64,000 bases of DNA, from assembly GCF_000787775.1 (NCBI RefSeq), contig NZ_BBPM01000012.1, forward strand, positions 8,277-72,276, read 5' to 3'. Below, one piece after another: positions 1 to 64,000 of this stretch. The DNA is from Streptacidiphilus carbonis (GTDB lineage: Bacteria; Actinomycetota; Actinomycetes; Streptomycetales; Streptomycetaceae). Position 1 is the first letter of the stretch. The number at the start of each line of letters is the position of its first letter. Both the position numbers and the translations under genes were made by a program. Under the pieces are notes generated by a model. It was not told the origin of the DNA, made no database searches, and worked only from the letters and a program-made list of their open reading frames with translations.

Positions 1-2
1 CC

Positions 3-548
3 GACGCCGGGATGCTCGCCGCCTCCGGCGGCACCGCGACGGCCGTGCTGGCGGGCACCCTCGGCGGGTTCTTCCTGCTGGTGCTGATCCTGCAGATCTT
101 TCGGCCGAGCAACCCGGACGAGCGGTTCTACGCCCTGACCGTGAGCGCCTCGGCGACCGTGATGACGGTCCTCGCGGGCTGCCTGCTGGCGGCCGGCGGC
201 ATCAGCCACCACGGCTGGTCCGCCGGCGCGGTGGTCGTCGTCGGCGCGCTGTCCGCCGCCGTCGCCACCGTGGTCTCCGCGCTGCCGATGCTGCCCGTCA
301 GAACGGCCTTCGGCTCCGGCGCGTTCGCCGGGCTGCTGGTCGGCGCGCTGCTGGGCGCCACCACCGGCCTCGGCGCGGTCGGGGGAGTGCTGCTCGGCCT
401 GGCCGGGGGCGCGTGTGCCCTGGTCGGTCGCAGGGTCGCGGCGTACGACTTCCCGTCCCGCTTCGTGCACCTGACGGCGGGAGTCGCCGTGCCGTTGGCC
501 TGCGCGGCCCCGGCGGTCTTCCTGGTGGGCCACCTGCTCGCGGGGTAG
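3..548 (+). CDS. C-terminal part of an integral membrane protein (5' truncated by window)
   Basis: The reading frame is open from the first bases of the window, so this is probably the end of a longer gene; an internal ATG at 12 would give 178 aa. About five or six hydrophobic helices are visible, beginning with a Leu/Phe/Ile-rich segment near residues 12-28, then Ala/Val/Gly-rich segments to the end. One charged loop (RPSNPDERF) follows the first helix. No catalytic or transport motif is recognisable, and I do not assign a family. It is followed after 79 bases by the lipid-binding protein gene on the same strand. Confidence 0.6.
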   Translation, partial: DAGMLAASGGTATAVLAGTLGGFFLLVLILQIFRPSNPDERFYALTVSASATVMTVLAGCLLAAGGISHHGWSAGAVVVVGALSAAVATVVSALPMLPVRTAFGSGAFAGLLVGALLGATTGLGAVGGVLLGLAGGACALVGRRVAAYDFPSRFVHLTAGVAVPLACAAPAVFLVGHLLAG

Positions 549-627
549 GCGCCGGTCGGGCGGCCCGCGCGGAACCGCGGGCCGCCCGACCGCTGTCTCC
601 GTCAGCATCCGTCCGAGGGAGAAATTC

Positions 628-1329
628 ATGCGCGCCGCGCGCCGACTGCTGATCGTCCTGATCGTCCTCGCCGCCCTGTTCGTCGCGGCCGACAGGATCA
701 CCCTGCACATAGCCGAGAGCCAGGCCGCGAGCAAGATCCAGACCGAACGGAAACTGCCCCAGAAGCCGAAGGTCAGCATCGAGGGCTTCCCCTTCCTGAC
801 CCAGCTCGCTTCCAAGAAGTTCGACGAGATCAAGCTGAGCGCCCCCGAGCTGACCGTGAACGACGGCAAGGGCGGCCCGGACATCCAGCTGCAGAACTTC
901 CGCATCGACGCCAAGAACGTCAAGGTCACCGGCGACTACAGCGGGATCGTCGCAGGCAGTGGCACCGGCACCGCCCGGATCTCCTACGCGGACCTCTCCG
1001 CCGCCCTGCCCAACAAGGTCACCGTCGGCTACGGCGGCGCCCCGGGGAAGGTCAAGGTCTCCGGCACGTTCGACGTCCCGGTCCTGGGGGCGCAGCAGGT
1101 CTCCGGCACCGCCGACATCAGCGTGGTGGACGGCAACGGCATCAGCCTGAACAACATCAGCGGGATCAGCGGTGTGGACCCCACCGTCGCGTCCCTGGTC
1201 TCGTCCTTCCTCCAGCCCAAGCTGCAGCTGGCCGGCCTGCCCAGCGGACTCCGACTGGACACGGTGCAGCCGGGTCCCGACGGAATCGACGTCACGGTCT
1301 CCGGCACCGACGTCTCGCTCGGCAACTGA
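628..1329 (+). CDS. LmeA-like phospholipid-binding protein (DUF2993)
   Basis: The 233-aa protein starts with a short basic stretch and one hydrophobic helix (about residues 6-25, RLLIVLIVLAALFVAA), which is either a membrane anchor or a signal peptide. The rest is a beta-rich, charge-balanced domain with repeated 'G-x-P-F-L-T-Q-L' and 'V-D-P-T-V-A' type segments typical of DUF2993/LmeA. In mycobacteria LmeA binds phospholipid and supports mannan elongation in the periplasm; transfer of that role to this protein is inference. The ATG at 628 is preceded by GGGAG at good spacing. It stands alone and ends before a hairpin terminator. Confidence 0.8.
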   Translation: MRAARRLLIVLIVLAALFVAADRITLHIAESQAASKIQTERKLPQKPKVSIEGFPFLTQLASKKFDEIKLSAPELTVNDGKGGPDIQLQNFRIDAKNVKVTGDYSGIVAGSGTGTARISYADLSAALPNKVTVGYGGAPGKVKVSGTFDVPVLGAQQVSGTADISVVDGNGISLNNISGISGVDPTVASLVSSFLQPKLQLAGLPSGLRLDTVQPGPDGIDVTVSGTDVSLGN

Positions 1330-1396
1330 GCCCCGAGGGCATCCCGACCGCACCCCGCCCGCCACCCGGACCCCACCCCGGCGGCAGCCGCCGTCC

Positions 1397-1437
1397 CGAT
1401 CCGCGAGACGCGCCGTCCATCACCGTCTCGCGGATCG
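1397..1437 (+). terminator. Hairpin downstream of the LmeA-like gene
   Basis: Perfect 14-bp inverted repeat (1397-1410 and 1424-1437, arm CGATCCGCGAGACG) with a 13-base loop, 67 bases after the stop of the LmeA-like gene. No U-tract is present, which is usual in this group. It separates that gene from the cysA leader. Confidence 0.65.
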
Positions 1438-1550
1438 GTAGGACACCCCTCCCGGCGCCCCCTCGGCCCCCGCCCGGAACCGGCCCACCGGGCCCCCGCA
1501 ATCCCCAGTATCGCCATCCGGACCATTTCATCCCACTATTCAAGACACCG

Positions 1551-1579
1551 ATGACAGGGCGCTCTCCGTTCCCTAGCAT
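1551..1579 (+). promoter_or_regulatory. Candidate promoter of the cysA leader transcript
   Basis: ATGACA at 1551-1556 and TAGCAT at 1574-1579 are separated by 17 bases, a good match to a housekeeping-sigma promoter. The expected transcription start falls about 7 bases after the -10 box, on or next to the ATG at 1587, so the leader peptide mRNA would be leaderless. No ribosome site precedes that ATG, which agrees with this. Confidence 0.55.
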
Positions 1580-1586
1580 CGAACCC

Positions 1587-1667
1587 ATGAAGCGACAGGC
1601 GGATCTCACGAAGCGGCGGGCGGTAGACCTGTGCCGCGTGGCCGCCTGCCTCTGTCGAATGCGCTGA
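1587..1667 (+). CDS. Cysteine-rich leader peptide (26 aa) of the cysA-sseC operon
   Basis: The 26-codon ORF begins MKRQADLTKRRAVDL and ends CRVAACLCRMR, with three Cys codons (TGC, TGC, TGT) in its last eleven codons. Such short ORFs, basic at the N-terminus and Cys-rich at the end, sit upstream of sulfur-assimilation genes in actinobacteria and act as cysteine-sensing leader ORFs in mycobacteria. Here it lies 175 bases ahead of the cysA sulfurtransferase and right after a promoter that would make it leaderless. Three hairpins follow, two of them mutually exclusive, so ribosome stalling at the Cys codons could choose between structures. The peptide itself probably has no other role. Too short for ordinary ORF calling. 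Confidence 0.75.
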   Translation: MKRQADLTKRRAVDLCRVAACLCRMR

Positions 1668-1682
1668 CAGGGCGCCACTCGT

Positions 1683-1729
1683 CCGTCCAGGACGGTTCCG
1701 CCCGCAGGCTGCGGGGCTCGCTGAGCCCC
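1683..1729 (+). promoter_or_regulatory. Putative Cys-responsive attenuator upstream of cysA
   Basis: Three perfect hairpins follow the leader peptide: 1683-1695 (CCGTC/GACGG), 1701-1715 (CCCGCA/TGCGGG) and 1713-1729 (GGGGCTC/GAGCCCC). The second and third share bases 1713-1715 and cannot both form. This is the layout expected for attenuation or translational gating controlled by a ribosome that stalls at the Cys codons just upstream. Confidence 0.5.
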
Positions 1730-1842
1730 CATCGCGTACATCTCGCAGACCACTGCCGCGCCGTCCCACGATCCGGACTCCCCTTCGGACGCATGTTCGC
1801 GCGGCCTCGCTCTTCCGCAACTGCCCCGGATGGAGAATCCCC

Positions 1843-2682
1843 ATGAGCCGCAGTGACGTCCTGGTAAGCGCCGACTGGGTCCAGGACCACCTGGACGACC
1901 CGAAGGTCGTCGTCGTCGAGGTCGACGAGGACACCGCCGCGTACGACAAGAACCACATCCGCAACGCCGTCCGGATCGACTGGAAGAAGGACCTCCAGGA
2001 CCCGGTCCGCCGCGACTTCGTGGACCAGGCCGGCTTCGAGGCGCTGCTGTCCGCCAAGGGCATCGCCAACGACGACACCGTCGTCCTCTACGGCGGCAAC
2101 AACAACTGGTTCGCCTCCTACGCCTTCTGGTACTTCAAGCTGTACGGCCACGGCGACGTCCGCCTGCTGGACGGCGGCCGCAAGAAGTGGGAGCTCGACT
2201 CCCGCGACCTGGTCGACGGCTCCGCGGTCCCCGAGCGCGCCGCCACCGAGTACAAGGCCCAGGCCCAGGACTCGTCGATCCGCGCCTTCCGTGACGACGT
2301 CGTCGCCGCGATCGGCGTCCAGAACCTGGTCGACGTCCGCTCGCCCGACGAGTTCTCCGGCCGCCTGCTCGCCCCCGCGCACCTTCCGCAGGAGCAGTCG
2401 CAGCGCCCCGGCCACGTCCCGAGCGCCCGCAACATCCCGTGGTCCAAGAACGCCAACGACGACGGCACCTTCAAGTCGGACGAGGAGCTGAAGGCCCTCT
2501 ACGAGGCCGAGAACGTCGACCTCTCGAAGGACACCATCGCCTACTGCCGCATCGGCGAGCGCTCCGCGCTCACCTGGTTCGTGCTGCACCAGCTGCTCGG
2601 CCAGACCAACGTCAAGAACTACGACGGTTCCTGGACCGAGTACGGCAGCCTCGTCGGCGTGCCGATCGAGCTCGGCAACTGA
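1843..2682 (+). CDS. cysA: Thiosulfate sulfurtransferase (tandem rhodanese)
   Basis: The 279-aa protein has two rhodanese domains, an inactive N-terminal one (about residues 5-125) and an active C-terminal one (about 150-275). The catalytic Cys is C235 in the loop CRIGERS, the six-residue active-site loop of thiosulfate sulfurtransferases. It moves sulfane sulfur from thiosulfate to cyanide or a thiol acceptor in the cytoplasm. The ATG at 1843 follows GGAGAATCCCC. The sseC gene follows on the same strand after 36 bases, the same pairing as mycobacterial cysA2-sseC1 and the Streptomyces homologues. The leader peptide and hairpins upstream suggest control by cysteine supply. Confidence 0.93.
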   Translation: MSRSDVLVSADWVQDHLDDPKVVVVEVDEDTAAYDKNHIRNAVRIDWKKDLQDPVRRDFVDQAGFEALLSAKGIANDDTVVLYGGNNNWFASYAFWYFKLYGHGDVRLLDGGRKKWELDSRDLVDGSAVPERAATEYKAQAQDSSIRAFRDDVVAAIGVQNLVDVRSPDEFSGRLLAPAHLPQEQSQRPGHVPSARNIPWSKNANDDGTFKSDEELKALYEAENVDLSKDTIAYCRIGERSALTWFVLHQLLGQTNVKNYDGSWTEYGSLVGVPIELGN

Positions 2683-2718
2683 GCAACAGCCCGGCAACCG
2701 AGCAGAAGGAGTAGAGAC

Positions 2719-3009
2719 ATGTGTGGAGCGAAGGCCGGCGGCCCCGATCTGGCAGGAGTTGACGTGGCGAGCGAGACCATCATCCAGGGTTCGGTGACCC
2801 GCGACGGCGAGCCCGTCAACGGCTACGTCCGCCTGCTCGACGAGGGCGGCGAGTTCACCGCGGAGGTCCCGACCTCCGCGACCGGGCAGTTCCGCTTCTT
2901 CGCCGCCCCCGGCACCTGGACGCTCCGCGCCCTCGTGCCCGGCGCGACCGTGGACCGCGTGGTCGCCGCCCAGCAGGGCGCGGTCGCCGAGGTGGCCATC
3001 GCCGTCTGA
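2719..3009 (+). CDS. sseC: DUF1416 protein SseC
   Basis: This 96-aa protein begins MCGAKAGGPDLAGVDV and continues with a small beta-sandwich-like domain (ETIIQGSVTRDGEPV, then GQFRFFAAPGTWTLRALVPG). It belongs to DUF1416, the family of mycobacterial SseC proteins that always accompany the CysA-type sulfurtransferase. The Cys at position 2 is conserved in the family and may accept sulfur; that is inference. The start has AGAAGGAG upstream. It is co-transcribed with cysA and followed by a strong bidirectional hairpin. Confidence 0.88.
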   Translation: MCGAKAGGPDLAGVDVASETIIQGSVTRDGEPVNGYVRLLDEGGEFTAEVPTSATGQFRFFAAPGTWTLRALVPGATVDRVVAAQQGAVAEVAIAV

Positions 3010-3025
3010 CGGCACCCGTACGAAC

Positions 3026-3056
3026 CCGAGGCCCCGCGCCCAGCGCGGGGCCTCGG
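3026..3056. terminator. Bidirectional terminator between sseC and the DsrE gene
   Basis: Perfect 14-bp stem (CCGAGGCCCCGCGC at 3026-3039, complement at 3043-3056) with a CCA loop, placed between two converging genes. Confidence 0.8.
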
Positions 3057-3068
3057 CCTTGTTCTGTC

Positions 3069-3092
3069 CTCAGGGGCGCGGGGAACTGCCCG
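3069..3092 (+). repeat. Partial copy of a dispersed intergenic repeat
   Basis: The segment CAGGGGCGCGGGGAACTG recurs near-identically at 11210-11224 and, inverted, at 8148-8172. This is the common Streptomyces intergenic repeat core; here only the core is present. Confidence 0.6.
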
Positions 3093-3113
3093 AAACGGAC
3101 GCAGAGCCCTCGC

Positions 3114-3476
3114 TCAATACACCAGCGCCTGCACCTCGTCCCCCATCACCTCGCTCACGAACACCTGCGCGCCGGCGATCCGGACCCCCTCCAGCACGTC
3201 GGCGGAGCCGATCCCCCGCCGGGCCGCGCACTGCGTGCACAGGGTGACAGCCCCCCCGCCCAGCACCGCGTCCAGCAGCTCCGGCAGCGGCGCCGCATGG
3301 GGAAGCTCGAACTCCGCCGCCCGCCCCGGCAGCGCGAACCACGCGGACTCCCCGGTGAGCCACAGCGACACCTCCACCCCGCTCGCCACGGCGACCGCCG
3401 CAACCGTGAACGCCTGCGAGCACCGCTCCGGCGCGTCCGCTCCCGCGGTGACCTTGATGACCAGCTTCTTCGACAT
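3114..3476 (-). CDS. DsrE family protein
   Basis: The 120-aa protein starts MSKKLVIKVTAGADAPERC, a glycine-poor Rossmann-like first strand typical of DsrE/DsrF proteins, and has a second part with LCTQCAARRGI (CxxC) near residues 80-90. DsrE-type proteins bind or relay sulfur as small cytoplasmic subunits. The CxxC and the position next to cysA-sseC fit a role in sulfur handling, but this is inference. It converges on sseC across the terminator and has its own promoter region shared divergently with the 35-aa membrane peptide. Confidence 0.8.
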   Translation of the reverse strand: MSKKLVIKVTAGADAPERCSQAFTVAAVAVASGVEVSLWLTGESAWFALPGRAAEFELPHAAPLPELLDAVLGGGAVTLCTQCAARRGIGSADVLEGVRIAGAQVFVSEVMGDEVQALVY

Positions 3477-3571
3477 GACGCCACCCTATGAGGCGGGGCT
3501 CACCACGAGCCTCCGACGCCCGGCGACTAGAATCGGCGGGAGACCCTTCCCCTCCCCCGAGGAGCACGCGC

Positions 3572-3679
3572 GTGTCCAGCCTTGAGTACTTCTTCGACGG
3601 CCTGCTGATCGTCATCGCCCTCGCCGTCGTCTGGTTCACCGTGTTCTCGGTGAAGAAGCTCTACCAGGGCCAGCGCTGA
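3572..3679 (+). CDS. Small single-pass membrane protein (35 aa)
   Basis: GTG start at 3572 with GAGGAG eight bases upstream. The peptide is VSSLEYFFDGLLIVIALAVV followed by a short basic tail ending KKLYQGQR, so it has one transmembrane helix (about residues 9-27) and a cytoplasmic basic end. The next gene starts one base after its stop, so the two are translated together. Similar tiny membrane ORFs precede the nitrobindin gene in Streptomyces; the function is unknown. Confidence 0.7.
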   Translation: MSSLEYFFDGLLIVIALAVVWFTVFSVKKLYQGQR

Positions 3680-3680
3680 C

Positions 3681-4274
3681 ATGGTCGCCAAGATCGAGGT
3701 CCCGTCCGGCCTGCACCAGGACGTCGTCTCCCTGGCCTTCCTGCTCGGCACCTGGGAGGGGGCCGGGGTGCACGACTTCCCCGGGGCGGAGAAGTGCAAC
3801 TTCGGCCAGGAGGTCGTGTTCCGCCACGACGGCAGGGCGTTCCTGGAGTACCGCTCCCGCAGCTGGGTGCTGGACGCCGAGGGCAACAAGGTGCGTCCGC
3901 TGGAGAGCGAGACCGGTTTCTGGCGGGTCACCAGCAACCAGCACGGCACCAGCGGCGCCCGCGAGGTCCAGTTCTCCTCGGTCCGCGACGACGGCACCGT
4001 GGAGATCTGGTACGGCGAGCTGGCCGACGGCAAGCCGCAGATCGAGCTGGCCACCGACGCGGTCGCCCGGATCGAGGGCGCGGCCCCGTACAGCGGCGGC
4101 AAGCGGCTGTACGGCCTGGTCAACGGCGAGCTGATGTGGGTGGGCGAGAAGTCCGCCCCCGAGGTGCCGCTGCGTCCCTACATGTCGGGCCAGCTCAAGA
4201 AGGTGCTGAACCCGGCGCAGCTGGTCCAGGACGTCTCCGACCTCCCCGACGACGGGATCGCCTTCTTCCGCTGA
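3681..4274 (+). CDS. Nitrobindin-type heme-binding beta-barrel protein (FABP family)
   Basis: The 197-aa protein carries the nitrobindin signature LLGTWEGAGVHDFP near residues 23-36 and a barrel with an RSWVLDAEGNKVRPL strand and a 'GFWRV' motif. Nitrobindins bind heme b in a lipocalin-like barrel and react with nitric oxide or peroxynitrite. The start ATG lies one base after the stop of the small membrane protein. It is followed by the nickel regulator nur. Family assignment is firm; the physiological ligand is not known here. Confidence 0.88.
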   Translation: MVAKIEVPSGLHQDVVSLAFLLGTWEGAGVHDFPGAEKCNFGQEVVFRHDGRAFLEYRSRSWVLDAEGNKVRPLESETGFWRVTSNQHGTSGAREVQFSSVRDDGTVEIWYGELADGKPQIELATDAVARIEGAAPYSGGKRLYGLVNGELMWVGEKSAPEVPLRPYMSGQLKKVLNPAQLVQDVSDLPDDGIAFFR

Positions 4275-4384
4275 CCTGTCGGTTCCGACCGGACGGATCC
4301 GTCCGCCCTGCTCCCGCACCCCCATAGACTCGGGGGTGCGCGGGTTTACGGGTGTGCAGGTTCGGCGTGCAGAGGGGCGACGTG

Positions 4385-4831
4385 GTGAGCGGCATCGACT
4401 GGCAGGCGGATCTGAGAGCGCGCGGGTACCGGCTCACCCCGCAGCGCCAGCTGGTGCTGCAGGCCGTCGACAGCCTGGGCCACGCCACGCCCGACGACGT
4501 CCTCACCGAGGTCCGCCGCACCGCGACCGGCGTCAACATCTCCACGGTCTACCGCACGCTGGACCTGCTGGAGGAGCTCGGACTGGTCTCGCACGCCCAC
4601 CTCGGCCACGGCGCGCCCACCTACCACCTCGCCGACCGGCACCAGCACATGCACCTGGTCTGCCGGGACTGCGAGAAGGTCACCGAGACCGAGGTGGCGA
4701 TCGCGGCGCCGTTCGTGGAATCCCTGAGGGCCACGCACGGTTTTGAAACCGATATGAAGCACTTCGCCATCTTCGGCCGCTGCGCCGACTGCTGCCGCAA
4801 GACCGGCCCGACCGAGGACGCTGACCAGTGA
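4385..4831 (+). CDS. nur: Nickel-responsive Fur-family repressor Nur
   Basis: Winged-helix Fur-family protein of 148 aa. Starting at the GTG at 4385 (AGAGGGG seven bases upstream) puts the metal ligands exactly at Streptomyces Nur numbering: H33, H86, H88 and H90 of the nickel site and H70, H72 and H126 of the M-site; Cys pairs CRDC and CADC are also present. Nur represses nickel uptake genes and controls superoxide dismutase genes when nickel is bound. An in-frame ATG at 4352 would add 11 residues and break this alignment. The stop overlaps the ygfZ start by four bases (GTGA), so the two are translationally coupled. Confidence 0.93.
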   Translation: MSGIDWQADLRARGYRLTPQRQLVLQAVDSLGHATPDDVLTEVRRTATGVNISTVYRTLDLLEELGLVSHAHLGHGAPTYHLADRHQHMHLVCRDCEKVTETEVAIAAPFVESLRATHGFETDMKHFAIFGRCADCCRKTGPTEDADQ

Positions 4832-5868
4832 CGACCACGCAGACCACACCCGCCAGTCCGCTGCTGACCACCGTCCGTGGCGCCGTCGCCGGGGACGGCG
4901 TGGACGCGCCGGTCGCCGCACACTACGGGGAGCTGTCCCGGGAGCAGCGCGAACTGGTCGCGGGCCGGGGCTTCGTCGACCTCTCGCACCGGGGCGTGGT
5001 GACCGTCAGCGGTCCGGACCGGCTGAGCTGGCTGCACCTGCTGCTGACCCAGCACGTCAGCGAGCTGCCGCCGCAGCAGGCGACCGAGGCGCTGATCCTC
5101 TCCCCGCACGGGCACATCGAGCACGCGCTCTACCTGGTCGACGACGGCGCCACCACCTGGATGCACGTCGAGCCGGGGACCCAGGGCGAGCTGGTGGCCT
5201 ACCTGGAGAAGATGAAGTTCTTCAACCAGGTCGAGATCACCGATGCCACCGCCGACTACGCCGTGGTCTTCCTCCCGGCCGGCTCCGCCCGCCCGTCGCC
5301 CACCACCACCCCTGACGGCGGCGCTTCGCGCCACACCTCTCTTGCCGCAGAGGGCGCCGCGGCCGTCCGTGAACTCCCGTACGGCCGCGACCTGTTCCTG
5401 CCGCGTGCCCAACTCCTGGCCCTGGCCGCGGGCTTCGGCTCGCCGTCCGGGCTGTGGGCCTACGAGGCGCTGCGGATCGAGGCGCACCGGCCGCGGCTGG
5501 GCTTCGAGACCGACCACCGCACCATCCCGCACGAGCTGGGCTGGCTGGAGACCGCCGTCCACCTGCAGAAGGGCTGCTACCGGGGCCAGGAGACGGTGGC
5601 GCGGGTGCACAACCTGGGCCGTCCGCCGCGCCGCCTGGTCTTCCTGCACCTGGACGGCAGCATGGAGGCGCTGCCGCCGCACGGCACCGAGGTCCGGTCG
5701 GCCGCGGACGGCGCCGAAGGCCGTCCGGTCGGCTTCGTCACCTCCTCGGCGCGGCACCACGAGCTCGGCCCGGTGGCGCTGGCGCTGGTGAAGCGCAACA
5801 CCCCGGTGGACGCCCCGCTGCTGGCCGGCACCGTGCCGGCGACCCAGGAGGTCGTCGTCCCGCAGTAG
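4828..5868 (+). CDS. ygfZ: YgfZ/CAF17-type folate-binding Fe-S assembly protein
   Basis: The 346-aa protein has the glycine-cleavage-T-like fold and the family signature KGCYRGQE (about residues 249-256) with its conserved Cys. YgfZ supports assembly or repair of certain 4Fe-4S enzymes with a tetrahydrofolate cofactor. The GTG start overlaps the nur stop (GTGA). An unusual Pro/Thr/Ser insert of 22 residues beginning ARPSPTTT lies near residues 154-175. It is encoded by a 66-bp element that is also found in frame in the DoxX gene at 54701. It probably forms a surface loop and leaves the core intact. Confidence 0.9.
   Translation: MTTTQTTPASPLLTTVRGAVAGDGVDAPVAAHYGELSREQRELVAGRGFVDLSHRGVVTVSGPDRLSWLHLLLTQHVSELPPQQATEALILSPHGHIEHALYLVDDGATTWMHVEPGTQGELVAYLEKMKFFNQVEITDATADYAVVFLPAGSARPSPTTTPDGGASRHTSLAAEGAAAVRELPYGRDLFLPRAQLLALAAGFGSPSGLWAYEALRIEAHRPRLGFETDHRTIPHELGWLETAVHLQKGCYRGQETVARVHNLGRPPRRLVFLHLDGSMEALPPHGTEVRSAADGAEGRPVGFVTSSARHHELGPVALALVKRNTPVDAPLLAGTVPATQEVVVPQ
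5287..5352 (+). repeat. 66-bp in-frame element, copy 1 (inside ygfZ)
   Basis: Same length as 54701-54766 and strongly similar over all 66 bases; the first 25 bases are identical. It encodes 22 residues (ARPSPTTT-x-DGGA...AAE) in the same frame in both hosts, two unrelated genes 49 kb apart. Confidence 0.75.
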
Positions 5869-5878
5869 CGGCGGTGGC

Positions 5879-6304
5879 TCAGAACTCCAGCAGCATCGTG
5901 AACGGGCCGTCGTTCACCAGCGAGACCTTCATGTCCGCCCCGAACCGGCCGGTCGCCACGGTCGCGCCCAGCGCCCGCAGCTGCGCCACCACCTCGTCCA
6001 CCAGCGGCTCGGCGACCGGCCCGGGCGCGGCGGCGTTCCAGGTGGGGCGGCGGCCCTTGCGGGCGTCCCCGTAGAGGGTGAACTGACTGATCACCAGCAG
6101 CGGTGCGTCCAGGTCGGAGCAGGACTTCTCGCCCTCCAGCACCCGGATCGACCACAGCTTCCGGGCCAGCAGCGCCGCCTGCTCGGCGGTGTCCTCGTGG
6201 GTCACGCCGACCAGGACGCACAGCCCCGGGCCGAGGATGGAGCCCACCACCTCCCCGTCGACGGTCACCTTCGCTTCGGTCACGACCTGAGCCACAGCAC
6301 GCAT
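5879..6304 (-). CDS. dtd: D-aminoacyl-tRNA deacylase
   Basis: The 141-aa protein starts [20 protein letters not shown] and carries both DTD signatures, SQFTLYGD near residue 79 and the cross-subunit NDGPFT motif near the C-terminus. DTD hydrolyses D-aminoacyl-tRNA (and Gly-tRNA-Ala) and so keeps D-amino acids out of proteins. Length matches the family. It converges on ygfZ with only 10 bases between the stops, and it is divergent from rsiG. Confidence 0.93.
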
Positions 6305-6502
6305 GGCCCCATTCTGGTGCAGTCGCCGGCTGCTCCGACCAGGGGGCTTGTGCGGGCAGTCCGCGCGCCCCCACCGAGCCGTCGGCAGGGGCGTTGCGCA
6401 GGGAATATGCACCGGTCGTATGAGCCACCTGAATTCGCCAGGGGGTCCGTTGCGGCCGATTGGGTGCAGCTCGCCTGCACTGGGCAGGTAGGGAGTGGGA
6501 GC

Positions 6503-7108
6503 ATGCGGGCTGGACGTGCGGGCTGTGTGCGCGGGACGGACGATTTCGGGATGGCGAGTGTGGTGGGCGACAGGTACGACCAGGGGACGGATCGCATCCC
6601 GACGCGGGAGCGGGGGTTCGACTCGTTCGGGGGCCTCGGGTTGGAGGAGCTGCGGACACTGCGCCGGCAGGCCCAGGAGGACGAGGCCGACCTCTCCTAC
6701 CTCCGCCGGCTGCTGCACGGCCGGGTGGACATCCTGCGCGCCGAACTGACCCGCCGCAGCGGGCGGACGGTGGCCGCGGACACCCTCCTGGAGCAACTGG
6801 CCGTGATCCTCACGGACCTGCCCTCCCAGGTCCGCAACTCGGCCCGGCACCTCACCCTGAACACCCCGCGCAGCGAGGAGTTCCAGGCGCTGGCCGACGA
6901 ACTCATGGACGACGTGGCCCTCGCCGACCTGGAGTCGCAGTCGGACGCGGCGCTCCAGGCCGCCTGCATCAGGCTGACCGCCCATGAGCGGATGCTCTCC
7001 GGCCGCCGCCAGGGGCTGCAGCGCACGGTGGACGGTTGCAGTGCGGAGATCACCCGCAGGTACCGTGAGGGGGAAGCGCGCGTCGACGATCTGCTCTCCG
7101 GAGGCTGA
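6503..7108 (+). CDS. rsiG: c-di-GMP-binding anti-sigma factor RsiG
   Basis: An alpha-helical coiled-coil protein. RsiG is defined by two copies of E(X)3S(X)2R(X)3Q(X)3D. The second copy is perfect (E162, S166, R169, Q173, D177); the first is E61, S65, R68, H72, D76, with His where Gln is usual. In Streptomyces, RsiG with bound c-di-GMP sequesters the sporulation sigma factor WhiG and delays conversion of aerial hyphae to spores. The ATG at 6503 has GGGAG upstream; an ATG at 6551 would trim 16 residues and keep both motifs. The asparaginase gene follows 6 bases later. A GGDEF-EAL enzyme at 36.6 kb could supply or remove the ligand. Confidence 0.85.
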
Positions 7109-7114
7109 ACCACC

Positions 7115-8104
7115 ATGACCACCCAGGCCACCCCGGTCGTACCGCAGTCCGCCGTCCCCGAACCGGCCGTGCTGGCCGAGGTGGTCCGCTCCGGCTTCAC
7201 CGAGGGCCGGCACCGCGGCTCGCTGGTGGTGCTGGCCGCCGACGGCTCGGTCGACTTCGCCCTGGGCGTCCCGGAGCTGCCGGTCTTCCCGCGCTCCAGC
7301 AACAAGCCGATGCAGGCGGCGGCGATCCTGCGCACCGGTCTCCGGCTGGACGGCGAGCTGTTGGCGCTGACGGCCGCCAGCCACTCCGCGGAATCGTTTC
7401 ACCTGGACGGTGTCCGCAAGATCCTGGCCGGTGCCGGGCTGACCGAGCAGGCGCTGCGGACCCCGCCCTCGCTGCCGCTGGACCCGGTCGAGTCGGAGGA
7501 CTGGATCCGCTCCGGCGGCCACCCTGAGCCGATCCTGATGGACTGCTCCGGCAAGCACGCCGCGATGCTGGCCACCTGCGTGGCCAACGGCTGGGACACC
7601 GACTCCTACCTCGCCCTGGAGCACCCGGTCCAGCAGGAGGCGCTGGCCACCGTGCAGCAGCTCAGCGGCGAGCAGGTGACCGCGATAGGCACCGACGGCT
7701 GCGGCGCGCCGCTGATGGCGGTCAGCCTCACCGGCCTGGCCCGCGCCTTCCGCGCCATCGTCCTGGCCGACCCCGGCACACCCGAGCGCCGGGTAGCCGA
7801 CGCGATGCGGGCCCACCCCGAGTACGTGGCGGGAACCCGCCGCATCGACACCTGGCTGATGCGCGGCATACCCGGGGCGATGGCCAAGATGGGCGCCGAG
7901 GCGGTCCAGGCGGTGGCCCTCGCCGACGGCCGGGCCCTGGCCTTCAAGATCGAGGACGGCGGGTACCGGGCGGTGGGCCCGGTCCTGGCCGCGGCGCTGC
8001 GGCGGATGGGCGTCACCGCCGCGGGGGACGCCCTCGGCCGCATCGCCTCAGCCCCGCTCTACGGTGGCGGCCACCCGGTCGGCGAGGTCCGTGCCGCGTT
8101 CTGA
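7115..8104 (+). CDS. L-asparaginase, Rhizobium etli type II family
   Basis: The 329-aa protein belongs to the asparaginase family typified by R. etli ReAV, which is unrelated to the E. coli enzymes. The nucleophile motif SxxK is visible as S61-S-N-K64 in RSSNKPMQ, a second conserved Ser lies in [10 protein letters not shown], and the CSGKHAA motif carries the metal/substrate Cys and Lys. It hydrolyses L-asparagine to aspartate and ammonia. The gene lies 6 bases after rsiG on the same strand, so it is probably co-transcribed, although no functional link with sporulation control is known. Confidence 0.88.
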
Positions 8105-8147
8105 CGGCCGTCGGCGGTCGGCGGTCGGCTGCGGACCGTAGGGGGCT

Positions 8148-8222
8148 GGGCGCGCAGTTCCCCGCGCCCCCTATGTAGGTGCAACCGGCTCAGTTGCAGA
8201 CCCTCAGGGGGCGCGCGACAAA
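8148..8222 (+). repeat. Dispersed intergenic repeat with internal palindrome
   Basis: It contains an inverted copy of the GGGGCGCGGGGAACTGCGCG core (8148-8172), a GTGCAAC...GTTGCA hairpin and a second GGGGGCGCGCG segment. The same modules occur at 11180-11233 and in part at 3069. It fills the gap between converging asparaginase and YbjN genes. Confidence 0.65.
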
Positions 8223-8230
8223 GCCGAGGA

Positions 8231-8782
8231 TCAGGACTCGCCAGGACGGTCCGCCCCGGTCAGCCGACTGAAGGCGGCCAGGTTGCGGGTGGACTCCCCG
8301 CGGCTGGTGCGCCACTCCCACTCGCGCCGGATCGCGGAGGCGAACCCCAGCTCCAGCAGGGTGTTGAAGGGCTCGTCCGCGTGGGTCAGCACCGCGCCCA
8401 GCAGCCGGTCCACCTCCTCCCCGGTCACCGCGGCCAGCGGCAGCCGGCCGGCCAGGTAGACGTCGCCGAGCTTGTCGATCGCGTACGCGACCCCGTACAG
8501 CCGGGTGTTGCGCTCCAGCAGCCAGCGGTAGAAGGCCTCGTGGTTCTCGTCGGGGTGGCGGACCACGAAGGCGTTGACGCTCAGGGTGTGCTCGCCGATC
8601 CGCAGTGAGCAGGTGGTGGACAGCTTCCGGGTGCCCGGCAGCGTGGCCACGCAGGTGTAGGGGTCGCCGGAGGGCTGCTCCCAGGCCACTCCGGCGTCGT
8701 CCAGTGCCGTCCGCAGTACGTCCAGTGCCCGCGCGCGGGCACTGTCCTTGTCCGTGCCGTCGATGCCCTCGATGCCGCTCAT
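8231..8782 (-). CDS. YbjN domain-containing protein
   Basis: The 183-aa cytoplasmic protein has a YbjN fold, with LPGTRKLSTTCSLRIGEHTLS and the conserved 'FYRWLLERNTRLYGVAYAID' helix near residues 90-109. YbjN proteins resemble type III secretion chaperones in fold; in Actinobacteria they sit next to mshA and have no established biochemical role. It lies 9 bases after mshA on the same strand, so the two form an operon, which suggests a link to mycothiol or oxidative-stress physiology (inference). Confidence 0.85.
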   Translation of the reverse strand: MSGIEGIDGTDKDSARARALDVLRTALDDAGVAWEQPSGDPYTCVATLPGTRKLSTTCSLRIGEHTLSVNAFVVRHPDENHEAFYRWLLERNTRLYGVAYAIDKLGDVYLAGRLPLAAVTGEEVDRLLGAVLTHADEPFNTLLELGFASAIRREWEWRTSRGESTRNLAAFSRLTGADRPGES

Positions 8783-8791
8783 GCCCCGACG

Positions 8792-10144
8792 TTACCGCGC
8801 GGTACCCATCGCCTCGCGGTAGACCTCGATCGTCTCGGCCGCGGCGCCGGTCCAGCCGAAGTTGGCGGCGTGGCAGGCGGCGGCCGCGCCCATCCGCAGG
8901 CCCAGCGCGGGGGCGTCGACCAGGTGCTGCAGCTTGTGGGCCCACTCGCGCGGGTCGTGGCCCTGGACCAGGAAGCCGGTCTCGCCGTCCCGCACGGCCA
9001 CCGGCAGTCCGCCGACCGAGGCGGCGACCACCGGCGTGCCGCAGGCCTGGGCCTCCAGGGCGACCAGTCCGAAGGACTCGCTGTAGGAGGGCATCACCAG
9101 GGCGCTGGCGGCGCGGTACCAGTCGGCGAGCTCGGCCTGGCCGACCGGCGGCCGGAACCGGACCACGTCGGAGATGCCGAGCTGGGCGGCGAGCTTGTGC
9201 AGGCTCTCCGGGCGGGCCAGGCCGCTGCCGCTGGGGCCGCCGACCACCGGGACCACCAGCCGCTCGCGCAGCGAGGGGTCCCGCTCCAGCAGTTCGGCCA
9301 CCGCCTTCAGCAGCACGTCGGGGGCCTTCAGCGGCTGGATCCGCCCGGCGAACAGCAGCACCGTGGCGTCCACCGGCAGACCCAGCCTGGCCCGGATCTC
9401 CGCCCGCGCGGCCGCTGTCGTACGGGGGTCGGCGTGGGCGTGCGATCCGGGGGCGGTGGCCGTGCAGGTATGGTCCAACGCGTCGCCGACCGTGCCCACG
9501 GGCGTCGCCGTGGCGGGCCGGAAGACCTCCAGGTTCACCCCGGGGTGCACCACCGAGAGCTGGTCCGAGCGGGCGCCGTAGTGCACGGCCAGCTCGTTGG
9601 CCTCCTCGGTGGTGTTGGCGATGAGGCGGTCGGCCGCTTCCACCACCTGGCTCTCGCCGATGATCCGGGCGGGCGGCTCGGGGGTGTCGCCGAGGGCGAG
9701 CGCGGCGTTCTTGACCTTGGCCATGGTGTGCATGGTGTGCACCAGCGGCACGCCCCAGCGCTCCGCGGCCAGCCAGCCCACCTGTCCGGAGAGCCAGTAG
9801 TGCGAGTGGACCAGGTCGTAGTAGCCGGGCCGGTAACCGGCCTCGGCACGGAGCACCCCGTGGGTGAAGGCGCAGAGCTGCGCCGGCAGGTCCTCCTTCA
9901 CCAGCCCCTCGAACGGGCCGGCCGTGACATGCCGGACCAGCACGCCGGGTGCCAGTTCCACGGTGGGCGGCAGGTCGGAAGCGGTGGCCCGGGTGAATAT
10001 CTCCACCTCGACGCCCAGATCGGCGAGCCGTTTGGAGAGCTCGACGATATAGACGTTCATCCCCCCTGCGTCGCCCGTTCCCGGCTGGTGCAGCGGGGAG
10101 GTGTGCACGCTCAGCATTGCCACGCGGGCAGGGCGCAGGGTCAC
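8792..10144 (-). CDS. mshA: D-inositol-3-phosphate glycosyltransferase (mycothiol step 1)
   Basis: GT4 glycosyltransferase that joins UDP-GlcNAc to 1L-myo-inositol-1-phosphate. Clear family blocks are [20 protein letters not shown] near the N-terminus, [19 protein letters not shown], and the nucleotide-binding [20 protein letters not shown] near the C-terminus. The GTG at 10144 has AAAGGA six bases upstream and is preferred to an upstream in-frame ATG at 10237. About 25 extra residues rich in Ala, Thr and His interrupt the loop after VFRPAT, before the RARLGLP strand. The gene is followed by ybjN and is divergent from a methyltransferase. Confidence 0.93.
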
Positions 10145-10270
10145 CGCTCGTCCTTTCGCTCCGGCTCCGGCCGCAGCGCGACCCGTCAACAGTGGGGGAA
10201 CAGAATCCGGGGCCCGCTGATTCCCAGCACCGGGCATCCGTGCAGAACAGGGCCGCGTACGCTGCCTGAC

Positions 10271-11107
10271 ATGCGTGTACGTACAGCGGGCGGCCGGACC
10301 GCACGTCCGGTGGGGGCGGTGACCCGGGGGACCACCAATCCCAACCGCCTACGCCGTATGGACCGCTGGATCGCGGCCGAGCTGGCCCCCGCCCTGCGCG
10401 GCGCGGACGCGCCCCCGGTCGCGGTCGACCTCGGCTACGGCGCCGCCCCCTGGACCGCGGTGGAGCTGCGCAGCAGGCTGGCGGCGGTACGGGCGGACGT
10501 CCGGGTGGTCGGCATCGAGATCGAACCGGACCGGGTCGCCGTTGCCCAGCGTTACGCGGACCCGCCGAAGCTCACCTTCCGGCGCGGCGGTTTCGAGGTC
10601 CCGCTGGACGGTCCAGCGGGATCGGGAGCCGGGGGAGCGCTGCTGATCCGGGCCGCGAACGTGCTGCGCCAGTACGACGAGGCCCAGGTGGCGGACGCCT
10701 GGGCGCTGCTGCGGGGCCGGCTGGCGCCGGGCGGGCTGCTGGTCGAGGGCACCTGCGACGAGATCGGCCGCCGCCACGTCTGGGTGGCCCTGGACCGCGA
10801 GGGCCCGCGCACGGTGACCTTCGCGGCCCGCCTCGGCGGCCTGGACCGGCCGTCCGACCTGGCCGAACGGCTGCCCAAGGCGCTGATCCACCGCAATGTT
10901 CCGGGCGAGCCGGTGCACGCCTTCCTCCGCGACCTCGACCGCGCGTGGGCCGCGGCCGCGCCCTACGCGGACTTCGGCGCGAGACAGCGCTGGATCGCCG
11001 CCGCCCGTGCGGTTTCGGCCGACTGGCCGGTGGTGGGGGGCGCTCGGCGCTGGCGGCTCGGGGAGTTGACGCTCCGCTGGGACGCGGTGGCGCCGAGGGA
11101 GCGGTAG
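10271..11107 (+). CDS. Class I SAM-dependent methyltransferase
   Basis: The 278-aa protein begins with a basic stretch and [16 protein letters not shown], followed by the SAM-binding motif [12 protein letters not shown] (about residues 52-63) and the acidic strand [11 protein letters not shown]. The methyl acceptor is unknown. Its position beside mshA is conserved in Streptomyces. The ATG at 10271 lies 126 bases from the divergent mshA start. There is no strong ribosome site, so the transcript may be nearly leaderless. Confidence 0.8.
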
Positions 11108-11179
11108 GTCGTCCGGCTGCGGCGTGTGCCTGGTTTGTCGCGCACGCAGTAGATCAAGCAGAGCCCCGAGCCCCGGGCA

Positions 11180-11233
11180 GGTGCAACTGGCCCAGTTGCA
11201 GACCCCTGGGGGCGCGGGGAACTGCGCGCCAAA
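11180..11233 (+). repeat. Dispersed intergenic repeat
   Basis: GTGCAACTGGCCCAGTTGCA is a hairpin-forming module, followed by the GGGGGCGCGGGGAACTGCGCG core. Both modules match 8148-8222, where the core is also present in inverted orientation. The repeat lies in the 241-base gap before the NlpC/P60 gene. Confidence 0.65.
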
Positions 11234-11318
11234 CCCGCTACGGCCCGCACCCGAAAACTCAAGAGGACCCGATTGCCCCTACCGCTTTCCCGCGTCCCAT
11301 GTCACGATCCAACAGTTC

Positions 11319-11333
11319 CTGACGAACCGTCAG
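11319..11333. promoter_or_regulatory. Palindrome upstream of the NlpC/P60 gene
   Basis: CTGACG-AAC-CGTCAG, a perfect 6-bp inverted repeat ending 15 bases before the start codon. It may be an operator or a short 5'-UTR hairpin next to the GGAGG ribosome site. Confidence 0.35.
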
Positions 11334-11348
11334 ATCCGGAGGCGCGCC

Positions 11349-12389
11349 ATGCCGCGCAAGCGTCCCCTGCTGGTCCTCGCCGTCTGCGCCCTCACCGCCG
11401 CCTCCCCCGTGGCCCCGGCCGCCTTCGCCGCGCCCACGCGTCCCGCTCCCGTCACGGCAACCAAGGTCGCGGAGGTACAGCAGCAACTCTCGGCGCTCTA
11501 CCGGAGGGCCGAATCCGCCACCGCCGCCTACGACACCGCCACCCAGGCGGTGCACACCGAGGCCCTGCAGGTCGCCGCCGTCGCCAGGGGCATCGAGACC
11601 ACGCAGGGCCAGGTCACCGCCCTGACCTCGATGATCGACCAGGTCGCGGCCGCCTCCTACCGCGACGGCGGCCTCCCGCCGAGCGTGCGGCTGCTGCTGT
11701 CCGCGGACCCGGAGGGCTACCTCGCCTCGATCCCGCTCGCCGACCGGGCCGACGCGTCCGCCGCCGACCTGGTCGCCGCCCTGCGCACCTCCCAGTCGCA
11801 ACTCACCGCCTACGGCAACGAAGCCGACACGTATCTGCGGCGCCTGGCCGCCGACCAGGCCGCGGCGGCAGCCGCCGTGCGGACCATCCGGTCCGAGCTG
11901 GCAGCCGCCACGACCCTGCTGGCCTCCCTCAGGGCCGCCCAACTCGCCCAGCTCCAGCAGGCGCAGGCCGCCACCGCCTTCGCCGCCCAGCGGAGCTGGC
12001 GCGCCACGCTGACCACGGCCGACCTGTCCCGCCCCGGCACCGCCCACAGCTATACGGCGATCGACTACGCCGCCGCGCAGATCGGCCACCCCTACGTCTG
12101 GGGCGGCACCGGGCCGGTCGGGTACGACTGCTCCGGGCTCACCATGAGGGCCTGGCAGGCGGCCGGCCGTTCGATTCCGCGGACCTCGCAGCAGCAGTGG
12201 GCCCAACTGCCCCATGTCCCGGTGGCCCAACTGCGCCCCGGTGATCTGATCATCTACTTCCCCGACGCCAGCCATGTGGCGCTCTATGTGGGCGACGGCG
12301 AGATCATCCAGGCCCCGCACCCGGGCGCGGACGTCGAGTTGTCGGCGGCCGGCTCGATGCCGATCCTGGGAGTGGTCAGGCCGGACTAG
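11349..12389 (+). CDS. Secreted NlpC/P60 peptidoglycan endopeptidase (RipA-like)
   Basis: The 346-aa protein has a Sec signal peptide (residues 1-27, basic MPRKR then a hydrophobic core, AFA-A cleavage), an Ala/Gln-rich coiled coil (about 35-220) and a C-terminal NlpC/P60 domain. Catalytic Cys261 is in YDCSGLT, the His is in SHVALYVGDG and a third polar residue lies in QAPHPG. Such enzymes cut the peptide stem of peptidoglycan during growth and division. The ATG has GGAGG seven bases upstream. Confidence 0.9.
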   Translation: MPRKRPLLVLAVCALTAASPVAPAAFAAPTRPAPVTATKVAEVQQQLSALYRRAESATAAYDTATQAVHTEALQVAAVARGIETTQGQVTALTSMIDQVAAASYRDGGLPPSVRLLLSADPEGYLASIPLADRADASAADLVAALRTSQSQLTAYGNEADTYLRRLAADQAAAAAAVRTIRSELAAATTLLASLRAAQLAQLQQAQAATAFAAQRSWRATLTTADLSRPGTAHSYTAIDYAAAQIGHPYVWGGTGPVGYDCSGLTMRAWQAAGRSIPRTSQQQWAQLPHVPVAQLRPGDLIIYFPDASHVALYVGDGEIIQAPHPGADVELSAAGSMPILGVVRPD

Positions 12390-12518
12390 CGGCCCGGGCG
12401 TGACCTGCGTAGCAGGCTGCACGAACCACTTTCACTCGAACGAGTTATCGAATATTTATGGCGTGTTGACGTCCCCTCAGGCCACCATGGAGCCATGCCC
12501 CAAGCCCGGTCCCGTGCG

Positions 12519-13067
12519 TCACTGGCTCAACTCCCGGCGCACGGACTCGAACACCTCGAACGCCTCAGCCCCGAACAGCACGAACCGCACCTCGACCAGC
12601 CGGCTGGCCGGCTCCCCGGACTCCCGGGCCCGCGCGCCTTCCAGCACCGTCCGCAGCGCGATCCGCGCGGCGTCCCGGGTCGGCCAGCCGTACACCCCGG
12701 TGGAGACGGCGGGGAACGCCACCGTCCGTGCGCCCAACTCGTCCGCGACGCGCAGCGATTCGCGATAGCAGGAGGCCAGCAGGTCGGCCCGGCCCGGATC
12801 CTGCGCCGCATACACCGGGCCGACGGTGTGGATCACCCACTGCGCCGGCAGCCGTCCGGCCGTGGTCGCGACGGCCTGGCCGGTCGGCAGCCCCTTGCCG
12901 TAGTGCGACGCCCGCAGCTCCCGGCAGGCCGCCAGGATCTGCGGCCCGCCCTTCCGATGGATCGCCCCGTCGACTCCTCCGCCACCCAACAGCGACGAGT
13001 TGGCGGCGTTCACCACCGCGTCCACCGACTGCTCGGTGATATCACCCTGAACCGACGTGATCTCCAT
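12519..13067 (-). CDS. Macrodomain protein (O-acetyl-ADP-ribose deacetylase type)
   Basis: The 182-aa single macrodomain contains the ADP-ribose-binding motif NAANSSLLGGGGVDGAIH (about residues 21-38) and the phosphate loop PAVSTGVYGWP. This is the MacroD/YmdB class that removes ADP-ribose from proteins or deacetylates O-acetyl-ADP-ribose. The ATG at 13067 is preferred to the adjoining GTG because AGGGG lies seven bases upstream. It converges on the NlpC/P60 gene; the 129-base gap between them is AT-richer than its surroundings and has no gene. Confidence 0.9.
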   Translation of the reverse strand: MEITSVQGDITEQSVDAVVNAANSSLLGGGGVDGAIHRKGGPQILAACRELRASHYGKGLPTGQAVATTAGRLPAQWVIHTVGPVYAAQDPGRADLLASCYRESLRVADELGARTVAFPAVSTGVYGWPTRDAARIALRTVLEGARARESGEPASRLVEVRFVLFGAEAFEVFESVRRELSQ

Positions 13068-13318
13068 CACGCACCCCTCTCGATCGTCCGCACGCTATCG
13101 CCCCAAGCCCGGTGCGGGCTCCGGGATTTCCATCGTCCCAACAGCCCCGCCGCAGGCCACAGGCACCGTGCGGCACTCCGCCGACAGGCCGGTCCGGTGT
13201 GCGAAGGGCCTGTGGAGATCACGTTAGGGTCACGGGAACACAGCAGGTTCGTGGTGTCTTATGGGCACTGGATCCACCGTCCAACCGTTGCACAGCCAGG
13301 GAGAGGGAGGTATCGCTG

Positions 13319-14635
13319 ATGCCCGCGATCGAACGCGCGCACGACCCGCAGTCGAGCACGGCCAGTCCGCGGCCGATACCGCGCCCGCGCCCTGCCACCG
13401 TGCCCGTCGCGACGCCGCCCGCGCCCGCCGCGACCCCCGCCGGCGGCGTCCTCTCCGTGCTGCTCATCGACGACAGTCCGGAGGACGCCGAGGCGTTCCA
13501 CAACCTGCTCGCCGAAGTCGGCCCCGAGGTGGAGCTCCGCTGGGCCCGCACCCTGGACACCGGCACGGCCATGCTCAACGCCGACACCGCCTGCGTGCTG
13601 CTCGACCTCGAACTCCCGGACAGCGGCGGTCTGGACGGCCTGCGCCGGCTGCTCCGCCGAGCGCCGCGCACCGCGGTGCTCGCCGTCACCAGCACCGCCG
13701 ATGTGCACCTGGGCGCCGCCGCAGTCGCGGCCGGCGCCCAGGACTTCCTGGTCAAGCAGGAGATCGACGGCCGGCTGCTGACCCGCGCGGTCCGCTACGC
13801 CGTCGAGCGCAAGCGGGCGGACGAGTCCCAGCGCCGACTGGTCGAGGCGGAGCTGCGCGGCCAGGAGAACGCCCGGCTGCAGCGGCATCTGCTGCCCACC
13901 CCGCTGCTGGAGGGCTCGGGCCTGGCCTTCCACGCCCGCTACCGCCCCGGTCGGCGCCGCGCGCTGCTCGGCGGCGACTTCTACGACGCGGTCCGCACCG
14001 CCGACGGCACGGTCCATGTGGTCATCGGCGACGTCTGCGGCCACGGCCCCGACGAGGCCGCGCTCGGAGTCGCGCTCAGGATCGCCTGGCGCACCCTGGT
14101 CTTCGCCGGGCTCCAGGGCGAGGCCCTGCTCGGCACGCTCCAGCGGGTGCTGGAGCACGAGCGCCGCAGCGAGGAGATCTTCGCGACGCTGTGCATGCTC
14201 GCCATCGAACCCGAGAGCGAGTACGCCGAGCTGCACCTCGCCGGGCACCCGGCGCCGCTGCTGCTGCGCGACGACCGCGACCCCGAGCTGCTCCCGTACG
14301 ACTTCGGCGGCCCGGCCCTGGGCCTGCTGCCGATGCTCGGCGACACCGGCGAGGAGCAGTGGCCGCCGCGCAAGGTCAGGCTGGGCGCGGAGTGGGGGCT
14401 GATGCTCTACACCGACGGCCTGATCGAGGGCCGGATAGGTGCGGGGACGCGCCGACTCGGCCAGGAGGGGCTGATCGCGATGATCGGCGACCACCAGGAG
14501 AGCGGTCTGCGGGACGAACTGCTGATCGACACGGCCATGTCCGAGGTCGAGGACCTCAACGGCGGCGCGCTCGCCGACGACGTCGCCGTCCTGCTGCTCA
14601 CCCGCGGCGGCAGCGCGCCCGTCACGTACGTGTAG
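13319..14635 (+). CDS. Response-regulator/PP2C (SpoIIE-type) phosphatase
   Basis: The 438-aa protein has a disordered Pro/Ala N-terminus, a receiver domain (about 42-160; VLLIDDSPEDAE acidic pair, phospho-acceptor Asp in CVLLDLELPDSGG, Lys in FLVKQE), a short helix and a PP2C/SpoIIE phosphatase domain (about 195-430). The metal-binding motifs are GGDFYDAV, IGDVCGHGPDEA and ADDVAVLLL. Such RsbU/RssB-like proteins dephosphorylate anti-sigma antagonists in partner-switching. No partner kinase lies nearby. GGGAGG precedes the ATG at 13319. Confidence 0.9.
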   Translation: MPAIERAHDPQSSTASPRPIPRPRPATVPVATPPAPAATPAGGVLSVLLIDDSPEDAEAFHNLLAEVGPEVELRWARTLDTGTAMLNADTACVLLDLELPDSGGLDGLRRLLRRAPRTAVLAVTSTADVHLGAAAVAAGAQDFLVKQEIDGRLLTRAVRYAVERKRADESQRRLVEAELRGQENARLQRHLLPTPLLEGSGLAFHARYRPGRRRALLGGDFYDAVRTADGTVHVVIGDVCGHGPDEAALGVALRIAWRTLVFAGLQGEALLGTLQRVLEHERRSEEIFATLCMLAIEPESEYAELHLAGHPAPLLLRDDRDPELLPYDFGGPALGLLPMLGDTGEEQWPPRKVRLGAEWGLMLYTDGLIEGRIGAGTRRLGQEGLIAMIGDHQESGLRDELLIDTAMSEVEDLNGGALADDVAVLLLTRGGSAPVTYV

Positions 14636-14653
14636 CCGGAAACGTAACGGGAT

Positions 14654-14696
14654 CCGGTGGCCGGCCCGGGGCGAAAGCCGCCGGGCCGGCCACCGG
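14654..14696. terminator. Terminator between PP2C and DUF2516 genes
   Basis: 16-bp stem (CCGGTGGCCGGCCCGG at 14654-14669, complement at 14681-14696) topped by GGCGAAAGCC, which can close with a GNRA tetraloop. It lies between converging genes. Confidence 0.8.
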
Positions 14697-14713
14697 CCGT
14701 TCCCAGGCCGTTC

Positions 14714-15088
14714 TCACCAGGGCCCGTAAGGCCCCATGTTGCTCCGGTCGTCCTTGCGGCCGCCCAGACGCTTGCCGCCGCGCCGCTGCGGCGCGATCGC
14801 CTTGATCCGCGGGCGGACGTCCACCATGTAGACGATGGCCGCGACCAGGCCGATCAGGCTGAGCATCTGGCCCAGGCCGGGCACCGAGAAGATGCTCACC
14901 GCCACCGCCAGGCCCAGCACGATCAGCCAGAACGGCTTGGTCTGCTTGTCCACGGCCCGGTAGGCGTCCTCGCGCCGGAAGGCGGCGTCGATGAAGACGA
15001 ACACCTTGAACGCGAGCAGGGCGAGCATCAGCCAGCCCAGCACATTGCTGAACCAGTCAACCAGGATGCCGCCAGCCAGTTCGACCAT
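14714..15088 (-). CDS. DUF2516 membrane protein
   Basis: The 124-aa protein has about three hydrophobic helices (residues 14-33, 51-70 and 72-90) separated by a RREDAYRAVDKQTK loop, and a basic tail ending NMGPYGPW. It matches DUF2516, an actinobacterial family found beside the XRE/HBHA-like pair. AAGGAG lies five bases before the ATG at 15088. Function unknown. Confidence 0.8.
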   Translation of the reverse strand: MVELAGGILVDWFSNVLGWLMLALLAFKVFVFIDAAFRREDAYRAVDKQTKPFWLIVLGLAVAVSIFSVPGLGQMLSLIGLVAAIVYMVDVRPRIKAIAPQRRGGKRLGGRKDDRSNMGPYGPW

Positions 15089-15149
15089 CACATCTCCTTA
15101 GCCCCCGCACAGTCCTGCCATCGTCCCACGGGGCTGCCCCCACTGGACT

Positions 15150-15194
15150 GAACGAGAGGGACACGCCGGGGGTGCCCGGCGCGTCCCTCTCGTT
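15150..15194 (-). terminator. Terminator downstream of the HBHA-like gene
   Basis: A 21-bp stem with one A-C mismatch (15150-15170 and 15174-15194, arm GAACGAGAGGGAC...) and a 3-base loop, between the HBHA-like stop and the DUF2516 start. Confidence 0.75.
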
Positions 15195-15253
15195 CACCAC
15201 TGTCCTGACTGTCCTGCCCCGCCGTCCGGCTGTCCCGCGGTTGAGGCGGGGGG

Positions 15254-15835
15254 TCAGGCCTTGGGCGTGTTCTTCCGGGGCGTGGTCCGCTTGGCGGCCG
15301 GCTTGGCCGGGGCCTCGGGCTCCGGCTCCACCGCGGCGGCGACGTCCGTGGCCTTGTCGGCCGCGGTCCCGGCGACCTGGTCCACCTCGGCCGCGAAGGC
15401 GTCGGCCTTGGACTCCGCCTTGCCGGCGATGCCCACGAGCTCGTCCGCGGTCTCCTTGCGCTGGCGGTCCACGACGACCTTGCCGCGCTCGGCCAGCTCG
15501 TCGTACACCTCCCGCGCCTTGACGGCCAGCTCGGCGGCCCGGCCGACCGACTGCAGGGCCAGGTCCTGCGCCCGCTCCTGCAGCGACTTGAAGTCGCTGG
15601 GCAGGCCGGACACGGTCTCGCTGACCTTGGCCTGGGCCTCGGTCAGCCGCGTCTGGGCCTCCTTCAGCCGGGTCGCGGCCTGCTCCTGCACCACCTTGCG
15701 GTCGGTGGCGGCAAGGGTCGCCGCCTTCTCCGGAACCTCGCGCAGCTTCTCCACCGCGAGGTCGCCGGCGCCCGCGAGGGCGTAGAGCGGGGTCGGGTCC
15801 GAAAGCGTCTTGCGCAGATCGTCAGTGATGGGCAT
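15254..15835 (-). CDS. Heparin-binding-hemagglutinin-like coiled-coil protein
   Basis: The 193-aa protein begins MPITDDLRKTLSDPTPLYAL and forms one long Ala/Glu/Lys coiled coil (about residues 20-155). It ends in an Ala/Pro/Lys tail (APAKPAAKRTTPRKNTPKA). This layout is that of mycobacterial HBHA: a coiled coil plus a basic repeat tail that binds polyanions. In Streptomyces the role is unknown. GGGGAGG precedes the ATG. The first codons overlap the end of the XRE regulator gene by 14 bases, so the two are translated together. Confidence 0.78.
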   Translation of the reverse strand: MPITDDLRKTLSDPTPLYALAGAGDLAVEKLREVPEKAATLAATDRKVVQEQAATRLKEAQTRLTEAQAKVSETVSGLPSDFKSLQERAQDLALQSVGRAAELAVKAREVYDELAERGKVVVDRQRKETADELVGIAGKAESKADAFAAEVDQVAGTAADKATDVAAAVEPEPEAPAKPAAKRTTPRKNTPKA

Positions 15836-16286
15836 GGGAGTTCCTCCCCTGGTCGGGATCTTCCTGGGTCCTGCCGGCACGTGTCGCCGGCTCCGCCTCA
15901 GCGGCCTCGTCGGCACCGTCGGCCGATTCGGCCTCGCCCGCGTGGGCGTTCTCCTTGAGGAAGGAGTCGTAGACGGCGAGCAGCACCTGCTTCTGCCGCT
16001 CGTTGATCAGTGAGTCCGCGAAGATCGCGGCCCTGAGCTCCAGGCCGGCCTCCTCGCGCTCGTCGAGGATCCCCGCCTGCACGTACAGCGTCTCCGCCGA
16101 GATCCGCAGCGCCTTGGCGATCTGCTGCAGAATCTCGGCACTCGGCTTCCGCAACCCGCGCTCGATCTGACTGAGGTACGGGTTGGACACCCCGGCAGCG
16201 TCGGCCAGCTGACGCAGCGAATACTGCGCATGCCGCCGCTGCTCCCGGATGTACTCGCCGAGCGAGCCAACGTTCAGTGAGGCCAT
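15822..16286 (-). CDS. XRE-family transcriptional regulator
   Basis: The 154-aa protein starts MASLNVGSLGEYIREQRR and has a classical XRE helix-turn-helix at about residues 20-70 (SLRQLADAAGVSNPYLSQIE). A helical middle part and an acidic, disordered tail follow. It probably represses its own operon: a perfect 8-bp inverted repeat at 16316-16336 lies 30 bases upstream, over the likely promoter. The gene overlaps the HBHA-like gene by 14 bases. The ATG at 16286 has GGTGGAG upstream and is preferred to the longer frame. Confidence 0.85.
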   Translation of the reverse strand: MASLNVGSLGEYIREQRRHAQYSLRQLADAAGVSNPYLSQIERGLRKPSAEILQQIAKALRISAETLYVQAGILDEREEAGLELRAAIFADSLINERQKQVLLAVYDSFLKENAHAGEAESADGADEAAEAEPATRAGRTQEDPDQGRNSHAHH

Positions 16287-16315
16287 GTCTCCACCTTGCA
16301 CCCCGCTGCTAACTA

Positions 16316-16336
16316 TTGCAAGCACATCGCTTGCAA
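16316..16336 (-). promoter_or_regulatory. Probable operator of the XRE/HBHA operon
   Basis: TTGCAAGC-ACATC-GCTTGCAA, perfect 8-bp arms with a 5-base spacer, 30 bases before the XRE start codon. TTGCAA on the minus strand could also serve as a -35 box, so a bound repressor would block the promoter. Confidence 0.6.
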
Positions 16337-16500
16337 CTGTGACCCGTGTCGCCCGGGGGCACCTGCGGCTGACTGTCGCCGACGTCGTTGATCGGAATCT
16401 CAGGACCCGCTTCGGCGCGCCGGAGCTCCGCCCGGACGTCGACGCGTCCGCCCGACAAATTCGCTACCCGGCGGTCGGAACGCCGTGATACACAACCGAC

Positions 16501-17274
16501 GTGCAAAACATCTTGGAGTTCCCCGAGGTCCTGCGGCTGATCGAAGACCGCTCGGCCGCGTTCCGCGCCGCGATCGCGTCCGCCCCCGACCTTGACGTCC
16601 AGGTCCCGACCTGCTCGGACTGGACGCTGCGCGACCTGGCCCAGCACCTCGGCGACGGCCGCCGCCGCCAGGCCGCCATCGTCGCGGCGGGCCCGGGCGC
16701 CGAGCCCCCGGCGAGGACGGACCCGAAGGGCGCCCCGACCGCGCCCCGCGGCCGCGAAGCCCTGGACGCCTGGCTCGCCGAGTCGACCGAGCTCATGCTC
16801 GACGCGCTGCGCGAGGCCGGCCCGGACCGTGGCTGCTGGACCTGGTGGGGCCGCTCGCAGGCTCCGGAGACCAGCGGCGCCGTGGCCCGGCACCAGATCC
16901 AGGAGATCGCCGTCCACACCTACGACGCCCAGCTCACCCAGGGAGCCGCACAGCCGCTGCCGACGGACGTCGCGGTCGAGGGCGTCGACGAGTTCCTGAC
17001 GACCGTCGCGGCGACGGCCGTCCCCTGGCCGTTCAAGCCGGCGACCATCGACCTGCACGCGGCCGAGGGCCGCTCCTGGCGCCTGACCCTCAACGCCGAC
17101 GGCGTCCGCTCCGACGACCTCGCCGCCGAAGCGGAGCCGGGCGACATGGTGATGCGAGGCGCAGCGAGCGAACTGGTCCTCTACTTCTACGACCGCCTCC
17201 CGCTCGACGCCCTGGAGACCACCGGCGACACCGAGCCGATGGAGCAGCTCGCAGACTGGGACCCGAACGCGTAA
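16501..17274 (+). CDS. Maleylpyruvate isomerase-family mycothiol-dependent enzyme
   Basis: The 257-aa protein has the DinB/MDMPI N-terminal four-helix bundle. CSDWTLRDLAQHLG (about residues 35-48) carries the first metal His, and ARHQIQEIAVHTYDAQ carries the Glu/His pair. A C-terminal SCP2-like domain follows. Members are zinc enzymes that use mycothiol as cofactor or substrate; the specific reaction is not known. The GTG start at 16501 opens directly after the palindromic control region of the divergent XRE gene. Confidence 0.85.
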   Translation: MQNILEFPEVLRLIEDRSAAFRAAIASAPDLDVQVPTCSDWTLRDLAQHLGDGRRRQAAIVAAGPGAEPPARTDPKGAPTAPRGREALDAWLAESTELMLDALREAGPDRGCWTWWGRSQAPETSGAVARHQIQEIAVHTYDAQLTQGAAQPLPTDVAVEGVDEFLTTVAATAVPWPFKPATIDLHAAEGRSWRLTLNADGVRSDDLAAEAEPGDMVMRGAASELVLYFYDRLPLDALETTGDTEPMEQLADWDPNA

Positions 17275-17471
17275 AACGCGCACCTGTGACGCATCTGACG
17301 GTGGTGCGCGGGCTCCTGCGAGCGCCGCCGGGCCCCGGGGCTGCGGACATCGCGCGGCGGGTGCGGTTCTCGGCGTCCCGGCGTCACCCGCCCCCGAGAC
17401 GTCCCGGCAAGCGCTCGCAGGTCCCGGTCCGGCGGAGACGGAGAAAGAAGTTGTCCTCCACGTCGTTTTCC

Positions 17472-18011
17472 ATGGACGATCCGGGTGTGACCACGTTGTT
17501 TCTGACAGTCGGCCTGCCCGGGGCCGGAAAGACCACAAGAGCCCGACAACTGGCCACGGAGCACAGCGCACTCCGGCTGACGCCCGACGAGTGGATGATT
17601 CCGCTGTTCGGCGAGCCGATGGCAGACGGGAAGCGCGATGTCCTGGAAGGACGGCTGCTCTCGCTTGCCCTGGAGGCGCTGAGGCTCGGAACCAACGTGG
17701 TCCTGGATTTCGGCTGCTGGTCTCGTGACGAGAGGTCCTCGATCCGCTGGTTGGCGAAGTCTGTGGGCGCGTCCTGTCTCCTCGTCTACCTGCCGGTGGA
17801 TCATGAGACCCAACGCGCCCGGATCGCCCATCGCCAAACGACCACTCCGGATCAGACCTTCCCGATGAGCGAGGCGGACCTCTTGCTCTGGAGGACGCTG
17901 TTCGAGGTGCCCGACGCTGCAGAACTCGAAGGCCGTCAGATTGACGGTCCGCCTCCTGGATGGTCGGGGTGGCTGCAATGGGCCACCGAGCGATGGCCAT
18001 CGTTCGCGTGA
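17472..18011 (+). CDS. P-loop ATPase / small-molecule kinase-like protein
   Basis: The 179-aa protein has the Walker A motif GLPGAGKTTRARQLA (about residues 15-29), a conserved Asp in the RLTPDEW substrate strand and a VLDFGCWSRDER motif. It ends GWLQWATERWPSFA. This is the Zeta-toxin/chloramphenicol-phosphotransferase-like AAA_33 class, which phosphorylates small molecules or nucleotide sugars; the substrate is unknown. ATG at 17472 or GTG at 17487 is the start and neither has a strong ribosome site. The G+C content looks lower than in its neighbours. Confidence 0.75.
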   Translation: MDDPGVTTLFLTVGLPGAGKTTRARQLATEHSALRLTPDEWMIPLFGEPMADGKRDVLEGRLLSLALEALRLGTNVVLDFGCWSRDERSSIRWLAKSVGASCLLVYLPVDHETQRARIAHRQTTTPDQTFPMSEADLLLWRTLFEVPDAAELEGRQIDGPPPGWSGWLQWATERWPSFA

Positions 18012-18093
18012 CGGTCCGGCTCGACCCCGGTGCGGTCACACCGCTCCAACTCGAATACTTGGACTCGGTGGTGTGACGAGTGGAGGCGGACCG

Positions 18094-18498
18094 TTGGGCC
18101 AGGCATTGTTCGTGAGGTTCCAGGGCACATCCGCGAATGCACGCGGTCACTTCCCCGGTGTCTTCGCGCTGGCCAACGGTCTTGGTCGAGCCGGCGTGCT
18201 GAGCGAGGAGGAACACCGGTTCTGGCGGTCCGGCAACGATTGGTACAACGCCAACTTCACCAACCCATCGACGGTGGATCCCACTGTCTTTGACCGTGAC
18301 GTTCATCCCGGGGCGGCGTCCTGGTTCAAGAGCACGGCTGGGGAGGTCCTTGACCGGGTGGACGGTTATCTCGACATCCTGGCCGCGCACGGGGTGCCAT
18401 GTGAGCGGGTGGAGTCCTCGGCCCCGGGACGGGTCATCTATGAGGACAGCGAACAGGTCGTCGTAGTGCCCTGGGAGACCGGCCGCAACGGAGCCTGA
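18094..18498 (+). CDS. Conserved hypothetical protein
   Basis: The 134-aa soluble protein begins (M)GQALFVRFQGTSANARGHFP and contains EEHRFWRSGNDWYNANFTNP and a C-terminal EDSEQVVVVPWETG strand. I do not recognise the family. The TTG at 18094 with GGAGG seven bases upstream is the best start; GTG at 18073 is possible. It follows the P-loop kinase gene by 82 bases on the same strand. Confidence 0.65.
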   Translation: MGQALFVRFQGTSANARGHFPGVFALANGLGRAGVLSEEEHRFWRSGNDWYNANFTNPSTVDPTVFDRDVHPGAASWFKSTAGEVLDRVDGYLDILAAHGVPCERVESSAPGRVIYEDSEQVVVVPWETGRNGA

Positions 18499-18575
18499 GC
18501 CGGAAAAGCGGCTTGGTTGCCCAGGGGCGGCCATGCCACAGTGCCGGACTGTGGACTTCCGTCGTCGACCGCGCG

Positions 18576-19808
18576 TCAGCCGAGTTGGTCGCGGCGGCGG
18601 GTCAGGTAGGCGGTCTCGGCCGTGTTGCCCGCCAGTTCGATGGCCTTGTCGTAGGCCGCGCGCGACTCCTGACTGCGGCCCGACCGGCACAGCAGGTCGG
18701 CGCGGGTCGCCTGGTAGGCGTGGTAGGCGGACAGGCTGTCGTCGAGACGGTCGACGGCCGCCAGCGCCACTTCGGGGCCGTCGATCTCGGCGACCGCGAT
18801 GGCCCGGTTGAGGGCGACGATCGGCGAGGGGTCGAGACGGACCAGCTGGTCGTAGAGGGCGACCACCTGCGACCAGTCGGTGTCGCGCACGTCGCGGGCG
18901 GAGGTGTGCACGGCGTTGATCGCCGCCAGGATCTGGTACCGGCCCGGGGCCGCCCCGGCGGCCAACCGCTCGCGCACCAGCCGATGGCCTTCGGCGATCA
19001 GCGCCGTGTCCCAGGCCCCGCGGTCCTGTTCGGCCAGGGAGACCAGTTCGCCGCTGACCGAGACCCGGGCCGTACGGCGGGCCTCGGTCAGGAGCATCAG
19101 CGCCAGCAACCCGGCCGCCTCGCCGTCCTGCGGCAGCAGGGCGCGGATCAGCCGGGTGAGCCGGATCGCCTCGGCGGTCAGGTCGTGGCGTACGGGATCG
19201 GTGTCGGGGCCGGTCGCCAGGTAGCCCTCGTTGAAGACGAGGAACAGGACGGCGAGCACACCGGAGACCCGGGCCGGGAGATCCTGCTCCGACGGCACCC
19301 GGTAGGGGATGCGAGCCGCCTTGATCTTGGCCTTCGCCCGGGTGATCCGCTGCCCCATGGCGCTCTCGGCCACCAGGAAGGCGCGGGCGATCTCGGGCAT
19401 GGTCAGACCGGCGACCATGCGCAGCGTCAGAGCCACGCGGGCTTCCATGGCCAGGGCCGGGTGACAGCAGGTGAAGACCAGCCGGAGCCGGTCGTCGTCG
19501 ACGGCGCCCACAGGCTCGGGCGGGTCGTCGTGGTACGCCATCCGAGCCTCCTTGTGCTTGTCGTCGCGCTTGCTCTCGCGCCGGATCCGGTCGATGGCCT
19601 TGCGGGTGGCTGTGGTGGTCAGCCAGCCGCCCGGGTTGGGCGGGACACCGCCGGCCGGCCAGTGCTCGACGGCGGTCGCGAACGCCTCGGCCGTCGCCTC
19701 CTCGGCGATGTCGAGGTCGCCGAAGCGCCTGGCCAGGGCGGCGACCACGCGCGCCCACTCCTGGTGGTGGGCCCGCGTGACCGCCTCCCGGACGTCGACC
19801 GTGCTCAC
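18576..19808 (-). CDS. ECF42-type RNA polymerase sigma factor with TPR-like extension
   Basis: The 410-aa protein carries sigma region 2 (about 10-85, FGDLDIAEEATAEAFATAVE), region 4 (about 115-175, LTMPEIARAFLVAESAMGQRI) and a roughly 230-residue helical C-terminal extension ending NTAETAYLTRRRDQLG. This is the ECF42 architecture, in which the TPR-like tail replaces an anti-sigma factor and is needed for activity. ECF42 genes are always paired with DGPF/YciI-type genes, as here, where the DGPF stop overlaps the GTG start (GTGA). Confidence 0.9.
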   Translation of the reverse strand: MSTVDVREAVTRAHHQEWARVVAALARRFGDLDIAEEATAEAFATAVEHWPAGGVPPNPGGWLTTTATRKAIDRIRRESKRDDKHKEARMAYHDDPPEPVGAVDDDRLRLVFTCCHPALAMEARVALTLRMVAGLTMPEIARAFLVAESAMGQRITRAKAKIKAARIPYRVPSEQDLPARVSGVLAVLFLVFNEGYLATGPDTDPVRHDLTAEAIRLTRLIRALLPQDGEAAGLLALMLLTEARRTARVSVSGELVSLAEQDRGAWDTALIAEGHRLVRERLAAGAAPGRYQILAAINAVHTSARDVRDTDWSQVVALYDQLVRLDPSPIVALNRAIAVAEIDGPEVALAAVDRLDDSLSAYHAYQATRADLLCRSGRSQESRAAYDKAIELAGNTAETAYLTRRRDQLG

Positions 19809-20128
19809 AGGAACGGCCGCACCTCGGTCTTCCGGTTGCAGGCCTTCGACCCCTCGGCGGCCAGCTTGAGCGCTACGTCGAGGTCGGCGGCCTCGATGAT
19901 CCAGAATCCGGCGAGGAACTCCTTCGACTCCACGTACGGACCGTCGGTGAACATCGGCTCACCACCCCGGTTGTCGATCACGGTGGCGGTGTCGGGCGCT
20001 CCGAGGCCGCCGGCGAAGACCCAGTGGCCCTCGGCGACGAGCCGGGCGTTGAACACATCGATCGCGGCGTCCTCCTCCGGGGTGGCCAGGCCGGGCTGGT
20101 CGAAGATCACGGAAACCAGGTACTGCAT
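19805..20128 (-). CDS. DGPF/YciI-family protein paired with the ECF42 sigma factor
   Basis: The 107-aa single-domain protein starts MQYLVSVIFDQPGLATPEED and contains the family motif as FTDGPYVESKEFLAGFWII (DGPY in place of DGPF) near residues 60-78. DGPF proteins are the usual targets and partners of ECF42 sigma factors; their biochemical role is unclear. It is the first gene of the two-gene operon and overlaps the sigma factor start by four bases. AGGAG lies ten bases before the ATG. Confidence 0.88.
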   Translation of the reverse strand: MQYLVSVIFDQPGLATPEEDAAIDVFNARLVAEGHWVFAGGLGAPDTATVIDNRGGEPMFTDGPYVESKEFLAGFWIIEAADLDVALKLAAEGSKACNRKTEVRPFL

Positions 20129-20330
20129 CTCGGGTCATCTCCTGTGCTTCGGGGCACCCGTCGTGGGCGCCCGCTCACCCCTCCTACGAACGCTTCCGCC
20201 CCGATCCGACACCGCCTCCCGGATCTGGTCCGAGGAGTTTCCGGTACGCCCGATTGTCGGCGGTCCGACTCGCCGGAGCCATAGGTCACAGGGTGTCAGT
20301 TGCCGACCAGGGCTGGGGCCAGACCGTCGG

Positions 20331-20723
20331 CGGGACGCCCGTCCCAACAAGCGGCTCTTCCAGGTCACCACTGCCGGGTCGGCCGAGCTGGAACGGTTCG
20401 CGGCGGCTGCCGCCAAGCCCTCGTTCATCCGCGACGACCTGTCGGTCAAGGTGCAGACGGCGGACCATGTCGACACCGGGACGCTGATCGCCCAGCTCAC
20501 CGAGCGGGCCGAGTTCGCCGAGGCCAAGATCGGGCTGTTCGAGGAGCTGTTGGCGAAGATGCGCGGCGACCGGGGCGAGGAGGAGTCCCTACGCCACAGT
20601 GAACGGATCGGCCCCTACCTCACCTGTCACCGCGGCCTCGCCTTCGAACAGGGCAACCGCGACTGGTGCCGCCGCGCCGTCACCGTCCTGCGCGAACGCC
20701 AGGAGGACCGTACCCGGCCCTGA
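20331..20723 (+). pseudogene. C-terminal fragment of a PadR-family regulator
   Basis: The frame encodes RPNKRLFQVTTAGSAELERF, the end of a PadR winged helix, followed by the helical PadR C-terminal domain (about 110 residues) to a normal stop. The N-terminal DNA-binding helices are absent. No ATG or ribosome site starts the frame, and no other frame upstream encodes them. It lies upstream of, and divergent from, the DGPF-ECF42 operon. Truncated remnant. Confidence 0.6.
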
Positions 20724-20733
20724 CCACCGCCGA

Positions 20734-21156
20734 CTACTCGGGCGCGGCCCCGGGCGGGGCCCCGGGCGCGGCCCCGCCGTGCGAGAGCAGCCGGCGCCGG
20801 CGCGGCCGCTCGGTGACCAGAGTGGCGGCAGCGAGCAGACTGGTCAGCACCGCCGCCCAGACGGGCCAGGCCACCCACGACGACACCACGGCCGCCGCCA
20901 GCTGCAGCAGCACCAGCAGCACGGTGCCCCAACCCGGGACGGCGACGATCACCTTGGCCTTGTCGCCCGGTGTGGCGAGCACCGTGGGCAGCCCGATCAG
21001 CACCACCACCGAGAGTGCGGCAAGCAGCCAGGAGCGATCGGCCAGCGCCCAGGGGGTCGCCACCCAGGCGATCAGCTCCGTCGCGAAGCGCAGCACGGAC
21101 GGAACCCGGTCGTCAGGCGCCGCCGAGGCGGAGTCTGCTGAAAGCGCGTCAGTCAC
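20734..21156 (-). CDS. YrdB-like (DUF2568) membrane protein
   Basis: The 140-aa protein has about three or four hydrophobic helices between residues 25 and 113 (FATELIAWVATPWAL, LLAALSVVVLIGLPTVL, VLLVLLQLAAAVVSSWVAW, VWAAVLTSLLAAATLV). The TELI and GLPTVLATPGDK segments are typical of DUF2568/YrdB. The tail is Gly/Ala/Pro-rich. Function unknown. It converges on the PadR fragment with only ten bases between the stops. Confidence 0.65.
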   Translation of the reverse strand: MTDALSADSASAAPDDRVPSVLRFATELIAWVATPWALADRSWLLAALSVVVLIGLPTVLATPGDKAKVIVAVPGWGTVLLVLLQLAAAVVSSWVAWPVWAAVLTSLLAAATLVTERPRRRRLLSHGGAAPGAPPGAAPE

Positions 21157-21196
21157 GAGGCGACAGTCTCACGGCCGCCGCCGACCTCGCCAGGGG

Positions 21197-21853
21197 TCAT
21201 TGCTGCGATGTATCGGCGCCGCTTGTCCTGGCTGCCATGCGTTGCTCCAGGCGTTTCTCCAGTCGCACCCGGCACTGCGGCCATTCCGGCGCGATGATCG
21301 AGAAGATGGCGGCGTCGCGGAGCAGGCCGTCCTCGCCGGGTGCCCAGGAGCGGCTCCAGCTCCGCAGCACTCCCTCGAACTGCGCGCCCACGGCGGCGAT
21401 CGCGGCGCGGGAACGGCTGTTGCGGGCGTCGGTCTTCAGGTCGACCCGGGACACCTCCCAGACCTCGAAGGCATGGCGGAACAGCAGCAGCTTGGACTCC
21501 GTGTTCAGGCCGCCGCCCTGGGCCGAGTGCGCGAGCCAGGTGAAGCCGACCTCGACCGCGTACAGCTCGTCGGTGTCCGGTCGGCACCGCGGCTCCCAGT
21601 ACGCCGTCGCCCCGACGGCCCGGCCCGAGGCGCGGTCCACCTGGGCGTACGGGGCGAGCCGGCCCGTCCCGGCGCGGGCGAGCTGGGCGTCGATGTACGG
21701 TCCGACCTCGGCCGCCGTCGGCACCCAGGTGAACCCGTAGGACGCCCGGTCCTCCTCGGCGGCTTCGGCCAGGTCCGGCGCATGGTGGTGCCCCAGCGGC
21801 TCCAGGCGTACCAGTGCGCCTTCGAGAACCGGTCCGTCGAGAATGAAACCCAT
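21197..21853 (-). CDS. GNAT-family N-acetyltransferase (RimJ-like)
   Basis: The 218-aa protein starts [20 protein letters not shown], the opening of RimJ/RimL-type GNATs, with [20 protein letters not shown] as the acetyl-CoA-binding region (about residues 100-119) and the [22 protein letters not shown] motif. The acceptor is unknown, probably a small molecule or an N-terminus. The ATG at 21853 has GGAGGGG at slightly long spacing; ATG at 21874 is an alternative. Confidence 0.82.
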
Positions 21854-22052
21854 CTGCCCGCGCCCCTCCGCCATCCGTCCGAGGTGCTGATCCTTTCGTT
21901 CCCCGAGCCCCGGGTACAACGGTTTTCCGGTGACCGCACCTCAGGTAACTGTTGACCGACGAAGCGCGCGAATGCCCGTACGGATCGCATACGGGCGATC
22001 TACCCTTGCGGCTGACAGGGGAGACGGGGAAGCACGGAGGGGGCGGGGGACC

Positions 22053-22955
22053 GTGGCGGAGGAGACGGAAAGAGAAGACAGAGCGCGGACGGACGGCGGA
22101 CGGGAGCCGGAGCACGCGCAGGGCCATGCGCAGGGGCCCGCGCCGGACCACGTGCCGTCGGTCGATCTGAATATGGACATACCGCATCCTTCGCGGATGT
22201 ACGACTACTACCTCGGTGGAAAGGACAACTTCCCGGCCGACCGGGAGGCCGCCGAGCAGGTGCTGAGCATCGTCCCGGAGATGCGGATGGCCGCCAGGAT
22301 GAACCGGGCCTTCCTGGGCCGGGCGGTCCGCCATGCCGCGGCCGCCGGCATCGTCCAGTTCCTGGACATCGGCACCGGGATCCCGACGGCCGGCAACACC
22401 CACGAGGTCGCCCAGGAGGTCAACCCCCGGGTCCGGGTCGCCTATGTCGACAACGACCCGATCGTGCTCACCCACGCCCGCGCGCTGATGGCGGGACCCG
22501 GCCACGGCGAGACCCATGTGGTCCAGGCCGACCTGCGGGAACCGGGGCGGATCCTCTCCGACCCCACCGTGCGCCGGACCATCGACTTCGGCGAACCGGT
22601 CGCCCTCGTCCTCGCCGCGATCCTGCACTTCATCCCGGACGAGGACGGCCCGTACGGCATCGTCGAGCAGCTGCTGAAGCCGCTCCCGGCCGGCAGCATG
22701 CTGATCCTCAGCCACGGCTCCTGGGAGGCGGAGGGCGAGGACTTCTCCGACCGCGCCGAGCTGATCAAAGCCCCCTACCGCCGGGCCAGCGCCCAGTTGC
22801 ACCTGCGCTCCCGCGCCGAGGTCGACCGGTTCTTCACCGGTGTGGACGTGGTCGAGCCCGGCGTGGTGCCGGTCTCCAACTGGCGGGCCAGGGCCACCCA
22901 CGAGGAGTGGCTCGGCGCCCGCGGATTCTTCGGCGGCGTCGGCGTCAAGCCCTGA
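22053..22955 (+). CDS. DUF574-family SAM-dependent methyltransferase
   Basis: The 300-aa protein matches the actinobacterial SAM_MT family (DUF574): PHPSRMYDYYLGGKDNFPAD, then FLDIGTGIPTAGNTHEVAQ as the SAM loop, AYVDNDPIVLTHARAL and the ILHFIPDED strand. Many paralogues occur in Streptomyces; their substrates are unknown. A second copy lies at 38717-39541. The GTG start at 22053 follows GGAGGGGG. It is divergent from the GNAT gene. Confidence 0.88.
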   Translation: MAEETEREDRARTDGGREPEHAQGHAQGPAPDHVPSVDLNMDIPHPSRMYDYYLGGKDNFPADREAAEQVLSIVPEMRMAARMNRAFLGRAVRHAAAAGIVQFLDIGTGIPTAGNTHEVAQEVNPRVRVAYVDNDPIVLTHARALMAGPGHGETHVVQADLREPGRILSDPTVRRTIDFGEPVALVLAAILHFIPDEDGPYGIVEQLLKPLPAGSMLILSHGSWEAEGEDFSDRAELIKAPYRRASAQLHLRSRAEVDRFFTGVDVVEPGVVPVSNWRARATHEEWLGARGFFGGVGVKP

Positions 22956-23043
22956 CCGGGGTGAACCGGTCCCGTTGCCTTGTCACAACGGCTGCGTTTC
23001 AACGGTCAGAGCCACGACGAGACGTGACGGAGGAATGCGACCG

Positions 23044-24126
23044 ATGGACGACAAGCCGATGGACGACAAGCCGACGGACGGCAAGCCGATGGACGAGAAG
23101 CACGCGAAGAGCGAGCGGAGCGAGAAGCACGAGAAGGAATTCCTGGCCCAGCGCTTCGAGGAGCACCGCGGCCATCTGCGCTCGGTGGCCTATCGGATGC
23201 TGGGCTCGCTCACCGAGGCCGACGACGCCGTCCAGGAGGCCTGGCTGCGGCTCAGCCGGACCGACGAGCGGGCGGACGCCGAGGAGATCGAGAACCTGGG
23301 CGGCTGGCTGACCACCGTCGTCGCCCGGGTCTCGCTGTCCATGCTGCGCTCGCGCCGGACCCGCAGGGAGGAGTCGCTGGACGCCCAGGTCTTCGTCCCC
23401 GACCCGATCATCGACCGTATCGAAGGACCGAACCCGGGCGGCAGCGCCGCGGTCGACCCGGAGCAGCAGGCGCTGCTCGCCGACTCGGTCGGCCTGGCCC
23501 TGCTGGTGGTCCTGCAGCAGCTGGCCCCCGCCGAACGGCTCGCCTTCGTGCTGCACGACATGTTCGCGGTGCCCTTCGAGGAGATCGCCCCGATCGTCGA
23601 GCGCACTCCGGCCGCCGCCCGCCAGCTCGCCAGTCGGGCCCGTCGCCGGGTGCAGGGCACGGCCCCGGTCCCCGACCCGGACATCGCCCGGCAGCGCGAG
23701 GTCGTGGACGCCTTCCTCGCCGCCGCCCGGGGCGGCGACTTCGAGGCGCTGGTCAGCGTTCTGGACCCGGACGTCGTGCTGCGCGCCGACGCCGGCGCCC
23801 TGACCGGTGCCGGGGTCGGACCGGGGCCCGGGGCCACCTCCCGGCTGGTGCGCGGTGCGCACGCAGTGGCCGCACAGGCGCTCTCGTTCCGCTCGCTGGC
23901 CCAGTTCGCCCGGCCGGTGCTGGTCAACGGCGGGTACGGGCTCGTTGCCGCCCCCGGCGGTGTGCCGGTCTCGGTGCTGGGCTTCACCGTGGCCAACGGC
24001 AGGATCGTGGAGATGAACCTGCTCGCCGACCCCGAGCGACTCAGCCGGCTGGACCTCACCGTCCTCGGCGCGTTCCCGGCGGCAGCGGAGGACGACGGCA
24101 CCGGGACCGGCACCGGCACCGACTGA
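23044..24126 (+). CDS. ECF41-type RNA polymerase sigma factor (SigJ-like)
   Basis: The 360-aa protein has sigma region 2 (HLRSVAYRMLGSLTEADDAVQ), region 4 (LAPAERLAFVLHDMFAVPF) and a C-terminal SnoaL-like domain with VNGGYGLVA and VANGRIVEMN. This is the ECF41 architecture, in which the fused SnoaL domain controls activity. The N-terminus is a tandem pentapeptide repeat (MDDKP, MDDKP, TDGKP, MDEKH) encoded by 15-base units, three of which carry ATG. GGAGG lies ten bases before the first. ECF41 genes usually sit beside an oxidoreductase or carboxymuconolactone decarboxylase, which is missing here. Confidence 0.88.
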   Translation: MDDKPMDDKPTDGKPMDEKHAKSERSEKHEKEFLAQRFEEHRGHLRSVAYRMLGSLTEADDAVQEAWLRLSRTDERADAEEIENLGGWLTTVVARVSLSMLRSRRTRREESLDAQVFVPDPIIDRIEGPNPGGSAAVDPEQQALLADSVGLALLVVLQQLAPAERLAFVLHDMFAVPFEEIAPIVERTPAAARQLASRARRRVQGTAPVPDPDIARQREVVDAFLAAARGGDFEALVSVLDPDVVLRADAGALTGAGVGPGPGATSRLVRGAHAVAAQALSFRSLAQFARPVLVNGGYGLVAAPGGVPVSVLGFTVANGRIVEMNLLADPERLSRLDLTVLGAFPAAAEDDGTGTGTGTD

Positions 24127-24144
24127 CCGCCGTGCAGCACGGCG

Positions 24145-25608
24145 TCACGAGATGGCCCCGGCGGCGCCGTTCGACTCCTCGGGCGCCGGGGTCCGATAGG
24201 CGCGGTCCACCGTCGCACGGTCGAAGACCCGCCAGGTCGCGGCCGAGACCAGGATCGCGAGCACAAACCCCGCCCAGTAGGGCGCGGTGATCCCGAACCG
24301 CGCCGCGACCACCCCGCCGAGCAGCGCGCCGACGCAGTTCCCACCCGCCGCGATGAACAGGTTGGTGCTGCCGACGCGCCCCTGCATCCGAGGGGGCGTC
24401 AGCCGCTGCCGCAGCGAACTCGCCGCGATGCCCCACAGCGAACCGTGGACGCCGAAGGCGAACAGCGCGAAACCGATGAACCAGGCGCTGCGTGAGGTCG
24501 CCAGCGCCAGGTGCATCCCGGCCTCGATCAGCAGCCCGATCCTGATCGTCCAGGTAGCGGTGACCCAGCCGATGAGGCGGTCGCCGATCACCGACCCGAG
24601 CACCCCGCCGACCGCCATGCAGGTGAACAGCGCGCCGTAGCCGACGGAGCCGAGGTGCAGCCGCTCGCGGGCCAGCAGCACCAGCACCGCGGTCGCGGCG
24701 GTGAGGGTCAGGTTCAGCAGCCCGATCAGCACCGCCATGGTGCGCAGCAGCCGCTGCCGCATCAGCCAGCGGAAGCCCTCGCCGATGTCCTGCCGGACCG
24801 AACGGCGCTCCTCCCCGGCGGTGCCCTCGCGCCCGGCCGTGTTCGCGTCTTCGGCCGTGCCGCCGTCCCGGGGCGCGGCCCGGTACCTTCCGGCGACCGT
24901 GCCGATCAGCACGGCGCTCGCCGCGTACGTCCCCGCGTTGACGAAGAACGGGATGCTCGCCGCCAGCAGGAACAGGAAGCCGCCGAGCGGTCCCGCGACC
25001 ATCTGCTGCATCAGCGTCACCCCGCCGATCAGCCAGCCGTTGGCCCGTTCCAACCGCTCCCGCGGCACCAGCGCGGGGACCAGCGCCTGGCTGGCCGAAC
25101 GGAACACCACCTCACCGGTGTTGACCACGAACAGCACCGTGTAGAGCAGGCTGATGCTGGGGTGACCGGTCACGATCGCGGCGGCCAGCACGGCCATCGC
25201 GGCCACCCGCACCCAGTCGACCAGGATCATCAACCGCCGCCGGTCCACCCGGTCCACCAGCACCCCGCCGGGCAGGGCGAACAGCAGCCACGGCAGCCAG
25301 GCGACACCCGCCGCGGCGGACACGGTCAGCGGGTCGCTGGTACGGGAGGCGACCAGCAGCGGCGCCGCGATGGTGGACAGCCCGCTGCCCAGCGCGGACG
25401 TCGTGGCCGCCGCCCACATCCTGGCGAACCGCGGCCCGAGCGGCACCGGAACCGGACGCCGACCTGAACTTTCGGACGGCGTGGCCGGAGCGAACGGACC
25501 GGACGGGTCGGATGGACCGGACAGGTCGGACGGGTCGGACGAACCGGACGGATCGTCAGGCCCGGGCCGGCCGTTCGACTGTCCCGAGGTTATTCGATCG
25601 CGTCCCAT
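24145..25608 (-). CDS. MFS transporter (enterobactin-exporter-like)
   Basis: The 487-aa protein has twelve predicted helices, with FALPGGVLVDRVDRRRLMIL as the loop 2-3 signature and NGWLIGGVTLMQQMVAGPLG in the fifth helix region, the EntS/MFS_3 type of exporter. The N-terminal 70 residues are disordered and rich in Ser, Asp and Pro, encoded by a degenerate tandem repeat. Start is uncertain: ATG at 25608 is used, while an ATG at 25734 lies inside the operator palindrome. It is divergent from the membrane operon across two TetR-type palindromes. Confidence 0.85.
   Translation of the reverse strand: MGRDRITSGQSNGRPGPDDPSGSSDPSDLSGPSDPSGPFAPATPSESSGRRPVPVPLGPRFARMWAAATTSALGSGLSTIAAPLLVASRTSDPLTVSAAAGVAWLPWLLFALPGGVLVDRVDRRRLMILVDWVRVAAMAVLAAAIVTGHPSISLLYTVLFVVNTGEVVFRSASQALVPALVPRERLERANGWLIGGVTLMQQMVAGPLGGFLFLLAASIPFFVNAGTYAASAVLIGTVAGRYRAAPRDGGTAEDANTAGREGTAGEERRSVRQDIGEGFRWLMRQRLLRTMAVLIGLLNLTLTAATAVLVLLARERLHLGSVGYGALFTCMAVGGVLGSVIGDRLIGWVTATWTIRIGLLIEAGMHLALATSRSAWFIGFALFAFGVHGSLWGIAASSLRQRLTPPRMQGRVGSTNLFIAAGGNCVGALLGGVVAARFGITAPYWAGFVLAILVSAATWRVFDRATVDRAYRTPAPEESNGAAGAIS
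25498..25560. repeat. Degenerate tandem repeat encoding a Ser/Asp/Pro linker
   Basis: Repeats of 9 to 12 bases around GGACGGGTCGGA cover the stretch and encode SGPSDPSGP-type repeats in the N-terminal tail of the MFS protein. Confidence 0.6.
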
Positions 25609-25720
25609 GGCCAGCGAACCTACCAACGGCCCCGAGGGCCGCCCAACGCTTTTCGGGGCGCCCCCGCCCACCCCGCGCCCCCGCCGCCGTCGCCCGGGCC
25701 CCTCCCTCGCCCAGAGCCAG

Positions 25721-25780
25721 TTGAACATGTTCAAAAATCGGTCTACAGTCCTGATCGACGCAGAAACTGAACGCGTTCAA
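25721..25780. promoter_or_regulatory. Divergent promoter with two TetR-type palindromes
   Basis: Site 1 is TTGAACATGTTCAA (25721-25734, perfect); site 2 is TGAACGCGTTCA (25768-25779, perfect). Their centres are 46 bp apart. TTGAAC at 25721-25726 and TACAGT at 25744-25749 are 17 bases apart and form a plus-strand promoter, so site 1 covers the -35 box and site 2 lies just past the start. The TetR gene at the end of the same operon is the likely ligand-sensing repressor. Confidence 0.6.
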
Positions 25781-25815
25781 AAACCCCGGAAGGGGTCTTT
25801 CCAGCGAGGTGCAGC

Positions 25816-26232
25816 ATGGACCGTACGGTCATCACCTATCTCATCTACCTGGTGCTCAGCATCGGGCTCACCGTCTGGGTGGCCCGCACGCTCAGCCACA
25901 GCGGCAAGGTCTTCCTCGCCGACGTCTTCCACGGGAGCGAGAAGCTCGCCGACGCGGTGAACCACCTGCTGGTGGTCGGCTTCTACCTGGTCAACCTGGG
26001 CTTCGTCGCGCTGTGGCTGCGTGGCGGCGACGGTGACGTCAAGGACGTCAAGGGCATCTTCACCGCGCTGTCCTACAAGGTCGGCACGGTGCTCCTGGTC
26101 CTCGGCGTGCTGCACCTGCTGAACGTCTACGTGCTCAACCGGATCCGCCGCCGCGGCCTGATCGACAGCGAGCAGCGCCCGCCGGTCCCGCCGCAGGGCT
26201 GGACCCCCGCCGCTCCGCTGCCGCAGGCCTGA
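25816..26232 (+). CDS. Three-helix integral membrane protein
   Basis: The 138-aa protein has hydrophobic helices at about residues 5-24 (VITYLIYLVLSIGLTVWVA), 50-68 (LLVVGFYLVNLGFVALWL) and 88-108 (VGTVLLVLGVLHLLNVYVL), and a Pro-rich cytoplasmic tail. First gene of an operon with the DCC-family protein (4-base gap) and TetR genes, behind the palindromic promoter. The family is common in Streptomyces but I cannot name a function. Confidence 0.75.
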   Translation: MDRTVITYLIYLVLSIGLTVWVARTLSHSGKVFLADVFHGSEKLADAVNHLLVVGFYLVNLGFVALWLRGGDGDVKDVKGIFTALSYKVGTVLLVLGVLHLLNVYVLNRIRRRGLIDSEQRPPVPPQGWTPAAPLPQA

Positions 26233-26236
26233 GCCC

Positions 26237-26833
26237 GTGCCCGCGACGACGGCCGCGCCCGGGGACCGGGGCACCAGCGACGCCCCGGTCCTCCGGCTGA
26301 CGGTCCTCTTCGACCCCGGCTGCATGCTCTGCCGACACGTCAAGGGCTGGCTGGAGAAGCAGCGCAAGCTCGTCCCGATGGAGTTCGTCCCGGCCGGATC
26401 CCGGCAGGCGCGGGACCGCTATCCGGCCCTGGACCACGACCGCACCCTGCGCGAGATCACCGTGATCGGCGATTCCGGGCAGGTGTACGAAGGGCCGGCG
26501 GCCTGGGTGGTCTGCCTCTGGGCGCTGCACGCCTACCGGGTCATGTCCCACCGCTTCAGCACCCCGGCCGGGGCGCCGCTCGCCAAGGGCATGGTCCTCG
26601 CCGCCGCCAAGTGGCGGGAACGGGCCGGATCCCAGTTCCGCTCCCCGTCCCCGGTTCCCGACCGACCGACTGCACAGGGGAGAGCCGGCCGGTCGGGAGC
26701 AGCAGCGGTCCCGATGGGGGAATGGGTCTGGACCGGCCGCTCCTGGCAGTCCGCCGCAGCGGTCCAGGCGGCCGAAGCGGACCGGGAAGCCGCGCCCGAG
26801 TGCGGCGACACCTGTGCCCCGCCGGGCGGCTAG
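26237..26833 (+). CDS. DCC-family thiol-disulfide oxidoreductase-like protein (DUF393)
   Basis: The 198-aa protein begins with a disordered 18-residue stretch and then LTVLFDPGCMLCRHVKGWL, a DUF393 opening with a C-x-x-C pair in the thioredoxin-like position. A VYEGPAAWVVCLWALHAYRV block follows. The C-terminal third is disordered, with another Cys pair at the very end. A redox function is inferred from the motif. The GTG start lies four bases after the stop of the preceding membrane gene. It was probably co-transcribed with the TetR gene. Confidence 0.8.
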   Translation: MPATTAAPGDRGTSDAPVLRLTVLFDPGCMLCRHVKGWLEKQRKLVPMEFVPAGSRQARDRYPALDHDRTLREITVIGDSGQVYEGPAAWVVCLWALHAYRVMSHRFSTPAGAPLAKGMVLAAAKWRERAGSQFRSPSPVPDRPTAQGRAGRSGAAAVPMGEWVWTGRSWQSAAAVQAAEADREAAPECGDTCAPPGG

Positions 26834-26843
26834 CCTCAGGAGC

Positions 26844-26993
26844 GTGAAAGACGCCGTGCCGACCGACCCCCCCGCGCCCGAGCTCCCAGCACCCGAGCCG
26901 CCGACGGCGGAGAGCCCCGCCCCGGTCTCCGCCAAGGGCGAGCAGGCCCGGACGCTGATCAGTGTCGGGGAGCGTGGACGACGTGATGTCTGA
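26844..26993 (+). pseudogene. N-terminal fragment of a TetR-family regulator
   Basis: GTG at 26844 with CAGGAG upstream opens a 49-codon frame with a Pro/Ala-rich leader and then AKGEQARTLI, which closely matches AKGEQTRALI at the start of the intact TetR that follows. After ACGCTGATC the homology stops and the frame ends at 26993, eight bases inside the next gene. It looks like the first 39 codons of a resident TetR cut off by recombination with, or insertion of, its paralogue. Confidence 0.6.
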
Positions 26994-27798
26994 GGCCGAG
27001 AACCCCTCCGTGGCAACTGGCCCGGAGGCGGTGGACGGTGAGGTGGGGCCTGCCAAGCCGAAGACGGCCAAGGGTGAGCAGACGCGGGCGTTGATCCTGG
27101 AGACTGCGATGCGGCTGTTCCGGGAGCGGGGCTACGACAAAACGACCATGCGGGCCATTGCGGCTGAAGCGGGTGTATCCGTCGGAAATGCCTATCATTA
27201 CTACGAAGGTAAGGAATTCCTCATTCAGGGATTCTACGACCGGATGACCTACGAGCACGCGGCCGAGGCCCGGGCCCGAATGGCGGGGAAGACGGACTTC
27301 GCGGAGCGGTTGCAGGTCGCGCTGGACTCCTGGGTGGATTGCGCGGCGGACTACCACGAGTTCGCCGCGCAGTTCTTCCGTACGGCGGCCGATCCGAACA
27401 GTGCGCTGAGCCCGTTCTCCAACGAGTCCCACCCAGCCCGCGAGACCGCGGTGCAGATCTTCCGCGAGGTCATCGACGGTTCCGACCTCGGCCCCAAGCT
27501 CGACCCCGAGCTGGAGGAACTGCTGCCGGACCTGCTCTGGCTGCACCTGATGGTGATCGTCTTGTACTGGGTCTTCGACCGTACCGAGGACACGGAGCGG
27601 ACGCGGGCGTTCGTGAAGCGCTGCGCTCCGTTCGTTGCCAAGATCGTCGCCCTGTCGCGGTACCGGGTCTTCCGCCCACTGGTCCGCGATGCCGTGGACA
27701 TGATCCAGGAGTTCGTCCTGCCGACCATCGGCAGCAGCACCACGCTGGCGAAGCCCGCCGACACCACGGCCAAACGCAAACGGCGCAAGGACGGCTGA
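26986..27798 (+). CDS. TetR-family transcriptional regulator
   Basis: The 270-aa protein has a TetR DNA-binding domain at about residues 32-80 (RALILETAMRLFRERGYDKT, then MRAIAAEAGVSVGNAYHYY), a long ligand-binding domain (about 85-235) and a basic tail ending KRKRRKDG. Its probable operators are the TTGAAC palindromes at 25721-25780. The ATG at 26986 overlaps the end of the truncated TetR fragment and has only a distant GGGGAG, so it may rely on translation of that fragment. Base composition around residues 60-85 is lower in G+C than in its neighbours. Confidence 0.85.
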   Translation: MSEAENPSVATGPEAVDGEVGPAKPKTAKGEQTRALILETAMRLFRERGYDKTTMRAIAAEAGVSVGNAYHYYEGKEFLIQGFYDRMTYEHAAEARARMAGKTDFAERLQVALDSWVDCAADYHEFAAQFFRTAADPNSALSPFSNESHPARETAVQIFREVIDGSDLGPKLDPELEELLPDLLWLHLMVIVLYWVFDRTEDTERTRAFVKRCAPFVAKIVALSRYRVFRPLVRDAVDMIQEFVLPTIGSSTTLAKPADTTAKRKRRKDG

Positions 27799-27839
27799 CA
27801 CGTCGTAGACCCTGCGCCGACAACGGCTCACGGGGACCC

Positions 27840-28184
27840 ATGGAGCCGCCACACACCGTCAATTCACCTCGACAGCAGGTGAAGCCGGGCGACGTCACTG
27901 TCCGCGAGCTGCTACGGCTGGCACCGTGGGCGCTGCTTGTGATCGTTCTGGGCGCTGTGCTGTGCTCGCCCGCGCTGTACGCGCTGGTCCTGTACCTCCG
28001 GTTCCTGGACGCCTGGCTGCAGGCCCGGCCGGGCTTCTTGGTCCTGTCGTGGTGGCGTCCGCGTTGTTTGGGCTCTTGGTGATCGGCGTGTGTGACGATT
28101 GCCGCCTCCATCGGCCGCGGCCGCAACGCCAACACCGAACATCGCGTCAGCATCGAGTGGGCCTCACCGAAGAGAGCAGCATAG
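27840..28184 (+). pseudogene. Frameshifted two-helix membrane protein
   Basis: The frame opened by ATG at 27840 encodes a helix (LLRLAPWALLVIVLGAVLC) and then stops at 28080-28082. A second frame between about 28037 and 28085 encodes VVVASALFGLLVIGV, and the original frame resumes with TIAASIGRGRNANTEHRVSI to a stop at 28182-28184. One base lost near 28037 and one gained near 28088 would explain this. Either the gene has decayed or there are two assembly errors. Confidence 0.5.
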
Positions 28185-28206
28185 GAGCGCCTCGAAGATC
28201 GTTAGG

Positions 28207-28533
28207 GTGGGTGGCATATGGTGGGGGACGCAGCCGCGCTGGGCGCGGTGGGTGACGCCGGTGTACACGGTCGGATTCCTTGAGGGGTCCGGCTCGCACG
28301 CCTACGACGTGGTCACGGGCGGACTGCACGTACATCGTCACTGGCCCTTGCCGAGCCAAGTACTCTTCTACGCGCTGCTCGTGCTCGACCTGCTTGCGGC
28401 GGTGTGGGTTGCCCTCGCACGCCCGGCCGGACCGGTCCTCGCTGCCGCGATCATGGCGGCGGGACGAGATCGGCTACGTCATCCGCGAGACCGTCCGGAT
28501 GGAGAAGCTACCTTGGCGGGAGCCATCAGGTAG
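28207..28533 (+). pseudogene. N-terminal fragment of a membrane protein
   Basis: GTG at 28207 opens a frame encoding WGTQPRWARWVTPVYTVGFL and a helix VLFYALLVLDLLAAVWVALA. After about 85 residues it runs into unrelated Arg-rich sequence, while another frame shows a coding-like DEIGYVIRETVRMEKLPW. The end overlaps the sugar transferase gene on the other strand by 55 bases. I read this as a remnant broken at the junction with the glycan island. Confidence 0.4.
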
Positions 28534-29135
28534 CGGGCCGTCCGGAGCAGCAGCGCGAGTTCGCGGAGCAGCGACGGGGCCGCCAGGAATTCGGCGTCGA
28601 GCGCCACCCGGCGCGGCACCAGCACGTCGAGGTAGTACGCCTCCGGGTCGCGTTCTCCGTCGGGCGGCGCCGCGAGCTCCCGCGGGCCCAGCTGGACCGG
28701 TCCGGTGAGTCCCGGCCGGTAGGCCAGCACCCACCGGCACTCGGCGGGGTAGCGGCGGGCCAGCCCCACCGTCTCGGGGCGCGGCCCCACCAGCGTCATG
28801 TCACCGCGCACCAGGTTGAGCAGTTGCGGCAGCTCGTCCACCTTCGTCCGGCGGATCAGGCCGCCCAGCGGGGTCACCCGCGGGTCGGCCTCCGAGGTCA
28901 CCTCGGGACCCTCCGACCTCCAGCGCATGGAACGGAACTTGTAGAGCGTGAACACGGTTCCGCCCTCGCCGACCCGCTGCTGCCGATACAGCGCGGGGCC
29001 CCGGCTGGTGACCCGGACCAGAAGCGCGACCGCGACGAGCAGGGGGGAGAGCGCGGCGAGGGCGAGGAGTCCGCAGCCGACGTCCATGGCGCGGCGGGCG
29101 GGGGAGGTTGGGGTCATACCGCCGAGGACGTCCAT
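28479..29135 (-). CDS. Priming sugar-phosphate transferase (undecaprenyl-phosphate)
   Basis: The 218-aa protein is a minimal bacterial sugar transferase (PF02397, the PglC/WbaP catalytic part): one hydrophobic hairpin (about residues 22-42), LYKFRSMRW, and the signature TKVDELPQLLNLVRGDMTLV followed by GPRPE. It moves a sugar phosphate from a UDP-sugar to undecaprenyl phosphate at the membrane. The ATG at 29135 has AAGGAG four bases upstream; an inner ATG at 29117 is weaker. It overlaps the flippase-like gene by 22 bases. A short ARRAMDV segment is duplicated at the N-terminus. Confidence 0.88.
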   Translation of the reverse strand: MDVLGGMTPTSPARRAMDVGCGLLALAALSPLLVAVALLVRVTSRGPALYRQQRVGEGGTVFTLYKFRSMRWRSEGPEVTSEADPRVTPLGGLIRRTKVDELPQLLNLVRGDMTLVGPRPETVGLARRYPAECRWVLAYRPGLTGPVQLGPRELAAPPDGERDPEAYYLDVLVPRRVALDAEFLAAPSLLRELALLLRTARYLMAPAKVASPSGRSRG

Positions 29136-29578
29136 GGCTCTCCTTGCGGGCGCGGCAGCCGGCGCGGCAGCCAGCGCAGGTAGTCGCGGTATCCGGATGC
29201 GATGTCGGCGACTACTGCGACCACGCCGAAGAGCAGCGCAAGTGGGACGGTCAGAACGGCGTTGACCAGTGTCGCGAGCAGGAGTACCGGGTTTCGAGAC
29301 CTGGACGGCCGATCGCCCAGTGACCCGCCACGGCCGATGAACAGCACCACGCCCGCCACGTAGACGGCGCAGGAGAGGACGAGGACCAGCGACCAGACAC
29401 CGAAGCGGTCCAGCCCCAGGTGGCGGATCAGGTAGGGCGTAAGCGCGACGTTGACCACCAGGGGCGCGGCTTGTGCGACCGCGCTCCAGCCCACTCCCGC
29501 GAAGAGCTCCCCTCCCGAGGCGCCGGCCAACCGTCCGAATGCGGCCGGTCGGGTACGGGGGCGGTCGAGGTCTCTCAA
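29114..29578 (-). CDS. Short flippase-like (Wzx/MATE-type) membrane protein
   Basis: TTG start at 29578 with GGAGG eight bases upstream. About residues 25-60 read FAGVGWSAVAQAAPLVVNVA and then LTPYLIRHLGLDRFGVWSLV, the typical first helix pair of polysaccharide flippases. Two more helices (YVAGVVLFIG and TLVNAVLTVPLALLFGVVAV) end at residue 154, whereas full flippases have 400 or more residues. It may be a truncated flippase or a short relative. It is translationally coupled to the sugar transferase. Confidence 0.55.
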   Translation of the reverse strand: MRDLDRPRTRPAAFGRLAGASGGELFAGVGWSAVAQAAPLVVNVALTPYLIRHLGLDRFGVWSLVLVLSCAVYVAGVVLFIGRGGSLGDRPSRSRNPVLLLATLVNAVLTVPLALLFGVVAVVADIASGYRDYLRWLPRRLPRPQGEPWTSSAV

Positions 29579-29742
29579 TATTCGGCCCTCCAACCTGTGT
29601 TGGCAACGTACCCCGCAGCTGCGCGGCCGGGCCGGGGCGATCAACAGATGACGTACCAGAAGTCGTCCTGGCGGCAGATCCCGTGGTCCCGGAGCCTGCC
29701 TACGTTGGCCAAAGGAGCAGGACAGGAACGAGGAGGCCTCCG

Positions 29743-30987
29743 ATGCGCGGGACGGCATTCCACCAGCCGGCGTCACCGGTGGCCGACGAGGCCCCCGTTC
29801 CGTTCGCGCGCACGGAGATCTGCCCGGAGGCCCGTGCGGCGGCGCTGCAGGTGATGGAGTCGGGCTGGGTCAGCGCCGGTCCGCAGACCGGGCTGTTCGA
29901 GCGCGAGTTCGCCGACCGGGTCGGGGCCCGGCACGCGGTGGCGGTGAGTTCCTGCACAGCCGCGATCGAACTCGCGCTACGGGCACTGCGGCTGCCGCCG
30001 GGCAGCGTCGTCATGGTCCCGACGCTGACGTTCTGCGGAGCCGCCCAGGCAGTGGTGCACGCGGGGCTGCGCCCGCTGCTGGTCGACGTCGAGCCGGCCA
30101 CCGGGATGCCCTCGGCGGCCACGGTCGGCCGCGCGGTCCATGACTGCGGGCGGCCGCGGGCGATGATGGTGATGCACTACGGCGGGGCGCCCGCGCCGCT
30201 CGCCGAGCTGGCCGACGCCGCGGGACTGCCGCTGACCCGGGTCGTCGAGGACGCCGCCCATGCTCTCGGCACCTACCTGGGCAGCCGCCCGGTGGGGGCG
30301 CTGTCAATGGCCTCCTGCTTCAGCTTCTACGCCACCAAGAACCTGCCGATCGGCGAGGGCGGCATGGTGACCACGGACGACGACGACCTCGCCGAGTGGG
30401 TCCGCCGGGCCCGGCTGCACGGGATGTCGGCGGACGCGTGGCGGCGCCACCTCCCCGGCGGAAGCTGGCAGTACACGGTCGACGACGCCGGTCTCAAGGC
30501 CAACATGACCGACCTTCAGGCGACGATCGGGCGCGCGCAACTGCAGCACCTCAGCGACTGGCAGCGCCGGCGAGAGGTCCTGGCCGCCCGGTACACGGCC
30601 GGGCTGCGGGCCGTCCCGGGTCTGCTGCGGCCGTCGGCTCCGGCGGAGGGCGAAGGCCGCCATGCCTGGCACCTCTACGCGATCCGGGTCCTGGACGGCT
30701 ACGGGATGCACCGGGACGAGCTGGTGGAGCGGCTGTCCCAGCTGGGCATCGGTGCGTCCGTGCACTTCATCCCGCTGCACCGGCTCTGGTACTTCCGGCG
30801 CACCGCGCTGCGCCCGCCGAGCGGGCTGCCCGGGGCCGACGAACTCTTCCCGCAGCTGCTCTCGCTCCCGCTGCATCCCGGCCTCACCGAGGGCCAGGTC
30901 GACCGGGTCTGCGACGCGCTCGCGGGTCTCTCCCGAGGCGCGCCTGCCGGTGCGGCAGCGGCACCGCGAACGGAGGCGGATCCCTGA
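29743..30987 (+). CDS. DegT/DnrJ/EryC1-family PLP aminotransferase
   Basis: The 414-aa sugar aminotransferase has SGWVSAGPQTGLFEREFADR, the VSSCTAAIELAL cofactor region, EDAAHALG (Asp/His contacts) and the PLP Lys in YATKNLPIGEGG (about residue 206). It would convert a 4-keto-6-deoxy nucleotide sugar to the 4-amino sugar, as PglE does, using the product of the 4,6-dehydratase next door. GGAGG lies seven bases before the ATG. The stop overlaps the dehydratase start (ATGA). Confidence 0.9.
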   Translation: MRGTAFHQPASPVADEAPVPFARTEICPEARAAALQVMESGWVSAGPQTGLFEREFADRVGARHAVAVSSCTAAIELALRALRLPPGSVVMVPTLTFCGAAQAVVHAGLRPLLVDVEPATGMPSAATVGRAVHDCGRPRAMMVMHYGGAPAPLAELADAAGLPLTRVVEDAAHALGTYLGSRPVGALSMASCFSFYATKNLPIGEGGMVTTDDDDLAEWVRRARLHGMSADAWRRHLPGGSWQYTVDDAGLKANMTDLQATIGRAQLQHLSDWQRRREVLAARYTAGLRAVPGLLRPSAPAEGEGRHAWHLYAIRVLDGYGMHRDELVERLSQLGIGASVHFIPLHRLWYFRRTALRPPSGLPGADELFPQLLSLPLHPGLTEGQVDRVCDALAGLSRGAPAGAAAAPRTEADP

Positions 30988-32672
30988 TGACCACGTACCC
31001 GGCAACGCCCGCGCAGCCTGCACGGCCGCTGCCGAAGGCCATGCCGAAGGCCGAGCCGAAGGCACGACTGCGGCCGCTGCCCCAACCCCAGCCGCGACCT
31101 CAGCCGCAGCCGCAGCAGTCCGACGGTCTGCGCACGCTCATCGTCGGAGCCGGCGAGGCCGGCTGGGCCCTGGCCCGCGACCTGCTGCGGGTACCGGAGT
31201 TCGGACTGGTCCCGATCGGCTTCCTGGACGACGACCCGTCCAAGTCCGGCAACAGCATGCTGCCGCTGCTGGGCGGACTGGACCGGACCGAATCGGTGGT
31301 CTCCGCACGGCGGGTCGAGGCGGTGGTCGTGGCGATCCCCGGCCTGCCCGCCGAGCGCTTCCGGCAGGTCGCGGCGGCCGGCGCGGCGGCGGGGGCCAGC
31401 GTCCGTTACCTGCCGTCGTTCATCGCGGCGTTGCGACGTGACGTGGTCGGCGGCGACCTGCGGGCGCTGGACGTCAACCGGCTGATCGGGCGCCAGGAGG
31501 TGCACGTGGTCAGCGCGGAGGCCCGGCGCACCATCGCCGGACGGCGGGTCCTGGTGACCGGTGCCGGCGGGTCGATCGGCAGCGAGCTGTGCCGTCAGGT
31601 CTACGGCTTCGGTCCGAGCCGGCTGTTCCTGCTCGACCACGACGAGTCCAACCTGCACCGGCTGCAACTGGAGCTGTACGGCTCCGCCGTGGACGACGAC
31701 GACGTGGTGATCTCCGACATCCGCGACCGGGCCCGCCTTGAGCAGGTGTTCCGGGACCTGCGGCCCGACGTGGTCTTCCACGCCGCGGCCCACAAGCACC
31801 TCCCCATGCTGGAGCACCACCCCTGCGAGGGAGTGAAGTCCAATGTCCTCGGTACCGACCAGTTGGCCCAGGTCGCCATGAAGACCGGCGTCAAGAGGTT
31901 CATCCTCATCTCCACGGACAAGGCGGCCGATCCCATCTCGATCCTCGGGGCCACCAAGCGGCTGGCCGAGGTGATCATGCAGGCACGGCACTCGGCGCCG
32001 ACGGTCTTCGCCGCCGTCCGCTTCGGGAATGTGCTGGGCAGCCGGGGCTCACTGCTCGACGTGCTGGCGCAGCAGTTGAGGTCCGGGGAGCCGGTGACCG
32101 TCACCCACCCCGACATGACCCGGTTCTTCATGACCATCGAGGAGGCCGCCGGGCTGGTGCTGGAAGCCTCCCGGATGGCCGCCGGCGGAGAGGTGTTCGT
32201 CCTGGACATGGGCAAGCCCGTGCGGATCCTGGACCTGGTCCGCGCCTTCGCCGAGCAGATGAACGCGGAGCAGCCGGCGATCCGGTTCACCGGCCTCCGG
32301 CCCGGCGAGAAGCTGAGCGAGTCGCTCTTCTCCGGGCAGGAGCAGCGCCGGCCCACGGCCCACCCCAGGATCCACGCCGCCACCTCCGCCGACCGGTACG
32401 GCACCTCCTACGTGCCGCTCGGCCTCCCCGGCCTGTACGCCGCTGCGGAGCGCAACGACGCACGCGAGGTGCGCAGCAGGCTCGCCCGGCTGCTGCCGGG
32501 CTTCCCCGCCCCGGTCCCGGCCCCGCCCCCGACGGCGGCCGCAGTGGCGACCCCGGGCCCGAGCACCTCAGGCCCGAGCACCCCTGGCCCGAGCACCCCT
32601 GGCCCGAGCCCGAAATCCACCACGGCCGCCCGCCCCCTGGTGGCGGCGGCCCCGTACCCGGACGATTTCTGA
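30987..32672 (+). CDS. Nucleotide-sugar 4,6-dehydratase (CapD/PglF family), soluble form
   Basis: The 561-aa protein has a Pro/Gln-rich leader, a CoA-binding-like Rossmann domain (about 50-170, LIVGAGEAGWALARDLL) and an SDR domain with VTGAGGSIGSELCRQ, HAAAHKHLPMLE and the catalytic STDKA...GATKRLAE segment. It resembles the cytoplasmic part of PglF/CapD but lacks the four N-terminal membrane helices. It would make UDP-4-keto-6-deoxy-GlcNAc-type sugars. The tail has tandem GPSTPGPST repeats (32551-32611). It is coupled on both sides (ATGA, TGATG). Confidence 0.88.
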   Translation: MTTYPATPAQPARPLPKAMPKAEPKARLRPLPQPQPRPQPQPQQSDGLRTLIVGAGEAGWALARDLLRVPEFGLVPIGFLDDDPSKSGNSMLPLLGGLDRTESVVSARRVEAVVVAIPGLPAERFRQVAAAGAAAGASVRYLPSFIAALRRDVVGGDLRALDVNRLIGRQEVHVVSAEARRTIAGRRVLVTGAGGSIGSELCRQVYGFGPSRLFLLDHDESNLHRLQLELYGSAVDDDDVVISDIRDRARLEQVFRDLRPDVVFHAAAHKHLPMLEHHPCEGVKSNVLGTDQLAQVAMKTGVKRFILISTDKAADPISILGATKRLAEVIMQARHSAPTVFAAVRFGNVLGSRGSLLDVLAQQLRSGEPVTVTHPDMTRFFMTIEEAAGLVLEASRMAAGGEVFVLDMGKPVRILDLVRAFAEQMNAEQPAIRFTGLRPGEKLSESLFSGQEQRRPTAHPRIHAATSADRYGTSYVPLGLPGLYAAAERNDAREVRSRLARLLPGFPAPVPAPPPTAAAVATPGPSTSGPSTPGPSTPGPSPKSTTAARPLVAAAPYPDDF

Positions 32673-33742
32673 TGTTCCGTCACCGCAACCGGGGCAGCAG
32701 CGGGAAACGCAGCCCGTACCGCCGCCGCAACATCGTCCTGTCCCTGCTCGCAGCCCTGGTCGTCCTGCTCATGCTGGGCGCGGGCGGCGTGTGGTGGGGC
32801 ACCAACCACTACGCGGGCCAGGTGCCGCGCATCGCGGGCGCCCTGCCGTCCCTCCCCGCCTCACAGCGCCCCGCGAAGCCTCCCGGTGAGACGAAGTCCA
32901 TGACCTTCCTCCTGGTCGGACTCGACTCCCGGTCGGATCTGCCGACCACCGGCAACGCGGCCAAGGCGCCGCTCTGGGTGTACGGGGCGCAGCGCACCGA
33001 CACCATCATGCTGCTGCACCTGACCGCCGACATGAAGAGCGCCTATGTGGTCTCGATACCGCGCGACACCTGGGTGGCGATCCCCGGCCACGGTTCAGCG
33101 AAGATCAACGCGGCGTTCTCCTGGGGCGGTCCGCCGCTGCTCATCGAGACCGTCGAGCAGTTCACCGGCGTCAGGGTCGACCACTTCGGCGCGATCGACT
33201 GGAGCGGCTTCCAGTCGCTCACCGACGCCGTCGGCGGGGTCACCATCACCGTCCCCAACAACTCCTACGACCCGCAGCAGAACCGCCACTGGACCACGGG
33301 CACCTACACGATGAACGGCACCACGGCCCTCGCCTACGTACGGCAGCGCTACGGCCTGCCCAACGGCGACCTGGACCGGATCGCGCGGCAGCAGAACTTC
33401 CTGCGGGCACTCATGTCCAAGACTTCGGACCAGGTCTCCCTGACCAACCTGCTCGGGGTCAGCAGGGTGCTGGACGCGGTGAGCAAGGCGGTCAGCGTCG
33501 ACGACCAGCTGTCCAACACCGCACTGCGCGATCTCGTCCTGGGCCTGCACGGCCTGGGCTCCGGCAATGTGACCTACCTGAGCGCGCCGCTCGGGCGGTT
33601 CGTGACCATCGACGGGCAGGACGCGCTGACGCTGGACCCGAACAGCACGCCCGCGCTCTGGCAGGCCGTCAGCACCGGCCACCTGCCGGCCTGGACCGAG
33701 AAGTACGGCACCAGCGCACTGCTGCCCGCCACCGTCCGCTGA
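32672..33742 (+). CDS. LCP (LytR-CpsA-Psr) family glycopolymer ligase
   Basis: The 356-aa protein has a basic cytoplasmic start, one helix (about 21-43, NIVLSLLAALVVLLMLGAGG) and an extracytoplasmic LCP domain (about 75-245). The domain includes LLVGLDSRSD, RTDTIMLLHL, VSIPRDTWV and ALAYVRQRYGLPNGDLDRIA, with the Arg/Asp residues that hold the polyprenyl pyrophosphate. LCP enzymes attach wall glycopolymers to peptidoglycan, so the product of this island is probably wall-linked. The ATG overlaps the dehydratase stop. Confidence 0.9.
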   Translation: MFRHRNRGSSGKRSPYRRRNIVLSLLAALVVLLMLGAGGVWWGTNHYAGQVPRIAGALPSLPASQRPAKPPGETKSMTFLLVGLDSRSDLPTTGNAAKAPLWVYGAQRTDTIMLLHLTADMKSAYVVSIPRDTWVAIPGHGSAKINAAFSWGGPPLLIETVEQFTGVRVDHFGAIDWSGFQSLTDAVGGVTITVPNNSYDPQQNRHWTTGTYTMNGTTALAYVRQRYGLPNGDLDRIARQQNFLRALMSKTSDQVSLTNLLGVSRVLDAVSKAVSVDDQLSNTALRDLVLGLHGLGSGNVTYLSAPLGRFVTIDGQDALTLDPNSTPALWQAVSTGHLPAWTEKYGTSALLPATVR

Positions 33743-33747
33743 CTGCT

Positions 33748-33811
33748 CGTCCGCTGACCCGCCCCCGCTGATCCGCCCCTCCGTTGCCCCGCCCGTCCGC
33801 TGGCCCGTCCC
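33748..33811. repeat. Degenerate tandem repeat between converging genes
   Basis: About four imperfect units of 15-17 bases resembling TCCGCTGACCCGCCCC fill the gap between the LCP gene and the response regulator stop. Confidence 0.55.
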
Positions 33812-34474
33812 TCATCCTGCCCGCAGTTCCACGCGCAGGCGGTTGGCCAGGGCGACGGCCTCCAGCCGGGAGTGGACGCCGAGCTTGTCCAGGACGCTCT
33901 GCACATGGGTCCGCGCGGTGTTCGTGGTCATCCCCAGCGCGTGGGCGATCTCGACCGTGCCGTCGCCCTCGGTGAGCCGGCGCAGTACCTCCAGCTCCCG
34001 GGGCGTGAGCCAGCGGAAGGGCTCGCTCGGGCCGTCGCGCCGACTGCGGGTATGACGAATGGTCTCCAGGGCCAGGGCCGGCTCGATGAACAACTCGCCC
34101 GCCAACACCCGTCCGAGCGCCTGGTCCAGTGCGTCGATCCCCTTGTCCTTGCTCAGGTAGCCGGCCGATCCGGCCTCCATCGCGGCCGTCACCAGCATCG
34201 GGTCCGGGTCCCGGGACAGGGCGAGGACTCTGACCTCGGGCGCGTACCTGTGGATCAGCGTGATGACGTCCACGGCTCGCCCGTCCAGCAGGTGCAGGTC
34301 GAGGACGCACACGTGCGGGCGGTGCGCGAGGACACCCCGGAGCAGCTCGCCGCGGGTGGTGGCGGTGGCTCTGACCCGGTAGCCGCAGTCGACCAGGGCG
34401 AGCGCCAGCGCGTCCACGAACAGACGATTGGCTTCAGCGACGATCAGCTCCGGCGCGCCGGGTCGGATGGTCAT
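33812..34474 (-). CDS. Orphan NarL/LuxR-type response regulator
   Basis: The 220-aa protein has a receiver domain (about 8-125) with a reduced acidic pocket (LIVAEANR), acceptor Asp in CVLDLHLLDG and Lys in GYLSKDKG. The C-terminal LuxR helix-turn-helix is LTPRELEVLRRL...EIAHALGMTTNTARTHV. GGGAGG lies seven bases before the ATG. No histidine kinase is nearby. It is divergent from a second LuxR-type regulator, with 155 bases of repetitive GGTCACCGCGG-rich DNA between them. Confidence 0.88.
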   Translation of the reverse strand: MTIRPGAPELIVAEANRLFVDALALALVDCGYRVRATATTRGELLRGVLAHRPHVCVLDLHLLDGRAVDVITLIHRYAPEVRVLALSRDPDPMLVTAAMEAGSAGYLSKDKGIDALDQALGRVLAGELFIEPALALETIRHTRSRRDGPSEPFRWLTPRELEVLRRLTEGDGTVEIAHALGMTTNTARTHVQSVLDKLGVHSRLEAVALANRLRVELRAG

Positions 34475-34629
34475 GACTGAGCCTCCCGCCGTCGCTGTGG
34501 TCACGCGGTCGCCGTGGTCACCGCGGCCACTACGGCCACCGCGGTCACCGTGGTCCATCCAGCGAAGCAGAGCAGTGCCCGTCCGTCCACCGGTGGCGGC
34601 GCCACGGGCCCCGTGGCAGTCTCGGAGCC

Positions 34630-35391
34630 ATGTCGGGAACAGTCCGGATCCTCGTGGTCGACCGGCGCCGCACGGTGGCCGAGGTACTCGCGAGAGGACT
34701 GCAGCAGAGCGGGATGGCAGGTAGCGCGGTCTCCAGCCTCGCGGAGGCGCGCAGACTCGTCGCGGCCGACCGGGGGCACGCGGTCGTCACCGACATCGGT
34801 CTGCTCACCGCCGAAAGCAGCCCCCCGGTGGGGCTCCCCTGGGTACGGGAGCTCGGGGTCCCGGTCATCGTGCTGAGCGAGGGCAGCCGGAGCGAGGACC
34901 TCGCCTGCGTCGCCGTGCGGGCCGGCGTCAGGGGATGGGTGCCCAAGAACAGCCCCCTCCAGCACCTGCTCACCGTGATCGGGGGCGTGCTGCGGGGTGA
35001 GACCTGGATCCCGCCCCCTCTTCTCACCCGGGTGCTCGACGAGTTGATGACCCTGCGCGAGGACCAGGAGCAGGGTGCGGAACTGCTGGCGACCCTGACC
35101 GGACGCGAGCGCGAGGTCCTGGGCCTCCTCTGCGCCGGGCTCAGCCGTCCGGAGATCGGACGGAGACTGTTCCTGTCCACCAACACGGTGCGCACGCACG
35201 TCCAGAACCTGATGATCAAACTCGACGTGCACTCGTCGGTGGCCGCGGTGGCCCTGGCGAACCACGTGGCCGGCGCCTTCGCCGACAAGGCCGACAACGC
35301 CGCCAACGCCGCCAACGCCGACAAGGAGGTACGAGCCGGTCAGGAGGCACCCGGCACGGACAGCCCGAGCCGGGCCCGCACGCGACGGTAG
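34630..35391 (+). CDS. Orphan LuxR-type response regulator
   Basis: The 253-aa protein has a receiver-like domain (about 5-125; Asp in AVVTDIGLL, Lys in GWVPKNSP, a single Asp in the acidic pocket) and a LuxR helix-turn-helix (LTGREREVLGLL...PEIGRRLFLSTNTVRTHV). The tail has ADN/AAN repeats. The weak pocket suggests control not based on normal phosphorylation. It overlaps the 3' end of the converging deacetylase gene by 52 bases. Confidence 0.86.
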   Translation: MSGTVRILVVDRRRTVAEVLARGLQQSGMAGSAVSSLAEARRLVAADRGHAVVTDIGLLTAESSPPVGLPWVRELGVPVIVLSEGSRSEDLACVAVRAGVRGWVPKNSPLQHLLTVIGGVLRGETWIPPPLLTRVLDELMTLREDQEQGAELLATLTGREREVLGLLCAGLSRPEIGRRLFLSTNTVRTHVQNLMIKLDVHSSVAAVALANHVAGAFADKADNAANAANADKEVRAGQEAPGTDSPSRARTRR

Positions 35392-36146
35392 CCGCGCCAG
35401 CCCCGGGTCGCCAGGCTCTCCCGGAGGGGCGCCGTCGGCGCCCCGCGGCCCTCCAGCCAGGACTGGAGCACGGCGGACGGAGTGTCCGCGCGGACGGTCA
35501 GCCGGGCGATCCGCAGGGTGTCGTCCGAGGTCGAGCTGAACGCGTCGGCCGCGGCGCAGGCGGAGTCCCACCCGGCCTGCCGCACCTTCCGCCGCACGGC
35601 GGCGCTGTGGTAGCCGTGCGGGTACGCGTAGGAGGCGACACTGTGCCCGAGCGCGTCCTCCAACTCGTGCTTGCAGCGGTCGACCTCCTCGCACAGCCGC
35701 TTCCCCGGCAGCGTGTCGAGCTGGGCGTGGGTGCGTGAGTGGCCGCCGATCTCGACGCCCAGCGCGTCCAGGCCCACGACCTGACGCCAGTTCAGCATGT
35801 CGGCCGGGGGCAGCAGGCTGCCGCTCGACCGGCTGCCGGGCGGATGCACGGCCCCGGTGGTGACGAAGAGCGTCGCCGGCAGCTCGCGGGCGGCGAGCAG
35901 CGGCGCGACGGTCCAGTAGAAGTCCGCGAAGCCGTCGTCGAAGGTCAGCACCGCGGGCCGGGGCGGCAGCGCGGGGCCGCCGCGGATGGCGGCGACCAGC
36001 CGCTGCAGCGGCACCACGGAGATCCCCGCGTCGGCGAGCCGGTCCAACTGCTCGGCGAAGGCACGGGGGGCCACCGTGACCGGCGCCGTCCACGCCGGTG
36101 GGCTGTCGGTGACGGAGTGGTAGAGCAGCACTGGGACGGTACTCAT
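35340..36146 (-). CDS. Polysaccharide deacetylase (CE4) family protein
   Basis: The 268-aa NodB-type domain has VPVLLYHSV at the start, TFDDGF with the metal Asp near residue 69 and GGHSRTHAQLD with the metal His pair near residues 136-140. YAYPHGY is the later conserved loop. No signal peptide is visible. It would remove N-acetyl groups from an amino-sugar polymer or its lipid-linked precursor. The start overlaps the stop of a small upstream ORF (ATGA). Confidence 0.88.
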   Translation of the reverse strand: MSTVPVLLYHSVTDSPPAWTAPVTVAPRAFAEQLDRLADAGISVVPLQRLVAAIRGGPALPPRPAVLTFDDGFADFYWTVAPLLAARELPATLFVTTGAVHPPGSRSSGSLLPPADMLNWRQVVGLDALGVEIGGHSRTHAQLDTLPGKRLCEEVDRCKHELEDALGHSVASYAYPHGYHSAAVRRKVRQAGWDSACAAADAFSSTSDDTLRIARLTVRADTPSAVLQSWLEGRGAPTAPLRESLATRGWRGYRRVRARLGLSVPGAS

Positions 36147-36382
36147 GGCCCGCAGCCGTGGACGTCCGGCCCGTAGCCGTAGCCGTAGCCGTAGCCGTGG
36201 ACGTCGACCGGTCCGAGCGGGTGTCCGTGCGGTCGCACCAGCGCCGGCACGCCCCGGGCGGGGGTGCAGCGCATGCGGTGTGCGGCGGGCAAGGGGCAGG
36301 CTGCTGCGGTGCGGTGGTGAGGTTCAGGGCTCGCCGCCCGGTCGGGTGGGCGTCGGACGGTGGTGGGCAAGGTGATGCTCAT
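36143..36382 (-). CDS. Small His/Gly/Tyr-rich protein coupled to the deacetylase
   Basis: The 79-aa frame starts MSITLPTTVRRPPDRAASPE with AGAGGA-like sequence upstream and ends VHGYGYGYGYGPDVHGCGP. Its TGA overlaps the deacetylase ATG (ATGA), which favours real translation. The GY repeat comes from a CCGTAG hexamer repeat. No family is recognised. It could be only a leader that couples translation. Confidence 0.45.
   Translation of the reverse strand: MSITLPTTVRRPPDRAASPEPHHRTAAACPLPAAHRMRCTPARGVPALVRPHGHPLGPVDVHGYGYGYGYGPDVHGCGP
36171..36200. repeat. CCGTAG hexanucleotide repeat
   Basis: Four perfect CCGTAG units and one CCGTGG unit in tandem, inside the small ORF; length changes would add or remove Tyr-Gly pairs without a frameshift. 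Confidence 0.8.
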
Positions 36383-36598
36383 CGGAGCATTCCTCTCCGC
36401 TGGACGGCTTGGCACGCGACTGCTCCGCCGCGCGTACGCTCCCGCGCGAGAGTTGACTGATCGCTTCGGCGGCTCGCCCCAGCCCTGGCTCCCGGGCCCG
36501 CCCCTGAGCCTTGCCCCCGTACCGCCGGTTGATCCGGACGCCTGCGCGTCGACCACCACGGTGACAGTCGGTTGCAACAACTGTCCTTTGTCTCCCAT

Positions 36599-36622
36599 CT
36601 TCGGAAGGCAGGCGTTCCGAAG
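36599..36622. promoter_or_regulatory. Inverted repeat CTTCGGAA/TTCCGAAG
   Basis: Perfect 8-bp arms with an 8-base loop, 26 bases past the GGDEF-EAL stop and upstream of the small ORF/deacetylase pair. It may be a terminator or an operator. Adjacent AT-rich DNA has two TTGACC units 19 bases apart (36633, 36652). Confidence 0.4.
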
Positions 36623-36647
36623 TCAAGACTGTTTGACCAACTTTTAA

Positions 36648-38720
36648 CTAATTGACCGATTTGTCGGCACGGGCCAGGATCAGCGCCTCAAGCGCCTCCG
36701 GCGCGGCCGGCCGGCCGAAGAGCCAGCCCTGGCCCCAGTCGCAGCCCAGGCTGCGCAGCCGCTCCGCGGTGTCCGGTGTCTCGACCCCCTCCGCGGTCAG
36801 CGTGAGGCCGAGGCTGTCCGCCAGCGAGACGAGACCGCTGACGATCCGCCAGCTGACGCCGGACGCGGCGTCCTGGCTCGCGGGGTCGCCGATGAACGCG
36901 CTGGACAGTTTGAGCCCGGTCAGCGGCAGGTCGCGCAGGTGGGCGAGGTTCGACCAGCCCGTGCCGAAGTCGTCGACGCACAGGGTGACCCCCTTGTCGA
37001 CCACCCCCTGCAGCACCCGCAGCGACTCGTCGCGCGGTTCGAGCGCGCTGCTCTCGGTGAGTTCCAGCTGGAGCAGCGAGGGCTCCAGGCCGGTCTCGGC
37101 CAGGATCCGGCCGACGTCGGCCAGCAGCCCCTTGCTGCGGGCCTGACGCGCCGTGATGTTGACGTTGAGCTGCGGCGCCAGCGGGCCGAAGCGGCGCTGC
37201 CAGTCGGCCGCCTGGGCGCAGGCCTGCTCCAGGACCCAGCGGCCCAGCGGCAGGATGATGCCGGTCTCCTCCGCCGCGGGGACGAACTCGTCGGGGCCGA
37301 GCACGCCGAGCAGCGGATGGCGCCAGCGCACCAGTGCCTCCACGGCGGCCAGTGAGCCGTCCGAGAGCGCGCACAGCGGCTGGTACTCCAGGAAGAACTC
37401 GCCCCGTTCGAGGGCGAGCGGCATCCGTACCGAGATCGTGTACCGGCCCACCGACTCGGCGTTGGTCCGGGCGTCGTAGAGGGTCCAGCGGGCGCCGCCG
37501 GCCTCCTTGGCGCGGTAGAGGGTCAGGTCCGCGGCGCGGACCGCGGCGCCCGGGGTGATCGTGCCGACCGGGCGCTCCAGCACGCCGACGCTGGCCCCTA
37601 CCGCCAGCTGGTGCCCGTCGATCCGGATCGGTTCCTGGAGGGCCGAGAGGACGGTGCGGGCGGCGGCGACGGCGTCGTGTTCGCCGCGGCAGCGCTCCAG
37701 CAGCACCACGAACTCGTCCCCGCCGAGCCTGGCGACCAGATGGCCCTGCGGCACGAGCGCGCCGGAGAGCCGGCCGGCCACCTCGATCAGCAGCTGGTCG
37801 CCGGCGGCGTGGCCGAGGCTGTCATTGACGATCTTGAACCGGTCCAGGTCCACGTAGCACAGGCCGAAGCGGGATCCGGGCGGTGCGGTGGCCAGAAGGT
37901 CTTCCAGGCGCTCGAAGAAGGCGGCCCGGTTGGGCAGGCCGGTCAGCGGGTCGTGCGTGGCCTGGTGGTGCAGCCGCTCCTGGAGCCGGTAGCGGTCGGT
38001 GATGTCCTCCATCATGGCGACCTGGTAGCGCGGCCGGCCGTCCTCGTCCCTGATCAGCGATACGGTCAGGTGGGTCCAGACCACCTCGCCGTCCTGGCGG
38101 TAGTAGGGCTTGTCGCACTGGAAGTTATCCCGTTCGCCGGCGACCAGCTGCTCGTACGAGTCCCAGACCTCGGGGGTGTCCTCCGGGTGCACCAGGTCCG
38201 TCACCCGCCGGCCGCGCAGGTCGTCGAGCCGGGCGCCGAACATCTCCAGCAGTGAGCGGTTGGCCGCCAGGATCTCGCCGTCGAGGCTGCCGACGCCGAT
38301 GCCGATCGCCGCGTGCTCGAACACCGCCTGGAACCGCGCCTCGGAGGCGTGCAGCGCCCGCTCGACCTCGTGCCGGGCCGTGTCCGCGGCGGTGCGGATC
38401 GACTCCTGCTGGACCAGCGTGCGCTCACGCAGGGAGGTCGCCCAGCCGGCGGCGAAGGCGCCGACCGGGTCGGGATCCTGGAATCCGGTGAAACGGAGCA
38501 GTTCCACCGCCTGGACCAGCATCTCCGGATCGGTGAAATGCGCGTTGACCAGGTCCGCGGCGGCCTGGTCCGCCCTGCCCGAGAGCACCAGGTCGGCGGT
38601 CCGGCTGCCGAGCGCGTCGATCTTCCGCGGATGCAGCGCGCTCCCGTGGGCGCGGAGCAGCCGGGTCCAGCGTTCCGGGAAGGAGGGCCGGGGAGCGTCG
38701 GCGGCTGGGGGCCCGTTCAC
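36648..38720 (-). CDS. PAS-GGDEF-EAL cyclic di-GMP enzyme
   Basis: The 690-aa protein has a helical N-terminus, a PAS domain (about 135-255, FQAVFEHAAIGIGVGSLDGE), GGDEF (about 265-425, active RLGGDEFVVLL) and EAL (about 445-690). In EAL, EALVRWRHP, LNVNITARQ, LELTESS, DDFGTGWSNL, LKLSSAFIGD and TAEGVETP keep the metal and catalytic residues, so both synthesis and hydrolysis of c-di-GMP seem possible. It has no membrane helices. The GTG at 38720 overlaps the methyltransferase stop (GTGA). Confidence 0.9.
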   Translation of the reverse strand: MNGPPAADAPRPSFPERWTRLLRAHGSALHPRKIDALGSRTADLVLSGRADQAAADLVNAHFTDPEMLVQAVELLRFTGFQDPDPVGAFAAGWATSLRERTLVQQESIRTAADTARHEVERALHASEARFQAVFEHAAIGIGVGSLDGEILAANRSLLEMFGARLDDLRGRRVTDLVHPEDTPEVWDSYEQLVAGERDNFQCDKPYYRQDGEVVWTHLTVSLIRDEDGRPRYQVAMMEDITDRYRLQERLHHQATHDPLTGLPNRAAFFERLEDLLATAPPGSRFGLCYVDLDRFKIVNDSLGHAAGDQLLIEVAGRLSGALVPQGHLVARLGGDEFVVLLERCRGEHDAVAAARTVLSALQEPIRIDGHQLAVGASVGVLERPVGTITPGAAVRAADLTLYRAKEAGGARWTLYDARTNAESVGRYTISVRMPLALERGEFFLEYQPLCALSDGSLAAVEALVRWRHPLLGVLGPDEFVPAAEETGIILPLGRWVLEQACAQAADWQRRFGPLAPQLNVNITARQARSKGLLADVGRILAETGLEPSLLQLELTESSALEPRDESLRVLQGVVDKGVTLCVDDFGTGWSNLAHLRDLPLTGLKLSSAFIGDPASQDAASGVSWRIVSGLVSLADSLGLTLTAEGVETPDTAERLRSLGCDWGQGWLFGRPAAPEALEALILARADKSVN

Positions 38721-39541
38721 GGCGGGGCCTGTTCCGACTCCAGCCGTCCGACGCCGACGAGCCCCGCCAGCCGCTCCGGGGCCGGCCCCACCGCGTCCGG
38801 GCTGTCCGGCCGCCACTGGGTCAGGTAGACGACGCCGGGGTCCACCAGCCGGAAGCCGTCGAAGAACGCGGCGATCTCCTCGCATCCGCGCATCGTGAGC
38901 GGCGTCCTGGTGCGTGCGTAGATGTCCTGGTGCGGGCCGACCTGGTCGGGGCGGCCCTCGCGGCAGGCGTGGCAGAGCACCAGCGCGCTGCCCGGCGGCA
39001 GGGCGTCCCGCAGCCGGGCCACCAGCCGGTGCGGCTGGGCCTCGTCGGGGACGAAGTGGAGCACGGCCACCAGCAGCAGGGCCACCGGGGCCCCGCCGTC
39101 CAGCAGGGCGGCGACGTCCGGCTGGGCCAGCAGCTCCTCAGGATCGGTCAGGTCGGCGTGGACGACGCGGCTGAGCGGGTCGTCTGACAGCATCGCCAGG
39201 CTGTGGGCGACGGCCACCGGATCGCGGTCGACGTAGACCACCCGGGCCTCGGGCTGCACCTCGCGCGCGATCTCATGGACCGGGCCGACGGTGGGGATCC
39301 CGGAGCCGATGTCCAGGAAGCGGGTGAAGCCCTCGCCGGCCAGGTACTGGACCGAGCGGCGCAGGAAGGCACGGTTGGCCTGCATGATCTTCGGCAGGTC
39401 GGGCCAGATCTCCACGGCCCGGCGGGCCATCTGCCGGTCGGCCTCGAAGTTGTGGCTGCCGCCGAGGTAGTAGTCGTAGACCCGGGCGGCGTTCGGCGTC
39501 TCGAAGTCGATCCAGCTCGGCGACCATCTCTGTCCGTGCAC
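38717..39541 (-). CDS. DUF574-family SAM-dependent methyltransferase (second copy)
   Basis: The 274-aa paralogue of the 22053 gene has ARVYDYYLGGSHNFEADRQM, FLDIGSGIPTVGPVHEIARE, VYVDRDPVAVAHSLAML and VLHFVPDEAQP. The GTG at 39541 with AAGGAG eight bases upstream is preferred; ATG at 39574 is possible. The stop overlaps the start of the GGDEF-EAL gene, so the two proteins are made together. A link between this methyltransferase and c-di-GMP turnover is inference. Confidence 0.86.
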   Translation of the reverse strand: MHGQRWSPSWIDFETPNAARVYDYYLGGSHNFEADRQMARRAVEIWPDLPKIMQANRAFLRRSVQYLAGEGFTRFLDIGSGIPTVGPVHEIAREVQPEARVVYVDRDPVAVAHSLAMLSDDPLSRVVHADLTDPEELLAQPDVAALLDGGAPVALLLVAVLHFVPDEAQPHRLVARLRDALPPGSALVLCHACREGRPDQVGPHQDIYARTRTPLTMRGCEEIAAFFDGFRLVDPGVVYLTQWRPDSPDAVGPAPERLAGLVGVGRLESEQAPP

Positions 39542-39618
39542 GGTGTGCGCTCCTTCCGTGCCGTTGGGCACCATACTATGACAAAAGCCTTGAACCGGGT
39601 TCCGGTAAGGACGGCACT

Positions 39619-41481
39619 GTGGCGGGACGCATCGAGGACTACGCGCTGATCGGTGACCTGGGTACGGCCGCCCTGGTCGGCGCCGACGGATCGGTCGACT
39701 GGCTGTGCCTGCCGCGCTTCGACTCCCCCTCCTGCTTCGCCGCGCTGCTCGGCGAGGAGCGCCACGGCCACTGGCGGCTCGCACCCGAGGACGAGCGGGC
39801 CGCGGTCGTCGAGCGCCGCTATGCCGGGGACACGCTAGTGCTGGAGACCCGGTGGCGCACGCCCGGCGGCGAGGTGCGGGTGGTGGACTTCATGCCGCAC
39901 CGGGACCGCCGACCGCGGCTGGTCCGGCTGGTGGAGGGGCTCGCGGGCAGCGTGGAGATGCGCGGGGAGCTGCGGCTCCGCTTCAACTACGGGCGGGTGG
40001 TGCCCTGGGTGCGGCGCACCGGGCACCACCGGGTGGCGGTCGCGGGCCCGGACGCGGGCTGGCTCAGCGTGCCCTCCGGCGTGCACACCTACGGCGACGG
40101 CGACGGCGCCGACGGCAGCACCCGCTCGGACTTCACCGTCAGCGCCGGACAGTCCGTCGCCTTCACGCTCACCTGGCAGCCCTCGCACCTGACCACGTCG
40201 GGCCGCTTCGACCCCGGGCAGAGCCTGCGGGACACCCGGGCCGACTGGCAGCGCTGGTCGGACGGCTGCCGCTACCGGGGTCCCTGGCGGGCTCCGGTGC
40301 TGCGCTCGCTGCTGACGCTGAAGGCGCTCAGCTACGAGCCGACCGGCGGCATCGTCGCCGCGCCCACCACCTCGCTGCCCGAGTGGATCGGCGGCGGGCG
40401 CAACTGGGACTACCGCTTCTGCTGGCTGCGGGACTCCAGCCTCACGCTGGCCGCCCTGCTGCGCGGCGGCTACCGCGAGGAGGCCGCCTCCTGGCGGCGC
40501 TGGCTGCTGCGCGCCATCGCGGGGGACCGGACCGGGCTGCAGGCGCTGTACGGGGTGGCCGGCGAGCGGGCGCTGGGGGAGGCCGTCGCCGACTGGCTGC
40601 CCGGCTACCGGGGTTCGGGGCCGGTGCGGGTGGGCAACGCGGCGGTCGGCCAGATGCAGCTGGACGTCTACGGCGAGGTGGCGGACACGCTCCACCGGGC
40701 GCTGTGCGCCGGTATCCCGATGGAGCGTCAGGTCTGGAGCCTGTTCCGGTCCTTGATGGAGGCGATGGCCGGCCGCTGGCGCGAGCCGGACGAGGGCCTG
40801 TGGGAGGTGCGCTCAGGCCGTCGGCAGTTCGTGCACTCCAAGGTGATGTGCTGGGTCGCCGCCGACCGTGCGGTTCGGATGGCCGAGCGGACCGGCCTGC
40901 CGGCGCCGCTCGCCGAGTGGCGCCGGCTGCGGGACGCGGTCCACGCGGACGTCTGCGCCCACGGCTACGATCCCGCCCGCGGCGTCTTCGTGCAGTACTA
41001 CGGCGGCCGCGGGCTGGACGCCTCCGCGCTGCTGCTGGCCCAGTCCGGCTTCCTGCCGGCCGACGATCCGCGGGTGACCGGGACGGTGGCCGCGGTCCGT
41101 GCGGAGCTGGACCTGGACGGCTTCGTGCGGCGCTACGACGCCGACCGGGCGGGCGACGGCCTGGACGGCGCCGAGGGAGCGTTCCTCGCCTGCAACTTCT
41201 GGCTGGCGGAGGCCCTCGCCCTCGGCGGCAGCCCGGAGCAGGCCACCGAGGTCTTCGCCCGGACGGTGGCGGTCGGCGGCGAGCTCGGGCTGCTGAGCGA
41301 GCAGTGGGACCCGGTGGCCGGCCGTCAGCTGGGGAACGCGCCACAGGCGTTCACCCATGTCGCCCTGGTCAACGCGGCCTTCGCACTGGCCGACGCCACC
41401 GCCCCCTCGGACGCCGCCCCGTCGGACGCCTCCTCCTCGGGCGCCGCCCCCGTCAGAACCCGTCCGGGCACCACGGCCTGA
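39619..41481 (+). CDS. Glycoside hydrolase family 15 protein (glucoamylase/trehalase-like)
   Basis: The 620-aa cytoplasmic protein starts AGRIEDYALIGDLGTAALVG with an N-terminal beta domain, then an (alpha/alpha)6 barrel with GGGRNWDYRFCWLRDSS, GNAAVGQMQLDVYGEV, an acidic EGAFLACNFWLAE motif and SEQWDP. Actinobacterial members include trehalases and glucan hydrolases; the exact substrate is open. The GTG start has AAGGAC upstream. The 3' end overlaps the converging acetyltransferase gene by 29 bases. Confidence 0.88.
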   Translation: MAGRIEDYALIGDLGTAALVGADGSVDWLCLPRFDSPSCFAALLGEERHGHWRLAPEDERAAVVERRYAGDTLVLETRWRTPGGEVRVVDFMPHRDRRPRLVRLVEGLAGSVEMRGELRLRFNYGRVVPWVRRTGHHRVAVAGPDAGWLSVPSGVHTYGDGDGADGSTRSDFTVSAGQSVAFTLTWQPSHLTTSGRFDPGQSLRDTRADWQRWSDGCRYRGPWRAPVLRSLLTLKALSYEPTGGIVAAPTTSLPEWIGGGRNWDYRFCWLRDSSLTLAALLRGGYREEAASWRRWLLRAIAGDRTGLQALYGVAGERALGEAVADWLPGYRGSGPVRVGNAAVGQMQLDVYGEVADTLHRALCAGIPMERQVWSLFRSLMEAMAGRWREPDEGLWEVRSGRRQFVHSKVMCWVAADRAVRMAERTGLPAPLAEWRRLRDAVHADVCAHGYDPARGVFVQYYGGRGLDASALLLAQSGFLPADDPRVTGTVAAVRAELDLDGFVRRYDADRAGDGLDGAEGAFLACNFWLAEALALGGSPEQATEVFARTVAVGGELGLLSEQWDPVAGRQLGNAPQAFTHVALVNAAFALADATAPSDAAPSDASSSGAAPVRTRPGTTA

Positions 41482-42739
41482 AGGCCACCCGCAGCAGCGC
41501 GTCGGCGCGAGCCGCCCCGCCGGGGCGGAGTTCGTCGACCAGGCCGGCCGCGTGCAGCCGGGCGGTGGAGTCGTTGCCGGTGTAGAGGGTGCCCAACTCG
41601 CGTACGTCCAGGGCGATGTCGGGGTCGGCACCGGCGCCGGCGCGGGTGAGCTGCCCGGTTCCGTCCGCCGCCGCCTCCAGCGCCCACCGGCCGTCCACAT
41701 AGCCGAGGCGGTCGCGGACCTGGAGGACCACCCGTCCCGGCGCGGCATAGCTGCGGGCGGCGAACGCGGTGGGGGCGTCCAGGATGCGCAGCCACATGAA
41801 GTCGGAGCTGCTGTCGCCGCCGTCCACGCAGGCGCGGGGGTCGTCCAGGAGCAGCGGCAGCGGGTCGTCCGGGGCGATGTTGGGGATCTCGATCCGCTCG
41901 ATCCAGTCGACCTGCAGGGCGTAGCGCCACAGCGCGGCGGCCGCGGCCCGGTCCACCGCGAAGTGGTCGCGGACCTTGAGCGCCGAGCGCGTGATCATGT
42001 TCGGCCACTCGTCGGTGACGGTGTAGGCGAGCAGCCCGGCCGGACGGCCCGCCGGGTCGCGGTAGATCACGACCAGCGGTTCCTTCCAGGACTTGTCCGG
42101 GTTCTGCAGATCTCCGGTGCGCAGCCGCCAGTTGATCGCCTTGCGGTCGATCGCTCCGGGCTGGGTGCGGCGGAAGCGCTCGTGCAGCTCGGGGCCGTTC
42201 TTGCGGTACTCCTCCATCGTCTGCAGCTCGAAGCTGCCGCCGTCCGCCTCGGCGGGGACGCGGACGCCGCCGGCCCGGTGCTTGTGGATGGTCCAGCCCT
42301 TGTGCTGACTGGCGGGGCCGAAGCCGAAACGGCCGTAGATGCGGTACTCGGCGGCGATCAGGATGGCGAGGCTGTCGCCCCGCTCGGCGGCGGTGGCCAG
42401 GTCCTGGGTCATCATCCGGGACAGCAGCCCGCGCCTGCGGTGGGTCTGCGAGACGGTGACGTTGGTGATGGCGTCGGTGGTCAGCGAGGCTCCGCCGGGC
42501 ACGGTCAGCTCCCGCGCGGTGCTGCGGAACGTCCCGACGCAGCGCGCTCCGTCGAAGGCGCCCAGCGAGCGTCCGGGAACGAACTGCTCGCGCACGAAGT
42601 CCGGCGCCCCGTCCGCCTTCGCCTCCATGAACCCGCTGCTCAGGGCCCTGCCCCACTCGGCCAGGTCCGCTTCCTCCACCACCCGGATCCCGGTTCCGCC
42701 GCCGTCCGCCTGCCCACGCGCCGTCAGTGTCGTTGCCAT
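41453..42739 (-). CDS. Eis-like GNAT acetyltransferase
   Basis: The 428-aa protein has an N-terminal GNAT domain (AITNVTVSQTHRRRGLLSRM with the acetyl-CoA loop near residue 100), a central GNAT-like domain and a C-terminal SCP2-like domain ending in a free carboxylate Phe, the Eis arrangement. Eis proteins are hexameric acetyltransferases with broad amine substrates, including aminoglycosides. The ATG at 42739 is chosen over a longer frame because the conserved domain starts soon after. Confidence 0.86.
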   Translation of the reverse strand: MATTLTARGQADGGGTGIRVVEEADLAEWGRALSSGFMEAKADGAPDFVREQFVPGRSLGAFDGARCVGTFRSTARELTVPGGASLTTDAITNVTVSQTHRRRGLLSRMMTQDLATAAERGDSLAILIAAEYRIYGRFGFGPASQHKGWTIHKHRAGGVRVPAEADGGSFELQTMEEYRKNGPELHERFRRTQPGAIDRKAINWRLRTGDLQNPDKSWKEPLVVIYRDPAGRPAGLLAYTVTDEWPNMITRSALKVRDHFAVDRAAAAALWRYALQVDWIERIEIPNIAPDDPLPLLLDDPRACVDGGDSSSDFMWLRILDAPTAFAARSYAAPGRVVLQVRDRLGYVDGRWALEAAADGTGQLTRAGAGADPDIALDVRELGTLYTGNDSTARLHAAGLVDELRPGGAARADALLRVAFRPWCPDGF

Positions 42740-42871
42740 ACCGGGCACCCTACGAGCCTGCCTCCGCGATGGCATCCGGGTTTTCACCCAGGTTCGCCGG
42801 GGAGTGCCCGGCCACTGCGCGCTCGCCACCATGGGTCCACGTGGGGGTGCGGGGGCGCTCCCCGGAAGGCT

Positions 42872-42919
42872 GGCGTCACGGCGTCACGGCGTCACGGCGT
42901 CACGGCGTCACGGCGTCGC
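42872..42919. repeat. GGCGTCAC octamer tandem repeat
   Basis: Five perfect GGCGTCAC units and one GGCGTCGC unit. The repeat covers the stop codon of the MFS gene (42908-42910) and extends into the following gap, so unit changes would shift the stop position. Confidence 0.8.
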
Positions 42920-44218
42920 GGCGGACGCGACCGGACCGGCCACCTCCATGACCACCGTCGACGGCGAGGTGTTCCGGCCGCGCAGCAGCCAGACGTAGCC
43001 CGCCGCGGCGGCCGCGCCCAGCAGGGTGCAGCTGAGCCAGACCGCGCCGGCCCCGGAGGAGGCCAGCAGGAAGCCGGCCGTCAGCGGTGCCAGGAACGAG
43101 GCGCCGGACCAGGCGAGCGAGTAGACGCCCTGGTAGCGGCCCCGGGCGTGGACCGGGGACAGTTCGGCCACGAGGGCCATGCCGGGCGGGACGCGCAGCA
43201 TCTCCCCGGCGGTCCACACGGTCACCGTCAGTGCGTAGAACCAGGCGCCGCCGGCGAACGCGGTGAGCCCGAAGCCGCAGCCGGTGAGCAGCGCGGCCGT
43301 GCTCAGCATCAGCGCCCGGCTGCGGTCCTGGATCAGGCGGGTGATCGGGATCTGCAGCAGCACGATCAGCACCCCGTTCAGGCTGACCACCAGCCCGTAG
43401 TCGGCGGGGGAGAAGCCCTGACGGCCCATCACGATGGGCAGCGCGATGCTGCCCTGGCCGTCGACGAAAGCGGCCAGGAACGTCAGCCCGACGAAGGCCA
43501 TGAAGACCGGGTCACGCAGCACCGCCCCCAGTCCGACCGGGACGGGGGAGCCGGACGGCGCAGCCGCGGCCTGCGGCGCGACCGCCTCCGGGCGGGTCTC
43601 CGGCACCCGGTTGAACACCACCACCGCGCACAGCAGCGTGGTCGCCGAGTCACCGACGAACAGCAGCAGATAACCGTGTGCGGCAATGAGTCCGGCCGCT
43701 GCCGCGGACACCGCGAAGCCGATGTTGATGGCCCAGTAGTTGAGCGAGAAGGCGCGCACCCGGTCCTCGGGCCGCACCACGTCCGCCATGATCGCGGAGA
43801 CCGCCGGGCGGCCGGCGTTACTGGTGAAGCCCAGGACGGCGGCGGCTACCGCGATGGCCCAGGCCGGATGCGCCAGCCCGAGCAGCATGGTCGTTACCGC
43901 GGTGCTCGACTGTGCGGCGAGAAGTGTCGGCCGCCGTCCGATCCGGTCGGCGAGCACGCCCCCGGCGACCGAGGCGACGCTCCCGCCGAGCCCGTACAGC
44001 GAGGCGACCAGTCCGGCGAAGGCCGGGCTGAAGCCCCGGTCGGTGGTGAGGTAGAGCGCGAGGAAGGGGACGACGAAGCCGCCGAGCCGGTTCACCAGCG
44101 TGCTGGTCCAGAGCCACCAGAACGCCGTGGGCAGTCCGCCGACCGTGTCCCTGGTCGCCGCCGCGAGTCGCCCGGCCGGTCCCGGTCGGCGCAGGGGGGA
44201 CGAGGGCGTTCCGGGCAT
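42908..44218 (-). CDS. MFS transporter (DHA1 drug-efflux type)
   Basis: The 436-aa protein has twelve helices, with GGVLADRIGRRPTLLAAQSS as the DRxGRR loop between helices 2 and 3 and a VLGFTSNAGRPAVSAIMAD segment after helix 4. Helices 10-12 end near residue 425. Substrates cannot be predicted; a single-component drug or metabolite exporter is likely. CAGGAG lies seven bases before the ATG at 44218. The stop lies inside an octamer repeat. Divergent from gpmA. Confidence 0.86.
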   Translation of the reverse strand: MPGTPSSPLRRPGPAGRLAAATRDTVGGLPTAFWWLWTSTLVNRLGGFVVPFLALYLTTDRGFSPAFAGLVASLYGLGGSVASVAGGVLADRIGRRPTLLAAQSSTAVTTMLLGLAHPAWAIAVAAAVLGFTSNAGRPAVSAIMADVVRPEDRVRAFSLNYWAINIGFAVSAAAAGLIAAHGYLLLFVGDSATTLLCAVVVFNRVPETRPEAVAPQAAAAPSGSPVPVGLGAVLRDPVFMAFVGLTFLAAFVDGQGSIALPIVMGRQGFSPADYGLVVSLNGVLIVLLQIPITRLIQDRSRALMLSTAALLTGCGFGLTAFAGGAWFYALTVTVWTAGEMLRVPPGMALVAELSPVHARGRYQGVYSLAWSGASFLAPLTAGFLLASSGAGAVWLSCTLLGAAAAAGYVWLLRGRNTSPSTVVMEVAGPVASAATP

Positions 44219-44337
44219 GGCAGTGCTCCTGAGCGGCGGCGGTAAGTGGCACGTAAGCGATTCGGAGATTACACACAGGCCTGCCGGGGACGCCACCCGT
44301 TAAGTGAAGGACGAAGCGGCTCGACTAGGCTCAGACC

Positions 44338-45096
44338 ATGGCTGAAGCTCCTTACCGTCTTGTCCTGCTCCGCCACGGCGAGAGCCAGTGGAACGAGAAG
44401 AACCTCTTCACCGGCTGGGTCGACGTCGACCTGAACGAGAAGGGCGAGAAGGAGGCCGTGCGCGGCGGCGAGCTCCTCGCCGCCGAGGGCCTCCTCCCCG
44501 ACGTTCTGCACACCTCACTGCTGCGCCGCGCGATCCGCACGGCCCAGATCGCCCTCGACCGGGCCGACCGGCACTGGATCCCGGTGCGTCGCTCCTGGCG
44601 CCTGAACGAGCGCCACTACGGTGCGCTCCAGGGCAAGGACAAGGCCCAGACCCTGGCCGAGTTCGGCGAGGAGCAGTTCATGCTCTGGCGCCGCTCGTAC
44701 GACACCCCGCCGCCCGTACTCGCCGCCGACGCCGAGTACTCGCAGGCGGACGACCCCCGCTACGCCCTGATCCCCGCCGACGTCCGGCCGCAGACCGAGT
44801 GCCTCAAGGACGTCGTCCAGCGGATGCTGCCGTACTGGTACGACTCGATCGTCCCGGACCTCGCCGCCGGCCGCACCGTCCTGGTCACCGCGCACGGCAA
44901 CTCGCTGCGCGCGCTGGTGAAGCACCTCGACGGCATCTCCGACGAGGACATCGCCGCCCTCAACATCCCCACCGGCATCCCGCTCCTCTACGAGCTGGAC
45001 GCCGACTACCGGCCGCTCACCCGCGGCGGCCGCTACCTGGACCCGGAGGCGGCCGCGGTCGCGGCCCAGGCCGTGGCCAACCAGGGCAAGAGGTAG
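44338..45096 (+). CDS. gpmA: 2,3-bisphosphoglycerate-dependent phosphoglycerate mutase
   Basis: The 252-aa glycolytic enzyme interconverts 3- and 2-phosphoglycerate. It has the phosphohistidine motif [30 protein letters not shown] with the catalytic Glu, and the second His in [10 protein letters not shown]. Length and sequence are typical of the dPGM class. It stands alone and ends at a very strong hairpin. Confidence 0.96.
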
Positions 45097-45108
45097 CCGA
45101 AACGGAGC

Positions 45109-45147
45109 GGGGTCCTGGCCGACGGCGACGCCGTCGGCCAGGACCCC
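45109..45147. terminator. gpmA terminator
   Basis: Perfect 18-bp stem (GGGGTCCTGGCCGACGGC and its complement) with a GAC loop followed by TTCTCGTTT, between converging genes. Confidence 0.9.
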
Positions 45148-45160
45148 TTCTCGTTTCCGG

Positions 45161-45337
45161 TCAGCGGCAGCAGCCGCCGCCGCACTGGCAGGTGCCGCCG
45201 GACTGGCAGCCGCAGCCGCAGCCCGAACCGCAGCCGCAGGCGGCCACCAGCGGCAGCGGGATACGGAGTGTGCTCTCGGGGGTGGGTTCGGTGGGATCAG
45301 CCCTGAACGGGACGGGCGGGGTCGGGGACTGAGTCAT
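45161..45337 (-). CDS. Small Cys-rich protein (58 aa), metallothionein-like tail
   Basis: The ATG at 45337 has AAGGAGG eleven bases upstream. The N-terminal half is Pro/Thr-rich (TPPVPFRADPTEPTPESTLR). The last 25 residues contain nine Cys in CGCGSGCGCGCQ, CQC and CC clusters with Gly between them. That density suggests metal binding, as in metallothioneins, but no known family signature is present. It could also be a modified peptide precursor. It converges on gpmA and lies downstream of phoU. Confidence 0.6.
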   Translation of the reverse strand: MTQSPTPPVPFRADPTEPTPESTLRIPLPLVAACGCGSGCGCGCQSGGTCQCGGGCCR

Positions 45338-45487
45338 CGGTGGTGGACCCTCCTTCAGGCGGTCATGCCTACCACTCAGTGAAGCCCTCTGCCTACGCAG
45401 CGTCAACGGGCGTACGGGATCACCCCGTACGCCCGCCCGCGCGCCCCCACCACTGCTGCTCGGCTCTGACTGCTTCTCCTGGCCCGC

Positions 45488-46156
45488 CTACTTCTCCGCG
45501 TCCGGGACGAACTCGTCCGCGTGCTCGCCGGTCACCAGGAACACCACGCGCTTGGCGACCGACACCGCGTGGTCCGCGAAACGCTCGTAGTAGCGCCCGC
45601 ACAGGGTGACGTCCACGGCCGTCTCGATGCCGTGCCGCCAGCGGTCGTCCAGCAGGTGCGAGAACAGCTGGCGGTGCAGCTCGTCCATCGCGTCGTCGTC
45701 CCGCTCCAGCTCCAGCGCCGCGTCCACGTCCTTGGACGCGATCACCAGGCCGGCCTTGGCGACCAGCCGCTGTGCCAGCTGGCCCATCTCCAGGACGATG
45801 GGGTGCAGGTCCGCGGGCACGGCCGAATCGGGGTAGCGCAGCCGGGCCAGCTTGGCCACGTGCCGGGCCAGGTCCCCGGACCGCTCCAGGTCCGCGCTCA
45901 TCCGCAGCGAGGTGACCACGATGCGCAGGTCGGTCGCGACCGGCTGCTGCCGGGCCAGTAGCGCGATGGCCCGGTTCTCCAGCTCGTGGTGCAGGGCGTC
46001 GACCTTCTCGTCGGCCTCGATGACGCTCTCCGCGAGCGCGAGGTCGGCGTCGAGCAGCGCCGTGGTCGCCCGCGCCATGGCGGACCCCACCAGCCGGGCC
46101 ATCTCGACCAGGCCGTCGCCGATCGAATCGAGTTCCTCGTGGTAAGCGTCGCGCAT
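45488..46156 (-). CDS. phoU: Phosphate signalling complex protein PhoU
   Basis: The 222-aa protein has two PhoU three-helix repeats, with conserved acidic motifs such as SADLERSGDLARHVAK (about residues 85-100) and GRYYERFADHAVSVAK in the second repeat. PhoU links phosphate uptake to the PhoR/PhoP system. AGGAGG lies nine bases before the ATG. It is divergent from phoR-phoP across a PHO-box region, the arrangement of all Streptomyces. Confidence 0.94.
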   Translation of the reverse strand: MRDAYHEELDSIGDGLVEMARLVGSAMARATTALLDADLALAESVIEADEKVDALHHELENRAIALLARQQPVATDLRIVVTSLRMSADLERSGDLARHVAKLARLRYPDSAVPADLHPIVLEMGQLAQRLVAKAGLVIASKDVDAALELERDDDAMDELHRQLFSHLLDDRWRHGIETAVDVTLCGRYYERFADHAVSVAKRVVFLVTGEHADEFVPDAEK

Positions 46157-46273
46157 CGGTCCCGTCCTCCTGCTTGCTGCCTGCTGGGTTGATCCAGGGT
46201 GTTCCAGATCCAGGGTGTCCCAAGGGTGCGAGTCAACCATGAGCCGTTCGGGCGTACCCCTTGCTCAGCTGGA

Positions 46274-46317
46274 GTGAACCGGCTGCGACGCCAAGGTGAA
46301 TTCTCGGCGACCTGGGG
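46274..46317. promoter_or_regulatory. PHO-box-like direct repeats between phoU and phoR
   Basis: GTGAAC (46274) and GTGAAT (46296) lie exactly 22 bases apart, and GCGAC follows each 11 bases later. This is the 11-base spacing of PhoP direct-repeat units in the reverse of the GTTCACC orientation. The position in the divergent phoU/phoRP promoter fits autoregulation by PhoP. Confidence 0.5.
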
Positions 46318-46374
46318 CTGATGCCCTTATTCAGGGGTTACAGCAGGTCACCACCATGCGCTTACGCTGAACGC

Positions 46375-47696
<1,322 letters not shown>

Positions 47697-47700
<4 letters not shown>

Positions 47701-48383
47701 CCCGTGTGCTTGTCGTAGAGGACGAGGAGTCCTTCAGCGATGCCCTGTCCTACATGCTCCGCAAAGAGGGCTTCGAGGTGGCCATAGCCGCCACCGGTCC
47801 CGACGCACTGGACCAGTTCGAACGCAACGGCGCCGACCTGGTCCTGCTGGACCTGATGCTGCCCGGTCTGCCCGGTACCGAGGTCTGCCGCCAGCTGCGG
47901 GCCAAGTCCAGCGTCCCCGTGATCATGGTGACGGCCAAGGACAGCGAGATCGACAAGGTGGTCGGGCTGGAGATAGGGGCCGACGACTACGTCACCAAGC
48001 CCTACTCCACCCGCGAGCTGGTCGCCCGGATCCGCGCGGTGCTGCGCCGCCGCGGCGAGCCGGAGACCACCGTCGGCGGCCCCGGCGCGCTGGAGGCCGG
48101 ACCGGTCCGGATGGACGTGGACCGGCATGTGGTGACCGTCGACGGCGCCAAGGTCGACCTCCCGCTCAAGGAGTTCGACCTGCTGGAGATGCTGCTGCGC
48201 AACGCCGGACGTGTGCTCACCCGGATGCAGCTGATAGACCGCGTCTGGGGCGCGGACTATGTCGGTGACACCAAGACCCTCGACGTCCATGTGAAGCGTC
48301 TGCGCGCCAAGATCGAGCCGGACCCGGGGGCCCCGCGCTACCTGGTGACGGTCCGCGGCCTCGGCTACAAGTTCGAGCCGTAG
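47697..48383 (+). CDS. phoP: Phosphate response regulator PhoP (RegX3)
   Basis: The 228-aa OmpR-family regulator has a receiver domain (acidic pair in VVEDEE, acceptor D52 in VLLDLML, Lys in YVTKPYS) and a winged-helix DNA-binding domain (about 130-227, LKEFDLLEMLLRNAGRVLTR and VHVKRLRAKIE). In Streptomyces PhoP activates phosphate scavenging and represses nitrogen and antibiotic genes. The GTG overlaps the phoR stop. Confidence 0.95.
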
Positions 48384-48407
48384 ACCGAGCACCCGCTGCG
48401 CCGCACC

Positions 48408-48442
48408 GCTGTGCCCCGGACGGTCGCCGTCCGGGGCACAGC
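48408..48442. terminator. phoP terminator
   Basis: Perfect 16-bp stem (GCTGTGCCCCGGACGG and its complement) with a TCG loop, between phoP and the converging lipoprotein gene. Confidence 0.88.
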
Positions 48443-48465
48443 CATGCGCTGACGGGTCAGGTGGA

Positions 48466-49083
48466 TCAGGGGGTCTTGGAAGCCGAGGCCGAGGCGCCGA
48501 CCGACGCCTTCGAGGACGCCTTCGAGGACGCCTTCGCCGACGCACCGGCGGCGGCGCTCGGGGACACGGTGACAGCCGGGGCCGTGGTGGGCGCCACCGG
48601 GGCGTACGAGGCGTACTGGCCGGTGCCGGCGTTCACCAGGGCCTGGACCGTGACCGATCCGGCGTTGGCGAAGGTGAAGGTGATGACGGCGTTCTGGCCG
48701 GGCTTCTCGTTGAGCGTGGGCACGGTCGCCGACACCTGGTCCGGGCCGCTCAGCAGCAGAGAGCCGCCGGCCGGGATCGTCGCGGCGCCGCTCAGCGTCG
48801 CCTGGCTGCCGCCGTCGACGGTGACCGCGGTGAGCGTGTCGTCGGCGGATCCGTTGTTGGCGATGTTCACGCTGACATTGGCCGGCGCGTTGCCTGCGGC
48901 GTCGGTGACCACGACGATGCCGTTGAGCTTCAGGGCCGAGTCGCCCTTGACGATCGAGGTGGCGGCGCTGTCGGGCTTCACCTGGAGGGTCGCCGCGCTG
49001 GACCCCGCGGAGCAGGCGGCGAGGATGGGAGCGGTCGCGAGGATGACGGCGGCGACTGCGCCGCGACGAAGACTGCGGCTCAC
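48466..49083 (-). CDS. Secreted lipoprotein, DUF461-like
   Basis: The 205-aa protein has a lipoprotein signal (basic SRSLRRG, hydrophobic core, lipobox ILAAC at about residues 20-24), a beta-rich domain (about 32-150; ANVSVNIANNGSADDTLTAV, then QATLSGAATIPAGGSLLL) and a Ser/Ala/Lys-rich tail (AKASSKASSKAS). The central part resembles copper-chaperone-like DUF461 proteins without a clear metal motif. AAGGAG precedes the GTG. It is conserved next to phoP in Streptomyces. Confidence 0.75.
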   Translation of the reverse strand: MSRSLRRGAVAAVILATAPILAACSAGSSAATLQVKPDSAATSIVKGDSALKLNGIVVVTDAAGNAPANVSVNIANNGSADDTLTAVTVDGGSQATLSGAATIPAGGSLLLSGPDQVSATVPTLNEKPGQNAVITFTFANAGSVTVQALVNAGTGQYASYAPVAPTTAPAVTVSPSAAAGASAKASSKASSKASVGASASASKTP

Positions 49084-49513
49084 GGCGGTGACTTCTCCTT
49101 GGACGTGCTGGGTCCGGGCAGGACGGCTGTCTGTGGGAGACCGCCGCGATCAGGTTACCGAGCCTCTTTATCCGCTTCACACGGGGTGGCCCCGTGTCGC
49201 GTCCCAGTCCCGAACGCCACACCCGTCCCGGACGGAGCGTCAGTGTGCCCCGGACGTCCGCAGAAAGCGTTCGGCCGAAGATCAGATAACGTTTCGATTA
49301 CGTCTTCCGTGTAAGATCAATAACGGATCCGCGAGGTGCGGCCGGTTCGTGCGCAGGCGCTCCGACCTGCGGGAAACCCTCCTCGAACTGGGGTCGCAGC
49401 ACGTGGCAGGGGTGGTTGTCAAGCCCTGAGACTGGCTCTGACCTGCGAAAACACCCTTCGGATATGGCTGCAACCGTGTTATTCTGGAAAGCCACGGAAG
49501 GGGTACCTGTCAC
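49084..49513. other. 430-base intergenic region between lipoprotein gene and carD
   Basis: No gene is seen. It holds a perfect hairpin ACACGGGG-TGG-CCCCGTGT (49179-49197), an AT-richer patch with AGATCA direct repeats (49280-49320) and a candidate carD promoter (TTCGGA 49457-49462, TATTCT 49480-49485, spacer 17). Confidence 0.5.
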
Positions 49514-49996
49514 ATGACGTTCAAGGTTGGCGACACCGTGGTCTACCCCCATCACGGGGCCGCGCTGATCGAGGCAATTGAAATTCGCCAGATCAAGGGT
49601 GTGGACAAGACCTACCTGGTGCTGAAGGTGCAGCAGGGTGACCTGACGCTGCGCGTTCCTGCGGAGAACGCAGAGTTCGTAGGCGTCCGCGACGTGGTCG
49701 GCCAGGATGGGTTGGACCGGGTCTTCGAGGTGCTGCGTGCACCGTACACCGAGGAGCCCACCAACTGGTCCCGCCGCTACAAGGCGAACCTGGAGAAGCT
49801 TGCTTCGGGTGACGTTATCAAGGTCGCGGAGGTTGTGCGCGACCTTTGGCGACGTGAGCGCGAGCGCGGGCTGTCCGCTGGTGAGAAGCGGATGCTGGCC
49901 AAGGCCAGGCAGATTCTGGTCAGTGAGCTGGCACTCGCTGAGAACACCAACGAGGACAAGGCCGAAACGCTGCTCGACGAGGTTCTCGCCTCCTGA
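49514..49996 (+). CDS. carD: CarD-family RNA polymerase-binding regulator
   Basis: The 160-aa protein has an N-terminal Tudor-like RNAP-interaction domain ([20 protein letters not shown] to about residue 60) and a helical C-terminal domain with [17 protein letters not shown], which carries the Trp that wedges into the promoter bubble edge. CarD stabilises open complexes at rRNA and other promoters. GGAAGGGG precedes the ATG. It is the usual upstream neighbour of ispD-ispF. Confidence 0.95.
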
Positions 49997-50056
49997 GTCA
50001 GCGGTTCTGCCGAACAGTCCCTCGTGCACAGCTGTAGTGGTGCATGCAGTGTGATC

Positions 50057-50086
50057 CAGCGCCCGTCGTTGCATCGGCGGGCGCTG
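50057..50086 (+). terminator. Hairpin downstream of carD
   Basis: 9-bp stem CAGCGCCCG/CGGGCGCTG with a 12-base loop, 60 bases after the carD stop. Confidence 0.6.
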
Positions 50087-50229
50087 AGTCATGTCTGCCG
50101 TCGATCGGTGGAGCCCCGTGCGCGGGCGGCCGGTCCGCGCCGGTACTGTGCCGTTCCGGGGGTGGTCGCCACCCCCGGTGCCAGGACGAGCAGGACTAGC
50201 TCCACGGAAGGCGCTCGGCCCGGCACGCC

Positions 50230-50997
50230 TTGGCCATACCCACTTCGCCGAAGGAACAAAACCTGAACGCCGCAGCAGTGGTCCCCGCCGCAGGTCGGGG
50301 CGAACGACTGGGCCCCGGTGCCCCCAAGGCCCTGCGAGAACTGGGCGGTGTGCCGCTCCTGGTGCACGCCGTCCGCGCGCTGGCGCGCTCCCGCGCGGTG
50401 ACGCTGGTCGTCGTGGTCGCCCCCGCCGACGGGGTGACCCGGGTGCGCGGACTGCTCGACGACTACGGCGTGGACGGGCACGACGGCGCCCGGATCGCCG
50501 TGGTGCCGGGCGGGTCGACCCGGCAGGAGTCGGTCCGGCTGGGCCTGGGCGTCATCCCCGGGGACGTCGACGTGGTGCTGGTGCACGACGCCGCCCGGCC
50601 GCTGGTGCCGGTGGACGTGGTCGACGCGGTCGTCCGCGCCGTCGCGGACGGTGCCGAGGCGGTCGTCCCCGCGGTGCCGTTGGCCGACACGGTCAAGCAG
50701 GTCGAGCCGGGCGCCGCGCCGGGCCGCCCGGAACCGGTGGTCGCCACCCCGGACCGGTCCACCCTGCGCGCGGTGCAGACCCCGCAGGGGTTCCGCCGCG
50801 AGGTGCTGCTCCGGGTGCACGAGAAGGCGCTCAACGACGGGGTCGAGGCCACCGACGACGCCGGCCTGGTGGAGCGCTACGGCGGCAGCGTGGTGGTGGT
50901 GCCCGGGCACGAGGAGGCGTTCAAGGTGACCAGGCCGCTGGACCTGGTGCTGGCCGAAGCGGTACTGGCGAGGCGGAGGTCCCGCGATGAGTTCTGA
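50230..50997 (+). CDS. ispD: 2-C-methyl-D-erythritol 4-phosphate cytidylyltransferase
   Basis: MEP-pathway enzyme of about 244-255 aa, with [20 protein letters not shown] (CTP binding), [12 protein letters not shown] and [11 protein letters not shown]. The start is unclear. The TTG at 50230 has no ribosome site, whereas AAGGA at 50251-50255 stands seven bases before an in-frame CTG at 50263, which would give (M)[12 protein letters not shown] and fits the family length. There is no in-frame ATG, and the first in-frame GTG (50278) falls at the start of the first conserved strand. The 3' end overlaps ispF by 11 bases. Confidence 0.92.
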
Positions 50998-51541
50998 CGC
51001 GATGAGTTCTGATGCGATGGGTTCCGACGGGATGGGTTCCGACGGGATGGGTTCCGAACGGCCGCTGCTGCCCCGTACCGGCATCGGCACAGATGTGCAC
51101 GCCTTCGAGGCGGGCCGTGAGCTGTGGGTCGCCGGGCTGCGCTGGGAGGGCTACGAGCACGGGCTGGCCGGGCACTCGGACGGCGACGTCGCCGCCCACG
51201 CCGCCTGCGACGCGCTCTTCTCCGCCGCCGGGATCGGCGACCTGGGCGCGCACTTCGGCACCGATCGGCCGGAGTGGTCCGGCGCCTCCGGGGTGCGGCT
51301 GCTGGCCGAGGCCGGACGGATCGTCAGGGCGGCCGGCTATGAGATCGGCAATGTCGCGGTCCAGGTCGTCGGCGTGCGGCCGAAGGTCGGCAAGCGGCGC
51401 GAGGAGGCGCAGCAGGCGCTCTCCGCCGCGCTGGGCGCCCCCGTCTCGGTCTCCGGCACCACCACCGACGGGCTCGGGCTGACCGGTCGCGCCGAGGGGC
51501 TGGCCGCTTTGGCCACCGCGCTGGTGTACCCGGTCTCCTGA
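50987..51541 (+). CDS. ispF: 2-C-methyl-D-erythritol 2,4-cyclodiphosphate synthase
   Basis: The 184-aa MEP-pathway enzyme carries the metal motif [26 protein letters not shown] and [15 protein letters not shown]. The N-terminus is an extra tandem repeat ([25 protein letters not shown]) of 15-base units, each with an ATG. GGAGG lies seven bases before the first ATG at 50987, so translation probably starts there. It overlaps ispD by 11 bases. Confidence 0.94.
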
Positions 51542-51674
51542 GGGGCCTCCGCCGACCCGGGCGGCGGGCTGATGCGCCGTCACCCGAACGCGACGACCGC
51601 GCCGGTGTGAACCGATGCGCGCACTGTGTCCGGTTGGGCCGGGGCACCCCGCTCTTCCCACTACGCTTGACGGT

Positions 51675-53063
51675 GTGAGTATTCGCCTGTACGACACCAG
51701 CGCCAGCCAGGTCCGCGACTTCGTCCCGCTCGTGCCGGGTTGTGTCTCGATCTACCTGTGCGGTCCGACCGTGCAGGCCGCTCCGCATATCGGGCACATC
51801 CGCTCCGTCCTCAACTTCGACGTGATGCGCCGCTGGTTCGCCTACCGGGGCTACGACGTCGCCTTCGTGTGGAACATCACCGACATCGACGACAAGATCC
51901 TGGAGAAGTCGCGGCTCTCCGGCCTGCCCTGGTGGCAGATCGGATACGCCAATGAGCGCGCCTTCAACTTCGCCAACGACGTGCTGGGCTGCCTGCCGCC
52001 GACGGTGGAGCCCCGGGCGACCGGGCACGTCCCGGAGATGATCGAGATGATGCGCGCCCTGATCGAGCGCGGTCACGCCTACGCCTCCGACGGCAACGTC
52101 TACTTCAGCGTCACCTCGTTCCCCGAGTACCTCTCGCTGTCCAACCAGGAGCTGGACAACCTGCGCCAGCCCTCGGGCGAGGGCGAGACCGGCAAGCGGG
52201 ACCAGCGGGACTTCGCGCTGTGGAAGGCAGCGAAGCCGGGCGAGCCCAGCTGGGAGACCCCCTGGGGCCGCGGCCGTCCGGGCTGGCACCTGGAGTGCTC
52301 GGCGATGGCGCACAAGTACCTGGGCGCGGCCTTCGACATCCACGGCGGCGGCCGCGACCTGATCTTCCCGCACCATGAGAACGAGCTGGCGCAGTCCAAG
52401 GCCTTCGGCGACGACTTCGCGACCTACTGGGTGCACAACGCCTGGGTGACGCTCAGCGGCGAGAAGATGAGCAAGTCGCTGGGGAACTCGGTGCTGGTCT
52501 CCGAGATGGTGCAGAAGTGGCGGCCGATCGTGCTGCGCTACTACCTGGGAACCCCGCACTACCGGTCCATGATCGAGTACAGCGAGGAGGCCCTGCGCGA
52601 GGCCGAGACCGCGTTCGCCAGGATCGAGAGCTTCGCCCAGCGGGTGGTCGAGCAGCACGGCGAGGTCACCGCGGCGGTGCACGTGCCGCCGGCCTTCGGC
52701 GAGGCGATGGACGACGACTTCGGCGTTCCGCAGGCGCTGGCCATCGTCCACACCGCCGTCCGGCAGGGCAACGCGGCGCTGGCGGCGGACGACAAGGAGA
52801 GCGCGGTAGCGCGTCTGGCCGAGGTCCGTGCGATGCTCGGTGTGCTGGGTCTCGATCCGCTGGACGCCATGTGGGCCGGTCCGGCGCAGGGCGAGGACCT
52901 GCACGGTGTGGTGGACGCCCTGGTCAAGCTGGTGCTGGAGCAGCGCCAGGCGGCGCGCGAGCGCAAGGACTACGCGACCTCCGACGCCATCAGGGACCGG
53001 CTCACCCAGGCCGGGCTCGCCATCGAGGACCGTGCCGACGGCTCGCGCTGGACGCTCAACTAA
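51675..53063 (+). CDS. cysS: Cysteinyl-tRNA synthetase
   Basis: The 462-aa class I synthetase has the zinc Cys in YLCGPTVQAAPHIGHIRS (with HIGH), WHLECSAMAHKYLG, the zinc His pair in FPHHENELAQS and the KMSKS loop GEKMSKSLGN. It charges tRNA-Cys. The GTG at 51675 lies about 8 bases after a possible TACGCT -10 box with no ribosome site, so the mRNA may be leaderless. It is followed by rlmB after 42 bases. Confidence 0.96.
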   Translation: MSIRLYDTSASQVRDFVPLVPGCVSIYLCGPTVQAAPHIGHIRSVLNFDVMRRWFAYRGYDVAFVWNITDIDDKILEKSRLSGLPWWQIGYANERAFNFANDVLGCLPPTVEPRATGHVPEMIEMMRALIERGHAYASDGNVYFSVTSFPEYLSLSNQELDNLRQPSGEGETGKRDQRDFALWKAAKPGEPSWETPWGRGRPGWHLECSAMAHKYLGAAFDIHGGGRDLIFPHHENELAQSKAFGDDFATYWVHNAWVTLSGEKMSKSLGNSVLVSEMVQKWRPIVLRYYLGTPHYRSMIEYSEEALREAETAFARIESFAQRVVEQHGEVTAAVHVPPAFGEAMDDDFGVPQALAIVHTAVRQGNAALAADDKESAVARLAEVRAMLGVLGLDPLDAMWAGPAQGEDLHGVVDALVKLVLEQRQAARERKDYATSDAIRDRLTQAGLAIEDRADGSRWTLN

Positions 53064-53105
53064 CCGACGTACGTATTTATTGCAGATGGAAGCAGGACTG
53101 AACTG

Positions 53106-54074
53106 ATGGCCGGCAACAGCCAGCGCAGGAACCGCCGAAACCCCGGCTCGAAGAAGGGCCCGTCGGTCGGAACCGGTGGCCACAGCCGGAAGGCACTCGA
53201 GGGCAAGGGCCCGACGCCGCCGGCGTCGGAGCGCAAGGGGCACAAGAAGAACCGGATGGCCAACGCCGCCACCAAGCGCGCCGCAGCGGGCAACAAGTCC
53301 CGCGGCTCGGCGCGGCGCGGCGGCAAGGCGGGCTCCGAGCTGGTCTACGGCCGCAACTCGGTGGTCGAGGCGCTGCAGGGCGGGGTGCCGGCCTCGGCGC
53401 TCTACGTCCAGCAGTTCATCGACAACGACGAGCGGGTGCGCGAGGCGCTGACGCTGGCCAACGAGCGGGGCGTCCCGCTGATGGAGGCCCCGCGGGTGCA
53501 GCTGGACAACCTCGCCGAGGGCCACAACCACCAGGGCCTGATCCTGCAGGTGCCGCCGTACGACTACGCGCACCCGGACGACCTGCTGGCGCGGGCCGCC
53601 GACAACCACGAGGACCCGCTGATCGTGGCCCTGGACGGGATCACCGACTCGCGGAACCTGGGCGCCATCGTCCGCTCGGTCGCGGCGTTCGACGGGCACG
53701 GCGTGGTCATCCCCGAGCGGCGGGCCGCCGGGATGACGGCGGGGGCTTGGAAGACCTCCTCCGGCGCGGCCGCGCGGGTCCCGGTGGCCCGGATGACCAA
53801 TATGACCAGGACCCTGGAGGCCTACCAGAAGGCCGGCTGCTTCGTGGTGGGCCTGGCGGCCGACGGCGAGGCCGAGCTGAGCGATCTGGAGGCGCTGACC
53901 GGACCGGTGGTCGTCGTGATCGGCTCGGAGGGCAAGGGCCTGTCCCGGCTGGTCTCGGAGACCTGCGACCTGACGGTGCGGATCCCGATGCCCGGCGTCG
54001 CCGAGTCGCTGAACGCGGGCGTCGCGGCCGGCATCGTGCTCTACGAGGCCGCCCGGCTGCGCGGCAGGCGCTGA
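53106..54074 (+). CDS. rlmB: 23S rRNA (guanosine-2'-O-)-methyltransferase RlmB
   Basis: The 322-aa SpoU-family methyltransferase has a basic disordered extension (about 1-72), a substrate-binding domain ([13 protein letters not shown]) and the trefoil-knot domain with [20 protein letters not shown] (motif 1), [15 protein letters not shown] (motif 2) and [20 protein letters not shown] (motif 3). It methylates G2251-type residues of 23S rRNA. It forms a pair with cysS, as in other Actinobacteria. Confidence 0.94.
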
Positions 54075-54208
54075 CCCGACTCGACCGGAACCCTCGCCGC
54101 GCCGCCCCGTTCGGGCGTATGAGCGAGGGTTTCGGTGTGTGGCGGGAGATCCCCGGATCGGGTGACCCCCGGGGGTGTCCAAATGGCCTCTCGCTCGGTT
54201 AGTGAGGT

Positions 54209-55987
54209 GTGGACACCAGAACAGCTAACCGCCCTCAGGGGGGACGTGCCGAGGGGAGCGACGGTGACCCGGGGCTGTATGCGGTCAAGGTACCGACCGA
54301 CCCGGCCCGGCTGAGCAGTACGACGGCGAGTTTCCGGGTGCGCCTCGGCGCCTCGGTGACCCCGCTGATCGACGCCCAGGTGGCCGCGCCGGCCTTCACC
54401 GCGCCCCCCGTCGACGCCTCCTACCCCGGACTGGCCCAGGATTTCTCCCCCGACCAGACGCAGCCGATGCTGGTGCTGACCCCGCTGATGGAGGCCGGCG
54501 CGCTGGCCGGCGCCGCCAGCCTCGCCGGATCCGGCGCCGGTGCCGGGTCCACGGGCTACGGCGGCGAGGCACGCCCCCGGCGTCCGCGCCGGGTCACCCC
54601 GATCACCCTGGCAGGCGGCGCGGCCCCGCTGCTCGACGCCGCCCGGATGGGCGGCGCGGGACCGGACGCCTCCACCACGGTGCTGCCGGTGCAGCAGTCG
54701 GCCCGCCCGTCGCCCACCACCACCCTCGACGGGGGCGCTGCGCGCCGCACCTCCTCTGCGGCCGAGACGCAGCTGATGCCGCAACTCCCGGTCCCGCCGA
54801 ACGCCGGTGACGGCTACGGCCAGGGCCTGGGCCACGCCCCCGGCGGCTACGACGACGAGGTCACCTACGTCGGCGGCCGGCAGCCCTGGGGCTCCGGGCC
54901 GGAGTACCAGCTGGAGGCGCGGGAGTCCGGAGAACCGGTTCGCCACGCCTGGTACCCGGGCCGCCGGGTCGACCTGGGCCTGGTGCTGCTGCCGCTGCGG
55001 ATCTTCCTGGGCGGCATCTCCATCTACGCCGGCTTCAGCAAGGTCTCCGACCCCGTCTACTTCGACGGCGGCGTCCGCGGCTCGATGATGCACTGGCTGC
55101 AGTCGCTGCACCCGTGGCCGATGGCCCAGCCGCTGATGCAGTTCGCCCTGGCCCACCCGGTGGGAGCCGGGCTCGCGGTGGCGTTCATCCAGATCGTGGT
55201 GGGCGTGCTGTCCATCCTCGGCCTGTGGCAGCGGCTGGCGGCCGGTACGGCGATGCTGCTGTCGGTGGCGCTGCTGGTGACGGTCAGTTGGCGGACCACC
55301 CCGGCCTACGACGCGCCGGACATCATCTTCCTGGCCGCCTGGAGCCCGCTGCTGCTGGCCGGAGCGCCGCTGTTCTCGCTGGACGGACGGCTGGCCATCG
55401 AGGCCTGGCACCGGCTGGGCGAGCGCACCCCGGTCTCGGTGCTGCGGCGGCGGGTGCTGCGCCGCGGCTTCGTGGTGGCGACCGTGGTGATCGGATCCAC
55501 CCTGCTGCTGGGCTCGGCGCTCGGCGCGGCGGTGCGCGACCACCGGATCGGGACCACGGTCGCCCCGGACCAGTCCGGACTGCCCACCGACTACCCGAGC
55601 CCGGTCTACCCGAGCGGCGGCGCGCAGTCGCCCACCGGGCACGGCCCGGCCGGCTCGTCCTCGAAGGCGCCGTCCGCCTCGCACTCGCCCTCGGCGGCGC
55701 CGACGACGGCCGCTCCTTCGCACCGCCCGACCTCGCGGCACAGCGGCAGCACCAGCAGCGGCAGCTCGTCCGCCGGCGGCCAGGGCGGCAGCAGCCCCTC
55801 CGGCGGCTCCAGCAGCACGCCCTCGCACCACCACAGCAGCACGCCGTCGCCGAAGAGCAGCAGCGGCAGCACCAACGGGGTGATCGGCGGCCTGCTGGGC
55901 ACCAGCGCCCCCGCACCGCTGCCGCTGCTGGGGATGCCCGGCAACGGCGCGGGCACCGGCGGTACCGGCGGCAACGCGGTCACCTGA
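54209..55987 (+). CDS. DoxX-family membrane protein with long disordered ends
   Basis: The 592-aa protein has a disordered N-terminal half (1-250), a DoxX domain with four helices plus one more (about 258-440; LGLVLLPLRIFLGGISIYAG, IVVGVLSILGLWQRLAAGTA) and a Ser/Gly/His-rich tail. It contains the 66-bp element shared with ygfZ (residues about 165-186). The GTG at 54209 lacks a good ribosome site and may be leaderless. DoxX proteins are linked to redox stress; a specific role here is not known. Confidence 0.8.
   Translation: MDTRTANRPQGGRAEGSDGDPGLYAVKVPTDPARLSSTTASFRVRLGASVTPLIDAQVAAPAFTAPPVDASYPGLAQDFSPDQTQPMLVLTPLMEAGALAGAASLAGSGAGAGSTGYGGEARPRRPRRVTPITLAGGAAPLLDAARMGGAGPDASTTVLPVQQSARPSPTTTLDGGAARRTSSAAETQLMPQLPVPPNAGDGYGQGLGHAPGGYDDEVTYVGGRQPWGSGPEYQLEARESGEPVRHAWYPGRRVDLGLVLLPLRIFLGGISIYAGFSKVSDPVYFDGGVRGSMMHWLQSLHPWPMAQPLMQFALAHPVGAGLAVAFIQIVVGVLSILGLWQRLAAGTAMLLSVALLVTVSWRTTPAYDAPDIIFLAAWSPLLLAGAPLFSLDGRLAIEAWHRLGERTPVSVLRRRVLRRGFVVATVVIGSTLLLGSALGAAVRDHRIGTTVAPDQSGLPTDYPSPVYPSGGAQSPTGHGPAGSSSKAPSASHSPSAAPTTAAPSHRPTSRHSGSTSSGSSSAGGQGGSSPSGGSSSTPSHHHSSTPSPKSSSGSTNGVIGGLLGTSAPAPLPLLGMPGNGAGTGGTGGNAVT
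54701..54766 (+). repeat. 66-bp in-frame element, copy 2 (inside the DoxX gene)
   Basis: Equal in length and strongly similar to 5287-5352, in the same reading frame relative to the element (ARPSPTTT-x-DGGA). Found in the disordered N-terminal half of the DoxX protein. Confidence 0.75.
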
Positions 55988-56023
55988 GCGGGTCGCCTGA
56001 GCGGGGTCACCTTCGCCAACGGG

Positions 56024-56068
56024 AGCGGCCCCGGAACGACGACGATGTCGCGTCGTTCCGGGGCCGCT
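56024..56068. terminator. Terminator between DoxX and nucleotidyltransferase genes
   Basis: Perfect 18-bp stem (AGCGGCCCCGGAACGACG and its complement) with a 9-base loop, between converging genes. Confidence 0.88.
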
Positions 56069-56104
56069 CTGCGTTTCACGGACCTGATCGGTGGAGCGGT
56101 GGAC

Positions 56105-56869
56105 CTACTGGGAGTCGCGTGCGGCCGCGAGCTCCTTGGCGGCCTCGGAGAGGTCCTTGGCGGTGTCGATGGCGCGCCAGTAGACGCCCTGGGGCAGTTC
56201 CCAGCCGGAGAGCCGGCGTTCACGGGCCAGGCGCGGGAAGGTGCTGCGCTCGTGGTCGCCGAGGTCGGGCAGCATGCCCGTGAACGCGGCGGAGAAGACG
56301 TAGACGCCGGCGTTGATCAGGTAGGGCGACGGGGGAGCCTCGATGAAGTCGAGGACGTTGCCGAACTGGTCGGTGTCCACGGTGCCCCAGGGCAGGCGGG
56401 GACGGGCCAGCGAGAGGGTGGCGTGGGCGTCGCGCTCGGCGTGGAAGTCCGCCATGTCGCGGAGCCGGAAGCGGGTCCAGATGTCGCCGTTGGTGGCGTA
56501 CCAGGGCTCGTCCTTGCGGGGGAGTGCGGCGGCGGCGAACTTCAGGCCGCCGCCCCGGCCGAGCGGCTCGGTCTCCACGACCGTGGAGACGGCGAGCGGG
56601 AGGTCGGCCGTCTTGATCCAGTCCTGGAGCACCTCGGCCAGATGGCCGCAGGAGATGACGACATCGGTCACGCCCTCCTCGGCCAGCCACTGCAGCTGGT
56701 GGCCGACGATCGGAATCCCGGTGCCCGGGATCTCGATCATCGGCTTGGGGCGGGTGTCGGTGTAGGGGCGAAGCCTGGATCCCTGTCCACCGGCCAGGAT
56801 CACGGCCTGGGTCACCGGCGGGGACGAGAGCGGCGAGCGCTCCATGGAGGGGATGAGGTCAGCGGTCAT
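56105..56869 (-). CDS. Sugar-1-phosphate nucleotidyltransferase family protein
   Basis: The 254-aa protein has the nucleotidyltransferase motif AVILAGGQGSRLRPYTDTRP (about 21-40), KPMIEIPGTGIPIVGHQLQW, GDIWTRF and an ATNGD metal site. It transfers NMP to a sugar 1-phosphate (mannose- or glucose-type). It lacks the C-terminal hexapeptide domain of GlmU. ATG at 56869, possibly leaderless behind TAGGGT; ATG at 56845 is an alternative. Could feed the glycan pathways in this genome. Confidence 0.85.
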   Translation of the reverse strand: MTADLIPSMERSPLSSPPVTQAVILAGGQGSRLRPYTDTRPKPMIEIPGTGIPIVGHQLQWLAEEGVTDVVISCGHLAEVLQDWIKTADLPLAVSTVVETEPLGRGGGLKFAAAALPRKDEPWYATNGDIWTRFRLRDMADFHAERDAHATLSLARPRLPWGTVDTDQFGNVLDFIEAPPSPYLINAGVYVFSAAFTGMLPDLGDHERSTFPRLARERRLSGWELPQGVYWRAIDTAKDLSEAAKELAAARDSQ

Positions 56870-56976
56870 GGGAAGAACCCTAGACGCAGCTGCGGTGCTC
56901 CCGTACCAGGGCCGGGGTCCGGTCCCGGGCACGGGAGCAGCAGGCGGGGCGGGTCGGCCCGCGGCGGAGCACCGTG

Positions 56977-57021
56977 GGGATGCGGTGCGGTGCAGTGAGG
57001 TGCGATGAGGTGCGGTGCGGC
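56977..57021. repeat. GGTGC-type degenerate tandem repeat
   Basis: Irregular repeats of GGTGCGGTGCAGTGAGGTGC type in the gap between the nucleotidyltransferase start and the next stop. Confidence 0.5.
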
Positions 57022-57030
57022 GGCCCGGCG

Positions 57031-57474
57031 TCAGCCCGCGGCGGAGAGGGTGCCGACGGCGAAGGAGCCGTCGCAGACGGGGCGTGCGTAGGACTGCGCG
57101 CGCTTCACGTCGCCGTGGTACTTGCGGACCGCGGCCTGGCCGAGGTCGCGGGCCAGGTCGGTGCAGTAGCGGGTCAGCGACGGCTGCTGCTGCATGGCCT
57201 TGGCCAGCTGGTCCAGGGCGGCGCCCGGGTCCTGCCTGTTCAGGGTCTGCAACAGGCGCGCCTGGAGCGCGTCCTGCGGGGTGGCGGCCTTCTGCTTCAC
57301 CGCGTCGGCACTGCTGTTGCCGGAGGTGCTGCTGGAGGCGGCCAGGACCTGCTGGTCGCCGGAGCCCGAGGGCGCCCAGGGGACGCGGGTCACCGCAAGG
57401 GTGCCGGTCGTGACGAGGACGACGGGCAGGACGAAGGCGAGGGTCTTGCCGAGGCGGTTCGCTAGCTGCTTCAC
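57031..57474 (-). CDS. Secreted or membrane-anchored hypothetical protein
   Basis: The 147-aa protein has a basic start (KQLANRLGKT), one hydrophobic helix (about 12-28), a Ser/Ala linker and a helical domain with two Cys (TRYCTDLARDLG and ARPVCDGSFAVG) that may form a disulfide outside the cell. The GTG at 57474 has a candidate promoter with a 7-bp palindrome over the -35 region. No family is recognised; similar genes lie next to msiK in Streptomyces. Confidence 0.7.
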   Translation of the reverse strand: MKQLANRLGKTLAFVLPVVLVTTGTLAVTRVPWAPSGSGDQQVLAASSSTSGNSSADAVKQKAATPQDALQARLLQTLNRQDPGAALDQLAKAMQQQPSLTRYCTDLARDLGQAAVRKYHGDVKRAQSYARPVCDGSFAVGTLSAAG

Positions 57475-57515
57475 GACCGAGATGCTAGCGATGAGTAATG
57501 ATATGGCGACATTCA

Positions 57516-57533
57516 GTCACTCCAATGAGTGAC
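57516..57533 (-). promoter_or_regulatory. Palindrome over a candidate promoter
   Basis: GTCACTC-CAAT-GAGTGAC, perfect 7-bp arms. On the minus strand TTGGAG and TATCAT are 16 bases apart and the palindrome covers the former, so a repressor could block transcription of the 57474 gene. Confidence 0.45.
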
Positions 57534-57577
57534 GTCGTGTCCGTAATATCCGGGTATCGCGGCGAGTGGTGGGGGCA

Positions 57578-57622
57578 AGCAGACGTCCCCGACAGCCACC
57601 AGGGCTGTCGGGGACGTCTGCT
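57578..57622 (-). terminator. msiK terminator
   Basis: Perfect 20-bp stem (arm AGCAGACGTCCCCGACAGCC) with a 5-base loop, 30 bases after the msiK stop. Confidence 0.9.
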
Positions 57623-57651
57623 GACTACCCGTCGGTACGCGGTACCGCCCG

Positions 57652-58767
<1,116 letters not shown>

Positions 58768-59116
58768 GCTGCTGCTCTCCTTCACCGGCAGGAACGTGCC
58801 GGACGATCCGAGTAAAGGCGGATGGTGGTTCGCCCCCTCCGCGTACCCGCCGTGCCGACCCGCCGGAGCGGCGCGGTGCGATGCGCTGATGAGGTCTAGT
58901 CCACCCGTGACAGGTGAACTGCAGGTGACGCTACCTGCCAGGATGCGCCCCTGTCAGTACCTTCTCGGCACCCAAAATGACCACAGTCGTCGCTTATAGC
59001 TACACAAATCCCACCAATCCAGACACCCACCCCTCCCAAAACAGCGGACAACCCCACCACCCCGCCCGGTAGACTGCCGTCTGGTCCTGCCGTGGCACGC
59101 TGCGGACAGGCACCAC
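58768..59116. other. 349-base region between msiK and tRNA-Thr
   Basis: No gene is seen. It contains a DasR-like element, a GCAGGT/ACCTGC inverted repeat (58921-58938) and an AT-richer stretch with TATAG near 58995, which may hold the msiK and tRNA promoters. Confidence 0.5.
58893..58905. promoter_or_regulatory. DasR-responsive-element-like site upstream of msiK
   Basis: GGTCTAGTCCACC differs at one position from the GGTCTAGACCA core of DasR sites. DasR is the GlcNAc-responsive repressor of Streptomyces sugar transport, which fits msiK. Confidence 0.4.
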
Positions 59117-59193
59117 GCCTCCTTAGCTCAGCTGGCCAGAGCAACGCACTTGTAATGCGTAGGTCGTCGGTTCGAATCCGACAGGGGGCTCCA
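59117..59193 (+). tRNA. tRNA-Thr (anticodon TGT)
   Basis: Acceptor stem GCCTCCT/AGGGGGC, D-arm TAGCTCAGCTGG, anticodon loop CTTGTAA in the stem ACGCA/TGCGT, T-arm GTCGGTTCGAATCCGAC and an encoded CCA. Its 3' end adjoins the helicase/DUF6119/methylase block, so it is a candidate integration site. Confidence 0.95.
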
Positions 59194-59446
59194 CAGAATC
59201 AAACTTATGGCCTCTGAACTGCGGTTTTTCGTCACCAGGGGGCGGGAATCGGAACCTTCGACCTGTGCATTGTCGGCATCCGCCGTTGGTCCGTGGGGGT
59301 ATGAGCGGTCGATTTGCGGCCTCAGGACGTGCCGTTTGGCCGTTCTTGTCCGGATCTGGTTGGCGGTATGAGTGGACTCTTCGTAGGGGAGGCCAAAGGG
59401 AGGCCATGCTGCCAAGGGGTTGCCCGGGGATGCTCGGACAGATGGC
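59194..59446. other. Gene-free gap between tRNA-Thr and the helicase
   Basis: 253 bases with no convincing ORF. Frames crossing the tRNA give only spurious peptides. It may hold the helicase terminator and remnants of an integration event, but no second copy of the tRNA end is seen in the window. Confidence 0.5.
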
Positions 59447-61681
59447 TCAGCCTAGGAACGAACTCGGATCCCCGTGCCAGGAGACCCGAAGCACCTCCCG
59501 CGCGCGGGTGCTCGCGACGAACAGCAGCCCGAGTTCTGTCTGTAGGTCCTCCTGGTGCTGCTGAGCGTCGATCTCGACCGCAGTCACAGCGCTGCGCATG
59601 GGGACGATTCCCTCGCTCACACCAGCCACCGCCATGCAGCGGAACTCCAGGCCCTTCATACGGTGCATGGTGCCGATGCGAACTCCGGCTCCGTCTGCGA
59701 CTGTGTCGCCGGTGAGCACGACGGCGTCGATGCCCTTCCTCTTCAGCGCGGCGGCAAGGTCCCGTCCCAGTTGCACAACGCGCACGCCGACCCCGATCTC
59801 GCCCGGTTCGACCCCGGCGGCGATCCAGTCTCCGATCGCACAGGCCAGACCCTGCAACTCCTCGGCCTTGTTCGGGTAGCCCTGGGTGAGGGGCTCGGCA
59901 CCGTGGAACGTCGACCGGTAGCCGTCGAGTCCCTCCAGGCCGCCGTCCATGTCGTCCGGGAAGAAGGGCTGATCGGCCGGTGGTGTCTTGATGGCTGTAT
60001 CCAGGGCGTTGGCACTACTGACTCCCCCAGGACGGCGGGTGAGGAGGGAAACCGCCCACGCGGCGATCTCATGCGTACTGCGGTAGTTGATTCGGAGCTG
60101 GAACGACCGGCCGGCGACCGGGATACCGAGACTGCGCAGTGAAACTTTGTTGCCATAGATCCGCTGATGCGTGTCGCCTGCCAGGAACAGATCGTTTGCT
60201 CCCTCTGCAACGGACGCACGCAGCAGCCGCCACTGGGCTGGGTGCAAGTCCTGTGCCTCGTCGACCACCACATGCCGAAAGCGTCGCTGTTCCCCCGCTG
60301 CAGCGCCGGAGTTGAGGATGCGCGCCGCCGCCGCGTTCAACTGGAGGACCGTATAGCGGTCCTCCTGTCGAACTTCTGCGGTGAACGCCTCGACCGCGCG
60401 CCAGACCCGGCCGCGCTGCAAGGGACCGAGAGCCGCTCCACGCCCGGCGCGGGACGCCTTGAGATAGGACTCCGCACTCTCCAGGTCCTGCGCCAGGAAC
60501 ACATGACGCCACTCCTGGTCCAGGAAGGCGTCCGTGAGGTTCAGGTTCAACCGCTTGGCCGCGCGTGACCAGCGGGCGGCGATCTCCCGCTGGTCGGTGA
60601 GGATGTTCAGCTTGGTCTTGCCGCGCTGCTCGCGAACCACCTCGTAGGCGAAGGCGTCGACATTGACGACACGGATCCGGCGCGACTGCTCCGGGTCGGT
60701 GACCAGCAGCCGGATACTGCGTTCAAGCTCGGCGGCGAGGTCGCGGGTGAAGGTGGTGAGCAGGACGGCCCCGTCGGGCGCGTCTTTCGGCAGCCGCGCG
60801 GCGAGGTGCGCCGCGCGGTGCAGCGCGACGACGGTCTTCCCGGTGCCGGGGCCGCCTGCCACCCGCGCCGGACCGCTGAACGCTGACCGGTAGGCAATCC
60901 GTCGCTGGCTGGGGTGGAGGAAGATTCGCCAGGTGTCGAACGGTCGCTCAAGCAGCTCCATAAGCTCGGCCGGACCGGAGACCAGCGCGATGCGGCCCTG
61001 AGCCCGGTTCATGGCTGCGGTCAGGTCGTCCGGAACGTCGCCGTTTGCGGCCAGAGCGGCTGCCTCAGCCTCCTGCCCCGCAGCGAGCTGGACCTGGACG
61101 ACCTCTTGCCAGACCTGTTCGGGGCTCATCCCGGCGGCCAGCCCGCAGAGCACGTCGTACTGGTGCTCCGGCAGGAACGGCCGTGTGCTGTCCAGTAGTT
61201 CCTCGGAGTGGATCTGCCGGGACAGCACAAGCACAGCTTCGTCGATCCCCAGTCGGCGCAGGTCGGCGTCCGAGACGTGTGCGAGCAGCGCGGCGGTGGC
61301 CGGGGAGCCGACGACGGTCTTCCTGAGACCGTCGCTCAGGCGCTCCAGAGCGAGATCATCGCGGATCTCGATGCCCTGGGTGGCGGCGTTGAGCGAGGCT
61401 CGGTGGGTGAGGGCCCAGTCGATCGCGTCGTCATGGGGCAGCACCTTGAGCAGGAGGAAGCTGCTCCCCTGCTCCGGAGCGAGGACGACTCCCCGGTAGA
61501 ACTTGTCGATCCGCATGGTTTTGAGGCGGGCATCGCGCCCGTGGTTCAGCTTCTCCAGGTGCGCGCCTGCGGCCGAGGTGTGCTCGAACTTGTCCAGGGC
61601 CTCCACGACCCGCTTCTGGACGTGCCGCTCCAGGCCGGCGAACTCTTTCATGAAGTCACGGTGGAACCCGAGCGAAGGCAT
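59447..61681 (-). CDS. UvrD/Rep-type helicase with RelE/ParE-like N-terminal domain
   Basis: The 744-aa protein opens with a RelE-type toxin-like domain (about 1-95: MPSLGFHRDFMKEFAGLERH, then LEKLNHGRDARLKTMRIDKF, ending HDDAIDWA). An SF1 helicase follows: GGPGTGKT (276-283), DEAQD (474-478), LRINYRSTHEIA, HRMKGLEFRCMAV and FVASTRAREVLRV. Fusions of this kind occur in actinobacterial defence-type loci. It may unwind or cut DNA or RNA in response to infection; the toxin-like part may only bind. It is 72 bases downstream of the DUF6119 gene on the same strand and ends near tRNA-Thr. Confidence 0.85.
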   Translation of the reverse strand: MPSLGFHRDFMKEFAGLERHVQKRVVEALDKFEHTSAAGAHLEKLNHGRDARLKTMRIDKFYRGVVLAPEQGSSFLLLKVLPHDDAIDWALTHRASLNAATQGIEIRDDLALERLSDGLRKTVVGSPATAALLAHVSDADLRRLGIDEAVLVLSRQIHSEELLDSTRPFLPEHQYDVLCGLAAGMSPEQVWQEVVQVQLAAGQEAEAAALAANGDVPDDLTAAMNRAQGRIALVSGPAELMELLERPFDTWRIFLHPSQRRIAYRSAFSGPARVAGGPGTGKTVVALHRAAHLAARLPKDAPDGAVLLTTFTRDLAAELERSIRLLVTDPEQSRRIRVVNVDAFAYEVVREQRGKTKLNILTDQREIAARWSRAAKRLNLNLTDAFLDQEWRHVFLAQDLESAESYLKASRAGRGAALGPLQRGRVWRAVEAFTAEVRQEDRYTVLQLNAAAARILNSGAAAGEQRRFRHVVVDEAQDLHPAQWRLLRASVAEGANDLFLAGDTHQRIYGNKVSLRSLGIPVAGRSFQLRINYRSTHEIAAWAVSLLTRRPGGVSSANALDTAIKTPPADQPFFPDDMDGGLEGLDGYRSTFHGAEPLTQGYPNKAEELQGLACAIGDWIAAGVEPGEIGVGVRVVQLGRDLAAALKRKGIDAVVLTGDTVADGAGVRIGTMHRMKGLEFRCMAVAGVSEGIVPMRSAVTAVEIDAQQHQEDLQTELGLLFVASTRAREVLRVSWHGDPSSFLG

Positions 61682-61753
61682 AGTGGCGCTTCCCGCCTCT
61701 CGGAGCTGGGGTGGAGGTGCTGCGTCGGCAACGTTACTGATCTACAGGGGAGT

Positions 61754-63437
61754 TCAGCGGAGGATGCGGGCGATCTCGACCTCGGCGTTCATCGCCCTGA
61801 GCCGGCGCACCGCCTGGAGCAGTGAGACCTGCGCGAACGCGAAGAGCGAGTCCACCGTGATCTCCTCGCCCTCCTTGAGGAGGATGCCGAAGACGACCCG
61901 GAGCGAGCCGAAGTCCTGGAGCAGCCGGTGGTCCGGGGGTGTGCGCGGCCACCTGGGCGAGGAACTTGGTCCGGACGGCCGTGTCGCTGCGCAGGGCCTC
62001 GACCGCGGCGACGCCCTGGGCGAAGAGATGGTTCAACGGTGCCGTACTGGAGGGGGCCTTCTTGACGCAGATCAGCTGGTTCTCCGGACCGAGGAGGTCG
62101 CAGATCTCCAGGCCGCCGCCGTTGAACTTCTTCGTGACGATGCCCTTCTTGTCGAACAGAAGGTAGCCCCTCTGCTTCGCCGCCTCGGCGTTGTACCAGC
62201 CTTCGTCGTGCGAGTCCTGGCCCTTCACGATCGGGCCCTTCGGCCAGGGCGGCAGGGTGACAGTGGACGGCTCCGCGAAAAGTTCGGCGAGCTCCTCCTC
62301 CAGGGTGGTAAGGAATCCTGCGCCGACCTCGAACCACTTGCCCTGACCGAAGAAGAAGCGGTCCGTGTCGACCGGGACGTCGGCGATGAGCCACTCCTGC
62401 CCGGTAGTGGCAGCGCCGAGCGGGGTCCGGAGGTCGTCGTCGCTGAACATGACGACCCGGACCTGGCTGAGTGCCTTCATACGGTCGCCCTCGGCCTGAT
62501 CCTTCACGAAGCCCAGGAGCACGGACAGGTCAAGGTCGGAGACTTCCTGGACGCGGTCGCCCCGGCGGATGCGGAACGCCTGGGCGGATCCGAAGCCCTC
62601 CTGGCAGGAGTCCGGGACACCCACGGTGAGCCGGGGGCTGCCGAGATCGCCGAGCATCGCCTCAAGGACAGTCTGGGCCTGCACCACCTTCCGGCCCCGC
62701 TTGTCGAGAGTACGGATCCTCTCGACGAACCGCAGTTCTGTGAGCGGGTCCGGACGTGCGGAGACGGCCTCGATGGCCTCCAGGTCCTTCAGGAACTCCT
62801 CCAGGTTGGTGGCGAGCGGGAGCTTGATCGTCGACTCCGAGCACTCGATCCGGACCTGCCGCGCCTTGCCGGACTGCAGGGAGGTCAGCGGGATGCTGCT
62901 GACGGTTCCGCAGATCCGCCGCACTACGGCGCCGAAGCGATCCAGGCCGAAGCCGTCGATCCGCTCTCCGCGGGCGACCGAGTACTCGTCCACGCGTCCG
63001 CGGCCGTCCATGATCTGGTTGCGGATCTTGAGGATTCCGTCCTCGTCCAGGCAGCGGGTGGCGAACTGGAGCCCGAACTCGTCGTCGCGGTAGTACGGAT
63101 CGAGCATGTGCTGGCCGACGCCATAGGTGAGGGCGTACAAGCCCTGCTTCGTACGCAGGAGCACCAGTCCGGCTGCGGAGTGGTTGCGCTCGTTCAGGTC
63201 TAGTCCGGTGATACGCGAGACGGCGTCGCACCAGTCGGCCCGGTCGCGGGGGATGCCGCCGTTGATCAGCAGGCCCTCGACGCTTTCCTGGACGAACTCC
63301 CTGACCTGGTAGTCGGGGTGGTTCAGGTAGCGGCTGCGGACGAGTTGGCGCAGCTCGACGGTTCCGCCGTCGGGGACAGTCAGCCGGTGGAGGGTCGACT
63401 TGCGCGTGCCGGACTGACGCTTCTGCTGCTGGGTCAT
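61754..63437 (-). pseudogene. DUF6119 (TIGR04141) sporadically distributed protein, frameshifted near 3' end
   Basis: The ATG at 63437 with AGGA five bases upstream gives MTQQQKRQSGTRKSTLHRLT and a long frame matching the TIGR04141/DUF6119 family (GLYALTYGVGQHMLDPYYRD; WLIADVPVDTDRFFFGQGKW). After TKFLAQVAAHTP the frame shifts at a run of five G (61935-61939). With one G fewer the protein continues DHRLLQDFGSLRVVFGILLK to a stop at 61754, 560 aa in all. As read it would end at 61734 with a nonsense tail. Either a recent mutation or a homopolymer error. Function unknown. Confidence 0.8.
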
Positions 63438-63524
63438 GGCGGTCCTGCTCTCTTGGCTCAGTGAGTTCCTGGTGGGCTGTGTGATGTCGCGGCAGTGCCA
63501 CCTGCTGGCACTGGAAGCCTCTAC

Positions 63525-63554
63525 AGATAAGCATGACAATGAAAGCACTGTCAA
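63525..63554 (-). promoter_or_regulatory. Candidate promoter of the DUF6119-helicase operon
   Basis: On the minus strand TTGACA (63554-63549) and TTATCT (63530-63525) are 18 bases apart, a near-consensus pair. TGACA/TGTCA inverted repeats (63534-63553) overlap the -35 box. The surrounding DNA is clearly AT-richer than the rest of the window. Confidence 0.55.
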
Positions 63555-63625
63555 TCAACTTTTTAAGCTTGCTGTGTGGTGTAGTGTGTTTACTGTTCAC
63601 GCCGAGAGGGGCAGGTTTCCAGGTC

Positions 63626-64000
63626 ATGCCGCAGCAACAGCCAGCACCCCAGCCGACTGCGCAGGTCACCGCGTCCGAGATCTCCCGCATCGCCGGCGTC
63701 ACGCGCGCCACCGTCAGCAACTGGAGGCGACGCCATGCCGACTTCCCTGCCCCTAGCGGCGGCACCGAGAGCAGCCCGCTGTACGACCTGACTGCCGTCC
63801 AGCGCTGGCTCCGCGAGCGGGGGTACACGTCCAGTGCTTCGCCGGTGGAGGATCTGCGGACCGCCTTGCGACTGACCGGTGGCGGAACACCGGCACGACG
63901 CTTTTTTCCGCTGCTCAGCGCGGCCACACGGCTGCTGGCAGAGCAGGTACCCGGGGGGTTCACAGCCCTCCCCGATGACCGGCTCGCGTCGCTTGCCAGC
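63626..64000 (+). CDS. N-terminus of a probable wHTH-containing N-6 DNA methylase (runs off window)
   Basis: The ATG at 63626 opens 125 codons to the window edge. Residues about 12-65 form a MerR/AlpA-like winged helix (TASEISRIAGVTRATVSNWR, then DFPAPSGGTESSPLYDLTAV), the standard N-terminus of actinobacterial N-6 adenine methylases. The methylase motifs would lie beyond 64000, so the call rests on this domain and the DUF6119/helicase neighbours. GTGT-type repeats at 63572-63590 precede it. It is divergent from the DUF6119 gene. Confidence 0.6.
   Translation, partial: MPQQQPAPQPTAQVTASEISRIAGVTRATVSNWRRRHADFPAPSGGTESSPLYDLTAVQRWLRERGYTSSASPVEDLRTALRLTGGGTPARRFFPLLSAATRLLAEQVPGGFTALPDDRLASLAS

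Follow-up and report, generated by a model that had tools for sequence, protein, structure and literature searches.

The cysA-sseC operon of Streptacidiphilus carbonis is preceded by a short open reading frame encoding a leader peptide of the Ms5788A type, and cysteine sensing by this leader is very probable. The window, the whole stretch of 64,000 nucleotides that was analyzed, comes from an 8.46-Mb draft genome (G000). A promoter placed at leaderless distance from the leader start, a match to a named peptide family, a conserved peptide with one nearly fixed UGU codon, and a conserved complementarity between the leader and a block beside the cysA Shine-Dalgarno sequence are observed in this window and its relatives. 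The reading that we place first, with a probability of about one half, is an attenuator of the Ms5788A type in which a stalled ribosome would free the cysA ribosome-binding site. Four parts of this reading we infer: cysteine as the signal, stalling of the ribosome, a block of initiation by the pairing, and an output at the level of translation.

Architecture of the cysA-sseC locus

The features of the locus are as follows.

1551-1579, plus strand: promoter with -35 ATGACA (1551-1556), 17-nt spacer, and -10 TAGCAT (1574-1579), from a consensus scan
1587-1667, plus strand: leader ORF of the Ms5788A type, 26 amino acids and a TGA stop, from NF042933 and NF042934 matches and conservation
1618-1624, plus strand: leader segment GGGCGGU, codons 11-13, complementary to 1820-1826, as in 127 of 152 family loci
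1632-1634, plus strand: Cys16 codon TGC, position +6 of the core, with Cys in 70 of 74 representative leaders
1653-1655, plus strand: Cys23 codon TGT, position +13 of the core, invariant Cys, with UGU in 194 of 196 rows
1668-1819, plus strand: spacer, C-rich and G-poor, unconserved in sequence and length by alignment and composition, holding both hairpins discussed below
1820-1826, plus strand: ACUGCCC block just 5' of the cysA Shine-Dalgarno sequence, conserved in the alignment
1828-1835, plus strand: Shine-Dalgarno region of cysA, GGATGGAG, from the sequence
1843-2682, plus strand: cysA, rhodanese-type sulfurtransferase, operon gene 1 (PF00581; NF008557 match below cut-off)
2719-3009, plus strand: sseC-type gene, DUF1416, operon gene 2 (PF07210)

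The consensus scan of 1330-2000 returned one sigma-70-like site, compared with a mean of 0.1 in shuffled sequence. The -10 element ends 7 nt before the leader ATG, as expected for a leaderless mRNA, and the transcript is accordingly of the predicted leaderless type, with its start at the leader AUG. The ORF, the first before the cysA operon, encodes MKRQADLTKRRAVDLCRVAACLCRMR and stops 175 nt before the cysA start. Its three Cys codons (16, 21, and 23; Cys21 is TGC at 1647-1649) are noncontiguous and all fall within the final 11 codons. A first-pass annotation of this DNA had described a 26-codon ORF with three late Cys codons at the predicted transcription start, and the sequence bears this description out; its view of the ORF as a Cys leader peptide of the leaderless type, placed before cysA-sseC, is supported by the family match and by conservation. 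The peptide scores 47.3 bits against NF042933, the "Ms5788A family Cys-rich leader peptide" (curated cut-off, 45), and 35.8 bits against NF042934, the "cis_reg_atten" putative leader peptides (cut-off, 27). By these sequence matches, the window leader is assigned to a previously named family of leader peptides that sense cysteine. The NCBIfam equivalog match and the presence of the leader in 94 of 94 relatives place the ORF beyond chance. An alternative in-frame start at ATG 1551 would give 38 amino acids and a slightly higher NF042933 score (48.8 versus 47.3 bits for the 1587 start); it was rejected because this ATG sits in the -35 element and conservation in the alignment begins at 1587. A search of 1300-3300 against Rfam (E up to 1) gave three matches, all far below the gathering score and none in the leader, and the global structure of the leader is no more stable than that of shuffled sequences (z 0.03).

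The gene names cysA and sseC come from the first-pass annotation and from general knowledge. The gene upstream of the promoter (628-1329, same strand) encodes an LmeA-like phospholipid-binding protein (PF11209) and is not obviously sulfur-related. Downstream, the interval between sseC and a DsrE-family gene on the opposite strand (3114-3476) contains a perfect 12-bp G+C-rich inverted repeat with a loop of 3 (3028-3054) that lacks a marked T-run after it and is probably a terminator for both genes. The earlier suggestion that the leader perhaps also controls the adjacent sulfur relay is not supported by this arrangement, in which the DsrE-family gene is convergent to sseC and the inverted repeat intervenes.

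Conservation of the peptide and of one UGU codon

The 94 loci first examined comprise 14 of the genus, the window included, and the 80 best named relatives of the window's cysA (records mostly under the name Streptomyces, a few under Kitasatospora and Actinacidiphila), and were searched with the motif RR..DLC. In all 94, the leader is present and a TA...T hexamer lies 6-10 nt upstream of its start, and the distance from leader stop to cysA ranges from 114 to 425 nt. In an alignment of the 89 loci with a spacer of at most 260 nt, the promoter, the leader, and the block adjacent to the Shine-Dalgarno sequence are conserved and the spacer is not. Nine of the 94 family leaders (e.g., L050, L051, L056, and L073) have an N-terminal extension (35 amino acids) before the same core. 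The search of the other loci used the motif R[RCHS][ATPSIV][VIL][DEN].[CRGHS][RHL] and required a TA...T hexamer 4-10 nt ahead of the start as well as a Cys among the last 16 residues. Within the window's family, 152 of 154 rows contain the leader; the two that do not, L281 and L282, are second cysA-like copies in two family genomes, with no such leader within 480 nt. Outside this family, a leader is present within 480 nt in 25 of 80 loci. Twenty of the outside loci were refetched with 3.5 kb of upstream sequence, and 19 of these have a leader, which mostly precedes a small gene, presumably DUF4395, that stands before cysA; the remaining 36 outside loci without a leader were searched within 480 nt upstream only. 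Among the 196 rows, L196 (the same as L245) belongs to both the 25 and the 19 and is counted twice. L143 is just 133 nt long, the start calls are off for L137, L144, and L206, and the named-genome and genus-set loci may share genomes.

The conserved core of the peptide reads KRRAVD-x-C-R, with synonymous sites free. Among 74 representatives of 13 families, the codons for Arg0, Arg1, and Asp4 have no first- or second-position differences between families, those for Arg7 almost never differ at these positions, and the Leu-3 codon differs just at its synonymous first position. With third positions of these core codons differing in 37-68% of between-family comparisons, conservation acts on the amino acids and not on the RNA, a result that is built in to some extent because the search motifs require core residues. 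Leu-3, the fixed place of the Cys at +13, and the choice among the allowed letters at Arg1, Asp4, and Ala2 lie outside this motif bias.

The Cys located 13 residues after Arg0 is encoded by UGU in 194 of 196 rows (139 of 141 distinct leaders). Elsewhere in these leaders, Cys is mostly encoded by UGC, with UGU at 51 of 317 codons (40 of 241 in distinct leaders), and UGU is the less used Cys codon in the long ORFs of the window (14 of 83). Both exceptions at +13 are found in f3, a family with runs of Cys. In 5 of the 196 rows, two of which are the same place, Cys+13 is the sole Cys. Inspection of the alignments by eye revealed no constant partner near the Shine-Dalgarno sequence for the UGU region, and a codon-level reason for UGU is therefore preferred; the codon might be kept, for example, through slower wobble decoding. 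The next base is C in 181 of the 196 rows and T in the other 15, a bias that may reflect a further constraint at this site besides the codon itself.

Related leaders are present elsewhere in the host genome. Five places, including that of the window, pass the NF042934 cut-off, and all five have UGU at +13; three of the others are followed by genes with ThiS, binding-protein-dependent permease, and nitrite/sulfite reductase domains. A sixth leader, L010, on the minus strand with its core near 1500 (G000:C129:29251-29304), reads MDPNGRNEAAGLTRRLVIDLCRAAASRCR and scores below this cut-off. It is leaderless-like, has UGU at +13, and lies 122 nt before a putative gene that we take for DUF4395. When the 28 loci among the genus matches listed are considered with the six of the host genome, UGU stands at +13 in 22 of 23 distinct leaders, and the exception, L009, scores below the NF042934 cut-off. 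The divergently placed leaders L005 and L006, with one Cys each, have a Shine-Dalgarno-like GAGGTGAG ahead of a GTG start codon and lack a -10 at leaderless distance, suggesting that the leader family may also work on leadered mRNAs.

In this actinobacterial family, the chain R-x-x-[VI]-D-x-x-R thus sits exactly 13 residues before the near-invariant UGU Cys, and the arrangement persists both in single-Cys leaders and in those related leaders that precede other sulfur-related genes. The sensor could be the nascent peptide together with one UGU codon, not the number of Cys residues, with the peptide in the tunnel sensitizing the ribosome to slow decoding of UGU in the manner of an arrest peptide. 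We hold this proposal tentatively, as one that stands a reasonable chance but is not the one we would bet on. If the fixed peptide and the UGU codon were the sensor, cysteine attenuation would be nascent-chain-assisted codon sensing. A peptide that acts as a free small protein, not via its own translation, would also account for amino acid-level conservation at non-Cys residues. However, a single genome has related leaders in front of different sulfur-related genes, and the codon choice at one Cys is fixed, which would be needless for a free product; we consider such a role improbable.

Proposed pairing beside the Shine-Dalgarno sequence, the spacer, and its hairpins

In the mycobacterial system, stalled ribosomes are said to block RNA structures that hide the ribosome-binding site, and the reading we prefer for the window is of the same kind. 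The cysA-sseC mRNA would start at the leader AUG. A ribosome supplied with sufficient Cys-tRNA would read through the leader and leave, and the freed codons 11-13 could pair with the block beside the cysA Shine-Dalgarno sequence, so that little cysA would be translated. Under cysteine shortage, the ribosome would pause at Cys codons of the leader (Cys16 and the UGU of the invariant Cys23) and block this pairing, such that the ribosome-binding site would be open and cysA-sseC would be made. Support for this ribosome-binding-site model comes from the NF042933 match, from the leader and -10 in 94 of 94 loci, and from the complementarity in 127 of 152. The size of the ribosome footprint counts against it, as part of 1618-1624 would stay exposed if the ribosome stalled at Cys23 alone.

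In most loci, codons 11-13 read GGGCAGU or GGGCGGU and the block reads ACUGCCC or ACCGCCC. Seven standard pairs (G.U allowed) can form in the 127 family loci, and the variable pairs are A-U in 94, are G-C in 22, and include G.U in 11. The combinations are GGGCAGU/ACUGCCC (94 loci), GGGCGGU/ACCGCCC (22), GGGCGGU/ACUGCCC (10), and GGGCGGU/AUUGCCC (1), and ACCGCCC is found solely with GGGCGGU, a combination present in all 20 of the g14 genus loci and in two named loci. Full seven-pair complementarity is missing in 25 of the 152 loci. In a group of Streptomyces, L091, L101, L112, and L113 (S. smyrnaeus, S. qinglanensis, S. albus, and S. diacarni), the leader is kept and the complementary block is lost. 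In the Mycobacterium-like family f3, the poly-Cys codons themselves match the block adjacent to the Shine-Dalgarno sequence, over 9 bp in L228 and L231 and over 12 bp in L234. Class-wide swap tests used 45 of 63 representatives, namely, all 39 outside the window's family and 6 of its 24. When scored by ungapped complementarity, a fraction of 0.0016 of 5000 permutations reached the native mean (0.0138 without the window's family); the same class-wide test scored by duplex energies gave no signal (0.48). A cysA tree of 134 rows places just three changes in the leader bases and three in the block bases, few events for a test of independence.

Folding predictions are less favorable to the pairing. 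The predicted probability of the seven pairs is low, with a mean of 0.07 in 60 of the 152 family loci and a value of 0.015 in the window. When the window leader was masked through Cys23, the probability of being unpaired rose from 0.36 to 0.69 for the block and from 0.16 to 0.25 for the Shine-Dalgarno sequence, and masking at Cys16 gave no gain. Across 58 of the 152 family loci, Shine-Dalgarno accessibility was 0.421 for the full sequence, 0.395 when masked at Cys16, and 0.416 when masked at +13, rising in 20 of 58 loci with the Cys16 mask and in 30 of 58 with the +13 mask. Leader pairing as a thermodynamic switch is thus mostly not supported by these models.

The spacer offers a different basis for control. 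Its mean composition is 0.46 C and 0.29 G, and the C/G ratio exceeds 1.3 in 144 of 152 family loci and in 34 of 44 rows of other families; among upstream regions of the window, 4 of 27, including that of cysA, exceed this ratio. Rho loading sites are free in sequence and length and keep their composition, and the spacer likewise keeps its composition while its sequence and length are free. In a Rho-dependent attenuator, a ribosome that finishes the leader would allow Rho to load on the C-rich, G-poor spacer and end transcription before cysA, and at low cysteine a ribosome stalled near the leader end would hide the loading region. Composition is weak evidence here, the untranscribed region upstream of the promoter (1330-1540; 0.51 C, 0.24 G) being C-rich as well, and Rho leaves the conserved block beside the Shine-Dalgarno sequence unexplained. 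We regard termination by Rho as somewhat unlikely but as a serious rival and our second choice after the ribosome-binding-site model.

The spacer also contains two perfect hairpins, CCCGCA-GGC-TGCGGG at 1701-1715 (6 bp) and GGGGCTC-GCT-GAGCCCC at 1713-1729 (7 bp), and the earlier description of them as sharing three bases is exact (1713-1715). The first-pass annotation had further taken them as mutually exclusive structures that make a complete attenuation switch. In such a switch, they would terminate or permit transcription according to the position of the ribosome. Overlapping stems of at least 6 bp each arise in just 2.4% of 500 shuffles of the window spacer, and leader nucleotides 1616-1623 complement 1698-1705 over 8 nt, which could complete a trp-like switch in this genome. 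The pair is unusual in this genome alone, but it is not conserved: overlapping pairs occur in 3 of 14 genus loci and in 12 of 152 family loci, compared with 8.3 expected from shuffles, in a spacer that is itself variable. The 8-nt complement of the window is matched by 19.5% of 200 spacer shuffles, and family-wide the best leader-spacer complement scores 20.58 in native and 20.62 in shuffled sequences, with the native value higher in 71 of 152 loci. In addition, no terminator-like site was found in 1330-2000, and, given the size of its footprint, a ribosome on the leader Cys codons should stop short of 1701. An intrinsic-terminator attenuator would have conserved exclusive hairpins and a terminator, and neither was found. 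The hairpin switch is rejected because the hairpins are unconserved and the leader-spacer complementarity is at the level of shuffles; we judge it highly improbable, and the two hairpins are most likely incidental.

Comparison with known leader peptides

The accessible text of Shell 2015 (PMC4633059) describes a small ORF with a Cys cluster before mycobacterial cysA2, for which attenuation was speculated, and, as described in papers citing Canestrari 2020, such ORFs exert cysteine-dependent control of translation in M. smegmatis. Similar to Ms5788A and the mycobacterial leaders, the window leader has a leaderless-type start, the core LTKRRAVDLCR, and a Cys cluster near its end, and precedes cysA. 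The main differences are the number and placement of the Cys residues and the location of the complementary segment. Leaders of the window's family have two or three scattered Cys residues, whereas mycobacterial runs reach six; a contiguous run of Cys codons is present in f3 and absent in the window, which has Cys 16, 21, and 23 only. Because the window peptide passes the cut-off, the NF042933 model does not need a Cys run. In the window's family, the complementary segment of the leader precedes the Cys codons; in the mycobacterial type, it is within them. The related leaders of the window's genome and genus that belong to NF042934 have the same core register and terminal UGU Cys, but this is a broad model, with members before various sulfur-related genes, some of them not leaderless-like.

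Among streptomycetes, the accessible text on Streptomyces lividans TK24 (PMC8079986) lists eight attenuator leader peptides of the leu, trp, ala, ilv, met, and thr types. Like the window leader, these are leaderless leader peptides of a streptomycete, and several are without a typical terminator; unlike the window leader, none in that list is of a cysteine type. A literature search recognized no paper on the Streptomyces version, with most subscription papers outside its reach, and we make no claim that it is unpublished. The family match and conservation place a cysA-sseC operon of the Streptomycetaceae in a cysteine-sensing leader family first noticed in mycobacteria. Evolution did not keep the local hairpins; what it kept is the core of the peptide, a single UGU codon, and the block next to the ribosome-binding site.
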